Shown here piece after piece: positions 1 through 64,000 of a stretch of DNA of 64,000 bases. Under the pieces are notes generated by a model, which saw only the letters and a program-made list of their open reading frames with translations, ran no database searches and was not told the origin of the DNA. Numbering within the stretch: position 1 is the stretch's first letter; every line of letters starts with the position of its first letter. The position numbers and the translations under genes were made by a program. Source of the DNA: Algibacter marinivivus (lineage in GTDB: Bacteria; Bacteroidota; Bacteroidia; Flavobacteriales; Flavobacteriaceae). The stretch covers positions 481,953-545,952 of the forward strand of contig NZ_QFRI01000002.1 of the NCBI RefSeq assembly GCF_003143755.1. Reading direction: 5' to 3'.

Positions 1-93
1 GATGCCACTTATAAAGTAATAAAAACCCAAGCTGTTGATATGTTTCCGCAAACGTTTCATGTGGAAAATGTTGTACTTTTGGAAAAGCGATAA
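1..93 (+). CDS. rlmD: 23S rRNA (uracil-C5)-methyltransferase RlmD, C-terminal end only
   Basis: The window opens inside a reading frame that ends with TAA at 91-93, so only the last 30 residues are present. They include the run VDMFPQTFHVENVVLL. This matches the C-terminal signature of the TrmA/RlmD family, whose consensus is roughly DMFPHTxHVE, where the glutamate region helps catalysis. The family adds a C5 methyl group to a uridine of 23S rRNA using S-adenosylmethionine. The next gene follows about 9 bases later, and rlmD next to a DUF6452/DUF6048 pair is an order I associate with flavobacteria. The family is clear; RlmD rather than a paralogue such as RlmC is inferred. Confidence 0.8.
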   Translation, partial: DATYKVIKTQAVDMFPQTFHVENVVLLEKR

Positions 94-102
94 TAAATAT
101 TG

Positions 103-651
103 ATGAAAAAAATTAGCCTGCTTATTTTAATGATGTTTATAGTTGGTAACTACAGTTGCGAGCGCGATGATATTTGTCCTGGCTCAACTGCCACCACACC
201 AAGATTGTTAATCGATTTTTTAGACTCCACAGATCAAGATAACATGAAAAATGTATTTGATTTGGTAGTTATTGGTGTTGAAAATAACACAACTTTAGAA
301 TCTCCTTTATCTGATTATGTTTTTGTAGATACTGATAACGTTATCTTGCCTTTAAAAACCACAGACAATACCACAGAATACATCTTTGTAAAAGAAGCCA
401 CCGTTAATGATAATGGCACACCTGATGACACCACTGATGATTTTGTAGATGGTAACCAAGATAGAATTGAAATAAACTATAGTCGAGAGCAAGTTTTTGT
501 ATCTCGTGCCTGTGGTTTTAAAACTATTTTTAAAAATGTAACACTCACCATAATTGATGATGGTGATAATTGGATGCTTTCAAGAGCACCTTTAACTGAT
601 AATCAATCTGTAGAAGATGAAACAACAACACACTTTAACATTACGCATTAG
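103..651 (+). CDS. DUF6452 family putative lipoprotein
   Basis: This 182-residue protein starts with a hydrophobic signal segment ending in NYSCERDD, a plausible lipobox Cys at about residue 19, so it is probably an envelope lipoprotein. The following CPGSTATTPRL resembles the conserved start of DUF6452. An in-frame TTG lies one codon upstream at 100, but the ATG at 103 is the better start. Its 3' end overlaps the start of the next gene by 35 bases, which suggests coupled translation. Function is unknown. The family call is from memory of the N-terminal motif and the neighbourhood. Confidence 0.75.
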   Translation: MKKISLLILMMFIVGNYSCERDDICPGSTATTPRLLIDFLDSTDQDNMKNVFDLVVIGVENNTTLESPLSDYVFVDTDNVILPLKTTDNTTEYIFVKEATVNDNGTPDDTTDDFVDGNQDRIEINYSREQVFVSRACGFKTIFKNVTLTIIDDGDNWMLSRAPLTDNQSVEDETTTHFNITH

Positions 652-1348
652 TAATTTAATACTTATGCTTTTTATTTGTGTGTTTGTTAATGCACAAAAT
701 GACAGCATTCCTGAAACTATTGATGATTCTAATCAAATTAAACTAAAATACGGACTGCGCTTAGGTGGAGATATTGGTAAATTGATTAGAACATCTCTTG
801 ATGATGATTACACTGGTTTTGAAATTATGGCAGATTATCGCTTAAAAGAAAAACTATATATAGCAGGAGAAATTGGTTTTGAAGAAAAAAACACTATCAA
901 TGATTATTTGAACATTACCACAAAAGGAAGCTATATAAAAGGCGGTATAGACTTTAACATGTACCAAAATTGGCTAAACATGGATAACATGATTTATGCT
1001 GGTTTTAGAGTTGGTGCAAGTACATTTAGTCACGATTTAAATAGCTTTCAAGTGTATAGTATAGACCAATATTGGGCACCTCAGCTAACATCAGATAATA
1101 AACAAGAACTTACCGGACTCACCGCATTTTGGGCAGAAATTATATTAGGCCTAAAAGCAGAAATATTTAATAACCTATACATGGGTTTAAACGTTCAGCT
1201 AAAAATATCTGCTAGCCAAACCATTCCAAATAATTTTGATAATGTTTACATCCCTGGTTTTGGCAAAACTTATGATAGTAGTGGTATTGGCGCTGGGTAC
1301 AGTTACTTTCTAGCCTATAGAATCCCGCTTTACAAAAAGGCTAAATAG
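617..1348 (+). CDS. DUF6048 family outer-membrane-like protein
   Basis: The 243-residue product has an N-terminal signal peptide that probably cleaves after VNA. The body shows alternating aromatic and polar residues (KYGLRLGGDIGKLIR, YIKGGIDFNMYQ, IYAGFRVGAS), as expected for a small beta-barrel. The C-terminus SYFLAYRIPLYKKAK has barrel-like strand character. The ATG at 617 lies inside the end of the DUF6452 gene, so the two are likely co-translated. Such barrels sit in the outer membrane, but the role is unknown. Confidence 0.75.
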   Translation: MKQQHTLTLRISNLILMLFICVFVNAQNDSIPETIDDSNQIKLKYGLRLGGDIGKLIRTSLDDDYTGFEIMADYRLKEKLYIAGEIGFEEKNTINDYLNITTKGSYIKGGIDFNMYQNWLNMDNMIYAGFRVGASTFSHDLNSFQVYSIDQYWAPQLTSDNKQELTGLTAFWAEIILGLKAEIFNNLYMGLNVQLKISASQTIPNNFDNVYIPGFGKTYDSSGIGAGYSYFLAYRIPLYKKAK

Positions 1349-1363
1349 TTAGTTTTAATTTGG

Positions 1364-1478
1364 GCGTTACCCACAAGGGGTCGGGCTATCCGTTACAAGT
1401 CCTCGCACCTCTCCCTTAACCCCGATAGCTATCGGGGTCGGGATCGGGCTGTGGGCTATCCACTACTATCCCTAACGC
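1364..1478 (-). repeat. GCGTTA element, copy A (short type)
   Basis: Read on the minus strand, the element begins GCGTTAGGGATAGTAGTGG, continues with GATAGCCCACAGCC, then GAGGACTTGTAACGGATAGCC, and ends CCCCTTGTGGGTAACGC. The terminal GCGTTA and TAACGC are reverse complements. The same blocks in the same order recur at six other places in this window. Copy A is longer than the other short copies because its middle holds an extra CCCCGATAGCTATCGGGG hairpin. Confidence 0.85.
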
Positions 1479-1613
1479 GAACAAATCCGCCAAAGTCAGT
1501 CTTCAAACCAAACGCATTTCACTTTTAATCTATAAAAAAATACATTCATCAATTATATGCAATCAGCTTAACAAATAAGTTAACTTTTTCTTACAAATTC
1601 TAAGTTTTTTATT

Positions 1614-1621
1614 TATGTTTG
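1614..1621 (+). promoter_or_regulatory. Putative Bacteroidota -7 promoter box
   Basis: TATGTTTG matches the Bacteroidota -7 consensus TAnnTTTG exactly. It lies about 40 bases before the start codon at 1661. The -33 side is weak (TTAC 19 bases upstream), so the call rests mainly on the -7 box and its position at the head of a four-gene run. Confidence 0.4.
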
Positions 1622-1660
1622 AAAAGCTAGTGCTTAAAACAAACTCAAATATTAAACTAA

Positions 1661-2335
1661 ATGACCAGAGCTGAACACCTAAAATTTTGTAAAAAATGTA
1701 CAAACAGAGAACTTGATATGAAAAGAGGTCTTGTTTGTAATTTAACAAATGAAATTGCGGATTTTGAAAAAGAATGCGGATCCTTTAAATTAGATGATAC
1801 TGTTGTAGAAAGAATTGATGACACAGAAGCTGTTGAACATAGTGAGGTCATACAAAAACTTTCAGAAAAAGATATTGAAAAATTTAAATCAGAACAAGAT
1901 TATCCAAAAGCTGTTACTACCGGAATAGTAGTTGGCCTTATTGGTGCAATACTTTGGGGGGCAATTACTGTGGCAACTGGCTACCAAATAGGATATATGG
2001 CAATTGCCATAGGCGCTGGTGTAGGTATTTCTATGCGTTATTTAGGGAAAGGAATTGACCAAATATTTGGAATTACAGGTGGTATTATTGCCATATTAAG
2101 TTGCTTTCTAGGAAACTTTTTTAGCCTTGTAGGTTTTGCTGCAAACCAAGAAGGTCTAGGTTATATAGAAGTATTATCAATGATAGATTATAGTTTAGTC
2201 CCTAGTATAATGATGGAGGCCTTTAGTCCTATGGATTTATTTTTCTATGCCATTGCTGCGTATGAAGGGTATAAATTTGCATTTAGAACATTTACCGAAA
2301 AAGACCTTTATAATTTAGAAAACAACAATTCTTAG
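1661..2335 (+). CDS. Membrane protein with an N-terminal four-cysteine motif
   Basis: I do not recognise a named family. The first 40 residues carry CxxC at 10/13 and further cysteines at 26 and 39, in the context FCKKCTNRELDMKRGLVCNLT, which suggests a small metal-binding knuckle. An acidic linker (residues 40-85) follows, then at least three hydrophobic segments at about 88-110, 112-125 and 135-165, so the C-terminal part is in the inner membrane. It is the first of four closely spaced same-strand genes. A zinc-binding cytosolic head on a membrane anchor is an inference. Confidence 0.7.
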   Translation: MTRAEHLKFCKKCTNRELDMKRGLVCNLTNEIADFEKECGSFKLDDTVVERIDDTEAVEHSEVIQKLSEKDIEKFKSEQDYPKAVTTGIVVGLIGAILWGAITVATGYQIGYMAIAIGAGVGISMRYLGKGIDQIFGITGGIIAILSCFLGNFFSLVGFAANQEGLGYIEVLSMIDYSLVPSIMMEAFSPMDLFFYAIAAYEGYKFAFRTFTEKDLYNLENNNS

Positions 2336-2366
2336 TAATTCATTTTTCTTATCAATAAACGTAAAT

Positions 2367-2987
2367 ATGAAGTACTCTTTTCTTTTTTTATTAGCTTGTA
2401 TCTCATTGGCATCTTGCAAGCAAATTGATGCTAACAAACAGATAGATGAAGGTGAGTTTAAAAAAAACACATATACAAGTAATGAATTAGGGTGGACTAT
2501 TAAAATCCCTGAAGGCTGGAAGATTACAAGCCGTGAACAAAATGAAAAATTTGAAAAGAAAGGTTTAGAAGCAATGGAAGATTTAGTTGATGGTGAAATT
2601 GATGTTAGTCAATTAAAAGACTTAATAGGGTTTCAGAAAAATCAATTTAATATGTTTCAATCTAATACCGAGCCATTTAAAGAAGAATATGATGGAGAAT
2701 GGGAAGAAAATAATGCCTTAATTAAAGCACTTATTTTTAACACATACCAGAATCAGGGCATTAAAGTAGATTCTTCTAAAACAACATCTTCAAGAATAGG
2801 TGGATTAAATTTTGAAACTTATAAATTTACAATTTATGCACCCAATGGAGATGTTATTTTAAATCAAATAATGTATAGCAGATTAATAAATGAACTTTCT
2901 TTTGGAGTAAATATAAATTATAATAATGAAGCGGATAAAAATGAGATGCTAAGCAGTTGGAAAAAATCAAAATTTAAAAAAAAATAA
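2367..2987 (+). CDS. Hypothetical lipoprotein
   Basis: The 206-residue product has a textbook lipoprotein signal: a hydrophobic stretch followed by LASC at about residue 17. The mature part starts with a charged region. The segment ELGWTIKIPEGWKI resembles the N-terminal region of PsbP/DUF1795-like lipoproteins, in which a short beta strand is followed by PxGW. It lies 31 bases after the membrane protein gene and one base before the TPR gene, so it is very probably in the same operon. Function is unknown. Confidence 0.7.
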   Translation: MKYSFLFLLACISLASCKQIDANKQIDEGEFKKNTYTSNELGWTIKIPEGWKITSREQNEKFEKKGLEAMEDLVDGEIDVSQLKDLIGFQKNQFNMFQSNTEPFKEEYDGEWEENNALIKALIFNTYQNQGIKVDSSKTTSSRIGGLNFETYKFTIYAPNGDVILNQIMYSRLINELSFGVNINYNNEADKNEMLSSWKKSKFKKK

Positions 2988-2988
2988 A

Positions 2989-4005
2989 ATGAAACCTATC
3001 CTATTCCTTTTTGTATTTATAATAAATATAGTTGTGTTGAATGCTCAATCAACCATTGATGATTTTGTAAAAAAAGGTATTGAATATCATGATGCTCAAA
3101 ATTATGAAATGGCCATCAAAACTTACGAAAAAGCTTTAGAGATAAATCCTAAATCAACTCTTGTTAATTACGAAATTTCATTAAGTTATTTCAATAGTAA
3201 GAACTATGAAAAAGCTATCGAATATTCTGATAAAGTTTTAAAACAAAAATCCAAACATATGATGCAAGCATACCTTACTAAAGGCTCGTCATTAGATGTA
3301 TTAGGAAAAACTAAAGAATCTATAAAATTATTTGAAAAAGCAATTAAAAATGAAGGAAGTCATTATTTACTTCATTACAACTTAGCGCTTAATTTTTATA
3401 AAATAGGAAAATTAGACGATGCGGAAGAACATGTTATTAAAGCAATAGAGAATAACTCTAATCATGCAAGCAGCCATTATATGCTAGCAAATATTCATAA
3501 CTACAAAGGGCATACGGTACAAACATTATTAGCGCTTCATTATTTTCTATTTTTAGAACCAGACTCTACAAGATCTATAGAAGCTTATATGTTGCTTCAT
3601 GATAAATTTGGAGGTAACGTTACAAAGGAAAAAGATAAAGCCACTACCATAAATATTAACCTTTCTTCTCTGGGAGCAGAATCAGATTTTGGAGCTGCAG
3701 AACTTATGATAGGTATGTTGGAAGCCTCAAAAAATTTAGAAGAAAATGTGGGTAAAACCGACGACGAAATGTTTATTGAAAACACTGACTCTTTTTTTAC
3801 TGTTATGGGCGAGCTTAAAAAGAAAAAGCACAAAGGTATTTGGTGGACATTCTACACCACATTTTTTTATGAACTAGCAAAAAGTAATCACTTACCAACG
3901 TATTGTCATTATATAAACCAATCTGGAAATAAAGACTCAAGAAAATGGATTCAGGATAATCAAGAACAGTTAAATGCATTTGGAGATTGGTTAGAAAAAA
4001 TATAA
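2989..4005 (+). CDS. Secreted tetratricopeptide-repeat protein
   Basis: The 338-residue protein has a signal peptide (cleavage near LNAQ, residue 20). Consecutive TPR motifs cover residues 25-200; two clear ones are YEMAIKTYEKALEINPKS and YEKAIEYSDKVLKQKSK. The C-terminal third is a non-repeat domain with aromatic residues (GIWWTFYTTFFYELAK). TPRs are protein-binding scaffolds, so it may organise the lipoprotein and DUF2314 products encoded on either side. The start codon follows the upstream stop by one base. Partner and function are unknown. Confidence 0.75.
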   Translation: MKPILFLFVFIINIVVLNAQSTIDDFVKKGIEYHDAQNYEMAIKTYEKALEINPKSTLVNYEISLSYFNSKNYEKAIEYSDKVLKQKSKHMMQAYLTKGSSLDVLGKTKESIKLFEKAIKNEGSHYLLHYNLALNFYKIGKLDDAEEHVIKAIENNSNHASSHYMLANIHNYKGHTVQTLLALHYFLFLEPDSTRSIEAYMLLHDKFGGNVTKEKDKATTININLSSLGAESDFGAAELMIGMLEASKNLEENVGKTDDEMFIENTDSFFTVMGELKKKKHKGIWWTFYTTFFYELAKSNHLPTYCHYINQSGNKDSRKWIQDNQEQLNAFGDWLEKI

Positions 4006-4030
4006 TTTATAATGACTCAAAACTTTACAA

Positions 4031-5350
4031 ATGACATTTAGATTTTTAATTTTCGCTTTATTAACAGTAACACTTTCTTCGTCACAGAACAAAATACCAA
4101 AAGGAAACCTTTCTGATGATACCATCTTTTTCGAATTTGCTATCTATTTTTTAAAAAATGATAAAATTGATGATGATGAAGCAAAAAAAATATTTAAAGA
4201 CCAGTATCCAAACTTTAAGGTACATGATACATTCCCAAATCCAGATACGCTTAAAGGCAATAACGTTATTATAACTGGTGTTGATAATGTAATGATAGAT
4301 TTTCCTCCTATGGATCTTGAGTATTTAAAATATACTAATCAGGGACTTACTGAAAGAGAGAAGACCGATTTACAAACATCAAAATATGCTTTAGTATTAG
4401 ATTTTACTTGTGAAAAAAATCAATTAATAGCAAGCTTAAAAAAAGCTAATGATTATATTTTTAGTTTAATAAAAAATAAAGATGCCGTTGTTTTTGATTC
4501 TGAAACCAGAGAAACTTTTAGTAAAAAATTCTGGAAAGAAAAACGATTAATTTCTAACAAATCAGTCAATTTAGCAGAGCATATTACCATACATTTTTAT
4601 CAAAAAGATGAGTTTTGTAGAGCCATATCACTTGGTATGTTAAAATTTGGGCTACCAGATATTGTCATTGAAAATTTATCCTGTAAATCTGGCCCTGAAT
4701 TAGCCAGTTTTATAAATTTAATTGCTCAAACACTATTTGAAAAACAAGCGCTTGAAAAAAGCGGAGTGCTTAATCTTGATATAAATACTATAGAAAATAA
4801 GCCATTAAAAACACGCTTGTTAAGTGATTTATATGAAAATGCAACTAAACAAGCTGAAGTACAACTTATTGAGGGAGGTTTAGAAGAAGGCGACCCCGAA
4901 AACAGATTAATTGAAGTTGCATTTTCAAGTGATAACCCACAAATTGAACAAAATGAAGTCATATCCAAAATATTTGGGTCTTTAGATGAAGTAACCTTTT
5001 TAAAGCATGATGAAAAACTTGAAGCTGCAAGTAATAGAGCAAAAGCAAAAATACCAGAGTTACAAAAGCTATTTTTAGCTGGCTTGCCTTTAAACACTCA
5101 TTTGTTAATTAAGTTTCCATTTGAAAGTGAAGACGGCCAAAGAGAATGGATGTGGGTTGAAATAACTAAATGGAAAGGTGAAAAAGTAGATGGTTTATTA
5201 CAAAACGACCCAAGATTTGTTATGACATTAAAAGCGGGTCAGAAAGTAACAAAAAATATAAATGATATGTTTGATTATATATTATACAAACCAGATGGTA
5301 GTCAAGAAGGAAATGAAACTGGTGAAATTATTATGGAAAGTCAAAGATAG
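4031..5350 (+). CDS. Secreted protein with a C-terminal DUF2314 domain
   Basis: A signal peptide (residues 1-18, ending SSSQ) leads into a long domain of about 290 residues that I do not recognise. The last 110 residues resemble DUF2314: a helix (ASNRAKAKIPELQKLF), then LLIKFPFESEDGQREWMWVEITKWKGEKVDGLLQ, then NDPRFVMTLKAGQKVTKNINDMFDYI. DUF2314 proteins usually occur as cytosolic or immunity-like proteins of about 130-150 residues, so a long exported version is unusual. It closes the 1661-5350 run. Function is unknown. Confidence 0.7.
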   Translation: MTFRFLIFALLTVTLSSSQNKIPKGNLSDDTIFFEFAIYFLKNDKIDDDEAKKIFKDQYPNFKVHDTFPNPDTLKGNNVIITGVDNVMIDFPPMDLEYLKYTNQGLTEREKTDLQTSKYALVLDFTCEKNQLIASLKKANDYIFSLIKNKDAVVFDSETRETFSKKFWKEKRLISNKSVNLAEHITIHFYQKDEFCRAISLGMLKFGLPDIVIENLSCKSGPELASFINLIAQTLFEKQALEKSGVLNLDINTIENKPLKTRLLSDLYENATKQAEVQLIEGGLEEGDPENRLIEVAFSSDNPQIEQNEVISKIFGSLDEVTFLKHDEKLEAASNRAKAKIPELQKLFLAGLPLNTHLLIKFPFESEDGQREWMWVEITKWKGEKVDGLLQNDPRFVMTLKAGQKVTKNINDMFDYILYKPDGSQEGNETGEIIMESQR

Positions 5351-5386
5351 ACTTTTTAAATACTAGAAAAACTCTTACTAACGTCA

Positions 5387-5863
5387 TTAGTATTTAACAA
5401 ACACTTTTACATAATGCTCCACAGGAAAATTACAAGAATTAGCAATAAAACATAACCTATTGGCTTTTTCATGAAGCGTTTTTGCTAGTTCTTTTTTTGA
5501 AGCATCTTTTATAGTTACCACAGGGTTTAGAGTTACTTTTTTGAAGCGTCCACTACCCGACCCTTCTACTTCTAAGATGGCCTCAGCATTATCCTCATAG
5601 TTCAAAACTTCAATATTGTTTTGCGCACAAACGTATAAATACGACATCATGTGGCAAGACGCTAAGGCAGATAACAACAAATCTTCTGGATTATACAGTG
5701 TTTCATCGCCTCTAAATGGCTTTGCAGCTGACACTTCTAAAGGTGCATTTTTATTGGGTATTGTTACTACATGGTTTCTACTAAAACCTTTTGGGTTTTG
5801 GGTAGTTTCGTTATTACCTAATTGCCAGTTTACTTTGGCTTTAAAGATGTGGTTTGATGGCAT
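5387..5863 (-). CDS. OsmC family protein
   Basis: At 158 residues this is the usual length for OsmC/Ohr proteins, which reduce organic hydroperoxides with a Cys pair. The core FRGDETLYNPEDLLLSALASCHMMSYL carries the first conserved Cys in ASCH. The second is in RLCFIANSCNFPVEHYV near the C-terminus. It is cytosolic and monocistronic, and convergent with the DUF2314 gene. A second, distinct OsmC family gene lies at 61700, so the window holds two paralogues under different controls. Confidence 0.88.
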   Translation of the reverse strand: MPSNHIFKAKVNWQLGNNETTQNPKGFSRNHVVTIPNKNAPLEVSAAKPFRGDETLYNPEDLLLSALASCHMMSYLYVCAQNNIEVLNYEDNAEAILEVEGSGSGRFKKVTLNPVVTIKDASKKELAKTLHEKANRLCFIANSCNFPVEHYVKVFVKY

Positions 5864-5923
5864 GAGTTTGTTTTTTTGAAAGGTAAGGAATGGTCAAAGT
5901 ATTAATATTATTTATTAAGCACA

Positions 5924-5970
5924 AGTACGTATAGGTATTTTAGTCGGAAAATTCTAACTTAGCTTATTAA
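5924..5970 (+). repeat. 47-base motif, copy 1 of 2
   Basis: AGTACGTAT, 15 variable bases, AAAATTCTAA and then CTTAGCTTATTAA make up a 47-base unit. The same arrangement with identical spacing occurs at 7955-8001. This copy ends about 60 bases before the start codon of the nuclease-like gene at 6030, so it may be a promoter or operator. The function is inferred from position only. Confidence 0.55.
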
Positions 5971-6029
5971 CTAATATTTAGTATCACCACAATTATATTT
6001 CTAATTATTTACACTCAAAGTCAAAACAA

Positions 6030-7373
6030 ATGATTCAAAAAAAACTAACCAAACTAGTAGGACTCAAAAAAGAAGATTTTGATTTATTTGTAAAAACCAA
6101 ACAAATAAAGTTACAGCCAGCAAGATTAATCCCCACTCTTAAAACTGGAGATGAAATGGCTCTAACATCAATATTTTTATCTACAGTAAGATTAGTAAAG
6201 GAATATAGAGATGGTATTTTTAAAAGTATAAAACTAAATCGTGCAGGAAAAGCATATTACTATACTGAGGCTTGCTTTCCAGACATTAATCAATCACGAA
6301 TTGATGGCTTAATAATAGTTGTTACTAAAGGAGTTATTTCAGATGCCGTATTTTTTGAAATGAAAAATAAAAATAATGGAATTGATAAAACTCAAATTGA
6401 AAGTTATCTTTCAATATCAAAAAGTCTTAAAGTAACCAAATTAGTAACAGTATCTAATGAGTTTGTTGCAGATTCTTCTCACTCTCCTGTAAATGTGAAG
6501 GTTCCTCGAAATATATTTCTTTATCATTTCTCTTGGACATATTTAATAACTAAAGGGAGACTACTTTTATTTAAGAACGATTTAAAAATTCAAGACAACG
6601 ATCAAGTAGAAATAATGTCTGAATCTTTACATTATTTTGAAAATTCAGTATCTGGTATATGCGGATATATTCAAATGAAAGCAGGTTGGAAAGAACTTGC
6701 AGAAAGTATTAGAGCACAAAAAACACTTAAAATGTCTGATGAATATATCGAAGAAGCTGTTTTAAGTTGGTATGAAGAAGAAAAAGATATGGCATTACTT
6801 CTTAGTCGGAGATTAGGAGTATTAGTTAAATCATCTCCAAAAACTAAAGACAGTCTTAAGAAAGACATTAAGAAAATAATAAAAGACAATTGTATTACAG
6901 GAGAATTAATAATTAAAAACACGGCATCTGATATTAAAATTTTAGCAGAATTTGAACGTCGAATTGTATCAATGTCTGTAAAATTAACACCTCCTTTAAA
7001 TAAAGGAAACAAAGCCAGAATTACTTGGATTGTTAAACAACTAGAAAATTGTAAAAGAAAAAATGAAGCTTCTTTTATGAAATTGGAAAAAGAATTATTT
7101 ATTGAAGCTAATATAAAATACGCTCAAGCAAATATTAAAGTTAAGTTATCAGAAATAGAGAAATTAATTGATTTAACTAAAGACAAAGATATCCAAGGTT
7201 TTAAAATAGTAATAAACAGAGGTTTTGGAGCTAGTTTTGCAAGTGTAAAAAAATTCATTGTATTAATTGAAATTTTAGTCTTAGAATTTTATGAAGGAAT
7301 AGTTCAATATGTTAGCACTTGGGTTCAACCAACCCCAAAACTTATTCAAAAGGATAATGATTTAAATCTGTAA
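6030..7373 (+). CDS. Putative PD-(D/E)XK nuclease-fold protein
   Basis: The 447-residue protein has no signal peptide or membrane segment. Residues 25-60 (QPARLIPTLKTGDEMALTSI) and 80-170 form a conserved-looking N-terminal region. Within it, SRIDGLIIV, then VFFEMKNKNNGIDKTQIESYL, match the D...ExK layout of the PD-(D/E)XK fold, with candidate residues Asp in RIDG and Glu/Lys in EMK, followed by a QIESYL helix. LYHFSWTYLIT follows. The C-terminal 270 residues look helical. I recall unnamed long bacterial proteins with this N-terminus, but no proven activity. The 47-base motif precedes it, and an exonuclease gene follows after 21 bases. Confidence 0.6.
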   Translation: MIQKKLTKLVGLKKEDFDLFVKTKQIKLQPARLIPTLKTGDEMALTSIFLSTVRLVKEYRDGIFKSIKLNRAGKAYYYTEACFPDINQSRIDGLIIVVTKGVISDAVFFEMKNKNNGIDKTQIESYLSISKSLKVTKLVTVSNEFVADSSHSPVNVKVPRNIFLYHFSWTYLITKGRLLLFKNDLKIQDNDQVEIMSESLHYFENSVSGICGYIQMKAGWKELAESIRAQKTLKMSDEYIEEAVLSWYEEEKDMALLLSRRLGVLVKSSPKTKDSLKKDIKKIIKDNCITGELIIKNTASDIKILAEFERRIVSMSVKLTPPLNKGNKARITWIVKQLENCKRKNEASFMKLEKELFIEANIKYAQANIKVKLSEIEKLIDLTKDKDIQGFKIVINRGFGASFASVKKFIVLIEILVLEFYEGIVQYVSTWVQPTPKLIQKDNDLNL

Positions 7374-7394
7374 CTTTACCCTCAAACCCAAACC

Positions 7395-7906
7395 ATGTCA
7401 AACACCTTTGCTGCCATAGACTTCGAGACCGCAAAAGGTCATCATATTTGTTCTGTAGGTATTGTAACCTTTAAAGATGGTGTTATTGTAGACGAGTTTC
7501 ATGCATTAATACAACCACCAAATAACGATTACAATTGGCATAACATCCAAGTACATGGTATTACTGAAGATGACACAAGGTTTGCGCCTAACTTTAAAAG
7601 TGTGTATCCAGAAATTAAAAAACGTATTTCTGGTATTACTACTGTAGCGCACAACGAATCTTTTGACAGAACCGTTTTATTAAAACCATGAAGGATTATA
7701 ATATTCCACAGTCTGATTTAATTATGCCAGAACGTTGGGAATGTACACTTAAAATTTTCCGTAAAAAAGGATATAAACCTGCAAAGCTTGATGCTTGTTG
7801 TAAAGTGCATAATATTACCTTAAAACATCATGATGCGCTATCTGATGCACGTGCATGTGGTAAGTTGTTTTTAATTGCACAGTTTGAGCGCTTGCCTCTG
7901 TTTTAA
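7395..7906 (+). pseudogene. 3'-5' exonuclease (DnaQ-like), split by a frameshift
   Basis: Two consecutive frames together make one DnaQ-family exonuclease of about 170 residues. The first (7395-7691) carries Exo I (AIDFET) and Exo II (AHNESFD) and ends LLKP-stop. The second (7688-7906) carries Exo III (HHDALSDARAC). One extra A in the AAAA run at about 7682-7685 would restore the expected LLKTMKDYNIP. The stop and the second frame's start overlap as ATGA, so translational coupling could make a two-chain enzyme. Either way the one-chain gene is broken, or the base is a sequencing error. The family proofreads or trims single-stranded DNA or RNA ends. Confidence 0.8.
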
Positions 7907-7954
7907 GAGCATCAAGAAATATATAACCTATTTAATTACAAACAATTAAGTAGT

Positions 7955-8001
7955 AGTACGTATTTTTTATTTGGTAAGAAAATTCTAATTTAGCTTATCA
8001 A
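7955..8001 (+). repeat. 47-base motif, copy 2 of 2
   Basis: AGTACGTAT, 15 bases, AAAATTCTAA, TTTAGCTTATCAA matches the copy at 5924-5970 in blocks and spacing. It lies after the exonuclease gene and about 165 bases before the metallo-beta-lactamase gene at 8168. The two copies bracket the nuclease-like and exonuclease genes in direct orientation. Confidence 0.55.
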
Positions 8002-8167
8002 GCTACTTTGTTGTTTTGAAATAGTTAAAAAGCTTTATACTGAACATAAAAAAGCAAATACAACTAACTAAACCTACAAGATGTTACAAATATTGAGTGC
8101 TTAACTCAAATTTTTCTAACACTGGGTGCTATGGTCTTTTAAATTCGCAACATAAAACCTTATCAAC

Positions 8168-9712
8168 ATGGAACATCGATTTGTTGGATTACCAAAAAAA
8201 GGACAAACATATTTATACCTAAAAGAAGGCGGAAAACTAAAAAAAGCAAAGCAAGTGCTTTGGGGAGATTGGCTTTACATAGACCCTTCACTAAATATTA
8301 CTCACAAAGGAAAAAACTATCTAGCTGTTATCTGGAGTCCAAAAGGTCCTGACCCAAAAACGTATTACATACTTGAAGAGCATACTGATGAAAAAAGACC
8401 AATGGAATTGATCTTTTTGGATGTTGGACAGGGAGATGGTTGTGTGTTAATTACTCCTGAGCGAGATCAGAATGAAAGAATTATGATTATTGACGCAGGT
8501 AAAGGAGATAATATGAATACCTTCTTAGAGAGTAGATTCAAAACCTACAGAAATAAATTTCAATTTGATGCAGCCATACTTACCCATCCTGACAACGACC
8601 ACTACCTTGGCTTCGAGAGTATTTTTGCCAACAAGAAAATCGGGTTTAACAATGTGTATCATAACGGACTCAATGAACGTCCTGTAAAAGGCACTTGGGA
8701 TAAAGTAGGTGGTCATCATAAAAATCATAATGGAAATAGCTACGTTCATGAGCTTGTAGAGACCAAAAAGAAATTAGAAGAGCTCTACGGAACTAAAGAA
8801 AAAATTGGAAGTTTTCAATATCCGGGTGTTATGTATAATGCGTTAACGAATGACAACATTAAAGGATACAAGATGTTGTCAGTACACAAGAAACACAGCA
8901 CACATAAAAATGGACGTGCTTATATGAAGGGTTTTGCTCCAATTAACGGAAGAGGCTATACTATTGAAGTATTGGGTCCAGTTCCAGAGGAGAATGAAAA
9001 TGGAGAATTAATGTTACGCAAACTTTCATCTTATGGAGAGACCAAAAACGGGCATTCTATTCTTTTGAGATTACACTATGGTAATTTCAAGATTTTCTTT
9101 GGTGGCGACCTTAATATTCCAGCTGAGAAATTCCTTTTACAGCATTATGCCAATAAGGATAAATGGCCCAAATATGGAAGCGCACGGAGTGAGGCAATGA
9201 TTGAAGAGGCTCGAGAATGGTTCCGATCGGACGTGATGAAAGTATGTCATCATGGTTCTGAAAAAGTAACAGATGAGTTTATAAGAGCTGTTGATCCTGC
9301 TTGTTTCATAATTTCATCTGGTGATGAGGAAGGGCATGTACATCCAAGACCAGACTTACTTGGTAGATTAGGTAAATTAGGAAGAAGTAATAGCCCTGTT
9401 ATTCTGTCTACTGAACTCCAACGATCGACTCGAGAACGCGAAGATCAAAAAGTTATTGATAGGTTGAAAAAAAATGTAAACAAGCTTAGGTCTATTAAGG
9501 AAGAAAAACTAGAAGATCACACCAAAAGTGTGGATGCAGATATTGCACGTCTTGGACGTACTAATGTAAGCGTATTTGGGTCTATTTACATCAAAACTGA
9601 TGGGGAACGCCTTATTGCTGCTTTCAAAAACGAGGCAGATTCAGAAACAAAGAAATGGTTCTATTTTGAGTATCATCTTAATGATGAGGGGGAGTTAATT
9701 CTTAAATCATAA
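8168..9712 (+). CDS. ComEC/Rec2-like metallo-beta-lactamase fold hydrolase
   Basis: The 514-residue soluble protein has an N-terminal domain of about 75 residues. A metallo-beta-lactamase domain follows: FLDVGQGDGCVLI, MIIDAGKG, then the metal site LTHPDNDHYLGF (HxxxDH type) and the distal histidines in FGGDLN and KVCHHGSEKVTDEF. This arrangement is that of the soluble ComEC-type hydrolase domain, which degrades DNA or nucleotides. It lacks the ComEC membrane competence domain. The region after residue 400 (basic, coiled-coil-like, LKKNVNKLRSIKEEK) is unassigned. Such stand-alone ComEC-like proteins often occur in accessory and defence regions, which fits its neighbours. Confidence 0.8.
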   Translation: MEHRFVGLPKKGQTYLYLKEGGKLKKAKQVLWGDWLYIDPSLNITHKGKNYLAVIWSPKGPDPKTYYILEEHTDEKRPMELIFLDVGQGDGCVLITPERDQNERIMIIDAGKGDNMNTFLESRFKTYRNKFQFDAAILTHPDNDHYLGFESIFANKKIGFNNVYHNGLNERPVKGTWDKVGGHHKNHNGNSYVHELVETKKKLEELYGTKEKIGSFQYPGVMYNALTNDNIKGYKMLSVHKKHSTHKNGRAYMKGFAPINGRGYTIEVLGPVPEENENGELMLRKLSSYGETKNGHSILLRLHYGNFKIFFGGDLNIPAEKFLLQHYANKDKWPKYGSARSEAMIEEAREWFRSDVMKVCHHGSEKVTDEFIRAVDPACFIISSGDEEGHVHPRPDLLGRLGKLGRSNSPVILSTELQRSTREREDQKVIDRLKKNVNKLRSIKEEKLEDHTKSVDADIARLGRTNVSVFGSIYIKTDGERLIAAFKNEADSETKKWFYFEYHLNDEGELILKS

Positions 9713-9744
9713 TCTGAATTATAGGTTAAAGAATAACTACTAAA

Positions 9745-10902
9745 CTACTTCATGTATTTTCCCTTCTTACTCCCTTCATACATCACATACTTTACTAAAC
9801 GCGATTCTAATTTAGCGTTATAGAGTTGTATTTTTCTTGATGGACGTAATCCTACATGTTTTAAAGCATCTAAGTTTGAAGTAATAAACCATGCATCAGT
9901 TCCTGGGTAGTTTTGTTTTAGGGTATCCCCAATATTGGCATAAAATTCTTCCATATCGATATTTAAACGTTCACCATACGGTGGATTAAATACCATATGG
10001 AGTTTCTCGTCTCCACCTTTTTGGGTTTTGAAAAAATCTTCGTGTTTAACGTCTATAAAATCTTCTAGCTGTGCGTTTTCTACGTTTTCTTTGGCTTTAT
10101 TTACCGCACTTGGGGCTTTATCATAGCCAATTATTTTATGATGGAAATCTCGGGTTTTTCCGAGTAGAGATTCTTCTATTTTTTCAAACAGCTCCACATC
10201 CCAATCTTGCCAACGCTCAAAAGCAAATTCTTTTCGCATCAGGTTTGGTGGTATGTTACAGGCTATCATTGCAGCTTCTATAAGCATGGTTCCTGAGCCA
10301 CACATGGGATCCATAAAATTGGTTTGCCCATCCCAACCGGATAACATGATTAAGCCTGCTGCCAATACTTCGTTTATGGGTGCAATGTTGGTGGCTGTTT
10401 TATAACCACGTTTGTGTAGAGAATCTCCTGAGGAGTCTAAAGATATCGTACAACGACGTCTATCAATATGAACATTTATTTTTAGGTCTGGGAATTTAAG
10501 GTCTACGTTTGGACGTTGTCCGTCGGTATCTCTAAATTTATCAACTATGGCATCTTTTGTTTTTTGAGCGATGTAGAGCGAGTGCGAAAACAAATCGGAA
10601 TGGATAGTGGCATCAATAGCTAAAGTGCCTGTAGGCTTTAAGTATTTACTCCAATCCATGGCGTAGATTTTATTGTATAAATCTTGCTCGCTATTTACAT
10701 TAAAAGCATGTATGGGCTTTAAGATTTTTACTGCTGTACGCAATGCTAAATTACATTTGTACATAAACCCTTTATCGCCTGAAAAAGAAACGTTTCGAAC
10801 CCCTTTTTTAACGTACATTGCACCGAGTTGAGTGAGTTCTTTTTCTAATAATTCTTCAAAGCCAAATAGGGTTTTGGCGACCATGTTAAAATTTTCTGCC
10901 AT
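9745..10902 (-). CDS. THUMP-domain class I rRNA methyltransferase (RlmL N-half type)
   Basis: From the ATG at 10902 the protein is 385 residues and starts MAENFNMVAKTLFGFEELL. The frame stays open to 11082, but that part translates the GCGTTA element and is not protein-like. The THUMP RNA-binding domain covers about residues 40-160. The methyltransferase domain follows with MDPMCGSGTMLIEAAMIA (SAM-binding) and VFNPPYGERL (NPPY catalytic motif). The family makes N2-methylguanosine in 23S rRNA (RlmL-like) or similar. It is convergent with the 8168 gene and divergent from the gene at 11091. Confidence 0.9.
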   Translation of the reverse strand: MAENFNMVAKTLFGFEELLEKELTQLGAMYVKKGVRNVSFSGDKGFMYKCNLALRTAVKILKPIHAFNVNSEQDLYNKIYAMDWSKYLKPTGTLAIDATIHSDLFSHSLYIAQKTKDAIVDKFRDTDGQRPNVDLKFPDLKINVHIDRRRCTISLDSSGDSLHKRGYKTATNIAPINEVLAAGLIMLSGWDGQTNFMDPMCGSGTMLIEAAMIACNIPPNLMRKEFAFERWQDWDVELFEKIEESLLGKTRDFHHKIIGYDKAPSAVNKAKENVENAQLEDFIDVKHEDFFKTQKGGDEKLHMVFNPPYGERLNIDMEEFYANIGDTLKQNYPGTDAWFITSNLDALKHVGLRPSRKIQLYNAKLESRLVKYVMYEGSKKGKYMK

Positions 10903-10988
10903 TTTTTTAAGTCTGATAGACTTTTTACGTCTAATAGATTGCAAAAATAATGTAATTTTGCGCAAATTAACTAGCATTAGCGGATAAT

Positions 10989-11078
10989 GGGTTAAGGATT
11001 GCAGTGGAAAGCCCACAGCGAGGTACGAGCGAGGACTTGTAACGGAAAGCCTGACCCCGCTTTTGAGCGGGGTAACCC
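10989..11078 (+). repeat. GCGTTA element, copy B (short type, covarying ends)
   Basis: The element reads GGGTTAAGGATTGCAGTGG, GAAAGCCCACAGCGAGG, GAGGACTTGTAACGGAAAGCC and a terminal CCCCGCTTTTGAGCGGGG hairpin, ending TAACCC. Its ends are GGGTTA and TAACCC, where the other copies have GCGTTA and TAACGC. Both sides changed together, so pairing is preserved. It fills the divergent gap between two methyltransferase genes. Confidence 0.85.
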
Positions 11079-11090
11079 TCAAAAACTACT

Positions 11091-11822
11091 ATGACAAACG
11101 ATACTTCTACTTGGTTTACTTCTTGGTTTGACACACCATTTTACCACATTTTATACAAAAATAGAGATGATACGGAGGCACACGCGTTTATGGATACGCT
11201 TACCGGGTATTTGAATATTCCTGAGCATGGAACGATACTGGATTTGGCCTGTGGTAAGGGTAGGCATGCACGATATTTAAATAAAATAGGGTATGATGTT
11301 ACTGGTGCTGATTTGAGTGAAAATAGTATTGATTATGCAAAACAGTTTGAAAATCACCGTTTGCATTTTGCTGTGCATGATATGTGCAAGCCTTTTGGTA
11401 AACAGTTTGATGCGGTTTTTAATTTGTTTACTAGTTTTGGCTACTTTGATGATGATGCAGATAATTTAAAAACGATAAAGGCGATTAAGGAAAATTTGAA
11501 CGATTTTGGGTTTGGAGTGATTGATTTTATGAATAGTGAGTTTGTAATTGATAACTTAGTGCCTGAGGAAGTGAAAACGGTTGATGATATTGATTTCCAT
11601 TTAAAACGCTATGTTGAGGACGGTTATATTATAAAAGATATTACTTTTACGGCGGACGATAAATTGTACAATTTTCAGGAACGTGTGCGTGGATTTACGC
11701 TTGCGGATTTTGAGTTGCTTTTTGAACAGGCTGGTGTACATTTATTAGATGTTTTTGGAGATTATAAACTACGTAAGTTTAGCGCTAAAACCTCTGAGCG
11801 TTTAGTAATGATTTTCAAATAA
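11091..11822 (+). CDS. Class I SAM-dependent methyltransferase
   Basis: The 243-residue soluble protein has SAM motif I ILDLACGKGRHARYL at about residues 45-60, an acidic loop at the next strand (DVTGADLSENSI), and a conserved FTSFGYFDDD. This is the layout of small-molecule methyltransferases such as the UbiE/Methyltransf_25 type. The substrate cannot be told. The start codon lies 12 bases beyond GCGTTA copy B, and a stem-loop terminator follows the stop directly. Confidence 0.85.
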   Translation: MTNDTSTWFTSWFDTPFYHILYKNRDDTEAHAFMDTLTGYLNIPEHGTILDLACGKGRHARYLNKIGYDVTGADLSENSIDYAKQFENHRLHFAVHDMCKPFGKQFDAVFNLFTSFGYFDDDADNLKTIKAIKENLNDFGFGVIDFMNSEFVIDNLVPEEVKTVDDIDFHLKRYVEDGYIIKDITFTADDKLYNFQERVRGFTLADFELLFEQAGVHLLDVFGDYKLRKFSAKTSERLVMIFK

Positions 11823-11877
11823 GCCGATAATCGGCATTTGTTTATTATCACTGTTTCGGGGTCGATAATCGGCTTTT
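11823..11877 (+). terminator. Stem-loop terminator after the methyltransferase gene
   Basis: GCCGATAATCGGC immediately follows the stop codon, and GTCGATAATCGGC followed by TTTT lies 25 bases later. The two arms can pair with two mismatches, and each is also self-complementary. The trailing T run fits intrinsic termination. Confidence 0.6.
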
Positions 11878-11941
11878 GGTTTTGTTTACTGTTACGAATT
11901 ATTATAGATTAGATTTTAAAATTGTATAGTATATTTTTTGA

Positions 11942-12616
11942 ATGAATAAGTTTCTTTTTCCCATACTTGCTGTTATTTTAGGTTTTGTTTTAGCCTTTTT
12001 TACGAAGAAGCAAAAAACTTGGAACACCAAGCTCCTGCTATCCTTTAGTGGTGCTTTTTTATTGGCTTTGACACTTTTTGAGTTGCTTCCTGAAGTATAT
12101 AGTCATTTAGATACTAAAATGACAGGACTTTTTATAATGTGCGGTATTTTACTGCAAATTGTTTTGGAGTTATTCTCTAAAGGCGCGGAACATGGGCACG
12201 TACATATCCATAAGGATGAAACGGCTTTTCCTTGGCTATTGTTTATTAGTTTGTGTATTCATAGTTTTCTAGAAGGGTTTTCTATTCATGATCATAATGA
12301 TATGGTTTATGGGGTTTTGGTTCATAAAATACCAATTGCTACATTGATTACTATGTTTTTATTGCAATCTAGCTATACCAAAATACAGGTTGGTAGCTTT
12401 TTGTTAGTATTTGCTTTAATGACACCGTTTGGGACTTGGATTTCTCATACTTCATCGTTTCTTGCTGATTATGCACATATGATTAATGCTGTGGTTATTG
12501 GTATCTTTTTTCATATTTCTACCACCATTTTATTTGAAAGTGGCGAGGGACATAAGTTTAATTTATCAAAGTTTGTTTCTATAATACTTGGTGTTGGGGT
12601 GGCTTATTTGATTTAG
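11942..12616 (+). CDS. ZIP family metal transporter
   Basis: The 224-residue protein has about seven hydrophobic segments. A His-rich stretch HGHVHIHKD sits between segments 3 and 4. The ZIP metal-site motifs are CIHSFLEGFSIHD (HSxxEG) and VLVHKIPIATL (HKxPE type with Ile-Ala in place of Glu). ZIP proteins bring Zn2+ or other divalent metals into the cytoplasm. It stands alone between a terminator and an inverted repeat. Metal specificity cannot be read from the sequence. Confidence 0.85.
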   Translation: MNKFLFPILAVILGFVLAFFTKKQKTWNTKLLLSFSGAFLLALTLFELLPEVYSHLDTKMTGLFIMCGILLQIVLELFSKGAEHGHVHIHKDETAFPWLLFISLCIHSFLEGFSIHDHNDMVYGVLVHKIPIATLITMFLLQSSYTKIQVGSFLLVFALMTPFGTWISHTSSFLADYAHMINAVVIGIFFHISTTILFESGEGHKFNLSKFVSIILGVGVAYLI

Positions 12617-12618
12617 AT

Positions 12619-12699
12619 TGTCATTCCTGCGAAGGCAGGAATCTCATAAATTGAAACTAAAATATATTAAAGTGGATTCCTGCCTTCGCAGGAATGACA
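12619..12699. repeat. Perfect inverted repeat with 25-base arms
   Basis: The arms at 12619-12643 and 12675-12699 are exact reverse complements. Each contains the inner palindrome ATTCCTGCGAAGGCAGGAAT. The 31-base spacer is AT-rich. The same palindrome recurs as a single copy at 52446-52465. It may also terminate the ZIP gene. Confidence 0.85.
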
Positions 12700-12715
12700 A
12701 AATTGAAGATTTTAA

Positions 12716-13141
12716 ATGTTCTCAAAAGAAGAATCTCGTAAATTAAAACAAGAATTTTGGACCAGTTTTGGTAAGTCGTTCCCACGAAAATGGATTTTAT
12801 ATAATACCAAACTGAAAGGTCTTAGTTTTAAATTTTATTTTGACAATAAGAAAGCTTTAGTGGCTTTAGACCTTGAAGATGATTTGGAATACCGCATTAA
12901 ATATTGGGAAAAACTTCTTGCTTTAAAATCGATTCTGCTAGATGAATACTTATCTGATGCTATCTACGATGAGGAATATTTTTTAGACAACCATAAAGAG
13001 ATTTCAAGAATTTATGTGCCTTTGGAGCAAAAAGTATCTATCCATAATAAAAACTCGTGGCGAAATGTTATGGAGTTCTTCAATGAAAAGATGAGTTTAT
13101 TTGAGGCTTTTTTTGAAGAGTATAAGGAGATTATTGAATAG
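12716..13141 (+). CDS. DUF4268 domain protein
   Basis: The 141-residue soluble protein has an N-terminal FWTSFGKSFPRKWILY followed by KGLSFKFYFDNKKALVALDLE. This matches my recollection of DUF4268, a domain related to restriction-endonuclease-like folds in larger proteins but here stand-alone. Typical flavobacterial versions have this length. It follows the inverted repeat with no intervening room for a separate promoter beyond the repeat itself. Function is unknown. Confidence 0.75.
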   Translation: MFSKEESRKLKQEFWTSFGKSFPRKWILYNTKLKGLSFKFYFDNKKALVALDLEDDLEYRIKYWEKLLALKSILLDEYLSDAIYDEEYFLDNHKEISRIYVPLEQKVSIHNKNSWRNVMEFFNEKMSLFEAFFEEYKEIIE

Positions 13142-13156
13142 TGAATACTACAACTT

Positions 13157-13654
13157 TTAACTTTTAACTAATTTAATCATTTCATAATCATCCATAACAA
13201 AACCACTACCAATATCCGCAATTAAAGCTCCTATGTTTTTAAAACCAAGTTTTTCATAAGCTTTAATAGAGTTTATATTGTTTATATTAACCGTTAGTCT
13301 TATACGCTTTAAATTGTAAGTCTTTGCTTTTTGTTCTACAAACTGCATTGCCGTTTTTCCTATTTTTTTTCCTCTATAGTTACTTAGAACATATATTTTA
13401 CTTAAAAACAAGGTGTCTTTTTCCTCTTTTATGGAAATATAGCCAACAGGAGTTTCATCATAATATATTGAGAAATACTCATATCCATCTTCAACTTGCT
13501 TTTCAATAGCTTTTACAGATTGAAATTTGTCTAGCATATAATCTATTTGCGGTTTTCCAACAATGGGTATATAATGCTCTCTCCAAATAGTATCAGCTAA
13601 AATTTCAATTTGTTGATAATTTTGAGTGGTTATAGCTGCTTCAATTTTAATCAT
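13157..13654 (-). CDS. GNAT family N-acetyltransferase
   Basis: The 165-residue protein has the GNAT acetyl-CoA site LSKIYVLSNYRGKKIGKTAM (R/Q-x-x-G-x-G/A type, RGKKIG) and the later helix SIKAYEKLGFKNIG. The fold transfers acetyl from acetyl-CoA to an amine. The best match by eye is the RimI/spermidine-type subgroup, but the substrate is unknown. It is convergent with the DUF4268 gene, with 15 bases between stops. Confidence 0.88.
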   Translation of the reverse strand: MIKIEAAITTQNYQQIEILADTIWREHYIPIVGKPQIDYMLDKFQSVKAIEKQVEDGYEYFSIYYDETPVGYISIKEEKDTLFLSKIYVLSNYRGKKIGKTAMQFVEQKAKTYNLKRIRLTVNINNINSIKAYEKLGFKNIGALIADIGSGFVMDDYEMIKLVKS

Positions 13655-13761
13655 ATCTGTGTTTAAAAATTCAAAGAAAACAATAAAAATCTATTTATGA
13701 TGTTAATATAAAGTGAATTTACCATTCATCGAAAAATTACGCTATCTATCTGATTTTTAAC

Positions 13762-13769
13762 TATATTTG
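13762..13769 (+). promoter_or_regulatory. -7 promoter box for the DUF1800 operon
   Basis: TATATTTG is an exact TAnnTTTG match. Transcription starting about 7 bases downstream would begin near 13776. That is after the first in-frame ATG at 13772 and so supports the ATG at 13826 as the true start of the DUF1800 gene. I see no clear -33 box. Confidence 0.45.
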
Positions 13770-13825
13770 AATTGATATCAGTCAAAAATACCTACAAATT
13801 ATACAGACTGACTAAAAAAAATTGC

Positions 13826-15634
13826 ATGAAACACCCCATACTCTATCTTTTTTTATGTTTTCCTATTTGTTTCTTTTCGCAACAATACAGCGACTATTTA
13901 GGTGCTGGACATAGTAATGGAATAACGGTTACTTCTAGTAGTCAAGAAAGTCGAGCAAGTTGGAATGAAGTTGCAAGTGATGATAACACTGTAAATGGCA
14001 CAGGGTTAGATGGACGCTTACTAGAAACTTCTCGATTTTTAGCACAAGCCACTTTTGGTACCGATTTAGATTATATTAAATCAGTAGCTGAAAACTCTTT
14101 TGAAGATTGGATTGATACACAATTTGATTTGAATTCACCATCTTTTGGCGAACTGACGCAAACCGTTTTCGACAAAGCTTTAAATAGATTTGTTGCCAAT
14201 GGCGGTAATGAAGACGATTATTTTGGACCTTATTGGATTCATTTTCAATATGCATGGTGGGAAAGTAACATTGACAATCAAGATTTACTCAGACAGCGCA
14301 TTGCACTAGCCTTAAGCGAAATTTTGGTTATTTCAAGAGAATCTAATCTAGGAGATTATGGTATTGGTTTGGGTGATTATTACGATGTTTTAAAAGATAA
14401 TGCTTTCGGCAATTACAGAAACCTTCTTAAAGATATCACTTTACATCCTATGATGGGAATTTATTTAAGTCATTATAATAACCCTAAAACAAATCCTGAT
14501 GAAAACACAAATCCTGATGAAAATTTTGCAAGAGAAATTATGCAATTATTTTCTATTGGACTTTATGAATTAAATCAAGATGGAAGCTTTGTGTTAGATG
14601 GAAACGGTGATAGAATACCTACTTACGATAATAATGACATCAAAGAGTTTGCTAAAATTTTCACAGGTTTAGGTCCTGCCGATGTTATGGATAATCCCTG
14701 GGGTGTAATAACACAGTTTGGTGTAGAGCATTATTTGGCTGTAAAAGATATTCCTATGGCCATGTATGAAGAATTTCATGAACCTGGAGTAAAACGCTTA
14801 CTTAACGGTTTAGTTGTTCCCAGTGGGCAATCGGGTATGCAAGACATAGATTCTGCTATTGACAACCTATTTAACCATCAAAATGTTGGCCCTTTTATAG
14901 CAATCCGTCTTATTCAACAATTAGTTAAATCAAACCCATCACCAGCCTACATATCCAGGGTAAGTTCAGCTTTTAATAATACAAAAGGTGTTAGAGGCAA
15001 TATGAAAGCAGTAATAAAAGCTATTCTATTAGATGAAGAAGCTAGGAGTTGTAATGGTATTGAAAACCCAACAAGCGGAAAATTAATTGCACCAATGATT
15101 CGCTATTTTAATGTTGCAAGACAACTTGATTTAAATAATGAAACTAGTGAAAATTGGAATATTGCTTATAACTTTTATAGAGCAACAGGTCAATCACCTT
15201 TAGCGGCGCCACATGTGTTTAACTTTTACTTTCCCGATTATGTTCCTAATTCTGAATTTGATACTGCTAAATTAGTAGGTCCAGAATTTGAAATACATAA
15301 TTCAGCAACAAGTATCGATTTTATAAATGAAGTTGATCTATGGACATTTCCTCAATATTACTCAATATTAGATACTTGGGATTTAGATATGGAAGGACGC
15401 GCTTTAGATTTTGAAGCACTTAAATATTACGCAAAAGATAGTGAAGTACTCATCAATCAATTAGATAAATTATTTACGCATGGGCAACTATCAAATGAAA
15501 CCAAACAACTCATAATTGATGCAATAGATCCTATTGTAAATGATTGGAATGAAGATTTTAAATACACAGACTTAAGAGTAAAAATGGCTTTGTACCTTTT
15601 ACTAATAAGTCCAGATTATGCCATCCTTAAATAG
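13826..15634 (+). CDS. DUF1800 family secreted protein
   Basis: From the ATG at 13826 the protein is 602 residues and begins MKHPILYLFLCFPICFFSQ, a clear signal peptide; the upstream in-frame ATG at 13772 would spoil it. DUF1800 signatures are present: ETSRFLAQATFGTDLDYI near the N-terminus, NFAREIMQLFSIGLYELN in the middle, then DIKEFAKIFTGLG, FHEPGVKRLL and APHVFNFYFPDYVP. DUF1800 genes are nearly always followed by DUF1501 genes, as here after 6 bases. The pair is exported and of unknown biochemical role. Confidence 0.9.
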   Translation: MKHPILYLFLCFPICFFSQQYSDYLGAGHSNGITVTSSSQESRASWNEVASDDNTVNGTGLDGRLLETSRFLAQATFGTDLDYIKSVAENSFEDWIDTQFDLNSPSFGELTQTVFDKALNRFVANGGNEDDYFGPYWIHFQYAWWESNIDNQDLLRQRIALALSEILVISRESNLGDYGIGLGDYYDVLKDNAFGNYRNLLKDITLHPMMGIYLSHYNNPKTNPDENTNPDENFAREIMQLFSIGLYELNQDGSFVLDGNGDRIPTYDNNDIKEFAKIFTGLGPADVMDNPWGVITQFGVEHYLAVKDIPMAMYEEFHEPGVKRLLNGLVVPSGQSGMQDIDSAIDNLFNHQNVGPFIAIRLIQQLVKSNPSPAYISRVSSAFNNTKGVRGNMKAVIKAILLDEEARSCNGIENPTSGKLIAPMIRYFNVARQLDLNNETSENWNIAYNFYRATGQSPLAAPHVFNFYFPDYVPNSEFDTAKLVGPEFEIHNSATSIDFINEVDLWTFPQYYSILDTWDLDMEGRALDFEALKYYAKDSEVLINQLDKLFTHGQLSNETKQLIIDAIDPIVNDWNEDFKYTDLRVKMALYLLLISPDYAILK

Positions 15635-15640
15635 CCTCAA

Positions 15641-17053
15641 ATGACTAAGCATAAACACATATCAAGAAGAAAATTTATAGGCAATTCCTGTGCAGCTCTT
15701 GGCTACACTACCCTATTTTCATCTTTAATAAACCTGAAAGCTATGGCAGCAACTGCCATGGATAATTCTTCATTAATAACAGTTGGTGGAGATTATAAAG
15801 CACTTGTTTGTGTATCACTTGCTGGTGGAAATGATTCCTTTAATATGCTTATTCCTAAAGGGAATACTGAGTATAATGAATATGCAAACACGAGGTCTAA
15901 TTTAGCCATCCCGCAAAATGATGTTTTACAAATTAACCCTAATACAAGTGATGGTAGAGTTTTTGGTTTACATCCATCAATGCCAGATGTGCAACAACTA
16001 TTTGAGAGTGGTAATTTAGCTTTCCTTTCTAACGTTGGAACACTCATAGAACCTTCAAGTAAAACTGATATATTAAACGGTGTTGTTAAAACACCTTTAG
16101 GATTGTTTTCACATGCTGATCAGCAACAGCAATGGCAAACTGGACGTCCAAATGAAAGAACCAATACAGGATGGGGAGGTAAAATTGCAGATTTAGTGCA
16201 GTCCATGAATTCTAATCAAAATATATCAATGAATATCTCATTACGAGGTAGTAATATTTTCCAACGAGGTGATCAAATTACACCTTATGCCATTAGTAAT
16301 AATGGGAGTATTGGTATAAATGGCTATGGTAATTCTGGTCATTTTAATGAATTAAAAACGGCTGCTCTAAATACAATGCTTGAAAGAGATTATCAAGATA
16401 TTTTCAAGAATGCATACAAAAACACCATAAAAACCTCTAACGATGCCAATTTAGAATTTCAGGCAGCTATTGATACTATTTCAGATTTCAGTACACAACT
16501 TCCAGAATATAATAATTTGGCTGATCAACTTAGAATGGTTGCTAAAACTATAGCATCTAGAGATACTTTAGGATTTTCCAGACAGATATTTTTTGTTCAA
16601 ATAGGTGAATGGGATCATCATGATGAACTTTTGTTAAATCATAGCAATAAATTAGCCGAAGTCAATCAAGCTTTAAAATACTTTAACGATGTGATGACCG
16701 AATTGAATGTTGGAGATTGTGTAACCACATTTAGTGTTTCAGATTTTGCAAGAACTTTAACTTCAAACGGAAATGGAACTGACCACGCATGGGGCGGAAA
16801 CGCCTTTATGATGGGTGGAGCAGTTAACGGTAAAGAAATTTATGGAAACTATCCTAATTTAGCTTTAAACGGCGACCTGAATATTAACGACAGTGTACTA
16901 ATTCCAACAACTGCAGCAGACAGTTATATGGCAGAATTAGCATTATGGTTTGGTGTTCCAGCATCAGAACTTTCTACTATTTTTCCTAATATTTCAAATT
17001 TTTATGATACAACCTCTAATGTTCCGCCATTAGGTTTTATGAATATGGCATGA
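15641..17053 (+). CDS. DUF1501 family secreted protein
   Basis: The 470-residue protein starts with SRRKFIGNSCAALGYTTLFSSLINLKAMA, a twin-arginine (Tat) export signal. DUF1501 motifs are LVCVSLAGGNDSFNMLIP (related to the alkaline-phosphatase/sulfatase fold), HPSMPDVQQLF, FFVQIGEWDHHDELL and HAWGGNAFMMGGAVNGKEIYGNYP. Tat export suggests it folds in the cytoplasm with a cofactor or metal. It sits between DUF1800 and a T9SS-sorted protein, overlapping the latter's ATG by four bases. Confidence 0.9.
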   Translation: MTKHKHISRRKFIGNSCAALGYTTLFSSLINLKAMAATAMDNSSLITVGGDYKALVCVSLAGGNDSFNMLIPKGNTEYNEYANTRSNLAIPQNDVLQINPNTSDGRVFGLHPSMPDVQQLFESGNLAFLSNVGTLIEPSSKTDILNGVVKTPLGLFSHADQQQQWQTGRPNERTNTGWGGKIADLVQSMNSNQNISMNISLRGSNIFQRGDQITPYAISNNGSIGINGYGNSGHFNELKTAALNTMLERDYQDIFKNAYKNTIKTSNDANLEFQAAIDTISDFSTQLPEYNNLADQLRMVAKTIASRDTLGFSRQIFFVQIGEWDHHDELLLNHSNKLAEVNQALKYFNDVMTELNVGDCVTTFSVSDFARTLTSNGNGTDHAWGGNAFMMGGAVNGKEIYGNYPNLALNGDLNINDSVLIPTTAADSYMAELALWFGVPASELSTIFPNISNFYDTTSNVPPLGFMNMA

Positions 17054-17805
17054 TGAGAACACAAAACATTTGCATATTACTGTTTGCTTTTTTGAGTTTT
17101 CAATTCATTACAGCTCAATGCTATCAAGATAGACATAGCACTAATTGGTATGACGGTTGGGTGTCTTGTGAAATATCACAAAACCCGATTGCATCTTACG
17201 GAGAGACCCATTGGATTATGTACGATTTGGGTTATGATTATGTTTTAAACGAAACTAAATTTTGGAATGCCAATGAACCTAAACATATTGATTATGGTAT
17301 AAATGAATTTAACATAGATTACTCTTTAGATGGTGTAACATGGATTAATTTAGGTGAATTTAATATGGAACAAGCCTCAGGCTTATCAACTTATGTAGGG
17401 AATGAAGGTCCAGATTTTGATTCTGCTCAAGCACGCTATGTATTAATTACACCAAACTCTAACTATGGTGGAGCCTGTTATGGTTTAAGTGAATTGAAAA
17501 TTTCAATTACAGATCCGTTTTTAGTTGTTGATGAAGATGATGGATTTAATGCTTCAGTTTATCCAAATCCTTTTATAGATAATATCTCTTTACGAATTGT
17601 TGCCTTAGATGAAAACTCACCAATTGAATATACGCTTTACGATATTTTAGGGCGTGCAGTAATAGAAAATAGTATGTCTATGGTTGAAGGTAACGAAACT
17701 TACGAGTTCCCATTAAACGGCAGTAGCTTATCTCTTGGTATTTATATTTTGAAAGTGAAGCAAAGTGGAAAAGAGCGCTCTTTTAAGTTAATTAAGAGAG
17801 ATTAA
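17050..17805 (+). CDS. Discoidin-like secreted protein with T9SS type A sorting domain
   Basis: The 251-residue protein has a signal peptide (ending ITAQ). A beta-sandwich of about 140 residues follows that looks like an F5/8 type C (discoidin) domain (HWIMYDLGYDYVLNETKFWN, YSLDGVTWINLGEF, ARYVLITP). The C-terminus VYPNPFIDNISLRI ... LYDILGRAV ... LSLGIYILKVKQSGKERSFKLIKRD is a type A type IX secretion signal. It is therefore cell-surface attached or released. The ATG overlaps the DUF1501 stop, so all three genes form one operon. Confidence 0.85.
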   Translation: MMRTQNICILLFAFLSFQFITAQCYQDRHSTNWYDGWVSCEISQNPIASYGETHWIMYDLGYDYVLNETKFWNANEPKHIDYGINEFNIDYSLDGVTWINLGEFNMEQASGLSTYVGNEGPDFDSAQARYVLITPNSNYGGACYGLSELKISITDPFLVVDEDDGFNASVYPNPFIDNISLRIVALDENSPIEYTLYDILGRAVIENSMSMVEGNETYEFPLNGSSLSLGIYILKVKQSGKERSFKLIKRD

Positions 17806-17808
17806 CTT

Positions 17809-18435
17809 TTAAATCACGTAATAAAAAATCATAAAAAAGTGAAAAATAGCGCCTGCTAACACAAACAAATGCCAAATAACATGATTATATGGTATTTTTT
17901 GAATCGCATAAAAAACGATGCCAACAGTGTAAGCGAGCCCACCAGCAAATAGAAATAGAATCCCATTATCTCCTATTGTATCAGATAAGTTTGAAAAATC
18001 AAATATAATTAACCAACCCATAACTAAATAAAGTAAGGTTGAAAACAGTTCAAACTTTCCCGTAAAAAAAAGTTTTAAAATCACACCAAAAGCTGCTATT
18101 CCCCAAACGGTAAAAAAGAGCGTCCAACCTAAAGTCTGTTCTAATGAAATTAGACACACAGGCGTGTAGGTTCCAGCAATTAAAAAGTAAATACTAATGT
18201 GGTCTACAATTCTGAAATAGTGCTTACGCTTCTCCCCTTTTACGGCGTGATAACATGTTGAAGCTGTAAATAAAATAATGATTGAAACTCCGTAAACAAT
18301 AACACTAAACAAACTCCAATCAGTTTTACTAGAGTTATACGCCATTAGTAACACTAATGCAACAATACCAAATACAGCACCAATAGCATGAGAAATGGTG
18401 TTTAATTTTTCTTCAAAAGCCGTTTGAATACGCAT
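17809..18435 (-). CDS. Haemolysin III (YqfA/PAQR) family membrane protein
   Basis: The 208-residue protein has seven predicted membrane spans. The family's conserved polar residues are present: NTISHAIGAV in span 1, STCYHAVKG and DHISIYFLIAGTYTP in the middle, and HVIWHLFVLAGAIFHF at the C-terminus. These His residues bind zinc in PAQR relatives. Despite the name, most members are not toxins. It starts directly at the stop of the DUF4294 gene on the same strand, and only three bases separate its end from the T9SS gene. Confidence 0.9.
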   Translation of the reverse strand: MRIQTAFEEKLNTISHAIGAVFGIVALVLLMAYNSSKTDWSLFSVIVYGVSIIILFTASTCYHAVKGEKRKHYFRIVDHISIYFLIAGTYTPVCLISLEQTLGWTLFFTVWGIAAFGVILKLFFTGKFELFSTLLYLVMGWLIIFDFSNLSDTIGDNGILFLFAGGLAYTVGIVFYAIQKIPYNHVIWHLFVLAGAIFHFFMIFYYVI

Positions 18436-19113
18436 TTATTCTGACGGATTTTGATGAATCCATTTATTGGTTAAATCATAGAAATCAATATCCAAAGCAG
18501 ATTTTTGACGGTCTAAACGCCCGCTTTGAAAGTTGCGCTGCAAAACATCTTCAATTAAATAATCTTCCTTTTCATTTAAAGGGTCGTACTCTCGCTTTAA
18601 AGAAATATCAAACATACTGGCTGTGGTATTATACCAAAAGGCACGCCAACCGTTACGCAATTCTTTTATAAGGTTAAATGTTGTTTTGCCAGTTTGCCTA
18701 TGAATCAGTTTTACTAAAATTTGGCCTTCAGTTCTGGTAAGCTTTTTTAATTCTTCAGAAAACTCACCTTCTATATATTTTTGTACACGTTTAGTATAAC
18801 GTTTCTTTTCTCTGTTTTTGGTTAAGGTTGCCATACGTGCATTCATAGAATCTAAGCGTTCTGCAGCAAGTTTAGCATACGGGTAAACTTTAATGGTTTT
18901 TCTTCTCAAGATTAGGTAACGTATTCTATCTTTTCTACTATCAAATTTTAGTTTATGAAGCAGCATGACTTCATCCAAATCTATAGAAACTCTTGGAACA
19001 GAATCGCCTTCTATGATAATATACTCTGTGGGTATAGAATCTTGTTTAACTTCTTTTACTTGAGAAAAGCATAAAAAAGGAAAAATAACAAGTATGTATT
19101 TTAAGTAATTCAT
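18436..19113 (-). CDS. DUF4294 family protein
   Basis: The 225-residue protein has a signal peptide (LVIFPFLCFSQ), then IDLDEVMLLHKLKF, YLILRRKTIKVYPYAKLAAERLDSMN and a helical basic region with FSEELKKLTRTEGQILVKLIHRQTGKTTF and the tryptophan run NGWRAFWYNTTASMFD. This pattern is that of DUF4294, which I know as a conserved Bacteroidota envelope family. Its gene lies directly upstream of the haemolysin III gene on the same strand with no gap. Function is unknown. Confidence 0.85.
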   Translation of the reverse strand: MNYLKYILVIFPFLCFSQVKEVKQDSIPTEYIIIEGDSVPRVSIDLDEVMLLHKLKFDSRKDRIRYLILRRKTIKVYPYAKLAAERLDSMNARMATLTKNREKKRYTKRVQKYIEGEFSEELKKLTRTEGQILVKLIHRQTGKTTFNLIKELRNGWRAFWYNTTASMFDISLKREYDPLNEKEDYLIEDVLQRNFQSGRLDRQKSALDIDFYDLTNKWIHQNPSE

Positions 19114-19228
19114 TTAATAAATAATGGGACATTTATTGTGCCAAAAATACTGAATTTATTAAAATTGGTTGTATTGATTTTAGATTTTCATAATACTTGA
19201 TTTTGTCAGAAAAAAATGATAACTTCGT

Positions 19229-19331
19229 TTAACGTCGGATATAAGTCACCTGTGCTGAACTTGTTTCAGTATTAAAACGACACATATCCTTAAAAACATT
19301 GTGCTTCATTATAACCAACCGCTAACCAATG
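19229..19331. other. Cassette-boundary-like sequence before the DUF6090 genes
   Basis: The region opens with GTTTAAC, an attC-like inverse core (RYYYAAC). It contains an internal GGATAT/ATATCC inverted pair and a GTGCTGAACTTGTTTCAGTA palindromic repeat, and it runs through ATTGTGCTTCATTAT to CGCTAACCAATG at the first DUF6090 start. ATTGTGCTTCATTAT is close to the reverse complement of the ATAACGAAAGCACAAC that follows each DUF6090 gene. I can only call it attC-like; no integrase is in the window. Confidence 0.35.
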
Positions 19332-20087
19332 ATAAAATTCTTTAGAAAAATTAGACAAAAAATGCTGACTGAAAATAAGTTTAGCAAATATTTTCTTTAT
19401 GCTATTGGAGAAATAATCTTGGTCGTGATTGGAATTTTAATTGCACTTCAAGTAAATAATCAAAATCAAGTCAAAAATGAAAAACAAGCACTCATAAATT
19501 ATTTAGATAAAATTGCTAAAAATGTAGAAAGTGATTTAAAAGTTAGTGAGCTTATGATTAAAACACGAACTGAACAATCACAATTGTGTGCTAATGCAAC
19601 AGAATTGATTTCAAATAAAAAATGGAATGACCAAAAAACCATAACCTCTGCTGTATTTGTTATGATTATTGAGCAACCCTTGAATTATAACCGTAGTGGA
19701 TTTGAATCGTTAAAGAATTCTGGGTATTTACAACATCTTGACAATCCAAAAGTTGAAGAACTGATTTACAATTATTACAATGCAGTAGATAAAGTTATAT
19801 TTGAAGAAACAAGTCTACAAGTTTGGGCAAATGATTTGGATTTAGAATTACACAAAAGTGGCTTCTTTTCAGAATGGATTGAACTTGAAAAAAGGCCAAA
19901 TCAAAAACTTAATGAAGTTGTTGGGAATTATACAGATGAACTTTGTGAGCATAAAGGGAATAATATTGTATTGTCCCTTTTATATAGAGGTTTCTTATTT
20001 ACTGCCGACTTAACAAGTTTCTATAAAGAACAAGTAACTTTTGGAAATGAATTATTATTAGCAATAGAGAATTACGATAAAAAATAA
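19329..20087 (+). CDS. DUF6090 family membrane protein (copy 1)
   Basis: The 252-residue protein begins with a basic amphipathic stretch MIKFFRKIRQKML, then one membrane span at about residues 22-42 (FLYAIGEIILVVIGILIALQVNN), and a long helical domain that probably lies outside the cytoplasm. This N-terminus is that of DUF6090, a family I know as multi-copy in flavobacteria. The next gene is a paralogue with the same start and the same leader GCTAACCAATGATAAAATTC. Function is unknown. Confidence 0.85.
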   Translation: MIKFFRKIRQKMLTENKFSKYFLYAIGEIILVVIGILIALQVNNQNQVKNEKQALINYLDKIAKNVESDLKVSELMIKTRTEQSQLCANATELISNKKWNDQKTITSAVFVMIIEQPLNYNRSGFESLKNSGYLQHLDNPKVEELIYNYYNAVDKVIFEETSLQVWANDLDLELHKSGFFSEWIELEKRPNQKLNEVVGNYTDELCEHKGNNIVLSLLYRGFLFTADLTSFYKEQVTFGNELLLAIENYDKK

Positions 20088-20107
20088 CGAAAGCACAACG
20101 CTAACCA

Positions 20108-20872
20108 ATGATAAAATTCTTTAGGAAAATTCGCAAAAACTTACTCACCGAAGGTAAGACTGGAAAGTATTTTAAATATGCTATTGGAGAAATTGTTCTT
20201 GTAGTCATTGGAATTTTGATTGCTTTGCAGATTAATAACTGGAATGAAAACCGAAAAAATAAAATTGCTGAAGCTGATTATTACTGTAGAATTTTAGATG
20301 ACTTTGAACTCAATGAAAAATTAATTGATGACACTACTGAACTGATAAACAACAAAATAAAACTCTGTAAAGAATTGATATTAGATTTAAACAAAATACC
20401 AAATGAAAGAGGTGAAATACTTAATAAATTTGTAATTGCTTTAAGACAAGACGTTTTTGTACCTAGCAATATCGCTTTTGAAGACATAACATCGTCAGGA
20501 CAGTTAAAACTGTTGACAGATTTGAAACTTAAAAACAGACTCATTCAGCACAGTACATTTTTGAACAATATTTTAAATCTACTTCAAGAGAATAGGAATG
20601 AAATTCTTAAAAGAATGAGTGATTATGAATTAATAGTTGATTTTGGATATCAAGATATTAATTACCTTAATCAAGTGCTCGATAAAGAACTAGTGAATCT
20701 ATTACCAAAAAACGATTGGACAAATGAGCCAGATAATCCAATCTTCGTGAAGTTTCAAGATAATCTTGTAGTATTTATTGCTATGCTAATCAGACAGAAA
20801 CAACATTTATCAAATTTGAAAAAGGAAATGAAAGAACCTATAAGATTATTAAAAGAAAAAGAATGTAAATAA
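20108..20872 (+). CDS. DUF6090 family membrane protein (copy 2)
   Basis: The 254-residue paralogue of the preceding gene shares MIKFFRKIRKNLLTEGKTGKYF and the span AIGEIVLVVIGILIALQINN, whereas the downstream helical domain is much more diverged. Only 20 bases separate it from copy 1. Both genes are followed by the identical 17-base AATAACGAAAGCACAAC, which suggests unit-wise duplication or cassette insertion, not simple divergence in place. Function is unknown. Confidence 0.85.
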   Translation: MIKFFRKIRKNLLTEGKTGKYFKYAIGEIVLVVIGILIALQINNWNENRKNKIAEADYYCRILDDFELNEKLIDDTTELINNKIKLCKELILDLNKIPNERGEILNKFVIALRQDVFVPSNIAFEDITSSGQLKLLTDLKLKNRLIQHSTFLNNILNLLQENRNEILKRMSDYELIVDFGYQDINYLNQVLDKELVNLLPKNDWTNEPDNPIFVKFQDNLVVFIAMLIRQKQHLSNLKKEMKEPIRLLKEKECK

Positions 20873-21009
20873 CGAAAGCACAACACCGTGTATAATTCAT
20901 TGCTAGTACTCGCCTACTTACGAAAATCCTCTCGGATTTTCTATTCAGTTTGTGTTTGCTAATTTAGTTGCTGAAACACGCAACGAAATCATACACAAAC
21001 ACGTTAAAC
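20868..21009 (+). repeat. Long imperfect palindrome, attC-like
   Basis: It starts AATAACGAAAGCACAAC (also at 20083-20099) and ends GTTAAAC, a match to the attC core GTTRRRY. Inside, GTGTATAATTCATTGC at 20888 pairs imperfectly with GCAACGAAATCATACAC at 20980, and GAAAATCC-TCTC-GGATTTTC forms a hairpin at 20922-20941. The extent and the recombination role are inferred. I recall similar sequence after varied genes in flavobacteria but cannot check it here. Confidence 0.5.
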
Positions 21010-21295
21010 GAACCTTCCAAAAATAAAACTACTTTCGTTTTAAAACACCTCTAGCAAACAAACCCGCGTTAGGGATTGCAGTGGCATCCTTTTTAAAACT
21101 TAATAAACTATAAGATTGATTTGCGCTTAGATTTGAAAGATTGCTAAGTCGCTCACTCCTCGCAATGACGTTTTAAAAAGATATAACGAAAAGCCCGACC
21201 CTTGTGGTAACGCACAAAAACTTTTAAAATATAAGAGGAGTTTCAATTGATTTTTTACATTTTATATTATTATTTTAGTGCAAAACTTTTTATAA
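20873..21295. other. Intergenic stretch with two repeat elements
   Basis: These 423 bases are filled by the attC-like palindrome (to 21009) and GCGTTA copy C (21066-21213). An AT-rich leader of the M42 peptidase gene follows. Inside copy C is a short GCTAAGTCGCTCACTCC...GCAATGACG block of the common CGTCATTGCGA-type extragenic repeat. No coding potential is apparent. Confidence 0.7.
21066..21213 (+). repeat. GCGTTA element, copy C (long type)
   Basis: The element reads GCGTTAGGGATTGCAGTGG, CATCCTTTTTAAAA, a variable middle of about 60 bases, GTTTTAAAAAGATATAACG, AAAAGCCCGACCC and TAACGC. ATCCTTTTTAAAA and TTTTAAAAAGAT are complementary and would form a long second stem that the short copies lack. 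The middle contains another extragenic repeat. Confidence 0.85.
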
Positions 21296-22384
21296 ATGGC
21301 AAAGAAGAGCATACTTAACAAGAAGTCGATGGACTTTTTAGAGAAATATTTGAATAATGCAGCGCCTACGGGTTATGAGTGGGACGGACAAAAAATTTGG
21401 ATGGATTATTTGAAACCTTATGTGGATGAGTTTATTACAGACACTTACGGTACTGCTGTTGGTGTGATTAACCCAAAAGCAAAATATAAGGTGGTTATTG
21501 AGGGGCATGCGGATGAGATTTCGTGGTATGTGAATTATATCTCTGATAACGGATTGATTTATGTGATTAGAAATGGTGGTAGTGATCACCAGATTGCACC
21601 AAGTAAAGTGGTGAATATACACACCAAAAAGGGCATTGTTAAAGGTGTTTTTGGTTGGCCTGCCATACATACAAGAAACCGTGCTAAAGAGGAACCACCA
21701 AAGCCAGATAATATTTTTATTGATTGTGGTTGTGCTACTAAAGCCGAGGTTGAAAAACTGGGTGTACATGTGGGTTGCGTAATTACGTATCCGGATGAGT
21801 TCCATATTTTAAACGGCGATAAATTTGTGTGTAGAGCTATTGATAACCGCATGGGTGGTTTTATGATAGCTGAAGTAGCACGATTACTAAAAGAGAACAA
21901 AAAGACATTACCTTTTGGACTTTACGTTACTAACGCGGTGCAGGAAGAAATTGGTTTACGTGGTGCGGAAATGATTACCCAAACTATTAAACCAAACGTG
22001 GCAATTGTTACTGATGTAACGCATGACACCACTACCCCAATGATTGAAAAGAAAAAAGCGGGACATCTTGAAATTGGTGCTGGTCCTGTGGTAGCTTATG
22101 CGCCTGCAGTACAGCAAAAATTGCGTGATTTAATTACAGATACTGCTGAGTCTAAAAAGATTCCGTTTCAGCGTTCTGCACTTTCAAGAGCTACAGGGAC
22201 AGATACGGATGCTTTTGCTTATAGCAATGGTGGTGTAGCATCAGCTTTGATTTCGTTACCTTTACGCTATATGCATACCACTGTAGAAATGGTGCATAAA
22301 GAAGATGTTGAAAACGTAATTAAACTGATTTACGAAACATTATTGAACATAAAAGACGGGGAAACATTTAGTTATTTTAAGTAA
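21296..22384 (+). CDS. M42 family metallopeptidase (aminopeptidase)
   Basis: The 362-residue cytosolic protein has the two-metal M42 site: His in IEGHADEISW, Asp in AIDNRMGGF (bridging), the Glu pair in AVQEEIGLRGA, Asp in VTDVTHDT and His in PLRYMHTTVEMVH. These enzymes form large tetrahedral complexes and trim N-terminal residues from peptides. It is monocistronic, with repeat elements upstream and a strong terminator after the stop. Substrate preference cannot be told. Confidence 0.92.
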   Translation: MAKKSILNKKSMDFLEKYLNNAAPTGYEWDGQKIWMDYLKPYVDEFITDTYGTAVGVINPKAKYKVVIEGHADEISWYVNYISDNGLIYVIRNGGSDHQIAPSKVVNIHTKKGIVKGVFGWPAIHTRNRAKEEPPKPDNIFIDCGCATKAEVEKLGVHVGCVITYPDEFHILNGDKFVCRAIDNRMGGFMIAEVARLLKENKKTLPFGLYVTNAVQEEIGLRGAEMITQTIKPNVAIVTDVTHDTTTPMIEKKKAGHLEIGAGPVVAYAPAVQQKLRDLITDTAESKKIPFQRSALSRATGTDTDAFAYSNGGVASALISLPLRYMHTTVEMVHKEDVENVIKLIYETLLNIKDGETFSYFK

Positions 22385-22403
22385 TATACTTTGTTTCTAC
22401 ATT

Positions 22404-22445
22404 ATAAAATTGAGTCGGTTTTTTAATATATCGACTCAATTTTAT
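22404..22445 (+). terminator. Intrinsic terminator after the M42 peptidase gene
   Basis: A perfect 14-base stem (ATAAAATTGAGTCG at 22404-22417, CGACTCAATTTTAT at 22432-22445) encloses a 14-base T-rich loop. The A/T-rich flanks would let it work in both directions. Confidence 0.85.
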
Positions 22446-22469
22446 ATTTAATTAAATACATATCTCCTA

Positions 22470-24626
22470 TTGGGTAACTCTTATTTACATATAAATGAAT
22501 TCCCATTGGCTAAACAGACTTTAATTATTCTATGTATTGGTTTGTTTGGTAGTATTCCTTACGTTTCTGCTCAAATACAACAAGAATTTTCGCCTAGATT
22601 TAATGAGATGGTTCGTGGTGATTTTACTTTGATTGCTAACAATGTAATATCAAGAACTGCCACTGGAGCTTACAATGGTGAAGGTGATAACCATGATTTT
22701 GTTGATAATGTTTATGTAGATATTGATAATGATGACTCTACTTTTAATTCTAGTAGCGCCAATTTTACAAATCCAGAGCCACAATTAGCCTGCGTAAGTA
22801 TTAAAAAAGCGTATTTGTATTGGGCTGCTGCAGATAAAGAAAATGAAGAAGGTGAAGACAATGTACCCGATTGGAATTTTAATGATGTAAAACTAATGCT
22901 TCCTGGTGAAAATGAGTATACAACTTTAACTGCTGATGAAGTGATTTACCGAGGTAGAGATACTCATTTTAGTAACGACCCTTACATTTGTTTTAAAGAT
23001 ATTACAGCTTTAGTAACTAATCTAGAAAGTCCGTTTGGAAAATATCAATTAGCTAATATTGAAGCAAAAACTGGATTTTTGTTTCAGCATTCTGATGGCA
23101 ATACTGGAACTTCTGGAGGCTGGCAAATTGTATATGTGTATGAAAGCCCTAAACTGGTTTCTAAAAATGTGAGTATATTTGATGGTTACGCACACATTAC
23201 CAGAGATTTTAATAGTTATGATGTAAGCTTTTCTGGTTTTCAAACCATACCTAATGGTCCTGTAAATGTAAACACCTTAATTGGTGCTTTGGAAGGTGAT
23301 AGAGGTTTAATTGGAGATCGGTTTCAAATACAAAATATTGCTGGCGATTATATAGATCTAACGGCGCCTTTGCGAAATTCTGATAATTTTTTCAATAGTA
23401 GAATTACCATTGACAATACTAATTTTACGGATAGAAATCCAGCTAGTTTAAATACTTTAGGGTTTGATGCCGCAGTATTTCAGCTAGATAACACAAATAA
23501 TAGTATTATTGGTAACAGTCAAACTTCGGCTTCGATACGACTGGCTTCTAATCAAGAAACCTATGGTTTATTTTTAATTGGTTTGTCTGTTGAAGTTTGG
23601 GTGCCAGATTTGTATCCTATACTTGTAAATTCATCTGCAGTTGACAATACAACTAATGCTTCGAGTACTGTAACTTATAGTTTTAATGTTTCTAATACTG
23701 GAAATGATAATGCTTTAAACGTTTTATTTTCTGAAACACTTCCCGTAAATATTGAATTTGTTTCTGCTGATAATTTACCTGTTGGTGTCACTTACAGTTA
23801 TAACCTAGATACTAGGCTTTTACAATTTTTCATAGAAGATGGTTTGGTTGATATTGGTGATGATCCATTAAATATCGAATTTGATGTTATTGTAAGAGAA
23901 GCTTGTTATTTTCTTGAAGAAAACTGCGATCTAGATTTTGATATTCAATTTGAAGCAAGTTATAGTGGAGAACAGAATCCTAATAATTTTATGGCTTCTA
24001 GCTCCAGCGTGTTAGACGATTGTCAAATTGGAAACCCATTAACGACTATTATAAACCAACCCATTCCGCAATGGGCAACACCAATAGGAAGTTTAGACAG
24101 AGAGATATCCAGCAATAATCAAAATGAATTAATGAATGCTCAAGCATTGTTTCCTGTTCCAGATATTTGTGATTTTAATATCATAAAAACTACTGGGGAT
24201 TTTATTCAAAATAGTGATTGTGATTATAACGGAAGTTATACAAACACTTGGACTTTTACCGATGCTTGTGGGCGTACTATTGAAGATTTCACTCAAATTA
24301 TATCGGTAACTTCAAATCGAGTTTTTGATGGTAGCAACATTACCATTTCTAAAGTTGTGACACCAAATCAAGACCAATGGAATGAATATTTTACTGTTAA
24401 TGAGATAAAAGATTGTGGGTTTGTAGTAGACTTGAAAATATTCAATCGTTGGGGCGCTATCATTTATCAATCTGATAACTACCAAAACAATTGGAATGGA
24501 ACAGCAAGTAGTAGCGCAATTGGTTCAGCAAATCAAGTGCCTTCAGGAACATATTTTTATATCATTAATATGATGAAAAGTGGTCTAGCACCTATTGCAG
24601 GAACATTATATTTAGGAACAAAATAA
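22470..24626 (+). CDS. Large secreted protein with T9SS type B (gliding-associated) C-terminal domain
   Basis: The frame has no ATG near its start; candidates are TTG at 22470 and TTG at 22506. The latter gives MAKQTLIILCIGLFGSIPYVSAQ, a better signal peptide. The body has an N-terminal beta-rich domain with YLYWAAAD, a DUF11/CARDB-like repeat (ILVNSSAVDNTTNASSTVTYSFNVSNTGNDNALNV), and the type B sorting domain at the C-terminus (SKVVTPNQDQWNEYFTV ... LKIFNRWGAIIYQS ... PSGTYFYIINM). It is exported by type IX secretion, probably as a surface adhesin. The terminator upstream makes it an independent unit. Confidence 0.85.
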   Translation: MGNSYLHINEFPLAKQTLIILCIGLFGSIPYVSAQIQQEFSPRFNEMVRGDFTLIANNVISRTATGAYNGEGDNHDFVDNVYVDIDNDDSTFNSSSANFTNPEPQLACVSIKKAYLYWAAADKENEEGEDNVPDWNFNDVKLMLPGENEYTTLTADEVIYRGRDTHFSNDPYICFKDITALVTNLESPFGKYQLANIEAKTGFLFQHSDGNTGTSGGWQIVYVYESPKLVSKNVSIFDGYAHITRDFNSYDVSFSGFQTIPNGPVNVNTLIGALEGDRGLIGDRFQIQNIAGDYIDLTAPLRNSDNFFNSRITIDNTNFTDRNPASLNTLGFDAAVFQLDNTNNSIIGNSQTSASIRLASNQETYGLFLIGLSVEVWVPDLYPILVNSSAVDNTTNASSTVTYSFNVSNTGNDNALNVLFSETLPVNIEFVSADNLPVGVTYSYNLDTRLLQFFIEDGLVDIGDDPLNIEFDVIVREACYFLEENCDLDFDIQFEASYSGEQNPNNFMASSSSVLDDCQIGNPLTTIINQPIPQWATPIGSLDREISSNNQNELMNAQALFPVPDICDFNIIKTTGDFIQNSDCDYNGSYTNTWTFTDACGRTIEDFTQIISVTSNRVFDGSNITISKVVTPNQDQWNEYFTVNEIKDCGFVVDLKIFNRWGAIIYQSDNYQNNWNGTASSSAIGSANQVPSGTYFYIINMMKSGLAPIAGTLYLGTK

Positions 24627-24640
24627 GATTTAAATTTAAA

Positions 24641-25195
24641 ATGGAATACATCGATATTGTTACTAAAGATGGTAAACCCACAGGGAAATCAGAATTAAAA
24701 TCAATAATACATAAAAAAGGGTATTATCATCATACGTCGCATCTTTGGTTATACACTGATGAAGGTAACATCCTAATATCACAACGCTCTGCTAATAAAA
24801 CTATTTGCCCCTTAATGTGGGATGTTTCGGTGGCTGGACATATTGATGCTGGTGAAACTCCAGAACAAGGTATTATTAGAGAAACTAAAGAAGAAATTGG
24901 GTTAACAATTTCTTCAAACGAATTGAAAAAAATAGGCGTTTTTGAATGTTTCCAATCTTATGAAAATGGTATTATAGATAATGAATTTCATAATACTTAT
25001 ATTGCTGCATTGCAAGTTCCCATTTCTGAATTGATTCCGCAACAAGAGGAAGTTGAAGCATTAAAAATGGTTTCAATTGATGAGTTTCAATCTTTAATTA
25101 CTAACATAAAAGATAATGGTAATCACTTTGTGCCTTCAAATAAATCTTACTACGAATTTGTTTTGCAAATGATTAAGAAACATATAAACTTATGA
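24641..25195 (+). CDS. NUDIX hydrolase
   Basis: The 184-residue protein contains a full NUDIX box, GHIDAGETPEQGIIRETKEEIG (GX5EX7REUXEEXG), at about residues 66-87. The start MEYIDIVTKDGKPTGKSELKSIIHKKGYYHHTSHLWLYT is like that of isopentenyl-diphosphate isomerase/YfcD-type NUDIX proteins. The enzyme probably cleaves a nucleoside-diphosphate-linked or similar substrate. Its stop overlaps the start of the PrsW gene (ATGA), so the two are co-translated. Confidence 0.9.
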   Translation: MEYIDIVTKDGKPTGKSELKSIIHKKGYYHHTSHLWLYTDEGNILISQRSANKTICPLMWDVSVAGHIDAGETPEQGIIRETKEEIGLTISSNELKKIGVFECFQSYENGIIDNEFHNTYIAALQVPISELIPQQEEVEALKMVSIDEFQSLITNIKDNGNHFVPSNKSYYEFVLQMIKKHINL

Positions 25196-25866
25196 ATTTA
25201 CTACTTGTAGCTGTTGCTCCGGTTTTTATAATTATACTTTACATTTATCTAAAGGATAAATATGAAAAGGAACCAAAACGATTACTATTTTACAATTTTC
25301 TATTAGGTGCAATAGTCAGTATTATTATCACTTCCATTTTGTATTATGCCTTTGATATTGTATTACCATTACCAAATGAAACAAGCATTTTACAACAGTT
25401 TATAAAAGCCTTTTTTGTTGTTGGTTTAGTTGAAGAATTTAGTAAATACATTATTGTTAGATATTTTGCACAGCCCAACAAAGCTTTTAACGAACCTTTT
25501 GATGGTATTGTATACGCTGTTATGGTTTCTATGGGTTTTGCTGCAACCGAAAACATATTTTATGTTCTTGAGGGTGGTTATACAACAGCTTTAGCTAGAG
25601 CTTTTACTGCCGTTCCTGCTCATGCCACTTTTGGGATTTTAATGGGTTATTTTATGGGGAAAGCAAAGTTTTCGAGTAATAGAATCGTTTTAAATTTATC
25701 TGGGTTATTCCTCGCTATCCTTTTTCATGGGAGCTATGATTTTTTTCTGTTTATTGACTTTGTTCCTGGAATTTGGATAGGTGCTATTATATCTTTATTT
25801 ATTGGAATCGTGCTATCTAGAAAGGCTATAAAAAGGCATCAACAAGATTCAAATTTTAAAATTTAA
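25192..25866 (+). CDS. PrsW family intramembrane metalloprotease
   Basis: The 224-residue protein has about seven hydrophobic segments and the PrsW site signatures: GLVEEFSKYI (EExxK), GFAATENIFY and AVPAHATFGILMGYF, plus LFHGSYDFFL near the end. Relatives cut anti-sigma factors or bacteriocin-related proteins within the membrane. It is coupled to the NUDIX gene by ATGA. The substrate is unknown, and I see no anti-sigma gene nearby. Confidence 0.9.
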   Translation: MNLLLVAVAPVFIIILYIYLKDKYEKEPKRLLFYNFLLGAIVSIIITSILYYAFDIVLPLPNETSILQQFIKAFFVVGLVEEFSKYIIVRYFAQPNKAFNEPFDGIVYAVMVSMGFAATENIFYVLEGGYTTALARAFTAVPAHATFGILMGYFMGKAKFSSNRIVLNLSGLFLAILFHGSYDFFLFIDFVPGIWIGAIISLFIGIVLSRKAIKRHQQDSNFKI

Positions 25867-25914
25867 GGTTTATTAAACTTATATAAAATCCCTTTTCAAG
25901 AGTGTTATTTAGGG

Positions 25915-25946
25915 TTGAAATTCCTTTATAAAAATCCTTATATTTA
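25915..25946 (+). promoter_or_regulatory. Putative promoter of the acyl-CoA carboxylase operon
   Basis: TTG at 25915-25917 and TATATTTA at 25939-25946 are 21 bases apart. The -7 box differs from TAnnTTTG by one base. It lies about 20 bases before the carrier-protein gene at 25968. Confidence 0.4.
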
Positions 25947-25967
25947 CTAAGATTAATTTCTCCAATT

Positions 25968-26453
25968 ATGAGTAAACATTTTAAGACAAAAGTGAATAAA
26001 GCCATTGATTTTGATTTTTCTGAAGATGATATTTTAAAACTTGATGCTCTTCAAACATCCAAAGAAAAATATCATATTCTAAAAGATAATACGTCTTTCA
26101 AAGCTGAAATTGTTGAAGCAGATTTTAACAGAAAATCATATACAGTAAAAGTTAACAACAACTCATACAATGTCAATATTTTCAACGACTTAGACTTACT
26201 AATAAAAGATATGGGTTTTTCAGTTGGAACCACCAAACAAATCAATTCTATACTCGCACCAATGCCTGGGTTAATTCTTGAAATTAATGTTGAAGTTGGG
26301 CAAGAAGTAAATGAAAATGACAACCTACTCATTCTTGAAGCTATGAAAATGGAAAACATAATTACATCTCCCAGAGATGGTATTATAAAATCTATTTCGA
26401 TAAAAAAAGGAGATGCGGTAGAGAAAAACCAACTTTTAATTGAGTTTCAATAA
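25968..26453 (+). CDS. Biotin carboxyl carrier subunit of an acyl-CoA carboxylase
   Basis: The 161-residue protein ends in a biotinyl domain. IEAPMPG-like SILAPMPGLILEI is followed by LLILEAMKMENIITSPRDG, with the biotinylated Lys at about residue 127. The N-terminal half (KVNNNSYNVNIF) is the usual linker of separate carrier proteins. It is the first gene of a three-gene run with biotin carboxylase and carboxyltransferase. The carrier shuttles carboxybiotin between the two enzymes in the cytosol. Confidence 0.9.
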   Translation: MSKHFKTKVNKAIDFDFSEDDILKLDALQTSKEKYHILKDNTSFKAEIVEADFNRKSYTVKVNNNSYNVNIFNDLDLLIKDMGFSVGTTKQINSILAPMPGLILEINVEVGQEVNENDNLLILEAMKMENIITSPRDGIIKSISIKKGDAVEKNQLLIEFQ

Positions 26454-26543
26454 TATGAAACTTCTATAACGAGAACTCTTTACAAAATACAATGTTAAAA
26501 TGGAAGCTACATGTGACCGATTTTAAATAAATAATTTTAACAC

Positions 26544-27986
26544 ATGAAAAAAATACTTGTTGCCAACAGAGGAGAAATTGCTATTCGAGTGATGCAAACA
26601 GCTCAGAAAATGGGTATTAAAACGGTTGCTGTTTTCTCTACAGTAGACCGTAATGCACCTCATGTAAAATTTGCAGACGAGGCGGTTTGTATTGGAGAAG
26701 CGCCTTCTAGCGAATCGTATTTAAAAGGTGATAAAATTATAGAAGTTGCAAAAAACTTAAATGTAGATGCCATTCATCCTGGTTATGGTTTTTTAAGTGA
26801 AAATGCCTCTTTTGCTGAGTTATGCGAAGACAATAATATTATTTTCATTGGTCCAAAATCAAAGGCAATAAAAATCATGGGAAGTAAATTGGCTGCCAAA
26901 GATGCTGTTAAAGCCTATGATATTCCTATGGTTCCCGGGATTGATGAAGCCATTACAGATGTTGAAAAAGCAAAACAAATAGCAAATGATATTGGTTTCC
27001 CTATACTAATAAAAGCTTCTGCAGGTGGTGGTGGAAAAGGTATGCGCGTTGTTGAAAAAGAAGCCAATTTAGAATCTCAAATGAATCGTGCCATTAGTGA
27101 AGCTACTTCTGCCTTTGGTGATGGTTCTGTGTTTATTGAAAAGTATGTGACTTCTCCACGACATATCGAAATACAAGTTATGGCAGATAGCCATGGAAAT
27201 GTTTTACACTTTTTTGAACGTGAATGTAGTATTCAGCGTCGCCATCAGAAGGTCGTTGAAGAAGCACCTTCTTGTGTTTTAACTCCCGTATTAAGAGCTA
27301 AAATGGGCGAAGCTGCTATAAAAGTGGCAAAAGCTTGTGATTATCTTGGAGCTGGAACTGTTGAATTCTTACTAGACGGTGACCATAATTTCTATTTTTT
27401 AGAAATGAATACTAGATTACAAGTAGAGCATCCTGTAACCGAATTAATCTCAGGAGTAGATTTAGTTGAGCTTCAAATTAAAGTAGCTCGTGGAGAAGCG
27501 CTTCAAATAAAACAAGATGATTTAAAAATTAACGGGCACGCTCTAGAATTACGTGTTTATGCTGAAGATCCGTTAAATGATTTTCTACCAAGTGTTGGAC
27601 ATTTAGACACTTATCAGTTACCAAAAGGAAAAGGTATTAGAGTTGATAATGGTTTTGAAGAAGGTATGGATATTCCTATTTATTATGATCCTATGCTCTC
27701 CAAATTAATTACCTATGGTAATACTAGAGAAGAAGCTATTCAACTCATGATAAAGGCTATTGAAAATTATATCGTTAAAGGTGTTGAAACAACTTTACCC
27801 TTTGGTAAATATGTTTGCGAACATGAAGCATTTCGTTCTGGTAATTTTGATACGCATTTTGTGAAAAATTTCTATTCTCCTGAAAGTTTAAAAGCTGAAA
27901 CAGAAAACGAAGCTAAAATTGCTGCATTAATAGCGGTTAAACAATATATTGAAGACCAAAAATTACTACGCTTACCTAACTACTAA
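26544..27986 (+). CDS. accC: Biotin carboxylase subunit of acyl-CoA carboxylase
   Basis: The 480-residue protein is an ATP-grasp biotin carboxylase. Visible features are [20 protein letters not shown], the glycine-rich ATP loop [33 protein letters not shown], and [16 protein letters not shown] with the catalytic Arg and metal Glu residues. It carboxylates biotin on the carrier encoded just upstream, using ATP and bicarbonate. The gene is 90 bases after the carrier gene and two bases before the carboxyltransferase gene. Confidence 0.93.
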
Positions 27987-27988
27987 TT

Positions 27989-29539
27989 ATGGATTCTAAA
28001 CAAGAAAAAATTAATAAGCTAAAAGAAGCTTTAGACCTTTCTAAACTTGGAGGTGGACAAAAGCGCATTGATAAACAGCATGCCAATAAAAAACTAACTG
28101 CTAGAGAGCGCATTGAATACTTATTTGATGAAGGTTCTTTTGAAGAAATTGGTGCATTAGTAACTCATAGAACCACAGATTTTGGAATGGAAAACCAAAT
28201 TTATTATGGTGATGGTGTAGTTACAGGTTACGGCACTGTAAATGGAAGATTGATTTACGCTTATGCTCAAGATTTTACTGTATTTGGTGGTTCACTATCA
28301 GAAACTCATGCTGAAAAGATTTGTAAAATCATGGATATGGCAGTGAAAGTTGGTGCTCCAATTATTGGATTAAATGATTCTGGTGGTGCGCGTATACAAG
28401 AAGGTGTTCGCTCACTTGGTGGTTATGCAGATATATTTTATAGAAATGTGCAAGCTTCCGGAGTTATTCCACAAATCTCAGCTGTTATGGGACCTTGTGC
28501 TGGTGGAGCAGTTTACTCCCCTGCGATGACCGATTTTACTATTATGGTAGAAAACTCCAGTTATATGTTTGTAACTGGTCCTAATGTGGTTAAAACAGTA
28601 ACTAACGAAGAAGTTACTAGTGAAGAACTTGGAGGCGCCCTAACGCATGCATCAAAATCTGGAGTGGCTCACAAAACTTCTGAAAATGATATTGCTTGTC
28701 TTGAAGACGTAAAAAAACTTTTAAGTTATTTACCTCAAAATAACACTGAAAAAACAAAAAAACTTGAGATTACAATTGATGATGAAGTAAGGGATGTTTT
28801 ATCTGATATAGTTCCAGACAATCCAAACAAGCCTTATGATATGCATGACGTTATTTCTGGGGTTATTGACGACAATTCTTTTTATGAAATTCATAAAGAC
28901 TATGCCGAAAGCATCATTGTTGGATTTGCAAGATTAGGAGGACGAAGTATTGGTATTATTGCAAATCAACCTATGGCATTTGCAGGTGTTTTAGGAGTTA
29001 ATAGTTCAAGAAAAGCAGCACGTTTTACACGAACATGTGATTGTTTTAACATTCCGTTGCTAGTGTTAGTAGATGTTCCAGGGTTTTTACCAGGAACAGA
29101 TCAAGAATGGAATGGTATTATAGTTCATGGCGCTAAACTTCTATACGCTTTAAGTGAAGCTACTGTGCCTAGAATAACCGTTATCACAAGAAAAGCATAT
29201 GGTGGAGCATATGACGTTATGAACTCTAAGCACATTGGTGCTGATTTTAATTACGCATGGCCAGGGGCAGAAATTGCAGTTATGGGAGCTAAAGGTGCTA
29301 GTGAAATTATTTTTAGAAAAGAGATAGCAGCAGCAGATAATCCTGAAGAAAAATTAGCAGAAAAAGAAACTGAATATGCTGAGAAATTTGCTAATCCTTA
29401 TAGGGCAGCAAAACGTGGTTTTATTGATGAAGTTATTCTGCCAAAAAATACCAGAAGAAAATTATTGAAAGCATTTGATATGCTTGAAAACAAAAAAATA
29501 GATAGCCCTAAACGAAAACACGGAAATATACCTCTATAA
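27989..29539 (+). CDS. pccB: Acyl-CoA carboxylase beta subunit (propionyl-CoA carboxylase type)
   Basis: The 516-residue carboxyltransferase has the crotonase-fold motifs [60 protein letters not shown] and [11 protein letters not shown]. This undivided beta subunit, fed by separate biotin carboxylase and carrier subunits, is the layout of propionyl- or methylcrotonyl-type carboxylases. Propionyl-CoA is the likely substrate, making methylmalonyl-CoA for the succinyl-CoA route, but acetyl-CoA cannot be excluded. A strong terminator follows. Confidence 0.9.
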
Positions 29540-29544
29540 AAAAA

Positions 29545-29603
29545 AGGAGTCTATTTCTAGACTCCTAATTTTACTTCAATTTACAAAGCCTTCAAAAAGG
29601 CTT
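29545..29603 (+). terminator. Terminator after the acyl-CoA carboxylase operon, with a second hairpin
   Basis: AGGAGTCTA at 29545 pairs perfectly with TAGACTCCT at 29558, with loop TTTC, then AATTTT. A second hairpin, AAGCCTT-CAAA-AAGGCTT, follows at 29586-29603. The rest of the gap up to 29833 is AT-rich, and I see nothing else in it. Confidence 0.8.
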
Positions 29604-29833
29604 AATTAATCACCTTATACTTGTTTAGATAATTTAAACTAATTTGAAATACAACCAACCTAGTATATCAAAATAGAACTAAATCAAACCTTAAAAAATA
29701 AAAAACAAGTAAGTTAAACTTGAGCAATTAATTTATTGATAATAGCATAATCAAATATCTAAAAGTTGTGCAAATCATCACAATATTTGACTACGCATTA
29801 ATTACTCACAAGTATAAAATGTAAAAAAAAAGG

Positions 29834-31444
29834 TTAATCTACCTGAAACCCTTTCAATGTGCTAGAAAATGTATTCTGTAAATGCTCAACAAGAGTAGTA
29901 TCCGTATTAACAAGATCAATTTTTTTAGAAATCCTATATCGCCTACTTTCAACCGATCTTACAGTAGTATTTAAAAATAGTGCTATTTCTTTATTTGGAA
30001 ACCCCATAAATAAATAATAGCAAATAATTATCTCAGACTTATTTAACTGAGGATAAATCTCCTCTATCTTCCTAAAAAACTCAATATTAAGTTCGTTAAC
30101 TAAATCTAAATGATTTTCACTTTTATCTAATAATGTTGATGAATTAATATGCAAGTTTTTATATAAATCTTTAATTTTTTCCTTCTGATGCTCAATACAT
30201 TCTGTTCTAGAAATTTGTTTTACCTCTTTCTTTAAATTTTTAATATACTCTTCTAAACCATAAACCTTTGTTGCAAGCTGTTCGTTATTAGATTTTAAAT
30301 AAGACAAACTATTATCAGTTTCTCGACTATAAGTATCTAATTTACTTTTTTGTTTTCTATAATAAAACAAGGATAACAAGCTTAACAACAACAAAATAAC
30401 AACTATAAAACCAGCTAAAAAACTATTGAACGTCTTCTTTTCATTTTGAGCGATTAATTCAGACTCAGCTTTAGCCAAAGAATCGTTAACCTCAAAACTG
30501 GCTTCAATAGTCCTGCCATGTATTTTGTTTTGTAGTAATACTAAAGAGTCAATATAAACCTTTGTGTTTTCTATATTACCTTCATATTTATTTACATCTG
30601 CATATAATCTATAATAGTCTCTTAAAGCATCTTCTGACATATAGTCAACTAGCTTTGAAGAATTTTGCAAATAAAAATGAGTAGAGTCTATCTCCTTTTT
30701 TCCTAAAAAGACATCTGCAAAACAGCTATGGATAGCACCTTCAAAAGAAAAATAATTATATTTGGCAATAGTATTATTTTCTTTTAATGTTTTAAACTCA
30801 TCAAAATATTTATGCGCATTTTTAAAATCGTCTAAATAAATATAATTTGAAGTAAGCATATATAATGCAAACATATAATAGTAGGCATCATCTTTTATGC
30901 TTTTATAATTTTCTAATTCACTTAAGAGAAATGTATTACATGCTATATAATCACCATCCAGAAATTTAGCATAAGCCTCTACTTGAGTTACTTCTATAAG
31001 CCCATATTTGTAATCACATTTTTTGTAATATTCTCTGGCTTTAGCTAAGTATTCATATGCTGCATCATGCTTACCTATAAAATACATATTAGAATATATA
31101 CCAACACTAGCTTCACCTGCAATACAAAAATCCTCTTCTTTTTCAGCGTATTTAATTGCTAGAATAGAACATTGATGATATTTAGTGTACTCATTAAAAT
31201 CATCATGCACTAGAGCTTTTAAAGCATAATATTCTGCAACTCTACCTGGAATAAAATCTTCAATTGGTTTTGGAATAGCTTCTAGAAAAGATAAGGCTTT
31301 TTCTGAACTAGTGTCTATATGTATATCGGCAGAATCTACAAGCCTGAAATATTGATTTTCTGTCTGACCAGAAACAAACAAACCAAAAAAGAAAAAACAC
31401 AAGCAAAGGCCTATAATTTTGAGAGAGAAATTAATTTTAAGCAT
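29834..31444 (-). CDS. Membrane-anchored TPR protein with LuxR-type DNA-binding domain
   Basis: The 536-residue protein has a signal peptide (1-26), a periplasmic helical TPR-like region (30-310), one membrane span at about 340-362, a cytosolic coiled coil (365-425), and a C-terminal LuxR helix-turn-helix (PQLNKSEIIICYYLFMGFPNKEIALFLNTTVRSVESRRYRI, about 465-505). It joins a periplasmic sensor to a cytosolic DNA-binding domain in one chain, as many Bacteroidota regulators do. It is not a phosphorylated response regulator: there is no receiver domain. The signal sensed is unknown. Confidence 0.88.
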   Translation of the reverse strand: MLKINFSLKIIGLCLCFFFFGLFVSGQTENQYFRLVDSADIHIDTSSEKALSFLEAIPKPIEDFIPGRVAEYYALKALVHDDFNEYTKYHQCSILAIKYAEKEEDFCIAGEASVGIYSNMYFIGKHDAAYEYLAKAREYYKKCDYKYGLIEVTQVEAYAKFLDGDYIACNTFLLSELENYKSIKDDAYYYMFALYMLTSNYIYLDDFKNAHKYFDEFKTLKENNTIAKYNYFSFEGAIHSCFADVFLGKKEIDSTHFYLQNSSKLVDYMSEDALRDYYRLYADVNKYEGNIENTKVYIDSLVLLQNKIHGRTIEASFEVNDSLAKAESELIAQNEKKTFNSFLAGFIVVILLLLSLLSLFYYRKQKSKLDTYSRETDNSLSYLKSNNEQLATKVYGLEEYIKNLKKEVKQISRTECIEHQKEKIKDLYKNLHINSSTLLDKSENHLDLVNELNIEFFRKIEEIYPQLNKSEIIICYYLFMGFPNKEIALFLNTTVRSVESRRYRISKKIDLVNTDTTLVEHLQNTFSSTLKGFQVD

Positions 31445-31535
31445 TGGTTTAACTCTTATTTATTTTATCAATAGCTGAGTAAAAATATACAAATAAAAAT
31501 TAAATACGTAAAGTATTACAATTATACTTTAAATT

Positions 31536-32177
31536 TTAAAGTTTAAATAAAACTGAAAATTCAATATTGGTAGTATTATGGCCTCCATTTGGCTGCTTTA
31601 ATTCTAGGTTTGAAGTATGTCTAACAGAATGTCTAAAATCAAATTGCAATTTATTTATTTCATAGGATAAGCCTAAACCAAAAATATCTGAAAAAGCAAA
31701 ACCTTTCGCTAATCGCTCTGTTGCTTTGTCTGAAATCATTGGACCTAAGCTACCAATAGCATAACAACTAATCCCTTTGTGAATTTTATATCTAGCAATT
31801 ATTCCACAGTTTAAGACATATTCTTTTATCTTACGTTTTTGCGTATATAATTCTCTTAGCTCTTCATAATTATCAGCATCACTTGGCTTTACATAAAATT
31901 TGTTTAAAAGTTGATGCTCAACAACATTATAACTAGGCTCTAAATTAATCTCAAAAGCCCATTTATTTTTATCTTTAAATCTGTAGTTAATTTGTACTTT
32001 ATAAAAATCAACTTTATGTATATAATCCTTAGCATTAAACGGAAATTTATCTTGAGAACCAGTTCCGTAAGTTAAACCTAATTTTAGGTTCTCCTTTTTT
32101 ATCTGTCCATTTAAATAAAATGAACTAAGCATAAAAACTAAGGTTAAAAAAAATGCAATTGAAAATTTATGATTCAT
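31536..32177 (-). CDS. PagL-like acyloxyacyl hydrolase (outer membrane barrel)
   Basis: The 213-residue protein has a signal peptide ending FYLNGQ and a barrel-like body. Near the C-terminus is SVRHTSNLELKQPNGGHNTTNIEF. It resembles the PagL catalytic segment, in which a His and Ser in HxSN and a downstream acidic residue remove an acyl chain from lipid A. A PagL-type role in lipid A trimming is plausible but not proven. It lies 4 bases from the helicase-like gene on the same strand. Confidence 0.75.
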   Translation of the reverse strand: MNHKFSIAFFLTLVFMLSSFYLNGQIKKENLKLGLTYGTGSQDKFPFNAKDYIHKVDFYKVQINYRFKDKNKWAFEINLEPSYNVVEHQLLNKFYVKPSDADNYEELRELYTQKRKIKEYVLNCGIIARYKIHKGISCYAIGSLGPMISDKATERLAKGFAFSDIFGLGLSYEINKLQFDFRHSVRHTSNLELKQPNGGHNTTNIEFSVLFKL

Positions 32178-32181
32178 TAAA

Positions 32182-32796
32182 CTATTTGAATTTAATTACT
32201 TGCGCGTTGTACATAAAAGAATCTTGCCAACGCTCAAAACGACTATCAAATAATGTTGAAAAAACTAAATATTGACACTTACCAATACTTTCTGGTGTTC
32301 TAGATATTTCAGCTAAATTATTATTTGTAAACAAAAACTCTGCATCCTCAACAATAAACAGCTGCAACTTGTTCAAATTTATTCCATTAAGATAATAGAG
32401 TTTATTTAAGCGTTTTGGAGTAGCGATAACAATATCTACACCATCATAAATTTCATTACGCTGATCATCAATATTTTTTTCATCATATGCACAATAAACA
32501 CGTAAATCCGTTCTCCTCAGGTAAGCGTTAAATTCTAATTCTAAATCTAATGCTGCTTGCTTATTTTTCACAAAGATTAAAGCTCTAGGAGCATCTTCAA
32601 AAGCTTTACCTTTTAGTTTTTGAATAACGCTAAGAATTATACTTGTTGTTTTCCCTGTGCCTTTAGGAGCAATACAAAATAAACTTGCACCACCTTTTAT
32701 TCTTGATAAAATTAATTTTTGAAAAGCTAATGGCGCTTCAAAGCCTTTATTCTCAAGAACATCTTTTAAAGGCTCAATAAGTTTTTTAAATGGCAT
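32182..32796 (-). CDS. Single-domain DEAD-box-like protein
   Basis: From the ATG at 32796 (MPFKKLIEPL) the protein is 204 residues; an in-frame ATG at 32850 would add a hydrophobic leader that DEAD proteins do not have. It carries a Q-motif-like AFQKLIL, Walker A APKGTGKT, IATPKRL and VFST in place of SAT. Motif II reads VEDA and not DEAD. The second RecA domain with the Arg finger is entirely missing, so it cannot act as a normal helicase. It may be an ATP-dependent RNA-binding or regulatory protein. Confidence 0.75.
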   Translation of the reverse strand: MPFKKLIEPLKDVLENKGFEAPLAFQKLILSRIKGGASLFCIAPKGTGKTTSIILSVIQKLKGKAFEDAPRALIFVKNKQAALDLELEFNAYLRRTDLRVYCAYDEKNIDDQRNEIYDGVDIVIATPKRLNKLYYLNGINLNKLQLFIVEDAEFLFTNNNLAEISRTPESIGKCQYLVFSTLFDSRFERWQDSFMYNAQVIKFK

Positions 32797-32932
32797 ATAA
32801 TCAAATATCTCGATAAAGAGCACAAATATAGTATTTAATACTTTTAGCAAAAATTATTATAAACTATAATAAGATTGAGTTTATAGATGATTATTATGTT
32901 AGTATCGAATTTAATTCGACTACTTTTACATC

Positions 32933-34138
32933 ATGGAAAAACCCCAAAAGTTTAAGCTAGAATTTGTAACCTTAATGGCTTCATTAATGTCTATTGTGGC
33001 CTTATCAATTGATGCCTTATTACCTGCACTTACTGAAATTGGAGATTTTTTAGGAGTTATAAATACCACAGACAACCAATTGTTAATTACCATGATTTTC
33101 CTTGGGCTTGGATTTGGGCAACTGCTTTTCGGTCCGCTATCAGATAGTTTCGGAAGAAAACCTATGGTTTATATTGGTTTCATCGTTTTTATTATTGCCA
33201 GTATTATATGCGTTACCACAAAAAGTTTTGAGATTATGATTTTTGGCAGAGTGCTTCAAGGTATTGGTTTATCATCACCAAGAACTATCGCATTATCAAT
33301 GATACGAGATTCTTACAGTGGTAATTATATGGCAAAAATAATTTCGATAGTTGTTATGTTTTTCATTTTGGTTCCTGTTGTTGCGCCTACTATTGGTCAA
33401 CTTATTTTAAACTTTTTTAACTGGGAATCTATTTTCTATTTTAATCTATTTATCGGGCTTTTAATAATGATATGGTTTTGGAAACGGCAGTCTGAAACAT
33501 TAATAGAAAAAAACCGAATCCCATTTTCCTCACGTTTATTTATTGATGGTACCAAAGAATTTTTCAAACACAAACAAGCTGTTGCTTTCACCTTTGTCTC
33601 CGGTTTTATTACAGGCGCATTTATGGTGTATTTAAGTACGTCTCAACAAATCTTTCAAATGCAGTATGATTTAGTAGAACTATTCCCATACATATTTGCA
33701 AGTTTAGCCATTTCAGTAGGTTTAGCCACGTATTTAAATAGCCGTTTAGTAGTAAAATATGGTATGACTAAAATTGCATACTCTGCTTGTATTGCGTTTG
33801 TTATTATCTCTCTTCTTTACGTGATATTATTTTGCAACGGGAACAATCCTAACATCTATATATTGCTCAGTTTTTTTGCATTACAATTTTTTAGCGTTGG
33901 ATTTTTATTTGGAAATTTAAGAGCTTTAGCAATGCAGCCTTTAGGTCATATTGCTGGCATTGGCGCAGCAATTAACGGGTTTATATCTACAGTTATGGCT
34001 GTACCCATTGCCAATTATATTGGTAGTTTTGTCAACACTTCAGTTTTACCATTATTTATTGGATTTTCCGTTTTTGGTCTGCTTTCACTTTTTGTATTTC
34101 TACTCATGAAAAACAAAATAGTTGTAGCAAACAGTTAG
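32933..34138 (+). CDS. Bcr/CflA-type MFS multidrug exporter
   Basis: The 401-residue protein has twelve predicted membrane spans. Motif A GPLSDSFGRKPMVYIGF lies between spans 2 and 3, and LSIDALLPALTEIGDFL in span 1 carries the conserved acidic residue of the Bcr/CflA drug:proton antiporters. VLQGIGLSSPRTIALSMIRD is a further family match. It probably exports drugs or sulphonamide-like compounds by proton exchange. It is divergent from the helicase-like gene. Confidence 0.88.
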   Translation: MEKPQKFKLEFVTLMASLMSIVALSIDALLPALTEIGDFLGVINTTDNQLLITMIFLGLGFGQLLFGPLSDSFGRKPMVYIGFIVFIIASIICVTTKSFEIMIFGRVLQGIGLSSPRTIALSMIRDSYSGNYMAKIISIVVMFFILVPVVAPTIGQLILNFFNWESIFYFNLFIGLLIMIWFWKRQSETLIEKNRIPFSSRLFIDGTKEFFKHKQAVAFTFVSGFITGAFMVYLSTSQQIFQMQYDLVELFPYIFASLAISVGLATYLNSRLVVKYGMTKIAYSACIAFVIISLLYVILFCNGNNPNIYILLSFFALQFFSVGFLFGNLRALAMQPLGHIAGIGAAINGFISTVMAVPIANYIGSFVNTSVLPLFIGFSVFGLLSLFVFLLMKNKIVVANS

Positions 34139-34166
34139 ATATTTCATCATTTAAAAAATAATTTGG

Positions 34167-34254
34167 GCGTTAACCACAAGGGGTCGGGCTATCCGTTACA
34201 AGTCCTCGCACCTCCTACGTCGGGCTGTGGGCTATCCACTACTATCCCTAACGC
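34167..34254 (-). repeat. GCGTTA element, copy D (short type)
   Basis: On the minus strand it reads GCGTTAGGGATAGTAGTGG, GATAGCCCACAGCCCGACG, GTGCGAGGACTTGTAACGG, GATAGCCCGACCCC and ends TAACGC. It lies between the convergent MFS and DinB genes and is nearly identical to copy A except for the middle. Confidence 0.85.
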
Positions 34255-34296
34255 GGGCAAATCTGCTAAAGTCTGTATTTAGTAATTAAACTCAGG

Positions 34297-34815
34297 CTAT
34301 AAATAAAGTGTTTTTATAACTTCCATGTGATGAATTTCATGCCCGAGAATAATAAATGCAGCAGCTCTTGCAGATAAAGGACTTCCGCTAGCATGACCTG
34401 TAAACATCAAATCAGCATCATTAATACTTTTTAAGAGAATTATAAAACTCTTACGACCTATTTTATATTCTTCTAATAAATCATTTATAGATTTATCATC
34501 TGCTTTTGATGGCTCTATATAGTCATCTTGTTCATAACCAACTAAAGGCGCACTATCATGTCTTGCAATCCTAAAGCAACGATACATAAAAACACGCTCG
34601 GTATCTATAATATGCTGAAGCACTTCTTTAATACTCCATTTACCTGAAGCATATCTATACTCCAATTTACCCTCAGGAATGGATTTAAAAAAATCAACAA
34701 CATCCTTTTCTGCTTTCACAAAACCATCCATTAAAGTAACATCTTTTGGGACTTTACTAGTATAGGTTCCGTAATATGAATTGTATTCTGATGTGTTTAA
34801 ATCTGTAACTCTCAT
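34297..34815 (-). CDS. DinB family protein
   Basis: From the ATG at 34815 (MRVTDLNTSEY) the protein is 172 residues. The upstream in-frame ATG at 34863 would overlap the ABC gene needlessly. The DinB four-helix bundle is visible with its metal histidines: VLQHIIDTERVFMYRCF, and GHEIHHMEVIKTLYL at the C-terminus. DinB-like proteins act as thiol transferases or have unknown metal-dependent roles; despite the name, this is not the translesion polymerase DinB. It lies 4 bases after the ABC exporter gene on the same strand, so probably one transcript. Confidence 0.88.
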   Translation of the reverse strand: MRVTDLNTSEYNSYYGTYTSKVPKDVTLMDGFVKAEKDVVDFFKSIPEGKLEYRYASGKWSIKEVLQHIIDTERVFMYRCFRIARHDSAPLVGYEQDDYIEPSKADDKSINDLLEEYKIGRKSFIILLKSINDADLMFTGHASGSPLSARAAAFIILGHEIHHMEVIKTLYL

Positions 34816-34819
34816 AATA

Positions 34820-36592
34820 TTAAATTTTTGCTTGATATGTGTATAAATCAAAGTACCTACCATTTAAAGCAATAAGTTCATCATGAGTACCTCGCTCAAC
34901 GATTCGACCTGCTTCAATTACTAAAATCTGATCTGCTTTTCTAATAGTACTTAACCTATGTGCAATAACAATGGTGGTTCTATCTTTTACCAATTCGTTT
35001 AAACTTTTTTGAATTAAAGCTTCACTTTCGGTATCTAAATTTGAAGTGGCTTCGTCTAAAATAATAATTTTAGGGTTAGCTAAAATAGCACGTGCAATAG
35101 CCAAACGCTGACGTTGTCCTCCTGATAGTTTCACACCACGTTCGCCTATTAAGGTTTCTAAACCATCATCAAACCTATCGGTAAATTCATTTACATAAGC
35201 TGCTTTAACAGCATTTTGCAATTCGGCTTCTGTAGCATTTGGTCTTGGAAACATAATGTTTTCTTTAATGGTGCCTTCAAATAAAAATTCATCTTGAAGC
35301 ACCACGCCTAAATATTGACGATAGCTATTCAGTTTTACTTTTGATAAATCTTGATTATCAATAGTAATTTTACCAGATTTTGGATTTAAGAATGTTGCCG
35401 ATAAGCCCGCAATAGTCGATTTTCCAGACCCTGAACTACCAACCAAAGCAGTTACAGAACCTGCTGGCGCATTGAAGCTAATATTATGTAACACCTCTTT
35501 ATCTTCATCATAAGCAAAAGAGACATCATTAAAAGAGATATCGCCTTTAAAAGTATTAAATTGAATGGTGCGGTTTATATCATCTTCTTCAGCTGCCGTA
35601 TTCATGAGTTCTTCAGTTCTATCTAAACCGGCTAAAGCTTCAGTTAATTGACTACCTATATTACTCATTTGTACAATGGGCGCAATCATAAAACCTAGAA
35701 TAAGCGTAAAGAATAGGAAATCTCCCGTCGTCATTTGTTCTTGAATCATGTAATAGCCACCAATACCCATAATTCCTGTAGTAGCAACACCTATTAAAAA
35801 TGTTGACGAACTCGTCATTAATGCCGTTGCCGTTAGACTCTTTTTTACATTTTGAAATAGCTTATCTACCCCTTTTTCGAAAATTTGATTTTCTTGAGTC
35901 TCAGCATTAAATGCCTTTATAACTCTTACTCCTGCTAAGGTTTCGGTTAATCGTCCTTTTACTTCTGCGTTTATTTTGCCTCGTGTTCTAAAAATAGGCC
36001 GAATGTATTTAAAAGCTCTTAACGCGATATATCCAAATATAGAAAGTGGGATAAACACAAAAAGTGTCATCCAAGGGTTTAATTTTATTAAAATAATTAA
36101 TGAAACAATAGCTGTAAATGTTCCGCCAACTAACTGTACAAGTCCTGTTCCAATAAGGTTTCGTACACCTTCAACATCACTCATTATTCTAGATACTAAG
36201 GCACCAGATTTCGTATTATCGAAAAAACTAATGGGTAATGACAATACTTTTTTCTGAACTTGAGCTCGTAACTCACTGATTAAATATTGTGCTTGAACAC
36301 TTAAAATTCTAGTTAGAGCAAACGATGTTATAGCTTGAATGGTTATTGCTGCTATAACGATAGCAATTAGCGAGTAAATTTGAGAAACGTCTTTACTTGG
36401 TACAACTTCATCTAAAAGTACTTTACTTTGCCATGGCAACACCAAGCCAGCTAAACTCCGAATAACAATTAATATTAACCCCACAAAAACTAAATTTCGC
36501 CTAGGCCAAATAATAGTTTTAAAGGCTTGCGCCATGGTTACTTTTGGCTTGGACTTTGTTTTATTTTTTGATGTTTCTTGAAGATGTTTCAT
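34820..36592 (-). CDS. ABC exporter, fused permease and ATPase
   Basis: The 590-residue half-transporter has a six-span ABC_membrane domain (about 30-325) and a nucleotide-binding domain (about 345-585). Walker A is GSSGSGKST, the signature LSGGQRQR, and Walker B IIILDEATS. It resembles MsbA/lipid-flippase or multidrug exporters. It works as a dimer in the inner membrane. The substrate is not identifiable. The DinB gene follows 4 bases after its stop. Confidence 0.92.
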   Translation of the reverse strand: MKHLQETSKNKTKSKPKVTMAQAFKTIIWPRRNLVFVGLILIVIRSLAGLVLPWQSKVLLDEVVPSKDVSQIYSLIAIVIAAITIQAITSFALTRILSVQAQYLISELRAQVQKKVLSLPISFFDNTKSGALVSRIMSDVEGVRNLIGTGLVQLVGGTFTAIVSLIILIKLNPWMTLFVFIPLSIFGYIALRAFKYIRPIFRTRGKINAEVKGRLTETLAGVRVIKAFNAETQENQIFEKGVDKLFQNVKKSLTATALMTSSSTFLIGVATTGIMGIGGYYMIQEQMTTGDFLFFTLILGFMIAPIVQMSNIGSQLTEALAGLDRTEELMNTAAEEDDINRTIQFNTFKGDISFNDVSFAYDEDKEVLHNISFNAPAGSVTALVGSSGSGKSTIAGLSATFLNPKSGKITIDNQDLSKVKLNSYRQYLGVVLQDEFLFEGTIKENIMFPRPNATEAELQNAVKAAYVNEFTDRFDDGLETLIGERGVKLSGGQRQRLAIARAILANPKIIILDEATSNLDTESEALIQKSLNELVKDRTTIVIAHRLSTIRKADQILVIEAGRIVERGTHDELIALNGRYFDLYTYQAKI

Positions 36593-36651
36593 AATTACTT
36601 TTCAATTTTTAAAGGTAGGTTTTTCTTGAAAACTATTTAGCTAAAGGTTTA

Positions 36652-36678
36652 TTGAAATTATAATATTAATTACTTTTG
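36652..36678 (+). promoter_or_regulatory. Promoter of the FAH-family gene
   Basis: TTG at 36652-36654 and TACTTTTG at 36671-36678 (exact TAnnTTTG) are 16 bases apart. The start codon lies 28 bases after the -7 box. Confidence 0.5.
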
Positions 36679-36706
36679 ACATTTAACAAACACTCAAACA
36701 ACGCAG

Positions 36707-37321
36707 ATGAAAATAATTGGTATTGGTAAAAATTACGTGAATGATAAAAGTGAAGTTCCTGCCCTTAAAAATGGAGCGCAACTTATATTTATTAAGGCTG
36801 AAAGTACTTTAGTAACTGATAATAAAGACATTGTTTTTCCTAAGATTACAAATCAGTTGATTTATGAAGTGGAATTAGTTGCAAAAATTGGAAAAACGGG
36901 AAAAGATATTAATGAGAGTGATGCAGCGTCTTACATTAGTGAAATTGGAATTGGAATTGATTATACCGCAAAGGATGTGTTGGGAGCCAGTAGAGAAAAC
37001 AAAGGGCCTTGGGCTTTGGCTAAAGGGTTTGATGGTGCATCTCCTGTAAATGGTTTTAAACCGATTTCTAACTTTGCAGATATCAACGATATTAATTTTG
37101 ATTTAAAGATTAACGGAAAGCAAATACAGGTTGGAAATACTAGCAATATGATTTATAATTTTGTTGAAATCATTGCTTTTGTATCAAAATACATGACTTT
37201 AGAACCTGGTGATTTAATATTTACTGGAACACCAGCTAGTGGTGCTGGCCAAAATTTTAAAGGTGACCATTTACAAGCTTCAATTGAAGGTGAGTTGCTT
37301 TTAGACTTTAAGTTAATATAA
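36707..37321 (+). CDS. Fumarylacetoacetate hydrolase family protein
   Basis: The 204-residue protein is a compact FAH-fold enzyme: MKIIGIGKNYVNDKSEVP, metal ligands in YEVELVAKIGK and IGIDYTAKD, then PWALAKGFDGASPVNGF and the C-terminal LEPGDLIFTGTPASGAG. These enzymes cleave or decarboxylate small diketo acids with a divalent metal. Short members are often oxaloacetate decarboxylase- or acylpyruvase-like. It is monocistronic and convergent with acs. The substrate is unknown. Confidence 0.88.
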   Translation: MKIIGIGKNYVNDKSEVPALKNGAQLIFIKAESTLVTDNKDIVFPKITNQLIYEVELVAKIGKTGKDINESDAASYISEIGIGIDYTAKDVLGASRENKGPWALAKGFDGASPVNGFKPISNFADINDINFDLKINGKQIQVGNTSNMIYNFVEIIAFVSKYMTLEPGDLIFTGTPASGAGQNFKGDHLQASIEGELLLDFKLI

Positions 37322-37347
37322 GAATCTAAATGGTACAAAATCAAAAA

Positions 37348-37375
37348 CATAGCCTAATTTTTAGCTATGCTTTTA
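37348..37375. terminator. Bidirectional terminator between the FAH gene and acs
   Basis: CATAGC(C)TAA and TTAGCTATG pair with one bulged C and are flanked by AAAA and TTTT. Both genes end here from opposite sides. Confidence 0.6.
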
Positions 37376-37395
37376 ATCATTAGAACACTTATTTT

Positions 37396-39303
37396 TTACA
37401 GCACATTATCCATAATTTCCTGAACAACCTCTGGATTTAAAAGTGTACTGGTATCTCCTAAATTACTCGTGTCTTTATGTGCAATTTTACGCAAAATACG
37501 ACGCATGATTTTACCAGAGCGTGTTTTTGGTAAACCTGAAGTAAACTGAATTTTATCCAATTTAGCAATAGGCCCAATATGCTCTGTGATAATCTGGTTA
37601 ATTTCTTTTCTTAAGTTATTATGATCTCTAGATTCTCCTGTGTCTTTTAAAATCACATAGCCATAAAGCGCATTTCCTTTCACATCATGTGGAAACCCTA
37701 CAATAGCTGATTCTGCAACAGCTGGGTGTTCGTTTATCGCATCTTCAATTGGTGCGGTTCCTAAATTATGACCAGAGACTATAATCACATCATCTACTCT
37801 ACCTGTAATTCTGTAATACCCTACTTCATCACGTAATGCACCATCTCCCGTAAAATATTTGTTTTCATAAGCTGAAAAATAAGTCTCTTTATAACGTTGA
37901 TGATTTCCCCATATCGTTCGTGCCATACTTGGCCATGGAAATTTTATACAAAGTCTCCCCTCTACTTGATTACCTTTTAATTCTTTACCGTTTTCATCCA
38001 TTAAAGCTGGTTGAATACCAATAAATGGTAAGGTAGCGTAGGTTGGTTTGGTTGGTGTTACAAACGGAATTGGTGTAATCATAATACCACCAGTTTCAGT
38101 TTGCCACCAAGTATCAACAATAGGGCTTTTCTTTTTCCCTACATTATCATTATACCAATGCCATGCTTCTTCATTGATAGGTTCTCCAACGGAGCCTAAA
38201 ACTTTAAGTGATGATAAATCGTGTTTTTCAATAAGTTCTAAACCTTCTTTTGCTAAAGCCCTAATGGCTGTTGGTGCGGTGTAAAATTGGTTTATTTTAT
38301 GTTTTTCTACAATCTCCCAAAAGCGTCCAAAATCTGGATAACTAGGTACACCTTCAAACATCACTGTAGTTGCTCCGTTTGCTAATGGTCCGTAAACTAT
38401 ATAACTGTGCCCTGTAATCCAACCAATATCTGCAGTACACCAATACACATCATTTTCTCTGTATTGAAACACGTTTTTAAAAGTATAAGCCGTATGCACC
38501 ATATAACCCGCCGAGGTATGTACCATGCCTTTTGGCTTTCCTGTGGAACCTGAGGTATACAGAATGAATAATGGATCTTCTGCATCCATAACTTCAGCTT
38601 CACAAGCTTTAGAGGCGTTTTCTAAAAGTGGTTGCAACCATTTGTCACGGCCAGATTTCATTTGTATATCTGAGTTTATTCGCTTTGCGACTAAAACGGA
38701 TTTCACACCATCACAACTCTCCAAAGCTTCATCTACAATACCTTTTAAATCAATAGTTTTCGCACCTCTATATGAGCCATCGCTTGTTAAAACCATTTTA
38801 CAATCAGAATCGTTGATACGAGTTGATAAAGCAGTTGCTGAAAATCCTGCAAATACAACAGAGTGAATAGCTCCTATTCTAGCGCAAGCTAAAACTGATA
38901 TTGCTAATTCTGGAATCATAGGTAAATAGATACAAACTCTATCTCCTTTTTTAATGCCTTGGTCTTTTAAAACATTAGCAAATTGATTGACTCTTTCGTG
39001 AAGTTGATTATATGTAATATGTTCTGCTGCTTCTTTTGGGTCGTTAGGTTCAAATAGAATAGCTGTTTTATCCCCTCTAGTTGACAAATGTCTATCTATA
39101 CAGTTTTCTGTGATATTTAATTGTGCGCCTTCAAACCATTTTACTTCTGGTTTTGAGAAATCCCAACTCAAAACGTTATCCCATTTACGTTGCCACATAA
39201 AATGTTCTTCAGCTATTTCTTCCCAAAAGTTTTCGGGTTCTCTAACAGATTTCCTATAAACTTGATAGTACTCTTCTAGGTGTTTTATGTGGTAATTACT
39301 CAT
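37396..39303 (-). CDS. acs: Acetyl-coenzyme A synthetase
   Basis: The 635-residue AMP-forming enzyme activates acetate to acetyl-CoA via acetyl-AMP. Its adenylation motif is LYTSGSTGKPKGMVHT, with WWQTETGGIMITP in the core. GLPKTRSGKIMRRILRKIA at the C-terminus has the lysine commonly regulated by acetylation. It has the usual Acs length. Downstream on the same strand it follows the SSS symporter gene at 39424 with a gap of 120 bases, so the two genes supply uptake and activation of acetate. Confidence 0.95.
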   Translation of the reverse strand: MSNYHIKHLEEYYQVYRKSVREPENFWEEIAEEHFMWQRKWDNVLSWDFSKPEVKWFEGAQLNITENCIDRHLSTRGDKTAILFEPNDPKEAAEHITYNQLHERVNQFANVLKDQGIKKGDRVCIYLPMIPELAISVLACARIGAIHSVVFAGFSATALSTRINDSDCKMVLTSDGSYRGAKTIDLKGIVDEALESCDGVKSVLVAKRINSDIQMKSGRDKWLQPLLENASKACEAEVMDAEDPLFILYTSGSTGKPKGMVHTSAGYMVHTAYTFKNVFQYRENDVYWCTADIGWITGHSYIVYGPLANGATTVMFEGVPSYPDFGRFWEIVEKHKINQFYTAPTAIRALAKEGLELIEKHDLSSLKVLGSVGEPINEEAWHWYNDNVGKKKSPIVDTWWQTETGGIMITPIPFVTPTKPTYATLPFIGIQPALMDENGKELKGNQVEGRLCIKFPWPSMARTIWGNHQRYKETYFSAYENKYFTGDGALRDEVGYYRITGRVDDVIIVSGHNLGTAPIEDAINEHPAVAESAIVGFPHDVKGNALYGYVILKDTGESRDHNNLRKEINQIITEHIGPIAKLDKIQFTSGLPKTRSGKIMRRILRKIAHKDTSNLGDTSTLLNPEVVQEIMDNVL

Positions 39304-39423
39304 TGGATAGCTTTAAAGAATTGATGTTTTAAATATGCGTTCTAAAATAGCAAAATATTAAACATTTATTAAGTTTTTTCTACTAACAACATTAATGCTT
39401 CTACAGAAAACATTACTAAGACA

Positions 39424-41145
39424 TTAATGTGTTGCTTCACCAGCCCCACTTGGTATTCTTATGTTTTCAACGATTTCTTGAACATCTTCTGGTGGTGCTG
39501 GTGTAAGTTTCATTATGACTATTGAGACGATAAAATTTAAAAGCATTGCAATACTACCAAAACCCTCAGGCGAAATACCAAACCACCATTCACTTTTATC
39601 AGGAAGCGTTTCATCAAACCAGCCTAACTTGTATTTTATCATGTAAAGTAACATAGCAGTAATACCAACTACCATACCTGCAATAGCACCTTCTTTGTTC
39701 ATACGTTTGTAAAATATACCTAATATGATAGCTGGAAAAAAAGATGCTGCTGCTAGTCCAAAAGCCAATGCCACTACAGCAGCGACAAACCCTGGTGGAT
39801 TAATACCAAAATAACCAGCAACACATACAGCGCCTACTGCTGATAATCTTGCAGCAATTAATTCACCTTTTTCTGAAATTTTTGGGTTAATAATTTTCTT
39901 GATTAAATCGTGAGACACAGATGCTGATATTACTAACAGTAATCCTGCTGCAGTTGATAATGCTGCTGCTAATCCACCAGCTGCAACTAAGGCTATAACC
40001 CAATCTGGTAGGTTAGCAATTTCTGGATTTGCGAGTACCATAATATCTCTATCTACTACCAATTCGTTTTGCTCTTTATTAGCTACGTATTTAATTAATC
40101 CGTCTTTATTTTTATCGGTAAAGCTTATTAAACCTGTGGTTTCCCATTTTGTAAACCAATCAGGAACATCAACATACGGTTTATTAGAAACCGTTTCAAT
40201 CATATTTGTTCTCGCAAATACTGCTACTGCTGGTGCAGTTGAATATAAAAGTACAATTAGCAATAATGCAATACCCGCCGATTTACGAGCATCTTTAACT
40301 CGTTTTACAGTAAAAAATCGAACAATAACATGTGGTAAACCTGCTGTACCAACCATAAGTGCAAGGGTTATTGCAAAAACATCTATCAGAGGTTTTGAAC
40401 CTTCAGTGTATTCAGAAAAACCTAATTGGGTGCTTAAACCATCTAGTTTGTCTAACAAATAAGTACCCGAACCATCAGTTAATTCACCACCAAAACCTAA
40501 TTGCGGAATCGGATTTCCAGTCATTTGAATAGATACAAAAATAGCTGGTACCATAAAGGCAAAAATTAGGACACAATACTGTGCTACTTGAGTATATGTG
40601 ATGCCTTTCATACCTCCTAAAACAGCATAAAACAACACGATAAGCATACCTATAATCACACCTGTATTAATATCAACTTCTAAAAATCTGGAAAAGACAA
40701 TACCAACACCTCGCATCTGTCCTGCTACATAGGTAAACGATACTAACAACGCACAAAATACAGCTACAATTCGAGCGGTTTTTGAGTAATACCTGTCACC
40801 TATAAAATCGGGTACTGTAAACTTGCCAAACTTTCGCAAATAAGGTGCTAAAAGTAAAGCTAAAAGTACGTAACCACCAGTCCACCCCATTAAATATACC
40901 GCGCCATCGTAACCCGCAAAAGATATGATTCCTGCCATGGATATAAACGATGCGGCACTCATCCAATCGGCAGCTGTGGCCATCCCATTTGCTAACGGAG
41001 ATACGCCTCCGCCAGCAACATAAAACTCTTTGGTAGAGCCTGCTCTAGACCATATTGCTATCCCGATATAAAGCGTAAATGTTATCCCTACTAAAATGTA
41101 CGTCCAGTTTTGCACGCCAATGCCTTCCGCTAGTAAACTATACAT
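39424..41145 (-). CDS. Sodium:solute symporter, acetate (ActP)-like
   Basis: The 573-residue SSS-family protein has about 13 membrane spans. The transport core includes ATAADWMSAASFISMAGIISFAGYDG and AQYCVLIFAFMVPAIFVS. It is longer in the loop between spans 6 and 7 than LeuT-fold symporters usually are. Two companions support acetate or another monocarboxylate: the DUF4212 gene that overlaps it by 8 bases, and acs just downstream. It moves the solute together with Na+ across the inner membrane. Confidence 0.9.
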   Translation of the reverse strand: MYSLLAEGIGVQNWTYILVGITFTLYIGIAIWSRAGSTKEFYVAGGGVSPLANGMATAADWMSAASFISMAGIISFAGYDGAVYLMGWTGGYVLLALLLAPYLRKFGKFTVPDFIGDRYYSKTARIVAVFCALLVSFTYVAGQMRGVGIVFSRFLEVDINTGVIIGMLIVLFYAVLGGMKGITYTQVAQYCVLIFAFMVPAIFVSIQMTGNPIPQLGFGGELTDGSGTYLLDKLDGLSTQLGFSEYTEGSKPLIDVFAITLALMVGTAGLPHVIVRFFTVKRVKDARKSAGIALLLIVLLYSTAPAVAVFARTNMIETVSNKPYVDVPDWFTKWETTGLISFTDKNKDGLIKYVANKEQNELVVDRDIMVLANPEIANLPDWVIALVAAGGLAAALSTAAGLLLVISASVSHDLIKKIINPKISEKGELIAARLSAVGAVCVAGYFGINPPGFVAAVVALAFGLAAASFFPAIILGIFYKRMNKEGAIAGMVVGITAMLLYMIKYKLGWFDETLPDKSEWWFGISPEGFGSIAMLLNFIVSIVIMKLTPAPPEDVQEIVENIRIPSGAGEATH

Positions 41146-41395
41146 CGTATCCGTATTTTTTATCCAATTTATTCATCAAACGCACATACACAAAAATCAA
41201 AACCACAAATACATACATTGAGCCTTGTTGTGCAAACCAAAAGCCTAGTTTAAAACCACCAATTTTGACCGAATTAAGCGCATCTTTAAACAATATTCCA
41301 GCGCCAAAAGACACTATAAACCATACCGCCATCAGAATCAGAACATACCTAATATTTTCTTTCCAGTAGGCCTTAGCATTTTTTTTATCTGCCAT
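41138..41395 (-). CDS. DUF4212 small subunit of the sodium:solute symporter
   Basis: The 85-residue protein has two membrane spans (YVLILMAVWFIVSFGAGILF and GFWFAQQGSMYVFVVLIFVYV) and the conserved WKENIRY start. DUF4212 proteins almost always pair with SSS symporters such as the one here, whose gene overlaps by 8 bases, and are taken to be its small subunit. It shows a charged end (MNKLDKKYGYDV). Confidence 0.9.
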   Translation of the reverse strand: MADKKNAKAYWKENIRYVLILMAVWFIVSFGAGILFKDALNSVKIGGFKLGFWFAQQGSMYVFVVLIFVYVRLMNKLDKKYGYDV

Positions 41396-41409
41396 AATTT
41401 TATTTTTTT

Positions 41410-41497
41410 GCGTTACCAGAAAAAGGTCGGACTATCCGTTACAAGTCCTCGCACTTCCTTCGTCAGGCTGTGGGCTATCCACTGCTATCTCTAACGC
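41410..41497 (-). repeat. GCGTTA element, copy E (short type)
   Basis: On the minus strand: GCGTTAGAGATAGCAGTGG, GATAGCCCACAGCCTGACG, GTGCGAGGACTTGTAACGG, GATAGTCCGACC, ending TAACGC. It sits between two same-strand transporter genes. It differs from copy D at several loop and stem positions but keeps the ends. Confidence 0.85.
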
Positions 41498-41522
41498 GAG
41501 TGAAGCACTAGAACTAAACCTT

Positions 41523-42887
41523 TTAGATTTCCTTTAATCTTTTAAAATACTCCTTAATTTCCTTTACCACTCTTGGTGCAAGAATTATAGTTGCTAGCAT
41601 TGTTGGTATTGCCATAAGCGCAAAAACGCCATCAATTAAATTCAACATCACACTAAACGGCGTAGTTGCAGCAAGTATAATACTCAGGATATAAATGTAA
41701 TTATAATAATGCTTTTTATCTGCACCAATTAAAAAAGACAAACATTTAGACCCATAATAAGCATAGGAAAACAATGATGAAATACTAAAAATAGCTACAC
41801 AAACCATGAGCAAATATTTACCATAAATAGGCATGGTATGACTAAATGCCGATGCGGTTAAGCTCACACCATTATCTGCAGTGGTTTCCCAAACGCCAGT
41901 AACTAAAATAGCCAAGGCTGTTAGTGTACAAACAATTAAAGTATCTATTGCTGGTCCTAACATAGCCACTAAACCTTCTCGAACTGGCTCATCTGTTTTT
42001 GCAGCACCATGAGCCATAGGAGCAGTTCCAATACCAGCTTCGTTTGAAAAAGCACCTCTTCGAATTCCCAGTAAAATTAAAGCACCTAAAACACCGCCCA
42101 TAAAGGCATCACCTTCATAATAATCTGCTGAAAACGCGTCAGTAAAAATCATCATGAAATATTTAGGAACCACTTCATAATTAGAAATCAAAATGAATAG
42201 CACCAAAACAAAATATAATATTACCATAGAAGGCACCATTTTAGAAGCCGCATTACTTATGCGTTTTAAACCACCAAGAATAATTACTGAGGTTAAAGCT
42301 ACCAATACAAAAGCTAGAATTAAATTCGATTGTAAACCAACTTCAACACCATTCGGAATTAAAATAATATCATTTATAGCTTGTGTTAATTGATTCACGT
42401 TTACAACTGGCAATGCTCCAAGCATTCCAAAAAGACTAAACATAACCGCCAAAGGTTTCCAAGATTTCCCTAAACCTTCAATTATAAAATACATAGGACC
42501 ACCTTGCAATTCGCCAGCACTATCTTTTCCGCGATACATAATCGCCAATGTTGATGTGAAAAATTTAGTTGACATACCAACAATAGCACTCACCCACATC
42601 CAAAACATTGCTCCTGGTCCTCCAACCGAAATAGCAACAGCCACACCTGCAATATTCCCCATACCAATAGTAGAAGATAATGCAGTAGTTAAAGCTTTAA
42701 AATGTGAAATTTGTCCGGGATCATTTGGGTCATCATATTTTCCTCGGAGTACTTGTATGGCATGACCTAAATACCGAAAAGGTAAAAATTTAGATAAAAT
42801 TAATAAATACAACCCGCCACCAATTAACAAAATTACCAACGGTAGACCCCATGCGTAATTTGAAAAATCTTGAATGAGTTGCTCCAT
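41523..42887 (-). CDS. Alanine/glycine:cation symporter (AGCS family)
   Basis: The 454-residue protein has about ten membrane spans and the AGCS signatures ALSSTIGMGNIAGVAVAIS, ELQGGPMYFIIEGLGKSW and RRGAFSNEAGIGTAPMAHGAA. It imports alanine or glycine with Na+ or H+. Copy E of the GCGTTA element separates it from the SSS operon, so it is likely a separate unit, though it is on the same strand. Confidence 0.92.
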   Translation of the reverse strand: MEQLIQDFSNYAWGLPLVILLIGGGLYLLILSKFLPFRYLGHAIQVLRGKYDDPNDPGQISHFKALTTALSSTIGMGNIAGVAVAISVGGPGAMFWMWVSAIVGMSTKFFTSTLAIMYRGKDSAGELQGGPMYFIIEGLGKSWKPLAVMFSLFGMLGALPVVNVNQLTQAINDIILIPNGVEVGLQSNLILAFVLVALTSVIILGGLKRISNAASKMVPSMVILYFVLVLFILISNYEVVPKYFMMIFTDAFSADYYEGDAFMGGVLGALILLGIRRGAFSNEAGIGTAPMAHGAAKTDEPVREGLVAMLGPAIDTLIVCTLTALAILVTGVWETTADNGVSLTASAFSHTMPIYGKYLLMVCVAIFSISSLFSYAYYGSKCLSFLIGADKKHYYNYIYILSIILAATTPFSVMLNLIDGVFALMAIPTMLATIILAPRVVKEIKEYFKRLKEI

Positions 42888-42971
42888 AAAAAGGTTTTAT
42901 ATTCTATAAATATATCACTTTACAAACATTTCTATAAATTAAAAGTATCTTTATAGTTATTAACCCAATTT

Positions 42972-44081
42972 ATGGCGCAATCCAACCGCTTATATTTTAT
43001 TGATGCTGTTAGAGCATTTGCTATTTTAATGATGCTCCAAGGTCATTTTATAGATACTTTATTATCTCCTGTTTATAGAGATAATTCTAACACTATTTAC
43101 AATATCTGGTCATATTTTAGAGGTATTACAGCGCCCACTTTTTTTACTATTTCAGGGCTAGTTTTTGCCTATTTATTATTGCGCGCTTACGCAAAAGGTA
43201 ATGATAAACCTAGAATAAAAAAAGGACTATTTAGAGGCCTCCTCTTACTAGGAATAGGTTACAGCTTGCGTATTAATATTTTCAGTTGGCTCTCTGGGAA
43301 TTTTAACTCTTATTTTTTTGTTATAGATGTATTGCAATGCATCGGATTGTCTTTAATTTTCTTAGTAAGTTTACATACTATCTTTAAAAAGCACAGTTAC
43401 ATTTTTTCTATTGTGTTATTTGTAGTTGGTTTTGTTTGCTTTGTTTCAGAACCGCTTTATAGAACCATATCATTAGAAAATACCCCAGCGTTTATTGCTA
43501 ATTATATGACTAAAACAAACGGATCAGTATTTACCATTTTACCATGGTTTGGCTATTCAGCTTTTGGAGCATTTATTTCGACAGTTTTTTTTAGGCATGT
43601 GCACCGTGATAAATTTAAACTTACTACCATTATTTCCTTTTTTATAATTGGTGCATTTTTGATTTATTTATCTTCTTTATTTTTAATAAAACTGAGTAAT
43701 TTAACAGGTATAGAATTGTTTAAAATGAGTGCCGATTACAACTACCTATTTACAAGACTAGGTGACGTTCTTATTCTATTTGGTCTCTTTTATGCTCTAG
43801 AAAGGTTTTTAAAACAATCTATTATTGCTCGAATTGGGGAGAAGACATTATCCATTTACGTTATTCACTTCATTTTACTTTACGGAAGTTTCACAGGTTA
43901 TGGTTTAAAAAAGTTTCTGAGTAAATCCTTAGAACCTTCAACAGCTATTTTTGGAGCTATTTTATTTATGGTTGTAGTTTGTTTTATATCATTTCATTAT
44001 GCAAAAACAAATGCTTTTGTTTATAATTTAATTCGAAAAATGGTAGACACTATTAAAACAAAAAGAAATGGCATACGATGA
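42972..44081 (+). CDS. DUF1624 (heparan-alpha-glucosaminide N-acetyltransferase-like) membrane protein
   Basis: The 369-residue protein starts RLYFIDAVRAFAILMMLQGHFIDTLL, which has the D-x-x-R...Q/GH motif of the DUF1624/HGSNAT group. It has about ten membrane spans. PTFFTISGLVFAYLLLRA is another family match. The family is thought to move acyl groups across the membrane onto sugars or other acceptors. It overlaps the TfoX gene by 14 bases. Acceptor unknown. Confidence 0.85.
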   Translation: MAQSNRLYFIDAVRAFAILMMLQGHFIDTLLSPVYRDNSNTIYNIWSYFRGITAPTFFTISGLVFAYLLLRAYAKGNDKPRIKKGLFRGLLLLGIGYSLRINIFSWLSGNFNSYFFVIDVLQCIGLSLIFLVSLHTIFKKHSYIFSIVLFVVGFVCFVSEPLYRTISLENTPAFIANYMTKTNGSVFTILPWFGYSAFGAFISTVFFRHVHRDKFKLTTIISFFIIGAFLIYLSSLFLIKLSNLTGIELFKMSADYNYLFTRLGDVLILFGLFYALERFLKQSIIARIGEKTLSIYVIHFILLYGSFTGYGLKKFLSKSLEPSTAIFGAILFMVVVCFISFHYAKTNAFVYNLIRKMVDTIKTKRNGIR

Positions 44082-44439
44082 ATATTTAGCAGACAGAATA
44101 CGAAGACAATTAAAAGAGAAACGCACTGCTTTTTCAGAACTCAAAATGATGGGTGGTTTATGTTTTAAAGTTGACGATAAAATGCTTTGCGGGATTCATA
44201 TCGATAAAAAATATGGAGATAGCTTACTAATGGCTAGAATTGGTTTAGATACTTATGAAAAAGAGTTAGAGAAGTCAGAATGCTTACCTATGGATTTTAC
44301 TGGACGCCCAATGAAAGGTTATATTTTTGTGACTCCAGATGGTTTTGATAATGAAAATGATTTATCTTATTGGTTAGATTTATGTTTAACTTTTAATCCA
44401 ATGGCAAAAGCTAGTAAAAAAAAGAAAAAAATTAAATGA
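44068..44439 (+). CDS. TfoX/Sxy N-terminal domain protein
   Basis: The 123-residue protein matches the TfoX N-terminal domain: FSELKMMGGLCFKVDDKMLCGI and PMKGYIFVTP. It lacks the C-terminal TfoX domain, as is common in Bacteroidota. It is a short cytosolic protein ending in a basic KKKKKIK tail. A role in competence, as for the gamma-proteobacterial full-length protein, should not be assumed. Its start overlaps the preceding gene. Confidence 0.88.
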   Translation: MAYDEYLADRIRRQLKEKRTAFSELKMMGGLCFKVDDKMLCGIHIDKKYGDSLLMARIGLDTYEKELEKSECLPMDFTGRPMKGYIFVTPDGFDNENDLSYWLDLCLTFNPMAKASKKKKKIK

Positions 44440-44593
44440 TAGTTCATGAAAAAAAAGTAAATACTTACAAATCAGCTTATTAATTAACAAAACATTTAAC
44501 ATTATTTTGTTTCTAATAATTATTTTCTTACATTTGGTCGAACATTATAAACAGTTAATCGATTATTTTAATTTTGTTTAATACCTACCAACC

Positions 44594-44695
44594 ATGAAAC
44601 AAAACAACATATTCAGCTCAAACGAAATAGCTTTGACTATCAAAGTGACAATTTTTTATATTATACTTTTCTTGTTAATAAGTCAAATAATATAA
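44594..44695 (+). CDS. Small single-span membrane protein (33 residues)
   Basis: ATG at 44594 opens a 33-residue frame starting MKQNNIFSSNEIALTIKVTI. The rest (FYIILFLLISQII) forms one strong membrane span. A -7 box TAATTTTG (exact TAnnTTTG, 44569-44576) precedes the start by 17 bases. The body has no charge and the frame is short, so conservation in relatives is needed to confirm it. The rest of the 44440-44734 gap is AT-rich, and I see nothing else there. Confidence 0.45.
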   Translation: MKQNNIFSSNEIALTIKVTIFYIILFLLISQII

Positions 44696-44734
44696 CATTA
44701 AAGAATTTATAGCTATTCGTTCTAATCTATACCT

Positions 44735-45685
44735 TTACTTTTTCAAATACTCTAAAACATTAGACTCAATACGCTCTTGGATGTTACTTACATCTGCCTT
44801 AACAAAGGTTTCTCCTGTGATGTTTTCGTAAAGTTCGATGTAGCGTTCTGAAACGGTTTCAATATACTCATCGCTCATAAAAGGTACGGTTTGTCCTTCT
44901 AGACCTTGAAAGTCATTTGAAATTAACCATTGGCGTACAAACTCTTTTGAGAGTTGCTTTTGGGCTTCACCTCTATCTTGACGTTCTTGATAACCATCCG
45001 CATAAAAATAACGTGAAGAATCTGGTGTGTGAATTTCATCAATTAAAACAATCTTACCATCTTTTGTTTTACCAAATTCATATTTAGTATCCACTAAAAT
45101 TAAACCTCTTGATGCTGCAATTTCAGAACCTCGTTGGAATAATTTACGGGTGTAATCTTCTAGAACAATATAATCTTCTTCTGAAACAATACCACGTTTT
45201 AAAATATCTTCACGAGAAATATCTTCATCATGGTCGCCCATTTCTGCTTTGGTTGCAGGTGTGATGATGGGTTCTGGAAACGCATCATTCTCTTTCATAC
45301 CTTCTGGCATAGGTACTCCACAAAGCATACGTTTACCTAATTTGTACTCTCTTGCTGCATGACCAGACATGTAACCACGAATAACCATTTCTACTTTAAA
45401 TGGCTCACATAAATGCCCTACTGCAACGTTTGGATCTGGTGTAGCGGTTAACCAATTTGGCACCAAATCTTCAGTGGCCGCCATCATTTTAGTAGCGATT
45501 TGATTTAAAATTTGCCCTTTGTATGGGATGCCTTTTGGCATGACAACATCGAATGCAGATAGCCTATCGGTGGCTACCATTACTAATTCTTCGTCGTTAA
45601 TATTATATACGGCTCTTACTTTTCCTTTGTAAAGACTTTTTTGTCCTGGAAAATTGAAGTTTGTGTCTATTATGGTATTACTCAT
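44735..45685 (-). CDS. purC: Phosphoribosylaminoimidazole-succinocarboxamide synthase
   Basis: The 316-residue enzyme of the long SAICAR-synthase type starts [30 protein letters not shown]. It has the signature [13 protein letters not shown] and [17 protein letters not shown]. It catalyses ATP-dependent joining of CAIR and aspartate in purine synthesis. It sits alone downstream of phoH on the same strand with a 348-base gap. Confidence 0.95.
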
Positions 45686-46033
45686 TGTTTTAAAAACTGT
45701 TTATTCGTTTATGAGTTGATTTGTTTATTCGTTTATTTATTATCGTCATTACAAGGGCATTTTTTTGCGACGAGGTAATCTCTTCCTTTTTAACAGATTG
45801 CCACATCACACAAAAAAGTGTGATTCGCAATGACGGTTCGTTGTTTTATTCTAAAAAGCCCTAGCCCCGTTTCAACAGTTCGACTATTTTTTAATAGTCT
45901 TAACCTTTTTATGTGTTTACTATAGTTTAATTATAACCAAAAATTTTACAATTATACTATTTTAATGAGATACTGAAACAAGTTCAGCACATGAAAAGAT
46001 ATAGCGGAAAGCGGGAAATAGCTTCAAAAAAAA
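45686..46033. other. Intergenic stretch with extragenic repeats
   Basis: The 348 bases between purC and phoH hold an inverted CGTCATTRC / GCAATGACG pair (about 45745-45835) with an internal CACAC-GTGTG hairpin. They also hold a GATACTGAAACAAGTTCAGCAC palindrome (about 45969-45990; also at 19245 and 56867) and a degenerate GCGTTA-type tail (AAGATATAGCGGAAAGC). No coding frame is credible. Confidence 0.6.
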
Positions 46034-46987
46034 TTAATCTACGTTTTCTATACTTTTATACGCTGCAATTACCTTTTTAACAAGTTTATGGCGGATAACG
46101 TCTTTATCATCTAAAAATATCATGCCTACACCTTCAACATTCTTTAAAATTAACAAGGCTTCTTTTAGTCCTGATATGGTACGACGCGGTAAATCTATTT
46201 GCCCAGGATCACCCGTTAACAAGAACTTTGCGTTTTTACCCATACGCGTTAAAAACATTTTCATTTGGGCGTGTGTGGTATTCTGACCTTCGTCTAAAAT
46301 TACAAATGCATTATCTAAAGTTCGTCCACGCATAAAGGCTAATGGCGCTATTTGTATAGTCCCTTTTTCAATATAACTCGCCAACTTTTCTGGTGCAATC
46401 ATATCGCGCAAAGCATCGTAAAGTGGTTGCATGTAAGGGTCTAACTTTTCTTTTAAATCGCCCGGTAAAAAACCAAGGTTCTCTCCTGCTTCAACCGCTG
46501 GACGCGTTAAAATAATACGTTTAACCTCTTTATTTTTAAGCGCTTGAACTGCCAATGCTACGCCCGTATAGGTTTTTCCTGTTCCTGCTGGACCAATGGC
46601 AAAAACCATATCGTTTTTACGCATAAGCTCAACCATTTTACGTTGGTTTGCGGTTTGTGCTTTAATCAATTTTCCACCTACACCATGAACGATGGTTTCT
46701 CCGCTTGCTTTAGAAGTGGTATAATCATCGCTACTTTGACTTGTTAATACGCGCTCTATAACGTTTTCATCAAGTTTATTATACTTAGCAAAATGTTTTA
46801 ATAGCATGGAAATACGTCTATCAAATTCCTCTAGCAATTCTTCATCGCCATAGGCTTTAATTTTGTTTCCGCGAGCTACAATTTTTAATTTTGGGAAGTA
46901 CTTTTTTAGAAGTTCAATGTTTACATTTTGAGCTCCAAAAAATTCTTTTGGAGTTATTTCTTCAAGTTCAATAATAATTTCGTTCAA
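46034..46987 (-). CDS. PhoH family ATPase
   Basis: The 317-residue protein has an N-terminal KH-like/PIN-independent region and the PhoH ATPase core: FAIGPAGTGKTYTGVALAVQAL (Walker A), AFVILDEGQNTTHAQMKMFLTRMG (Walker B) and LTGDPGQIDLP. It is the flavobacterial PhoH/PhoL type, probably an RNA-helicase-like enzyme acting on ribosome- or RNA-related substrates. It is divergent from the SAM hydrolase gene, with a promoter in the gap. Confidence 0.92.
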   Translation of the reverse strand: MNEIIIELEEITPKEFFGAQNVNIELLKKYFPKLKIVARGNKIKAYGDEELLEEFDRRISMLLKHFAKYNKLDENVIERVLTSQSSDDYTTSKASGETIVHGVGGKLIKAQTANQRKMVELMRKNDMVFAIGPAGTGKTYTGVALAVQALKNKEVKRIILTRPAVEAGENLGFLPGDLKEKLDPYMQPLYDALRDMIAPEKLASYIEKGTIQIAPLAFMRGRTLDNAFVILDEGQNTTHAQMKMFLTRMGKNAKFLLTGDPGQIDLPRRTISGLKEALLILKNVEGVGMIFLDDKDVIRHKLVKKVIAAYKSIENVD

Positions 46988-47038
46988 AAGCGTGTTATTA
47001 GTATTAAAGATTTACAAGTATAATATATTGAAATAATG

Positions 47039-47069
47039 TTTACTTACATGAAATGATTTCTTAGTTTTG
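47039..47069 (+). promoter_or_regulatory. Promoter of the SAM hydrolase-gld-dnaN run
   Basis: TTTA at 47039 and TAGTTTTG (exact TAnnTTTG) at 47062-47069 are 19 bases apart, the best-spaced promoter I found. It lies about 75 bases before the start at 47143. Confidence 0.55.
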
Positions 47070-47142
47070 TACATCATCTCTCAATCCCAAAAATACATAA
47101 ATTTGGTTGAGATAACATTAAAAACATATCAACAATTTTGCC

Positions 47143-48033
47143 ATGGCAATTATAACATTAACAACCGATTTTGGTGAAAAAGATTACTTTGCTGGCGCGA
47201 CAAAAGGCGCTATCTATAGTGAACTTCCTGATGTTAAAATTGTTGATATCTCACATTCTGTTTCGCCATTTAATATTCCTGAAGCGGCTTACATTATTCA
47301 AAATGCATATAGTAGTTTTCCAAAAGGGACGATTCATATTATTGGGATTGATTCAGAGATTAACCCAGAGAACAAACATATTGCTATAAAACTTGACGAT
47401 CATTATTTTATATGTGCCAATAACGGTATAATGAGTATGATTTGTTCTGAGATTGCGCCTGAGAAAATTGTTGAGATTAATATTCATGATAATATTCAGA
47501 GTAGCTTTCCTGTATTAGATGTTTTTGTACAAGTAGCTTGCCATATAGCTCGAGGAGGAACTTTAGAAGTTATTGGAAAATCTATCTCAGAAATTAAGCC
47601 CATTAAAAATATTGTACCTTTTGTTAATGATGACAAAACCCAAATTGTGGGTAGTATTATTTATGTTGATAATTATGGAAATGTAGTAACCAATATTAAA
47701 CGTAGCTTTTTTGAAACCATACAAAAAGGACGTGAGTTTGAAATTTCTGCTCGTAATTATACATTCAAGAAAATTTACAATAAATACAGTGATATTGTTA
47801 ATTTTGAAATCCCAGAAAACAAGCGACATGATGAAGGCAGGAAACTTGTTGTTTTTAATTCTGGTAATTTTTTAGAAATTGCAGTTTACAAAAGTAATAG
47901 TGAAACACTTGGTAGCGCATCAACGCTTTTAGGTTTAGGGCTTATGGATGCTGTAAGTATTAATTTTATTCCAAAACCAATCATTCCTAAAGGTGCTGAA
48001 ATTCCGCAAAATATAAAAGCTGCGGATTATTAA
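47143..48033 (+). CDS. SAM hydroxide adenosyltransferase (DUF62 family)
   Basis: The 296-residue protein starts ITLTTDFGEKDYFAGATKGAIYSELPDVKIVDISHSV and has DNYGNVVTNI near the C-terminal half. These are the signature strands of the S-adenosylmethionine hydrolase/SalL-DUF62 family. Its members use water to cleave SAM into adenosine and methionine. It is cytosolic and followed by the monooxygenase-like gene after 14 bases. The specific role is unknown. Confidence 0.9.
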   Translation: MAIITLTTDFGEKDYFAGATKGAIYSELPDVKIVDISHSVSPFNIPEAAYIIQNAYSSFPKGTIHIIGIDSEINPENKHIAIKLDDHYFICANNGIMSMICSEIAPEKIVEINIHDNIQSSFPVLDVFVQVACHIARGGTLEVIGKSISEIKPIKNIVPFVNDDKTQIVGSIIYVDNYGNVVTNIKRSFFETIQKGREFEISARNYTFKKIYNKYSDIVNFEIPENKRHDEGRKLVVFNSGNFLEIAVYKSNSETLGSASTLLGLGLMDAVSINFIPKPIIPKGAEIPQNIKAADY

Positions 48034-48047
48034 TTTAAAAAGAATTT

Positions 48048-48344
48048 ATGCTAGTTAGAATAGTAAAAATGGGGTTTTACAAACAAAATGTTGAAGTTTT
48101 TCTTGAAAATTTTGAGGCCACCAAAACAAAAATTAGAGCTTTTGAAGGCTGTACATTTTTAGAATTATATAGAGATAAAAACGATCCAAGTATATTTTTC
48201 ACCTACAGCTATTGGGAGTCTGAAGAGGCTCTACAGAATTATAGAAAATCTGAATTATTTATTGGAGTTTGGGGATTAACCAAACCGCTTTTTAGTATCA
48301 GACCTGAAGTTTGGAGTGTTGAGAAGTTGGAGTCGCTAAAGTAA
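48048..48344 (+). CDS. Antibiotic biosynthesis monooxygenase (ABM)-like protein
   Basis: The 98-residue dimeric ferredoxin-like protein shows the ABM pattern LVRIVKMGFYKQNVEVFLENF, FEGCTFLELYRDKNDPSIFFTYSYWESEEALQNYRKSE and the closing W. ABM members oxidise or bind small quinol-like compounds, but many have no proven activity. It lies in the SAM hydrolase-gldF-gldG-dnaN order. Confidence 0.88.
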   Translation: MLVRIVKMGFYKQNVEVFLENFEATKTKIRAFEGCTFLELYRDKNDPSIFFTYSYWESEEALQNYRKSELFIGVWGLTKPLFSIRPEVWSVEKLESLK

Positions 48345-48377
48345 ACAGTCTCAGTCGCAGTAAACAGAAAAAAATAA

Positions 48378-49094
48378 ATGCTAGCTATACTTAAAAAAGA
48401 AATAAACTCATTTTTTGCATCGCCAATTGGGTATCTGGTTATTGCTATATTTTTAGTTTTAAACGGGTTATTCCTTTGGCTGTTTAAAGGCGAGTTTAAT
48501 ATTTTAGATTATGGGTTTGCAGATTTATCATCCTTCTTTTTATTAGCTCCTTGGATTTTAATTTTCTTGATTCCTGCGGTTACGATGCGCAGTTTTTCAG
48601 ATGAGAAAAAACAAGGCACTTTAGAGTTACTTTTAACAAAACCCATCTCCCATTTTAATGTTGTTTTAGGAAAATATTTTGGTGCACTTATTTTAATATT
48701 GATTGCGCTTGTACCAACATTGCTATACGTGTACACCGTTTATCAATTAGGAAACCCTGTTGGTAATTTAGATATGGGCAGCACTTGGGGTTCTTATTTT
48801 GGTTTATTATTTTTAGTAGCTGCTTATACGGCTATTGGCATTTTCGCCTCCACTTTATCAGATAATCAAATTGTAGCGTTTATTTCGGCGGTTTTTATTT
48901 GCTTTGTCTTTTATATTGGTTTTGAAGGTATTGCGGAGTTTATCTCAAGTAATATTATAGAACAATTAGGCATGAGCACACACTATAAAAGTATGAGTCG
49001 TGGTGTTTTAGATACCCGAGATATTATCTATTTTTTAAGTGTTACGGTATTCTTTTTAATACTAACCAAACTAAATATTAACAAAGCAAAATAA
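48378..49094 (+). CDS. gldF: Gliding-associated ABC transporter permease GldF
   Basis: The 238-residue protein is an ABC-2-type permease of six spans. It starts MLAILKKEINSFFASPIGYLVIAIFLVLNGLFLWLF and has FLIPAVTMRSFSDEKKQGTLELLLTKPI, the family core. GldF works with GldG and an ATPase (GldA) required for Flavobacterium gliding; gldA is not in this window. The next gene, unexpectedly, is not gldG but a 161-residue protein. Confidence 0.92.
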   Translation: MLAILKKEINSFFASPIGYLVIAIFLVLNGLFLWLFKGEFNILDYGFADLSSFFLLAPWILIFLIPAVTMRSFSDEKKQGTLELLLTKPISHFNVVLGKYFGALILILIALVPTLLYVYTVYQLGNPVGNLDMGSTWGSYFGLLFLVAAYTAIGIFASTLSDNQIVAFISAVFICFVFYIGFEGIAEFISSNIIEQLGMSTHYKSMSRGVLDTRDIIYFLSVTVFFLILTKLNINKAK

Positions 49095-49580
49095 ATGATT
49101 GTAACGCCTTTATTTATTGTTTTTTTAGTAGTTGTATTTATAGTCGTTTGGCTATTTATAAACACCATTGATAAGCGCAAATGGCTCACATTTATAGTAA
49201 GTTTGGTATTAACACCAATCGTTTATTTTTATCTGTTTTACCCGATGCTGAACATATTTAGCAGCTACCATCATGAAAAATATTTTGATGCGGAAGCTTG
49301 GGAAGATAAACCGCAATTGCGTTACGAAATGGCAAATCAAATTTTAAATGATAGCCTATGGATTGGAAAAAATAAAAATGAAGTTGAAACCCAATTAGGG
49401 ACACCCGAATGGTATGGATGGGATGAAAGTTTAAAAGCCAATTCTCAAGAAAAATGGAATTACAATTTAGGCTTTAAACCCGGTGCATTTAATAACATGC
49501 AAGAATGTATAGAGCTACAATTTATAAATAATACGGTGACATCAGTAAGACCTTATCAATTAGAAAAAACTTTTGAATAA
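49095..49580 (+). CDS. Membrane-anchored protein inserted between gldF and gldG
   Basis: The 161-residue protein has two N-terminal membrane spans (about 4-21 and 31-51). A soluble domain follows with SLWIGKNKNEVETQLGTPEWYGWDE, reminiscent of the BamE/SmpA fold (two helices, then GxP). gldF stops one base before its ATG. Its last bases overlap the TTG start of gldG by 8 bases. In the gldFG operons I know, gldF is directly followed by gldG, so this gene is an unusual insertion. Function is unknown. Confidence 0.8.
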   Translation: MIVTPLFIVFLVVVFIVVWLFINTIDKRKWLTFIVSLVLTPIVYFYLFYPMLNIFSSYHHEKYFDAEAWEDKPQLRYEMANQILNDSLWIGKNKNEVETQLGTPEWYGWDESLKANSQEKWNYNLGFKPGAFNNMQECIELQFINNTVTSVRPYQLEKTFE

Positions 49581-51240
49581 ATATTTAAAACATATCGTAA
49601 TCCTCGTAGCGGCTCTAATAGCTATAAATTTTATTAGCAGTAAGATTTATAAACGTTTCGATTTAACTTCAGACAATCGTTATACATTAAGCAATTCTGC
49701 AATTGATATTATTAAAGATGTTGATTCGCCTATAGTAGTTGATATTTTTTTAGAAGGCGAAGATTTCCCTTCAGAGTTCAGACGCCTTCAAAATGAAACC
49801 AAACAATTACTAGAAGAGTTTGCAGCAGTAAATAACAATATTGTTTTCAATTTTATAAATCCGTTAGAAGATGACGCGACTCGCGATCGCAACATCCAAC
49901 AACTTACACAACGCGGATTAACACCCATGCAACTCAGCGTTCAAGAAAACGGAAAATCGTCACAAGCCGTTATTTTCCCTTGGGCCTTGGCAAGTTATAA
50001 TGGGCAAACGGTTACCATTCCGTTAGTAAAGAATAAAATTGGCGCCTCACAACAAGAATTGGTTAGTAATTCGGTGCAACATTTAGAATATGCCTTTGCA
50101 GATGGTTTTAGCAAACTCACCAATCCTAAACGCGCTAAAATCGCCATTTTAAAAGGTAATAAGCAGTTAGAAGACAAATATTTAGTAGACTTTGCAAAAA
50201 CGCTTAAAGACTACTATTACATAGCGCCTTTTACCTTAGATAGTGTGGCTTCAAACCCGCAACAAACCTTAAAAGCCATTCAAGATTTCGATTTAATTAT
50301 TTCTGCAAAACCTACCGAAGCGTTTACAGAAGCTGAGAAACTAGTCTTAGACCAATTTACCATGAACGGTGGAAAAAGCCTATGGCTTATTGATGCAGTG
50401 GCTATGGAAAAAGATAGTCTTTACAACGCCTCAGGAACAAACTATGCGGTAAGTAGAGACTTAAATTTAACCGATTTCTTTTTCAAGTATGGGGTTCGTA
50501 TCAATCCGTATATGGTAAGCACACTGTACTCCGCTCCTATTACTTTGGCTATGGGAGAAGGCAGTCAGTCGCAATTTCAGCATTTAAAATGGCCCTATTC
50601 GCCATTAGCAGGTTCTAGTAGCAAACATCCAATAGTTAATAATTTAAATTTAGTACGCTTTGATTTTGCCAACCAAATTGACACGCTAAAAAACAGCATT
50701 AACAAAACCATTCTTTTAGAAACGGCGCCTCTAACCAAATTAGAAGGCACACCACGCGAGGTGAGTTTAGAGTTGGTTACCAAAGAACAAAACCCACAAA
50801 CGTTTAATAAAGGTAATCAAACACTAGCGGTTCTTTTAGAAGGTGAGTTTACTTCGGTTTACCAAAATCGTGTAAAACCTTTCGATATATCAAACAGCGT
50901 TAATAAAAGTGTGCCAACAAAAATGATTGTGATTGCAGATGGCGATGTGATTAAAAACGACTTTGCTAGAAACAAACCCCAAGAACTTGGTTTTGACAAA
51001 TGGACCGGAAAAACCTATGGCAACAAAGAATTTTTACTGAACGCCGTTAATTATTTGTTGGACGATAACGGACTTATAAACATTCGCTCTAAAGAAATAG
51101 CTGTAGCCTTCTTAAATCAGCAAAAAATAGCCTCAGAAAAAACCAAGTGGCAACTTATAAACATCTTATTACCACTCGTATTACTTGCTGGCTTTGGTTT
51201 TGTTTTCAACTACCTCAGAAAGAAAAGATACGCATCTTAA
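49573..51240 (+). CDS. gldG: Gliding-associated ABC transporter substrate-binding protein GldG
   Basis: The 555-residue protein starts at TTG 49573 (MNKYLKHIVILVAALIAINFISSKI), overlapping the previous stop. It has an N-terminal membrane span, RFDLTSDNRYTLSNSAIDII (the GldG/DUF4350-like start), and a C-terminal span WQLINILLPLVLLAGFGFVFNYLRKKR. The periplasmic domain fits the ABC-associated GldG family. Neither ATG nor a typical ribosome site is present, so coupling with the previous gene is likely. Confidence 0.9.
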   Translation: MNKYLKHIVILVAALIAINFISSKIYKRFDLTSDNRYTLSNSAIDIIKDVDSPIVVDIFLEGEDFPSEFRRLQNETKQLLEEFAAVNNNIVFNFINPLEDDATRDRNIQQLTQRGLTPMQLSVQENGKSSQAVIFPWALASYNGQTVTIPLVKNKIGASQQELVSNSVQHLEYAFADGFSKLTNPKRAKIAILKGNKQLEDKYLVDFAKTLKDYYYIAPFTLDSVASNPQQTLKAIQDFDLIISAKPTEAFTEAEKLVLDQFTMNGGKSLWLIDAVAMEKDSLYNASGTNYAVSRDLNLTDFFFKYGVRINPYMVSTLYSAPITLAMGEGSQSQFQHLKWPYSPLAGSSSKHPIVNNLNLVRFDFANQIDTLKNSINKTILLETAPLTKLEGTPREVSLELVTKEQNPQTFNKGNQTLAVLLEGEFTSVYQNRVKPFDISNSVNKSVPTKMIVIADGDVIKNDFARNKPQELGFDKWTGKTYGNKEFLLNAVNYLLDDNGLINIRSKEIAVAFLNQQKIASEKTKWQLINILLPLVLLAGFGFVFNYLRKKRYAS

Positions 51241-51251
51241 ATGTTAATAAG

Positions 51252-51287
51252 TTTGTTTCCAAATAACCACCTTTTGGAATATATTTG
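51252..51287 (+). promoter_or_regulatory. dnaN promoter
   Basis: TTTG at 51252 (or TTTC at 51256) and TATATTTG at 51280-51287 give an exact -7 box with a 20-24-base spacer. The start codon of dnaN is 40 bases further on. dnaN therefore has its own promoter beyond read-through from gldG. Confidence 0.6.
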
Positions 51288-51326
51288 TAAGAAGCGATTT
51301 TTGAAAACTAAACGCATATTTTACAC

Positions 51327-52445
51327 ATGAAATTTATAGTATCAAGTACTTATTTATTAAAACAATTACAGGTTTTAGGCGGTGTTATCAATAGTTCAAA
51401 CACCTTACCCATTTTAGATAATTTTTTATTTGAATTAGATAACAGCAAGCTTACCGTTTCTGCAAGCGATTTAGAAACCACTATGGCTTCTACGCTAGAT
51501 GTAGAGAGCGATAGCCAAGGTAGTGTTGCTATTCCTGCACGATTGTTATTAGATACTTTAAAAACCTTCCCAGAGCAACCCTTAACCTTTGTTGTAGAAG
51601 ATAATAACACGGTTGAAATTAGCTCTAACCACGGTAAATATGCTCTAGCTTATGCCGATGGTGCAGAATTCCCAAAAGCGGTAGCGCTTGAAGATCCAAG
51701 TAAAACCGTAATTACTGGCGATGTTTTAGCAACAGCCATTAGCAAAACCATTTTTGCTGCCGGAAATGATGATTTACGCCCTGTAATGAGTGGAGTATTT
51801 TTTCAGTTTTCTACAGAGGGTTTAACCTTTGTAGCAACAGATGCGCATAAACTGGTAAAGTACACGCGTAGTGATGTTACAGCAAACCAGGTTGCAGAAT
51901 TTATAATGCCTAAAAAACCTTTAAATCTTTTAAAAGGGATTTTAGCAGCAAGTGAAGATGATGTCACTATTGAGTACAACGACAGTAACGCCAAATTCAC
52001 CTTCGAAAACTCGGTATTAATTTGCCGTTTAATTGATGGTAAATATCCAAATTACGAAGCCGTTATCCCAAAAGAGAATCCAAATAAATTAGTTATAGAC
52101 CGTAACCAGTTTTTAAACTCTGTGCGTCGTGTTAGTATTTTCTCTAACAAAACCACACACCAAATACGTTTAAAAATTGCAGGAGCAGAATTAAACATTT
52201 CGGCAGAAGATATTGATTACAGCAATAAAGCCGAAGAGCGTTTAACCTGCGATTACCAAGGCGATGATATGCAAATTGGGTTCAACTCGCGTTTTTTAAC
52301 CGAGATGTTAAATAACCTAAGCGCCGATAACGTACAGTTAGAAATGAGCATGCCCAATAGAGCAGGTATTTTAACACCCGTTGATGGTTTAGACGATGGC
52401 GAACAAGTCACCATGTTGGTCATGCCAGTAATGTTAAATAACTAA
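51327..52445 (+). CDS. dnaN: DNA polymerase III beta subunit (sliding clamp)
   Basis: The 372-residue clamp has three similar domains and the usual bacterial length. Starts MKFIVSSTYLLKQLQVLGGVINSSNTLPILDNFLFEL; ends VTMLVMPVMLNN, the family's C-terminal pattern (MPM). It holds the polymerase on DNA at the fork. It lies downstream of gldFG, an order I recall in flavobacteria, away from dnaA. The gap after it holds repeats. Confidence 0.96.
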   Translation: MKFIVSSTYLLKQLQVLGGVINSSNTLPILDNFLFELDNSKLTVSASDLETTMASTLDVESDSQGSVAIPARLLLDTLKTFPEQPLTFVVEDNNTVEISSNHGKYALAYADGAEFPKAVALEDPSKTVITGDVLATAISKTIFAAGNDDLRPVMSGVFFQFSTEGLTFVATDAHKLVKYTRSDVTANQVAEFIMPKKPLNLLKGILAASEDDVTIEYNDSNAKFTFENSVLICRLIDGKYPNYEAVIPKENPNKLVIDRNQFLNSVRRVSIFSNKTTHQIRLKIAGAELNISAEDIDYSNKAEERLTCDYQGDDMQIGFNSRFLTEMLNNLSADNVQLEMSMPNRAGILTPVDGLDDGEQVTMLVMPVMLNN

Positions 52446-52465
52446 ATTCCTGCGAAGGCAGGAAT
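52446..52465 (+). repeat. ATTCCTGCGAAGGCAGGAAT palindrome
   Basis: This 20-base palindrome directly follows the dnaN stop and matches the inner palindrome of the inverted repeat at 12619-12699. It may also act as the transcription terminator for dnaN. Confidence 0.75.
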
Positions 52466-52550
52466 CTCATAATATAAGCAGTAATCTCAAATAGGTTGCT
52501 GCTTTTTTTGTCTCGCAAAGTCGCTAAGGCGCAACGTTTAAATAATTTGG

Positions 52551-52706
52551 GCGTTACCCCGAAAAGGGGTCGGGCTATCCACTATATCTTTCTGCGAAGC
52601 AGTCCCGAACTTGTTTCGGGATCTCATTATTAATTAACACGATCTTTGAATTAAAAATTTTAGTATTTAAGCTCCGCACAAAGGATGCCGTTACTATCCC
52701 TAACGC
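52551..52706 (-). repeat. GCGTTA element, copy F (long type)
   Basis: On the minus strand: GCGTTAGGGATAGTAACGG, CATCCTTTGTGCGGAGC, a variable middle containing CCCGAAACAAGTTCGGG, GCTTCGCAGAAAGATAT, AGTGGATAGCCCGACCCC and TTTTCGGGGTAACGC. The second stem is ATCCTTTGTGCGGAGC with GCTTCGCAGAAAGAT, a different sequence from that in copies C and G but still complementary. AACGG and AGTGG are exchanged relative to the other copies. Confidence 0.8.
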
Positions 52707-52773
52707 GGGCTAATCTGCTAAATACAGTCTCAAAACCATGTATTAGTTTATCTAACTTAGTAAGTTCTCAGAA

Positions 52774-52802
52774 TTGATTTTAGGAATTCATCGTTATACT
52801 TG
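52774..52802 (+). promoter_or_regulatory. Promoter of the MazG-nuclease/helicase-PLD cassette
   Basis: TTG at 52774-52776 and TATACTTG at 52795-52802 are 18 bases apart, one mismatch from TAnnTTTG. A second TATACTTG follows at 52834-52841, just 11 bases before the start codon, and could drive a near-leaderless transcript. Confidence 0.5.
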
Positions 52803-52852
52803 GCGCTGTCAGAAAAATTAACGAAATTCGTTTTATACTTGATAAAAGAAAT

Positions 52853-53182
52853 ATGAGTGACATAAAAGAAATAACCGAAGCCCTAATTAAGTTTAGAAAC
52901 GAAAGAGATTGGGAACAATTTCACAATCCTAAAGACCTAGCTCTTGCACTAAATATTGAAGCTGGCGAACTTTTAGAAAATTACCTTTGGAAGTCACACG
53001 ATAAAGCTAATATAGAGGAAGTAAAAGAAGAGTTGGCTGATGTACTTGCTTATGCTTTTCTACTAGCTGAAAAATATGGGTTTGATATAAAAGAAATTTT
53101 ACTGGAAAAAATCAAAAAAAATGGAAAAAAATACCCTGTAGATAAAGCAAAAGGTACTGCTAAAAAGTATACTGAACTATGA
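52853..53182 (+). CDS. MazG-like nucleotide pyrophosphohydrolase
   Basis: The 109-residue all-alpha protein has the MazG/dCTPase metal motif: EAGELLENY (ExxE) and EELADVLAYAFLL (ExxD). It resembles the short MazG-like nucleotide pyrophosphohydrolases, which hydrolyse NTPs to NMP and PPi. It is not the toxin MazF. Its TGA overlaps the ATG of the nuclease-helicase gene as ATGA, so the two are co-translated. Substrate not known; (d)NTP is the best guess. Confidence 0.9.
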   Translation: MSDIKEITEALIKFRNERDWEQFHNPKDLALALNIEAGELLENYLWKSHDKANIEEVKEELADVLAYAFLLAEKYGFDIKEILLEKIKKNGKKYPVDKAKGTAKKYTEL

Positions 53183-55032
53183 TTGTATACAATAAATTAA
53201 AAGAAGATTTTAGCAATGATATTTTGACAAATGATATAGGTAATATTATTTCAAATCATATATTAGAAACAACAGGGAATAAAGTAGCTCCAAATGAAGT
53301 AAGATCTTTTGAAAACTCTTTAAGTTACATGGAAAGGGTTGTAAATGACCCATTAATCCCTGAAGATTGTAGAATTTCAATTGAATACCATTTACCACAA
53401 ACATCAAAACGTGTTGACTTTATTATTACAGGTAAAGATGGTGAACAAGAAAATGTAATAATTATTGAATTGAAGCAATGGCAACATGCAGATATAACCT
53501 CAAAAGATGGTATTGTAAAAACAAGATTTCAGTTTGGCGAATCAGAAACTAGTCACCCATCATATCAAGCTTGGTCTTATGCAGCTCTCTTAACTTCTTT
53601 TAATGCTACTGTAGATGAAGAGTCAATAAAATTATATCCTTGTGCCTATTTGCATAATTACATTCCTGATGAAAACATTACAAACGAATTTTATTCTTAT
53701 TACATAAAAAAAGCACCTGTATTTCTAAAACCTGATGCTATAAAATTAAGAGAGTTTATCAAAAAACACATTAAACAAGGTGATGACTCTAATATTATGT
53801 TCCGTATAGATAATGGTAAAATAAAACCTACTAAATCTCTTGCGGACAGTCTTGACAGTATGATTAAGGGAAACAAAGAGTTTATAATGATAGATGACCA
53901 AAAGGTAGTCTATGAAACTGCTCTTCAGTTAGCTCTTAAATCTAATGAAAAAAATAAAAATGTCTTAATTGTAGAAGGTGGACCAGGTACTGGAAAATCA
54001 GTAGTAGCAATAAACCTTCTAGTAGAGTTGAATCGAAGAGGTAAAATGTCTCAGTATGTTACAAAAACTTCTGCGCCTCGTGATGTTTTTTTAGAAAAAC
54101 TTAGAGGCACAAAAAAGATGATTGAATTAAAGAGTTTATTTTTAGGCTCAAGTTCATTCAGTCGTGTTCCTGAAAATACTATTAACACTTTAATAGTCGA
54201 TGAGGCTCACAGGTTGATGAAGAAAAATCGCTATGATGCACAATCATATGACCAAATTCAAGAACTTTTAAAAGCATCTGTTAATTCTGTTTTTTTCATT
54301 GATGAAGACCAAAGAGTCTCTACTGCTGATTATGGTGAAATTCATTTAATAGAAAAGTTTGCTGAACAACTTGGTATAAAAATTCATAAGCTAAAATTAG
54401 AATCTCAATTTAGATGCAATGGCTCAGATGGATATTTAGCATGGATAGATCACATACTTCAGATAAAAGATACTGCAAACTATGATTTAAGCACAATAGA
54501 CTATGAATTTGATTTTAAAGTTTTCGATAATGCTGATACACTTAGGAAAGAAATTTATAAAAAAAACGAAATAAATAACAAAGCTCGTTTAGTAGCGGGA
54601 TATTGCTGGGATTGGGTAAGTGACAAATCACCAGACTTGTATGACTTCAATACTAAAGAGTTTGGTTTCGATATGAAATGGAATATGAAAGACTATGGAG
54701 GTAAGTGGATTATTGAACCTAATTCAGTTACAGAAATTGGTTGTATTCATACAGCACAGGGGTTAGAACTTGATTATGTAGGCGTTATCATAGGAGATGA
54801 CTTAGTGATAAGAAACGGTGAAGTCTTAGTAAAACCTTCAGCACGTTCAAAAATGGATAGGACAATATTTGGATGGAAAAAAGGAATGAAAGAAAACCCA
54901 GAATATTGGAAACCTCTTTTAAAGGCAATAATAAAAAACACTTACAGAACACTTATGACAAGAGGAATGAAAGGCTGTTTTATTTATTGTACTGACCCTG
55001 AAACAAATCAGTATTTTAAAGATATGCAATAA
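53179..55032 (+). CDS. Nuclease-helicase protein with DUF2075 ATPase core
   Basis: The 617-residue protein has an N-terminal PD-(D/E)XK-like domain at about residues 60-120 (KRVDFIITGK ... NVIIIELKQWQ, giving D...ExK). It is followed by a DUF2075 SF1-helicase core: Walker A VEGGPGTGKSVVAINL, Walker B LIVDEAHRL, FFIDEDQRVS, the motif IV-like LESQFRCNGSDGYL, motif V CIHTAQGLELDYVGVIIG and motif VI NTYRTLMTRGMKGCFIYC. This is a coupled nuclease-translocase, reminiscent of Schlafen-type proteins. It is the middle gene of a likely three-gene cassette. Confidence 0.85.
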   Translation: MIVYNKLKEDFSNDILTNDIGNIISNHILETTGNKVAPNEVRSFENSLSYMERVVNDPLIPEDCRISIEYHLPQTSKRVDFIITGKDGEQENVIIIELKQWQHADITSKDGIVKTRFQFGESETSHPSYQAWSYAALLTSFNATVDEESIKLYPCAYLHNYIPDENITNEFYSYYIKKAPVFLKPDAIKLREFIKKHIKQGDDSNIMFRIDNGKIKPTKSLADSLDSMIKGNKEFIMIDDQKVVYETALQLALKSNEKNKNVLIVEGGPGTGKSVVAINLLVELNRRGKMSQYVTKTSAPRDVFLEKLRGTKKMIELKSLFLGSSSFSRVPENTINTLIVDEAHRLMKKNRYDAQSYDQIQELLKASVNSVFFIDEDQRVSTADYGEIHLIEKFAEQLGIKIHKLKLESQFRCNGSDGYLAWIDHILQIKDTANYDLSTIDYEFDFKVFDNADTLRKEIYKKNEINNKARLVAGYCWDWVSDKSPDLYDFNTKEFGFDMKWNMKDYGGKWIIEPNSVTEIGCIHTAQGLELDYVGVIIGDDLVIRNGEVLVKPSARSKMDRTIFGWKKGMKENPEYWKPLLKAIIKNTYRTLMTRGMKGCFIYCTDPETNQYFKDMQ

Positions 55033-55097
55033 TTTATTAAAAGATTATTTTGAAGAATAAATAAGCAAACTCTTAATAATAAAATATATTACCTGCC

Positions 55098-56018
55098 ATG
55101 AGTACATTTTTAACAGGAAAAGCATTAGAAAATAAATTAACAGACATAATATGGAATGCTAAAAAATACGTAGTTATAATATCACCTTTCATTAAATTAG
55201 ATGATCATATAAAATCAGTTTTTGAAAAGGTTAAGAGCAAACATAAAATAAGTTTATTTATTGTATTTGGGAAAAATGAAGAGTATAAACACAAAAGTTT
55301 TAATGAACAAGATTTTAGTTTTATTAGAGAATTTAAGAATGTAGCTATTCTTTACAATAAAGATTTACACGCAAAGCATTACAGTAACGAGAGTGAAGGA
55401 CTTATAACATCTTTAAACCTATATGGTTATTCAATGGTCAATAATATAGAATACGGAGTATTATTTTCTAAATCTATACTAAACCCAATAGATAAGTTAT
55501 TTGAAGAGACTGAAGCTTTTACATACGAATTAGTGTTTAAACAAAGTGAGGTTGTATATCTAAAAAAACCTCAATATTCTAAAAAGTTATTTGGACTAAC
55601 AAGACAATATGAACAATCTTCAGTGATATTTGACATTTCAGAAGATTTCTTTCTAGGAAATAATTATGAATCAAAAAACTTAGGAGATTTTGATTTAGAA
55701 CTTGAAACATCTTTAGAAAAAAAATTTGACACTAAACCTCAAAGGCAGGATAAACAAGCAATATCGAATAAAAGTAAAAATTTACTAAAGAAACCTTTGG
55801 GCGGTAAAAAAGTAAACAATACTAATGGATATTGCATTCGTACTGGCATTGAAATACCATATAATCCAGAACAGCCAATGTGTTTCTCTGCTTGGAAAAC
55901 TTGGAACCAGTATGGAGACAAATACTATCCAGAAACTTATTGCCACAAAACAGGGAGAGAGTCTTTTGGAAAGACCTCTATGGCCAACCCTATTTTAAAC
56001 ATAAATGATATAAGATAA
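55098..56018 (+). CDS. Phospholipase D-like nuclease domain protein
   Basis: The 306-residue soluble protein opens MSTFLTGKALENKLTDIIWNAKKYVVIISPFIKLDDHI and has one HxK...(S/T)xN site, LHAKHYSNESEGLITSLNLYGYS. That is the PLD superfamily catalytic pattern, seen once, so it would act as a dimer. The last 60 residues (GYCIRTGIEIPY ... YCHKTGRESFG ... ANPIL) form a CxxTG/CHxTG domain that I recall on other stand-alone PLD-like proteins. It follows the nuclease-helicase gene by 65 bases on the same strand. Confidence 0.82.
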   Translation: MSTFLTGKALENKLTDIIWNAKKYVVIISPFIKLDDHIKSVFEKVKSKHKISLFIVFGKNEEYKHKSFNEQDFSFIREFKNVAILYNKDLHAKHYSNESEGLITSLNLYGYSMVNNIEYGVLFSKSILNPIDKLFEETEAFTYELVFKQSEVVYLKKPQYSKKLFGLTRQYEQSSVIFDISEDFFLGNNYESKNLGDFDLELETSLEKKFDTKPQRQDKQAISNKSKNLLKKPLGGKKVNNTNGYCIRTGIEIPYNPEQPMCFSAWKTWNQYGDKYYPETYCHKTGRESFGKTSMANPILNINDIR

Positions 56019-56180
56019 TTATAGATTTTGCAAAAAATAATTAAACAACTCGTATACTCCATAACACACCAAACAAACTAACAACAAAACAAAACCCAAA
56101 AGCATCCACTCTGCATAAAAGTTTGTATAATTGTCCCAATCTGACTTTTGACCTCTATTTTTCTTTTTAAATAGCCTCAT
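56019..56180 (-). CDS. Small single-span membrane protein (53 residues)
   Basis: On the minus strand, ATG at 56180 opens 53 residues: a basic head MRLFKKKNRGQKSDWDNYTN, then one strong span (about residues 26-45), then YELFNYFLQNL. Its stop abuts the PLD gene stop directly. It is convergent with that gene and too short for most gene finders. The basic head and single span are typical for a real small protein. Function is unknown. 56181-56374 is otherwise AT-rich without apparent features. Confidence 0.6.
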   Translation of the reverse strand: MRLFKKKNRGQKSDWDNYTNFYAEWMLLGFVLLLVCLVCYGVYELFNYFLQNL

Positions 56181-56374
56181 ATTCAGTTTATAAGATACGA
56201 ATTTAACAGATTAAATCATTGATTTATTACGACTTACACATATAATTTATTACTAATATTACAATGCACAATTAAAGAGTTCTTTTTATTAGTCTGTATT
56301 TCTCATGGTAAGGCTTTGATTTTTTTATTTCATTTTCACTAAAAATAGTATCTTCAACTTTCAATGCGTACCCT

Positions 56375-56659
56375 ATGACAAAAAGCAGCAAACCAACCTC
56401 TTGGATTCAAGTTTTAAAAGACCTTATAGACGCTTATTTTAAAAGCGCCAATAAAAAATCGAGAACATGGCACCAACATGTAGTACCTTACGAAGGTGGT
56501 TGGGCTGTACGACGTGAGGGCAACAAGCGTGTAACTTCTAAACACCGCAAACAGAGTACGGCTATAAATAAAGCAAAAACCATTGCTAAACGCCGTAATG
56601 CCGATGTGATTATCCATCGTGCAAGTGGTGGCATACGCGAGCGTATTAATTATGATTAA
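56375..56659 (+). CDS. DUF2188 domain protein
   Basis: The 94-residue protein carries a DUF2188-like segment: HQHVVPYEGGWAVRREGNKRVTSKHRKQSTAINKAKTIAKRRNADVIIHRASGGIRERI. The central HVVP...GWAV...A...A...VIIH pattern fits. It is a small, basic, probably cytosolic protein of unknown function. About 36 residues precede the domain and may be a helical tail. It stands alone before GCGTTA copy G. Confidence 0.85.
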   Translation: MTKSSKPTSWIQVLKDLIDAYFKSANKKSRTWHQHVVPYEGGWAVRREGNKRVTSKHRKQSTAINKAKTIAKRRNADVIIHRASGGIRERINYD

Positions 56660-56684
56660 ACTTTATAATGAAAACGTGCTTTCT

Positions 56685-56836
56685 GCGTTAAGGATTGCAG
56701 TGGCATCCTTTTTAAAAAGAGGGTAACTATAAATTTGTGTGGAACTAAGTTTTGGCAGATAGTTACGTCCTCCCGGACTCACTATGACGTTTTAAAAAGA
56801 TATAACGGAAAGCCTGACCCCTTTTCGGGGTAACGC
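56685..56836 (+). repeat. GCGTTA element, copy G (long type)
   Basis: The element reads GCGTTAAGGATTGCAGTGG, CATCCTTTTTAAAA, a variable middle, GTTTTAAAAAGATATAACGG, AAAGCCTGACCCC, TTTTCGGGGTAACGC. It is closest to copy C, including the complementary ATCCTTTTTAAAA and TTTTAAAAAGAT blocks. With copy F (opposite strand) it brackets the MazG-PLD cassette. Confidence 0.85.
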
Positions 56837-56853
56837 CCAAAATATTTTTAAAA

Positions 56854-56900
56854 AAATCCCGATTGATACTGAAACAAGTTCAGCACAAGAATCGGGATTT
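56854..56900. repeat. Nested hairpin AAATCCCGATT...AATCGGGATTT
   Basis: AAATCCCGATT and AATCGGGATTT are perfect 11-base arms. Inside is CTGAAACAAGTTCAG, a second palindrome also found at about 19245 and 45972. It could terminate transcription in either direction. Confidence 0.7.
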
Positions 56901-56913
56901 GTGATAATAATTA

Positions 56914-56989
56914 TTGTCAGGTTGAGCGCAGTCGAAACCTCTTAGGCTTTCTACTTTCCAAGACATTTCGACTGCGCTCAATGTGACAA
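56914..56989. repeat. GTTGAGCGCAGTCGAAA inverted repeat
   Basis: Arms of about 26 bases, TTGTCAGGTTGAGCGCAGTC... at 56914 and ...GACTGCGCTCAATGTGACAA to 56989, are nearly complementary, with three mismatches. This is a common bacterial extragenic repeat pattern. Confidence 0.75.
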
Positions 56990-57018
56990 GTCGTTTTTAT
57001 TTAAAGTTGAGTTTCACT

Positions 57019-57047
57019 AAAAAAAACGCCCACTAAAAAGTGAGCGC
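57019..57047 (-). terminator. Intrinsic terminator of the DUF4870 gene
   Basis: On the minus strand GCGCTCACT pairs with AGTGGGCGT around loop TTTT (one wobble and an end mismatch) and is followed by seven T. It lies about 65 bases past the stop of the minus-strand DUF4870 gene. Confidence 0.75.
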
Positions 57048-57113
57048 TTTGGTTTATCTCGTAAATCGATTAAGGAATTTGCCTTAAAAGATTCCCGTCT
57101 ACACGGGAATTCA

Positions 57114-57452
57114 CTAACTAATAAAATTAAGAGATAAAGGGTATGTTGGTGCTTCGCCTCGACTTGCTCGTATAGCATTTACTATAGGAAATACTACTGA
57201 TATAACGCCTAAAATAACAAAACCTAAAAGCCCTAAACCGAATAATAATATTAACGGAATACAGATGAGGCAATACACGATTAAACTTAACTGGAAGTTT
57301 ATAATGTTTTTTCCGTGGGTATCCATTTGATACACTTTTTCTTTTTGTGTAAGCCATAGCACTAGCGGTAATAATAAACTACCAAAACCAGTAACCAAAG
57401 TGATTAACTGACTTAAATGTGTGATGACTAATAATTGATTGTCCTTTCTCAT
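57114..57452 (-). CDS. DUF4870 family membrane protein
   Basis: The 112-residue protein has a short N-terminus, then about three membrane spans: LSQLITLVTGFGSLLLPLVLWL, FQLSLIVYCLICIPLILLFGL and LGFVILGVISVVFPIVNAI. Between them is the conserved MDTHGKNIINFQ, which matches DUF4870 (Tic20-like fold). The gene has its own terminator and lies downstream of an inverted repeat (57475-57495). Function is unknown. Confidence 0.88.
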   Translation of the reverse strand: MRKDNQLLVITHLSQLITLVTGFGSLLLPLVLWLTQKEKVYQMDTHGKNIINFQLSLIVYCLICIPLILLFGLGLLGFVILGVISVVFPIVNAIRASRGEAPTYPLSLNFIS

Positions 57453-57474
57453 GATGATTGATTTATTGATTGAT

Positions 57475-57495
57475 ACTTATATGACGCATATAAGT
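57475..57495. promoter_or_regulatory. Inverted repeat ACTTATATG-ACG-CATATAAGT
   Basis: A perfect 9-base inverted repeat with a 3-base centre lies 22 bases upstream of the DUF4870 start codon and 30 bases after the end of the cyclase gene. Position suggests an operator for the DUF4870 gene. It lacks the T run of a terminator. Confidence 0.4.
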
Positions 57496-57525
57496 TTGAA
57501 ATGTTACACCTTGAGCGGGGAAATA

Positions 57526-59565
57526 TTAATTTTGGATGCCGTGATCTTTTAGGATTTTCTGGTAATCTGGATTGTCTTTTAAGTACTTGAAGAATGATTT
57601 ACTTTCTCTGCGAAAAGTTCTGGTTTGCTTATTCCGTATAGTATCTAAATGAAATAAAACACTATCGGTTTCTTTTAAGGCTGAAAAAACGACGGCGAGT
57701 TGATGGCTTTTTTCTGTGTGGTACGCATTTTTTCTGATGGAATCTAGTATTCTGTATCCTGAAAGCGTGTCGCCTACTTTTACATAACAATAGCCCAAGA
57801 AGCGATTGAAAACATTTTTTGTTTTTACAATATCTTCTAAATGCGGGATGGCTTTATCAAACTTATCTTGATCTAAATACAAATTAAAATACGCACGATC
57901 TACAACCAATTGATTACTATTACCGTGTAATTCTTGAATTTTATTGAGTAGTGTTTCTGCTCTTTCATACTCGTAATTCATCATTAACGCTCTAAAATAA
58001 CTGTTGGCTGTTGGAAAGGATAAAGGATCTAATCTATAAGCAATTTCTGCTTGCTCTAACTGTTTTTTAGTTTGATTGGTATACATAAAAAATGTAGAGT
58101 ACTGATGTCTTGCTGTTAAATCGTTGGGAGAAAGTGCTATGGCTTTTTTAAAGGCAGCATCGGCAGCTTCTTGATTGCCTTGAAAATTATTAATAAGTCC
58201 TCTTACGGAGTAGATTCTTGATATTTTATCATTAATTGCTTCTGCTTTTTCCAAATAGCTTGCTGATAATTCTGAGGCTTCTTTAACGCTTCTATCAGAA
58301 TAATAGGTTTCTAAATAAATAGAGTTGGCTATTTCTGCGTAGGCTTCTGCATAATCAGGGTCTAATGCAATAGCTTCTTTATAAAACACAATGCTTTTTG
58401 CTAAACTTTCTTTATTGCGCTTATCGGCTTCATTTCTACCTTCTAAAAACAACTTATAGGCTTCAATATTTTTTGTTGGCACAATGGCTAATCCTTGTTG
58501 CTCTTCAAAAGACAAATTAAGTTCTAGGGCATCAACAATTTCTTCCGAAACCTCGGTTTGTAAACTGAAAATATTAGTTAAGGTTTTATCATAGTTTTCG
58601 GCCCACAAATGCTCGTCTGTAGCAGCATCAATTAATTGTGCCGTAATCCGAATATCATCTCCATACTTACGAATGCTGCCTTCTAATATATACGAAACCC
58701 CCAATTCTTCTGCTATCTCTGGAATGGTTTTTTCGGTGTTTTTGTATTGCATTACCGAAGTTCTAGAAATAACGCGTAACTCTTTTAATTTTGATAATTG
58801 TGTTAGAATATCTTCTGTGACGCCATCTCTAAAAAATTCAGCATCATCATCTGCACTTAAATTATCAAAAGGTAAAACTGCTATAGAGAGGTCGTTAGAA
58901 ATCTCAGTCTTTTTTGCGAAGTTTTGGTATGCTAATAACGCAGATAATAAAACTACAAATGCGATTATTGCTAAAACTAAAGCTTTCTTTTTAGAAATAT
59001 TTTTTTCACTATTATTGGGTAACGCTTTTAATTTACCTTTAACTTCTTCTGGTTTAGGAACCACTAACCCATCATTTGAAATAGCAAATAATGGCATAGC
59101 ATCTTCAACATTTTTTAACTCATAAGCGTCTAAAAAGGTTGTTTTTATATGTTTATGGCTTCTAATTTGATCGTGAACTTTATCTGAAATTAAAATGCTT
59201 CCAGAGACCGCACAAGATTCTATTCTTGAAGCCACATTTACGGCGTCTCCAATAATATCATCTTTAGAATGAATAATATCTCCCACATGAATCCCAATCC
59301 GAACAGGAACTTTAGGGTCTTCAAGAAATGCTTTTTGTAATTCTATGGCGCAATCTACCGCCTCTACGGTACTTTTAAAAGTGCTTAGTGTACCATCGCC
59401 AAAATATTGAATGATTTTACCATTGTATGCCTCGGTAGTCATTTCGAACGTATTTCTATGACGCTCGCGCATTTGTACAGCCTCCTTTTCATTGCTCTGC
59501 ATTAAAGAGGTGTAGCCCTCAATATCAGTAAACATTATGGCTGCTAGTTGGCGGTTGGTTGACAT
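57526..59565 (-). CDS. Class III nucleotide cyclase with membrane span and C-terminal TPR domain
   Basis: From the ATG at 59565 (MSTNRQLAAIMFTDIEGYTSLMQ) the protein is 679 residues. The cyclase domain (about 1-150) has both metal aspartates, Asp14 in FTDIEGYT and Asp57 in YFGDGTLS, and the transition-state Asn110/Arg114 in NVASR. The usual purine-selecting Lys is replaced by Gln53 (KIIQYFGDG), so ATP versus GTP use is open. A membrane span lies at about 195-213, then a TolB/FlgO-like domain (SIAVLPFDNLSADDDAEFF) and TPRs. The cyclase is cytosolic and the TPR part probably periplasmic. It is divergent from a cNMP-binding activator gene. Confidence 0.88.
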   Translation of the reverse strand: MSTNRQLAAIMFTDIEGYTSLMQSNEKEAVQMRERHRNTFEMTTEAYNGKIIQYFGDGTLSTFKSTVEAVDCAIELQKAFLEDPKVPVRIGIHVGDIIHSKDDIIGDAVNVASRIESCAVSGSILISDKVHDQIRSHKHIKTTFLDAYELKNVEDAMPLFAISNDGLVVPKPEEVKGKLKALPNNSEKNISKKKALVLAIIAFVVLLSALLAYQNFAKKTEISNDLSIAVLPFDNLSADDDAEFFRDGVTEDILTQLSKLKELRVISRTSVMQYKNTEKTIPEIAEELGVSYILEGSIRKYGDDIRITAQLIDAATDEHLWAENYDKTLTNIFSLQTEVSEEIVDALELNLSFEEQQGLAIVPTKNIEAYKLFLEGRNEADKRNKESLAKSIVFYKEAIALDPDYAEAYAEIANSIYLETYYSDRSVKEASELSASYLEKAEAINDKISRIYSVRGLINNFQGNQEAADAAFKKAIALSPNDLTARHQYSTFFMYTNQTKKQLEQAEIAYRLDPLSFPTANSYFRALMMNYEYERAETLLNKIQELHGNSNQLVVDRAYFNLYLDQDKFDKAIPHLEDIVKTKNVFNRFLGYCYVKVGDTLSGYRILDSIRKNAYHTEKSHQLAVVFSALKETDSVLFHLDTIRNKQTRTFRRESKSFFKYLKDNPDYQKILKDHGIQN

Positions 59566-59687
59566 TTTGATAATAGCATTAGGTGCCACTAAATTAATTA
59601 AATATCTTTAATAGATAAATTTAAAAATTATTCTACTCAAAATAATTAATATCTTTAGCTTTAAATAACCAACTTATTATTGACGTA

Positions 59688-61520
59688 GTGACCGAAAATA
59701 GTATTCAATTTTTATCTGAAATTCCTTTTTTTTCTGAAGTTTCCAGAGCGTCACTTCAACATTTATCTGAGAACATTACAGAAGAAACCTTTATTAAAAA
59801 CGAAGTGATTTTTGAAAAGAATACCATTGGCAATTCTATGTATGCTGTTTTGGAAGGTTCAGTAAAAGTTCATGATAAAAAACATATTTATGACACTTTA
59901 ACTGAAGGGGATTGTTTTGGTGAATATGCGCTAATTGATAACGAAACACGCTCCGCAACGGTTACTGCCATTGAAAAAACCAAAGTTTTAAAAATAGAAC
60001 GCGACCATTTTCTTGACTTGCTTCAAGATGATAGCGGTTTTGCTCAAGGGATTTTATCGGTGATGATAAAACGGCATCGTGATCTTGATACCATTCAGGA
60101 ACGATTAGCATCTTCAAAAATTGAAATTGAAAATGCTAATGGGAAATTAAGCGGTCTTATTAATGGTGCTATGGACGCTATTATTATGTTTGGTAGCGAT
60201 TTTAAAATTATTCTTACCAATCCTTCTGCCAATAAGTTATTAGAAAATGATGATGTGTTACAACGTAACGTTTTATTCTTTTTTGATGACGAAAGTGCTG
60301 ATATTATTGAAGGTATTGTAAAATCTAAGGATAACAATAAAGCCGTTAATACATACCTTCCAGATGTTGTTAAAGTGATAGGTTCTGGAGATACTGAAAC
60401 TTTAAACGAAGGCACAATTAGCAAATATGGTTCTGATACTAACCCATTTTACACCCTTATTTTAAGAAATATTGAAGAGCGATTAATTGCTGAGGATAAA
60501 ATAAGTTTACTCACAAAACAAACGCAATATTTAGAAGAAGAAATTCAAGAGCTTACCAGCAGTTATGGCATAATAGCTGAAAATAAAAAGATGAAAGAGG
60601 CTCTAAATCTTATTCATCAAGTTGCTAAAACGGATGCTACCGTTTTAATACATGGAGAAACTGGAACTGGAAAGGAGTTGGTTGCTCGTGCAATTCATAA
60701 AGAAAGCAATAGAAATGATAAACCTTTAATCAGGATTAACTGCGGCGCGATTCCTGCGAATCTTATTGAAAGTGAATTGTTTGGACATAAAAAAGGGGCT
60801 TTTACAGGTGCAACAGTAGATAGAAAAGGGCGTTTTTTATTAGCTGATAAAGGCACTATATTTTTAGATGAAATTGGAGAAATGCCTTTGGAGCTTCAGC
60901 CCAAGCTGCTTCGTGTAATTCAAGAAGGCGAGTTTGACCCTGTTGGAAGTTCTGAAACTATTAAAGTGGATGTTCGCATTATTGCCGCTTCTCACAGAAA
61001 TCTTTTTGAATTTTCTAAAGAAGGTAAATTCAGAGAAGATTTGTATTATCGATTGAACGTGTTCCCTATTAATGTGCCCGCTTTAAGAGAACGCGGAAAC
61101 GATATTTGTTTAATAGCAGAGGAAATGATTCAGCAGTTTTCTAAAAAATTAAATAAACAAATTGTGGCTTTATCAGATAACGACAAAGCTTTGTTAAGTA
61201 ACTACGAATGGCCAGGGAATGTTAGAGAGCTTCAAAATTTAATTGAACGTGCCGTTATTGTATCGCAAAACGGAACAATTAATTGGCAAGCTATTATTCC
61301 TAATAATACTGATATTACTGAAATTCAAGAAGAAGTATCTCAAGAAAAAATACTAACCTCAAAAGAGTTAGTGGCTTTGGAAAAAGAAAATATCCTGAAA
61401 GCATTAAGGCAAACCAAATGGAAAATATCTGGTGCTAATGGTGCCGCTTCTTTATTAGACTTACCTCCTACTACATTGGCCTCTAGAATTAAGGCGCTGA
61501 AAATAGAACGTCCGATTTAA
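59688..61520 (+). CDS. cNMP-binding, PAS-containing sigma-54-dependent activator
   Basis: The 610-residue protein starts at GTG 59688. Domains: cyclic-nucleotide-binding (about 10-130; [19 protein letters not shown], with Glu79 and Arg88 of the phosphate cassette), PAS (150-270), coiled coil (268-300), AAA+ (300-530) with [14 protein letters not shown] (the sigma-54 contact loop) and IFLDEIGEM, and a Fis-type helix-turn-helix (565-608, [26 protein letters not shown]). Having an intact cNMP site, PAS and GAFTGA in one chain suggests direct control of sigma-54 promoters by the nucleotide from the cyclase encoded divergently 122 bases away. A sigma-54-type promoter lies directly downstream. Confidence 0.92.
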
Positions 61521-61547
61521 AACTTACGACATTTCATAAATATAATC

Positions 61548-61577
61548 ACGATATTTCGTTAATATTCGAATTATCGT
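61548..61577. promoter_or_regulatory. Candidate upstream activator site (inverted repeat)
   Basis: ACGATATTTCG, an 8-base spacer, then CGAATTATCGT: 10 of 11 positions pair. It is centred about 100 bases upstream of the expected start of transcription from the GG-N10-GC promoter. That distance is typical for a sigma-54 activator site. It is AT-rich without a T run, so it is a poor terminator for the preceding gene. Confidence 0.5.
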
Positions 61578-61636
61578 AACACTTAATTGCGTCTAAAAAT
61601 CATGTAATTATTTGATTTTCAATTGATTAAAATGTT

Positions 61637-61652
61637 TGGCATGCCATTAGCA
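61637..61652 (+). promoter_or_regulatory. Sigma-54-type -24/-12 promoter of the OsmC gene
   Basis: TTGGCATGCCATTAGCA has GG (61638-61639), ten bases, and GC (61650-61651). This is the sigma-54 spacing. TTGGCA matches the -24 box well (YTGGCACG); TAGCA stands for the -12 TTGCA with one mismatch. Expected transcription start is near 61663, 37 bases before the OsmC ATG. Confidence 0.65.
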
Positions 61653-61699
61653 TAATACCAACCAAACAATAATGTTTAACAATTTAAAAATTAGAAAAA

Positions 61700-62254
61700 A
61701 TGATTACAACAGCAAATGTAAAAAACGGAGTAAACGTAGATCAATTAGTTGAAACTATCAACCACATTCAAGAGCAGCCAGAATTAGCAAAATTTGAATT
61801 CAGAGCTAAAAACAACTGGATTGATGGCGGACATTGTGTATCTAGTATCAAAAGTTTTTATGGTGCAGGACAAGAAGATTCTACTCGTGAAGAAACATTC
61901 ACAATGGAATGTAGCCACCCACAAGTATTATTAGGAGCTGATGAAGCTGCTACACCACCAGAGGTATTATTACACGCATTAAGCTCATGCTTAACTGGAG
62001 CTATGGTTTATCATGCAGCAGCTAACGGCGTTGATATTGAAGGTGCAGAATCTAGCATCCAAGGTAATGCTGATTTACACGGATTCTTAGGATTAGATCC
62101 TGAAGTACGTATGGGATTTGACGGTATCAAATTCAGATTAAATGTAAAATCTGATGCCACTGCAGAACAATTAGAAAACTTTGCTAAGTTCTCTCCTGTA
62201 TTTGACATGATTAGCAACCCTACTCCAATTTCAATTGAAATTGTAAAGCAGTAG
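61700..62254 (+). CDS. OsmC family protein (second copy)
   Basis: The 184-residue protein has the OsmC core: EVLLHALSSCLTGAMVYHAAANGVDIE with the conserved Cys, and a C-terminal domain KFSPVFDMISNPTPISIEIV. It lacks the second conserved Cys of Ohr/OsmC (position held by SPVFD), so a peroxidase role with a Cys pair is doubtful. It is the first gene after the sigma-54 activator and has a sigma-54 promoter. A strong terminator separates it from nifJ. Confidence 0.88.
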   Translation: MITTANVKNGVNVDQLVETINHIQEQPELAKFEFRAKNNWIDGGHCVSSIKSFYGAGQEDSTREETFTMECSHPQVLLGADEAATPPEVLLHALSSCLTGAMVYHAAANGVDIEGAESSIQGNADLHGFLGLDPEVRMGFDGIKFRLNVKSDATAEQLENFAKFSPVFDMISNPTPISIEIVKQ

Positions 62255-62265
62255 TAAGCACCTTT

Positions 62266-62306
62266 AAAAAATGGCTACTCGAAAACTATTAGGAGTAGCC
62301 ATTTTT
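62266..62306 (+). terminator. Intrinsic terminator after the OsmC gene
   Basis: AAAAATGGCTACTC and GAGTAGCCATTTTT form a perfect stem around a 12-base loop, followed by T. It is a textbook intrinsic terminator and separates the OsmC gene from nifJ. Confidence 0.92.
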
Positions 62307-62340
62307 TATTTCAAAACTTCATTTCACACACCACTACAAA

Positions 62341-64000
62341 ATGAAAACTTCAACTCACAGCATCATAAACGCAAATCAAGCCGTTGCACAAATTGCTTAT
62401 AAAACTAATGAGGTATTCCCCATTTACCCCATTACACCAGCCTCAGAAATGAGTGAACTAGTTGAGCAATGGCATGCAGAACAAAAGTCAAATGCTTTTG
62501 GAAGCTCGACTTCTGTTTTTCAAATGCAAAGTGAAGCTGGTGTTGCAGGCGCAATGCATGGTGCGTTACAAACAGGAAGTTTATCATCAACATTTACAGC
62601 ATCACAAGGGTTATTATTGATGCTGCCAAATATGTACAAAATTGCTGGAGAACTTACTCCAAATGTTATTCATGTAGCTACAAGAAGTATAGCCACTCAC
62701 GCCCTATCCATTTTTGGAGATCATAGCGATATTATGGCGGTTCGTCAATCAGGTTATGCCATGTTAGGAAGTGCATCGGTTCAAGAAGCTCACGATTTTG
62801 CTTTAATTTCTCAAGCGGCTTCATTGGAATCTTCAATTCCGTTTGTGCACTTTTTTGATGGCTTTAGAACCTCTCACGAAATCAATACAATTGAATTAAT
62901 TCCAGACGACGTTATTCAGTCCTTAATAAATCAAAATAAAATAAAAGTTCATAGAAATAGAGCTTTAAACCCTAACAAACCTGTTTTAAGAGGAACTTCT
63001 CAAGGTGCAGATGTGTTTTTTCAAAGTAGAGAAGCCATAAATCCTTTTTATGATATGTGTCCAGATATTGTGCAAAGTACCATGGATAATTTTGCTTTAC
63101 TAACAGGAAGACACTATAAGCTTTTTGATTATGCTGGACACCCTGAAGCTGAACACATTATTATTTCAATGGCATCTTCAACAGAAACTATTGAAACAAC
63201 CATCAATCAACTTAACGAAAAAGGCAAAAAATACGGGCTTATAAAAGTTAGATTATTCAGACCTTTTAGCACAAAACATTTAGTTCAGGCATTACCAAAA
63301 TCGGTTAAATCAATTGCCGTTTTAGATAGGACTAAAGAACCAGGTTCTAGCGGAGAACCTTTGTATTTAGATGTGCTTCAATCTATTTCTGAAGCTTTTC
63401 AAAATAACAAACTATCCACTTTTCCAAAAATAGTTGGTGGACGTTATGGCTTGTCTTCAAAAGAATTTACACCATCTATGGTTAATCCTATTTTCAATAA
63501 TCTAAAAGAAGATCAACCTAAAAACAATTTCACTATTGGCATTAATGATGATGTAAAAAATTTAAGCTTAGATTTTTCAGAAGTTATCAAAATAAAAAAT
63601 AACTTGTACGAAGCTATTTTCTATCAAGAAAAAACGGAACATGATAGTTTTTCAAATACTTTGAAACTTATTGCCAAAAAAGAAAACACCTTCGTTCAAG
63701 GCTACACACAATGTGATTATAAAAAATCAAACTCATATAATACGGCTCATTTAAGAATTGGAAGCACACCAATTAAAGCGCCATACTTAATAGAAGAAGC
63801 TGATTTTATTGGCTGTCAAAATGTAAACTTCACTTTAAACGACAACACATTACACAAATTAAAATTTAAGGGAACACTTTTAATTAACACTTCGCAAACG
63901 TCTAAAGCATTTTGGCAGTCGCTATCGGTTAAGAATCAAAAGTTAATCAATGAAAAACAAATCAACGTATTTGTTGTAAACATTGAAGAATTAAAAGCAA
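62341..64000 (+). CDS. nifJ: Pyruvate:ferredoxin (flavodoxin) oxidoreductase, N-terminal part
   Basis: The ATG at 62341 opens a frame that runs off the right edge with 553 residues and no stop. It starts ANQAVAQIAYKTNEVFPIYPITPASEMSELVEQW, with QSEAGVAGAMHGALQTG, FTASQGLLLMLPNMYKIAGE and ATRSIATHALSIFGDHSDIM following, which is the pyrimidine-binding domain of NifJ. Residues beyond about 260 match domain II (LFDYAGHPEAEHIIISMAS) and domain III begins near 430. The enzyme converts pyruvate and CoA to acetyl-CoA, CO2 and reduced ferredoxin, and is oxygen-sensitive in many organisms. The C-terminal thiamine and FeS domains lie outside the window. Confidence 0.92.
   Translation, partial: MKTSTHSIINANQAVAQIAYKTNEVFPIYPITPASEMSELVEQWHAEQKSNAFGSSTSVFQMQSEAGVAGAMHGALQTGSLSSTFTASQGLLLMLPNMYKIAGELTPNVIHVATRSIATHALSIFGDHSDIMAVRQSGYAMLGSASVQEAHDFALISQAASLESSIPFVHFFDGFRTSHEINTIELIPDDVIQSLINQNKIKVHRNRALNPNKPVLRGTSQGADVFFQSREAINPFYDMCPDIVQSTMDNFALLTGRHYKLFDYAGHPEAEHIIISMASSTETIETTINQLNEKGKKYGLIKVRLFRPFSTKHLVQALPKSVKSIAVLDRTKEPGSSGEPLYLDVLQSISEAFQNNKLSTFPKIVGGRYGLSSKEFTPSMVNPIFNNLKEDQPKNNFTIGINDDVKNLSLDFSEVIKIKNNLYEAIFYQEKTEHDSFSNTLKLIAKKENTFVQGYTQCDYKKSNSYNTAHLRIGSTPIKAPYLIEEADFIGCQNVNFTLNDNTLHKLKFKGTLLINTSQTSKAFWQSLSVKNQKLINEKQINVFVVNIEELKA

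What the first reader, a model, noticed from the sequence alone, without database searches (positions are those of the whole stretch)
57526..62254. Compact cyclic-nucleotide/sigma-54 circuit: cyclase, cNMP-PAS-AAA+ activator, upstream site, sigma-54 promoter, OsmC
A class III cyclase (57526-59565) is divergent from an activator with an intact cNMP cassette (Glu79, Arg88), PAS and GAFTGA (59688-61520). Just past the activator lie an inverted repeat (61548-61577) and a GG-N10-GC promoter (61638-61651) in front of osmC. Order, distances and domain logic all fit one pathway from a periplasmic TPR-coupled signal, through a cyclic nucleotide, to sigma-54 transcription. Direct nucleotide control of a sigma-54 activator is rare among well-studied systems, and cyclic-nucleotide signalling in flavobacteria is little described.
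Basis: partly seen in the sequence, partly recalled or inferred. Interest (0 to 1): 0.78.

Follow-up and report, generated by a model that had tools for sequence, protein, structure and literature searches.

The report
Cyclic-nucleotide switch for sigma-54 transcription
A bacterial gene switch in which an enzyme that should make a small messenger nucleotide sits beside a sigma-54 activator built to bind such a messenger, with three matching DNA sites and a promoter in front of redox genes, is kept intact across many related bacteria and looks like a new way of wiring sigma-54 transcription.

Summary
The features are real, and comparison strengthens them. The activator (59688-61520: cNMP-binding, weak PAS, AAA+, Fis-type HTH) has full-length orthologues in 31 of 299 sampled same-family genomes; all 31 carry this osmC, against 1 of the other 268. 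Upstream of osmC all 31 have three ACGA-N4-TCGT-like palindromes (22+18 bp apart in 28, 21+18 in 3) and a TGGCA sigma-54 promoter 69-70 bp beyond the third. The array follows osmC where the activator lies elsewhere, and is missing in the one genome with osmC but no activator. The operon continues into pyruvate:ferredoxin oxidoreductase. The nucleotide link is supported too: the pocket (FGE...RSA) is invariant; all 31 genomes encode a class III cyclase (136 of 268 others); 29 of 31 have one within 7 kb of activator or osmC, of two main architectures that replace each other. Some activators outside the family, with GAF or PAS instead, have the same operator, so the cNMP domain looks like a sensor swap. 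Nucleotide binding, cyclase activity (Gln at the usual substrate Lys), the nucleotide's identity and the sign of control are untested. Target genes in relatives hint at sulfur/redox stress. New variant of a known kind.

The parts
57526..59565 (-). Type A class III nucleotide cyclase, 679 aa from the ATG: N-terminal cyclase domain, one TM segment, C-terminal part with TPRs inferred periplasmic
   Evidence: Pfam; hydropathy; relatives; only PF00211 match in its genome at E<=1e-5
59089..59547 (-). Cyclase catalytic domain: FTDIEGY and GDG metal Asp, D-I-I-G-D-x-V-N-x-A-S-R; Gln in place of the usual substrate Lys
58927..58983 (-). Single transmembrane segment of the cyclase
   Evidence: Kyte-Doolittle
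59688..61520 (+). Sigma-54 activator (bEBP), 610 aa: cNMP-binding, PAS-like, AAA+ with GAFTGA, Fis-type HTH
59787..60032 (+). Cyclic nucleotide-binding domain, residues 34-115
   Evidence: PF00027 E 1.9e-21; nearest solved relatives are cGMP- and cAMP-dependent protein kinase domains
59916..59957 (+). Phosphate-binding cassette [15 protein letters not shown]77, G78, E79, R88, S89, A90 invariant in 30 of 30 aligned orthologues and present in the 31st (G191)
60177..60467 (+). PAS-like region, weak match
   Evidence: PF13426 6.5e-4, below cut-off; 15 of 30 orthologues match at E<=1e-3
60570..61070 (+). AAA+ sigma-54 interaction domain with Walker A and GAFTGA
   Evidence: PF00158 3e-74
61374..61496 (+). 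Fis-type helix-turn-helix
   Evidence: PF02954 3.3e-4, slightly under cut-off
61526..61537 (+). Upstream activator site 1, ACGACATTTCAT
61548..61559 (+). Upstream activator site 2, ACGATATTTCGT
61566..61577 (+). Upstream activator site 3, TCGAATTATCGT
61636..61652 (+). Sigma-54 promoter TTGGCATGCCATTAGCA, 70 bp from the start of site 3
61700..62254 (+). osmC-family gene, 184 aa
   Evidence: PF02566 2e-11
62341..63999 (+). Pyruvate:ferredoxin (flavodoxin) oxidoreductase, 5' part; full gene 1159 aa beyond the window
   Evidence: TIGR02176 750.7 bits, below its cut-off of 911, presumably because the gene is cut here; full gene in L185

Best explanation
This is a self-contained second-messenger circuit. 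A membrane class III cyclase, with its sensory part probably in the periplasm, makes a 3',5'-cyclic nucleotide. The nucleotide binds the N-terminal CAP-type domain of the divergently encoded sigma-54 activator. The ligand-bound activator assembles, probably as three dimers (a hexamer), on three 12-bp palindromes that begin at the sixth base after its own stop codon, and remodels sigma-54 RNA polymerase at the TTGGCAT promoter 70 bp beyond the third site, switching on osmC and pyruvate:ferredoxin oxidoreductase. Shown: gene and domain content; array, promoter and geometry conserved in 31 of 31 relatives; invariance of the nucleotide pocket; a class III cyclase in all 31 genomes, linked in 29. 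Inferred: nucleotide binding and the cyclase's product, that binding activates rather than represses, hexamer assembly, co-transcription of PFOR, the periplasmic input, and a sulfur/redox-stress role.
For: 31 of 299 family genomes have a full-length activator; this osmC at E<=1e-80 in 31/31 against 1/268 (Fisher 2e-41). The array is in 31/31: spacing 22+18 in 28, 21+18 in 3 (21-23 and 17-19 were allowed), distance to the promoter 70 bp in 28 and 69 in 3 (the scan required GG, and then found TGGCA in 31, G at -12 in 31, GC in 25, GT in 6). Shuffles reach 16 at most. It travels with osmC in G222 and G011 (osmC elsewhere) and G240 and G059 (two ORFs between), and is absent in G173, with osmC-PFOR but no activator. 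One RpoN. Pocket invariant. Class III cyclase in 31/31 against 136/268 (p 4e-9); type A at E<=1e-140 in 18/31 against 2/268 (p 1e-18). A cyclase lies within 7 kb of activator or osmC in 29/31; density predicts about 1.5% per genome within 8 kb (assuming 4.05 Mb). The 13 genomes without type A all have a cyclase in an open frame of 1126-1178 aa, type B, within 8 kb in 12; five scanned are TPR-kinase-receiver-cyclase proteins. On the activator tree the label 'type A only' needs 7 changes, at least 3 forced by supported branches. Three enhancer sites are essential for NorR (passages of PMC2941729). A -24/-12 element contributes, by mutagenesis, to a Flavobacterium psychrophilum promoter (passages of PMC9723704).
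Against: No binding or enzyme data. The cyclase substrate Lys is Gln in all 18 type A rows examined and apparently in the one type B catalytic domain read, so activity and substrate are open. In G145 and G148 the cyclase is on another contig than the activator and osmC. G005 and G024 have a type A cyclase but no activator. The genomes are related and much of the tree is unresolved (17 of 32 inner branches open), so Fisher values overstate independence. PAS and HTH matches are weak. Relatives with GAF, PAS or unrecognised N-termini have the same kind of array, so the operator does not by itself imply a cyclic nucleotide.
Confidence: 0.77

Rival explanations
1. The activator does control osmC-PFOR through sigma-54, but its trigger is read by the PAS region or another redox input; the cNMP domain is a structural or redundant part and the cyclases serve other targets.
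For: Activators with GAF/PAS or unrecognised N-termini and no cNMP domain have the same kind of operator; the cyclase lacks the usual substrate Lys.
Against: The nucleotide pocket is invariant in 31 orthologues down to 56% identity; cyclases of changing architecture stay next to the module.
Confidence: 0.14
2. The sign is reversed: the nucleotide-bound cNMP domain keeps the AAA+ ring off, as the GAF domain does in NorR before its signal arrives, and a fall in nucleotide switches on osmC. This shares everything else with the best explanation.
For: N-terminal domains can be repressive; in NorR the GAF domain represses the ATPase (start of abstract and passages of PMC2941729).
Against: Nothing here tells the sign; CAP-type domains are usually activated by ligand (recalled).
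Confidence: 0.2
3. The cyclase neighbourhood is accidental synteny and the circuit is only activator, operator, osmC and PFOR.
For: In two of 31 genomes the cyclase is unlinked; two of 268 have the type A cyclase alone.
Against: Replacement by a differently built cyclase, mostly at the other end of the operon; 29 of 31 linked against about 1.5% expected; in its own genome this is the only class III cyclase found.
Confidence: 0.07

Closest known systems
NorR-norVW of Escherichia coli (three-enhancer sigma-54 system)
   Same: N-terminal ligand domain, AAA+ and HTH; [quoted passage not shown]
   Different: NorR has an NO-sensing GAF domain; here a cNMP domain and linked cyclases; score against the NorR model is below its cut-off (354.3 of 476 bits); different target genes
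CRP (CAP) cAMP-cyclase systems
   Same: CAP-type nucleotide-binding domain with the conserved Glu/Arg cassette controlling transcription (CRP side recalled)
   Different: CRP acts with sigma-70-type polymerase through its own winged HTH (recalled); here the domain sits on an ATP-dependent sigma-54 activator with a Fis-type HTH
GAF-PAS-AAA+ activator next to osmC in a Desulfobulbaceae MAG (L042) and second copy in G154 (L252)
   Same: Homologous AAA+ part, osmC as neighbour; in L042 the same kind of triple operator, spaced 23+17
   Different: GAF (weak in L252) in place of the cNMP domain; whether these have linked cyclases was not checked
Nucleotide-responsive sigma-54 activators FleQ and VpsR
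   Same: AAA+ activators that respond to a nucleotide second messenger (recalled)
   Different: They bind c-di-GMP and have no CAP-type domain (recalled)

Membership tests
Sigma-54 activator (bEBP) | AAA+ domain with Walker A and GAFTGA | tested here: met
   PF00158 E 3e-74; GETGTGKE (323-330) and GAFTGA (370-375) invariant in 30 of 30
Sigma-54 activator (bEBP) | C-terminal HTH | tested here: met
   PF02954, window 20.8 bits against cut-off 22; 24 of 30 orthologues match at E<=1e-3
Sigma-54 activator (bEBP) | Genome encodes RpoN | tested here: met
   one PF04552 match, E 2e-52
Sigma-54 activator (bEBP) | Upstream sites plus -24/-12 promoter at a target | tested here: met
   sequence present and conserved in 31 of 31; binding not tested
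CAP-type cyclic nucleotide-binding domain | PF00027 family | tested here: met
   window 1.9e-21; 30 of 30 aligned orthologues
CAP-type cyclic nucleotide-binding domain | Phosphate-binding cassette Glu and Arg | tested here: met
   E79, R88 invariant in 30 of 30, also in G191
CAP-type cyclic nucleotide-binding domain | Binds cAMP or cGMP | not testable with these tools
Class III nucleotide cyclase | Two metal-binding Asp and transition-state Asn/Arg | tested here: met
   18 of 18 type A rows; roles of the positions recalled, aligned with solved cyclases
Class III nucleotide cyclase | Substrate-specifying Lys/Asp pair of adenylate cyclases | tested here: not met
   Gln/Asp in all 18. Noncanonical pairs are known in active cyclases (recalled), so this lowers certainty on activity and substrate
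CRP/FNR transcription factor | CRP-type HTH after the nucleotide domain | tested here: not met
   no CRP-type HTH among Pfam matches at E<=1e-3; PAS-like region, AAA+ and Fis-type HTH follow
NorR | NorR equivalog score and GAF domain | tested here: not met
   354.3 bits against 476; no GAF match
OsmC family | PF02566 over cut-off | tested here: met
   44.6 against 27.5 bits
OsmC/Ohr peroxidase | Redox-active Cys pair | not tested
   not examined across orthologues

The most novel reading that the evidence does not exclude
A sigma-54 activator gated directly by a classical 3',5'-cyclic nucleotide: one lineage replaced the GAF/PAS-type sensor of an older osmC-controlling activator by a CAP-type domain while keeping its triple operator, and the locus then attracted cyclases of several architectures (TPR membrane cyclase, TPR-histidine kinase-receiver-cyclase, integral-membrane form, ferredoxin-cyclase-globin), turning one promoter into a hub where different stress inputs converge through one private messenger.
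Probability: 0.5. Interest if true: 0.85.

Novelty: new variant of a known kind. Interest (0 to 1): 0.73.

Why it matters
Sigma-54 activators are sorted by input domain; a 2020 review's table lists response-regulator, PRD, PAS, V4R, ACT, GAF or no input domain, and no cyclic-nucleotide domain (passages of PMC7175178). A conserved operon in which a CAP-type domain sits on the AAA+ motor, with its own cyclase and a predicted operator, would join two signalling logics usually kept apart. For this group of bacteria, where one paper search on cAMP, Crp, adenylate cyclase and flavobacteria listed five papers, none on that subject by title, it offers a testable cyclic-nucleotide pathway. The swaps of cyclase partner make the dependence directly testable.

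Tried and rejected
Reading 61548-61577 as one inverted repeat: rejected, because in relatives the unit is a 12-bp palindrome and three copies are spaced 22+18 or 21+18.

A large regulon in the window's genome: not supported; only one array pair there at up to 2 mismatches and spacing 22. In relatives, extra pair hits occur in 7 of 31 activator genomes, close to the background of 6 of 31 genomes without the activator. Four were followed, in G240, G148, G169 and G219: all four have a third site and TGGCA 68-70 bp from it, three with GC at -12 (G219 has GA). Those in G044, G077 and G194 were not inspected. The same pattern misses the home array in G154, G191 and G219, whose spacing is 21.

The class-wide sample added no cNMP-type activator outside the family. 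Plasmids held no match for the activator. A motif script failed half-way and was replaced; one translation was in the wrong frame.

Paper searches for a cyclic-nucleotide-controlled sigma-54 activator (none; 7 listed; 10 of 128 listed, none of the 10 with the phrase cyclic nucleotide binding domain; 1, which only lists both Pfam families in a table) and for osmC with PFOR or persulfide and sigma-54 (none; 12 of 19 listed) showed none that describes this circuit, judged from listings. Most subscription papers are not in that library.
Full report
What is there. The activator has a cyclic nucleotide-binding domain, a weak PAS-like region, a strong sigma-54 AAA+ domain with GAFTGA and a Fis-type helix-turn-helix. 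The genome has one RpoN and three PF00158 matches over 200 bits among ten.

Conservation of the module. In a sample of 299 genomes of the same family, 34 matched the activator at E<=1e-100; three (G083, G200, G220) match only the AAA+ region and what follows, leaving 31 full-length orthologues of 56-100% identity, the window's own included. The osmC of the window was found at E<=1e-80 in exactly these 31 and in G173; five further genomes and a second copy in G154 match at 1e-40 to 1e-50. osmC lies within 0.6 kb downstream of the activator in 26 of the 30 fetched loci and in G191; in G240 and G059 two ORFs lie between, in G222 it is about 86 kb away and in G011 on another contig. A PFOR gene follows osmC within 0.9 kb in 30 of 31 (not G219) and in G173; 40 other genomes, and G219, have only a more distant PFOR without this context.

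Operator and promoter. Past the activator's stop codon, or wherever osmC lies, all 31 genomes hold three palindromes resembling ACGA-N4-TCGT in front of osmC. The promoter scan required GG; at the best match TGGCA is present in 31, G at -12 in 31, GC in 25 and GT in 6. Array scores are 19-24 of 24; 186 dinucleotide shuffles reached 16 at most. G173, which keeps osmC-PFOR without the activator, scores 12 and its best GG match is a poor one 330 bp away; its upstream region holds TACATTTG, resembling the TAnnTTTG box reported for the flavobacterial primary sigma factor (box from passages of PMC9723704). This is the strongest evidence that activator and array belong together. In the window's genome no other pair of sites was found at up to 2 mismatches.

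The cyclic nucleotide link. F77, G78, E79, R88, S89 and A90 are invariant in 30 of 30 aligned orthologues, and G191 has FGEYSLIDKEPRSA. The nearest solved relatives of the domain are nucleotide-binding domains of cGMP- and cAMP-dependent protein kinases; which nucleotide is bound cannot be told. Class III cyclases (PF00211) occur in 31 of 31 activator genomes and 136 of 268 others at E<=1e-6. The window-type cyclase (type A, E<=1e-140) occurs in 18 of 31 and 2 of 268. The other 13 each have a cyclase in an open frame of 1126-1178 aa, type B; five that I scanned consist of TPRs, HisKA, HATPase, receiver and cyclase domains, and four checked by hydropathy have one strong transmembrane segment at about residue 405-443. 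Four genomes have both types. Nearest distances from a cyclase to the activator or osmC are under 7 kb in 29 of 31 (in G011 and G222 measured to osmC). With 102 cyclase matches in 31 genomes and an assumed 4.05 Mb each, about 1.5% would be expected per genome within 8 kb. On a tree of the 31 activators with four outgroups lacking the cNMP domain, the label type A only (and likewise type B only) needs 7 gains or losses, at least 3 forced by well-supported branches; 17 of 32 inner branches are unresolved and some long branches meet. Further cyclases near the module are a membrane form with a sub-threshold MASE6 match in G240, a 501-aa form in G018 and a ferredoxin-cyclase-globin fusion in G006. 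In the window's own genome the neighbour is the only PF00211 match at E<=1e-5.

Weak points. All 18 type A catalytic domains examined keep the metal and transition-state residues but have Gln where most adenylate cyclases have Lys (a 19th row printed there, L144, is a different cyclase with Lys). The one type B domain I read, L197, also has Gln there as far as I can align it by eye. Noncanonical pairs are known in active enzymes (recalled), so this leaves activity and substrate open. Two activator genomes (G145, G148) have their A or B cyclase on another contig, two genomes without the activator have type A. Genomes are related, so the p-values are only indicative.

Origin of the sensor. In a class-wide sample of 375 genomes, four had a match at E<=1e-120, and only the window's genome and G154, both of the same family, had the full-length form. 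More distant relatives in a Desulfobulbaceae MAG (L042: GAF and PAS), in G154 (second copy, L252: PAS, weak GAF), in G420 (L251: PAS) and G510 (L250: nothing recognised) lack a cNMP match. L042, L252 and L251 stand next to an osmC; no other of 83 loci did. Arrays scoring 19 or more occur in 4 of the 83 loci and in none of five shuffles of all 83 (best 18). In L042 the array (23+17) lies upstream of osmC, with TGGCAC 83 bp after the start of site 3 but a poor -12 element. A Woeseia MAG (L043) with a two-PAS activator has 22+17 and TGGCACGATCTATGCA 60 bp after the start of site 3. L250 (19) and L059 (20, running up to and into the activator gene) are weaker cases. The simplest reading is that operator and DNA-binding part are old and the cNMP domain is a later replacement; this is inference.

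What it is for. Array-plus-promoter sites elsewhere in four relatives precede redoxins (G240, G219), a methyltransferase-redoxin gene set that also holds a homocysteine S-methyltransferase and a DsrE-like gene (G148), and a TauE/SafE exporter (G169). In G034 PFOR is followed by a SoxA/TsdA-like cytochrome c, a protein with weak similarity to a thiosulfate dehydrogenase (24.8 bits, cut-off 300) and a DsrE-like protein; G006 has the same by resemblance of the sequences. In G120 a ferritin-like (Dps-like by eye) and an OxyR-like gene (214 bits, cut-off 329) lie upstream of the activator; similar genes are seen by eye in G018, G231, G211 and G217. Together these suggest sulfur or oxidative stress, an inference.

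Verdict. Control of osmC-PFOR by this activator through sigma-54 is, for a purely computational case, very well supported. Control by a cyclic nucleotide from the linked cyclase is likely but biochemically unproven. I found no paper describing it (searches and their limits under Tried and rejected); a 2020 review's table of activators lists no cyclic-nucleotide input domain (passages), and a 2011 survey has no occurrence of cNMP in its main text (passages of PMC3162934). I therefore call it a new variant of a known kind.

Noticed in passing
L239:3199-4536 (G006): A 445-aa ferredoxin (Fer2)-cyclase-globin fusion beside the module: an unusual cyclase architecture, possibly redox or gas sensing.
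   Followed up: partly
L240:12908-15059 (G034), L239:4717-6863 (G006), L243:9911-12001 (G005), L244:2873-5032 (G024): A three-gene set (SoxA/TsdA-like cytochrome c, protein of weak or no known family, DsrE-like) after PFOR in G034 and G006, and beside the type A cyclase in G005 and G024, which lack the activator (domains scanned in G034 and G024).
   Followed up: partly
L190 (G173), region before osmC: osmC-PFOR without the activator has neither array nor sigma-54 promoter and shows a TACATTTG primary-sigma-like box.
   Followed up: partly
L043:5067 and L043:9215-11519 (Woeseia MAG): Same kind of triple operator beside a two-PAS sigma-54 activator, with LysR-type (CysB-like by eye) and PLP-dependent (cysteine-synthase-like by eye) genes nearby.
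   Followed up: partly
L031 (G011), end of contig C25: A second array plus sigma-54 promoter in front of a short ORF of about 40 aa, followed by what looks by eye like a transposase gene on the other strand.
   Followed up: no
57114-57452: The DUF4870 gene next to the cyclase stays beside the module in several relatives, also where the type A cyclase is missing (G019, G017, G145); unexplained.
   Followed up: no
L059:5353 (Desulfobacterales MAG): An array-like run (score 20) directly in front of a sigma-54 activator gene, possibly autoregulation.
   Followed up: no
34176 (+ strand): A weak array-like run (score 17) elsewhere in the window; 17 is within what shuffles of other loci give.
   Followed up: no
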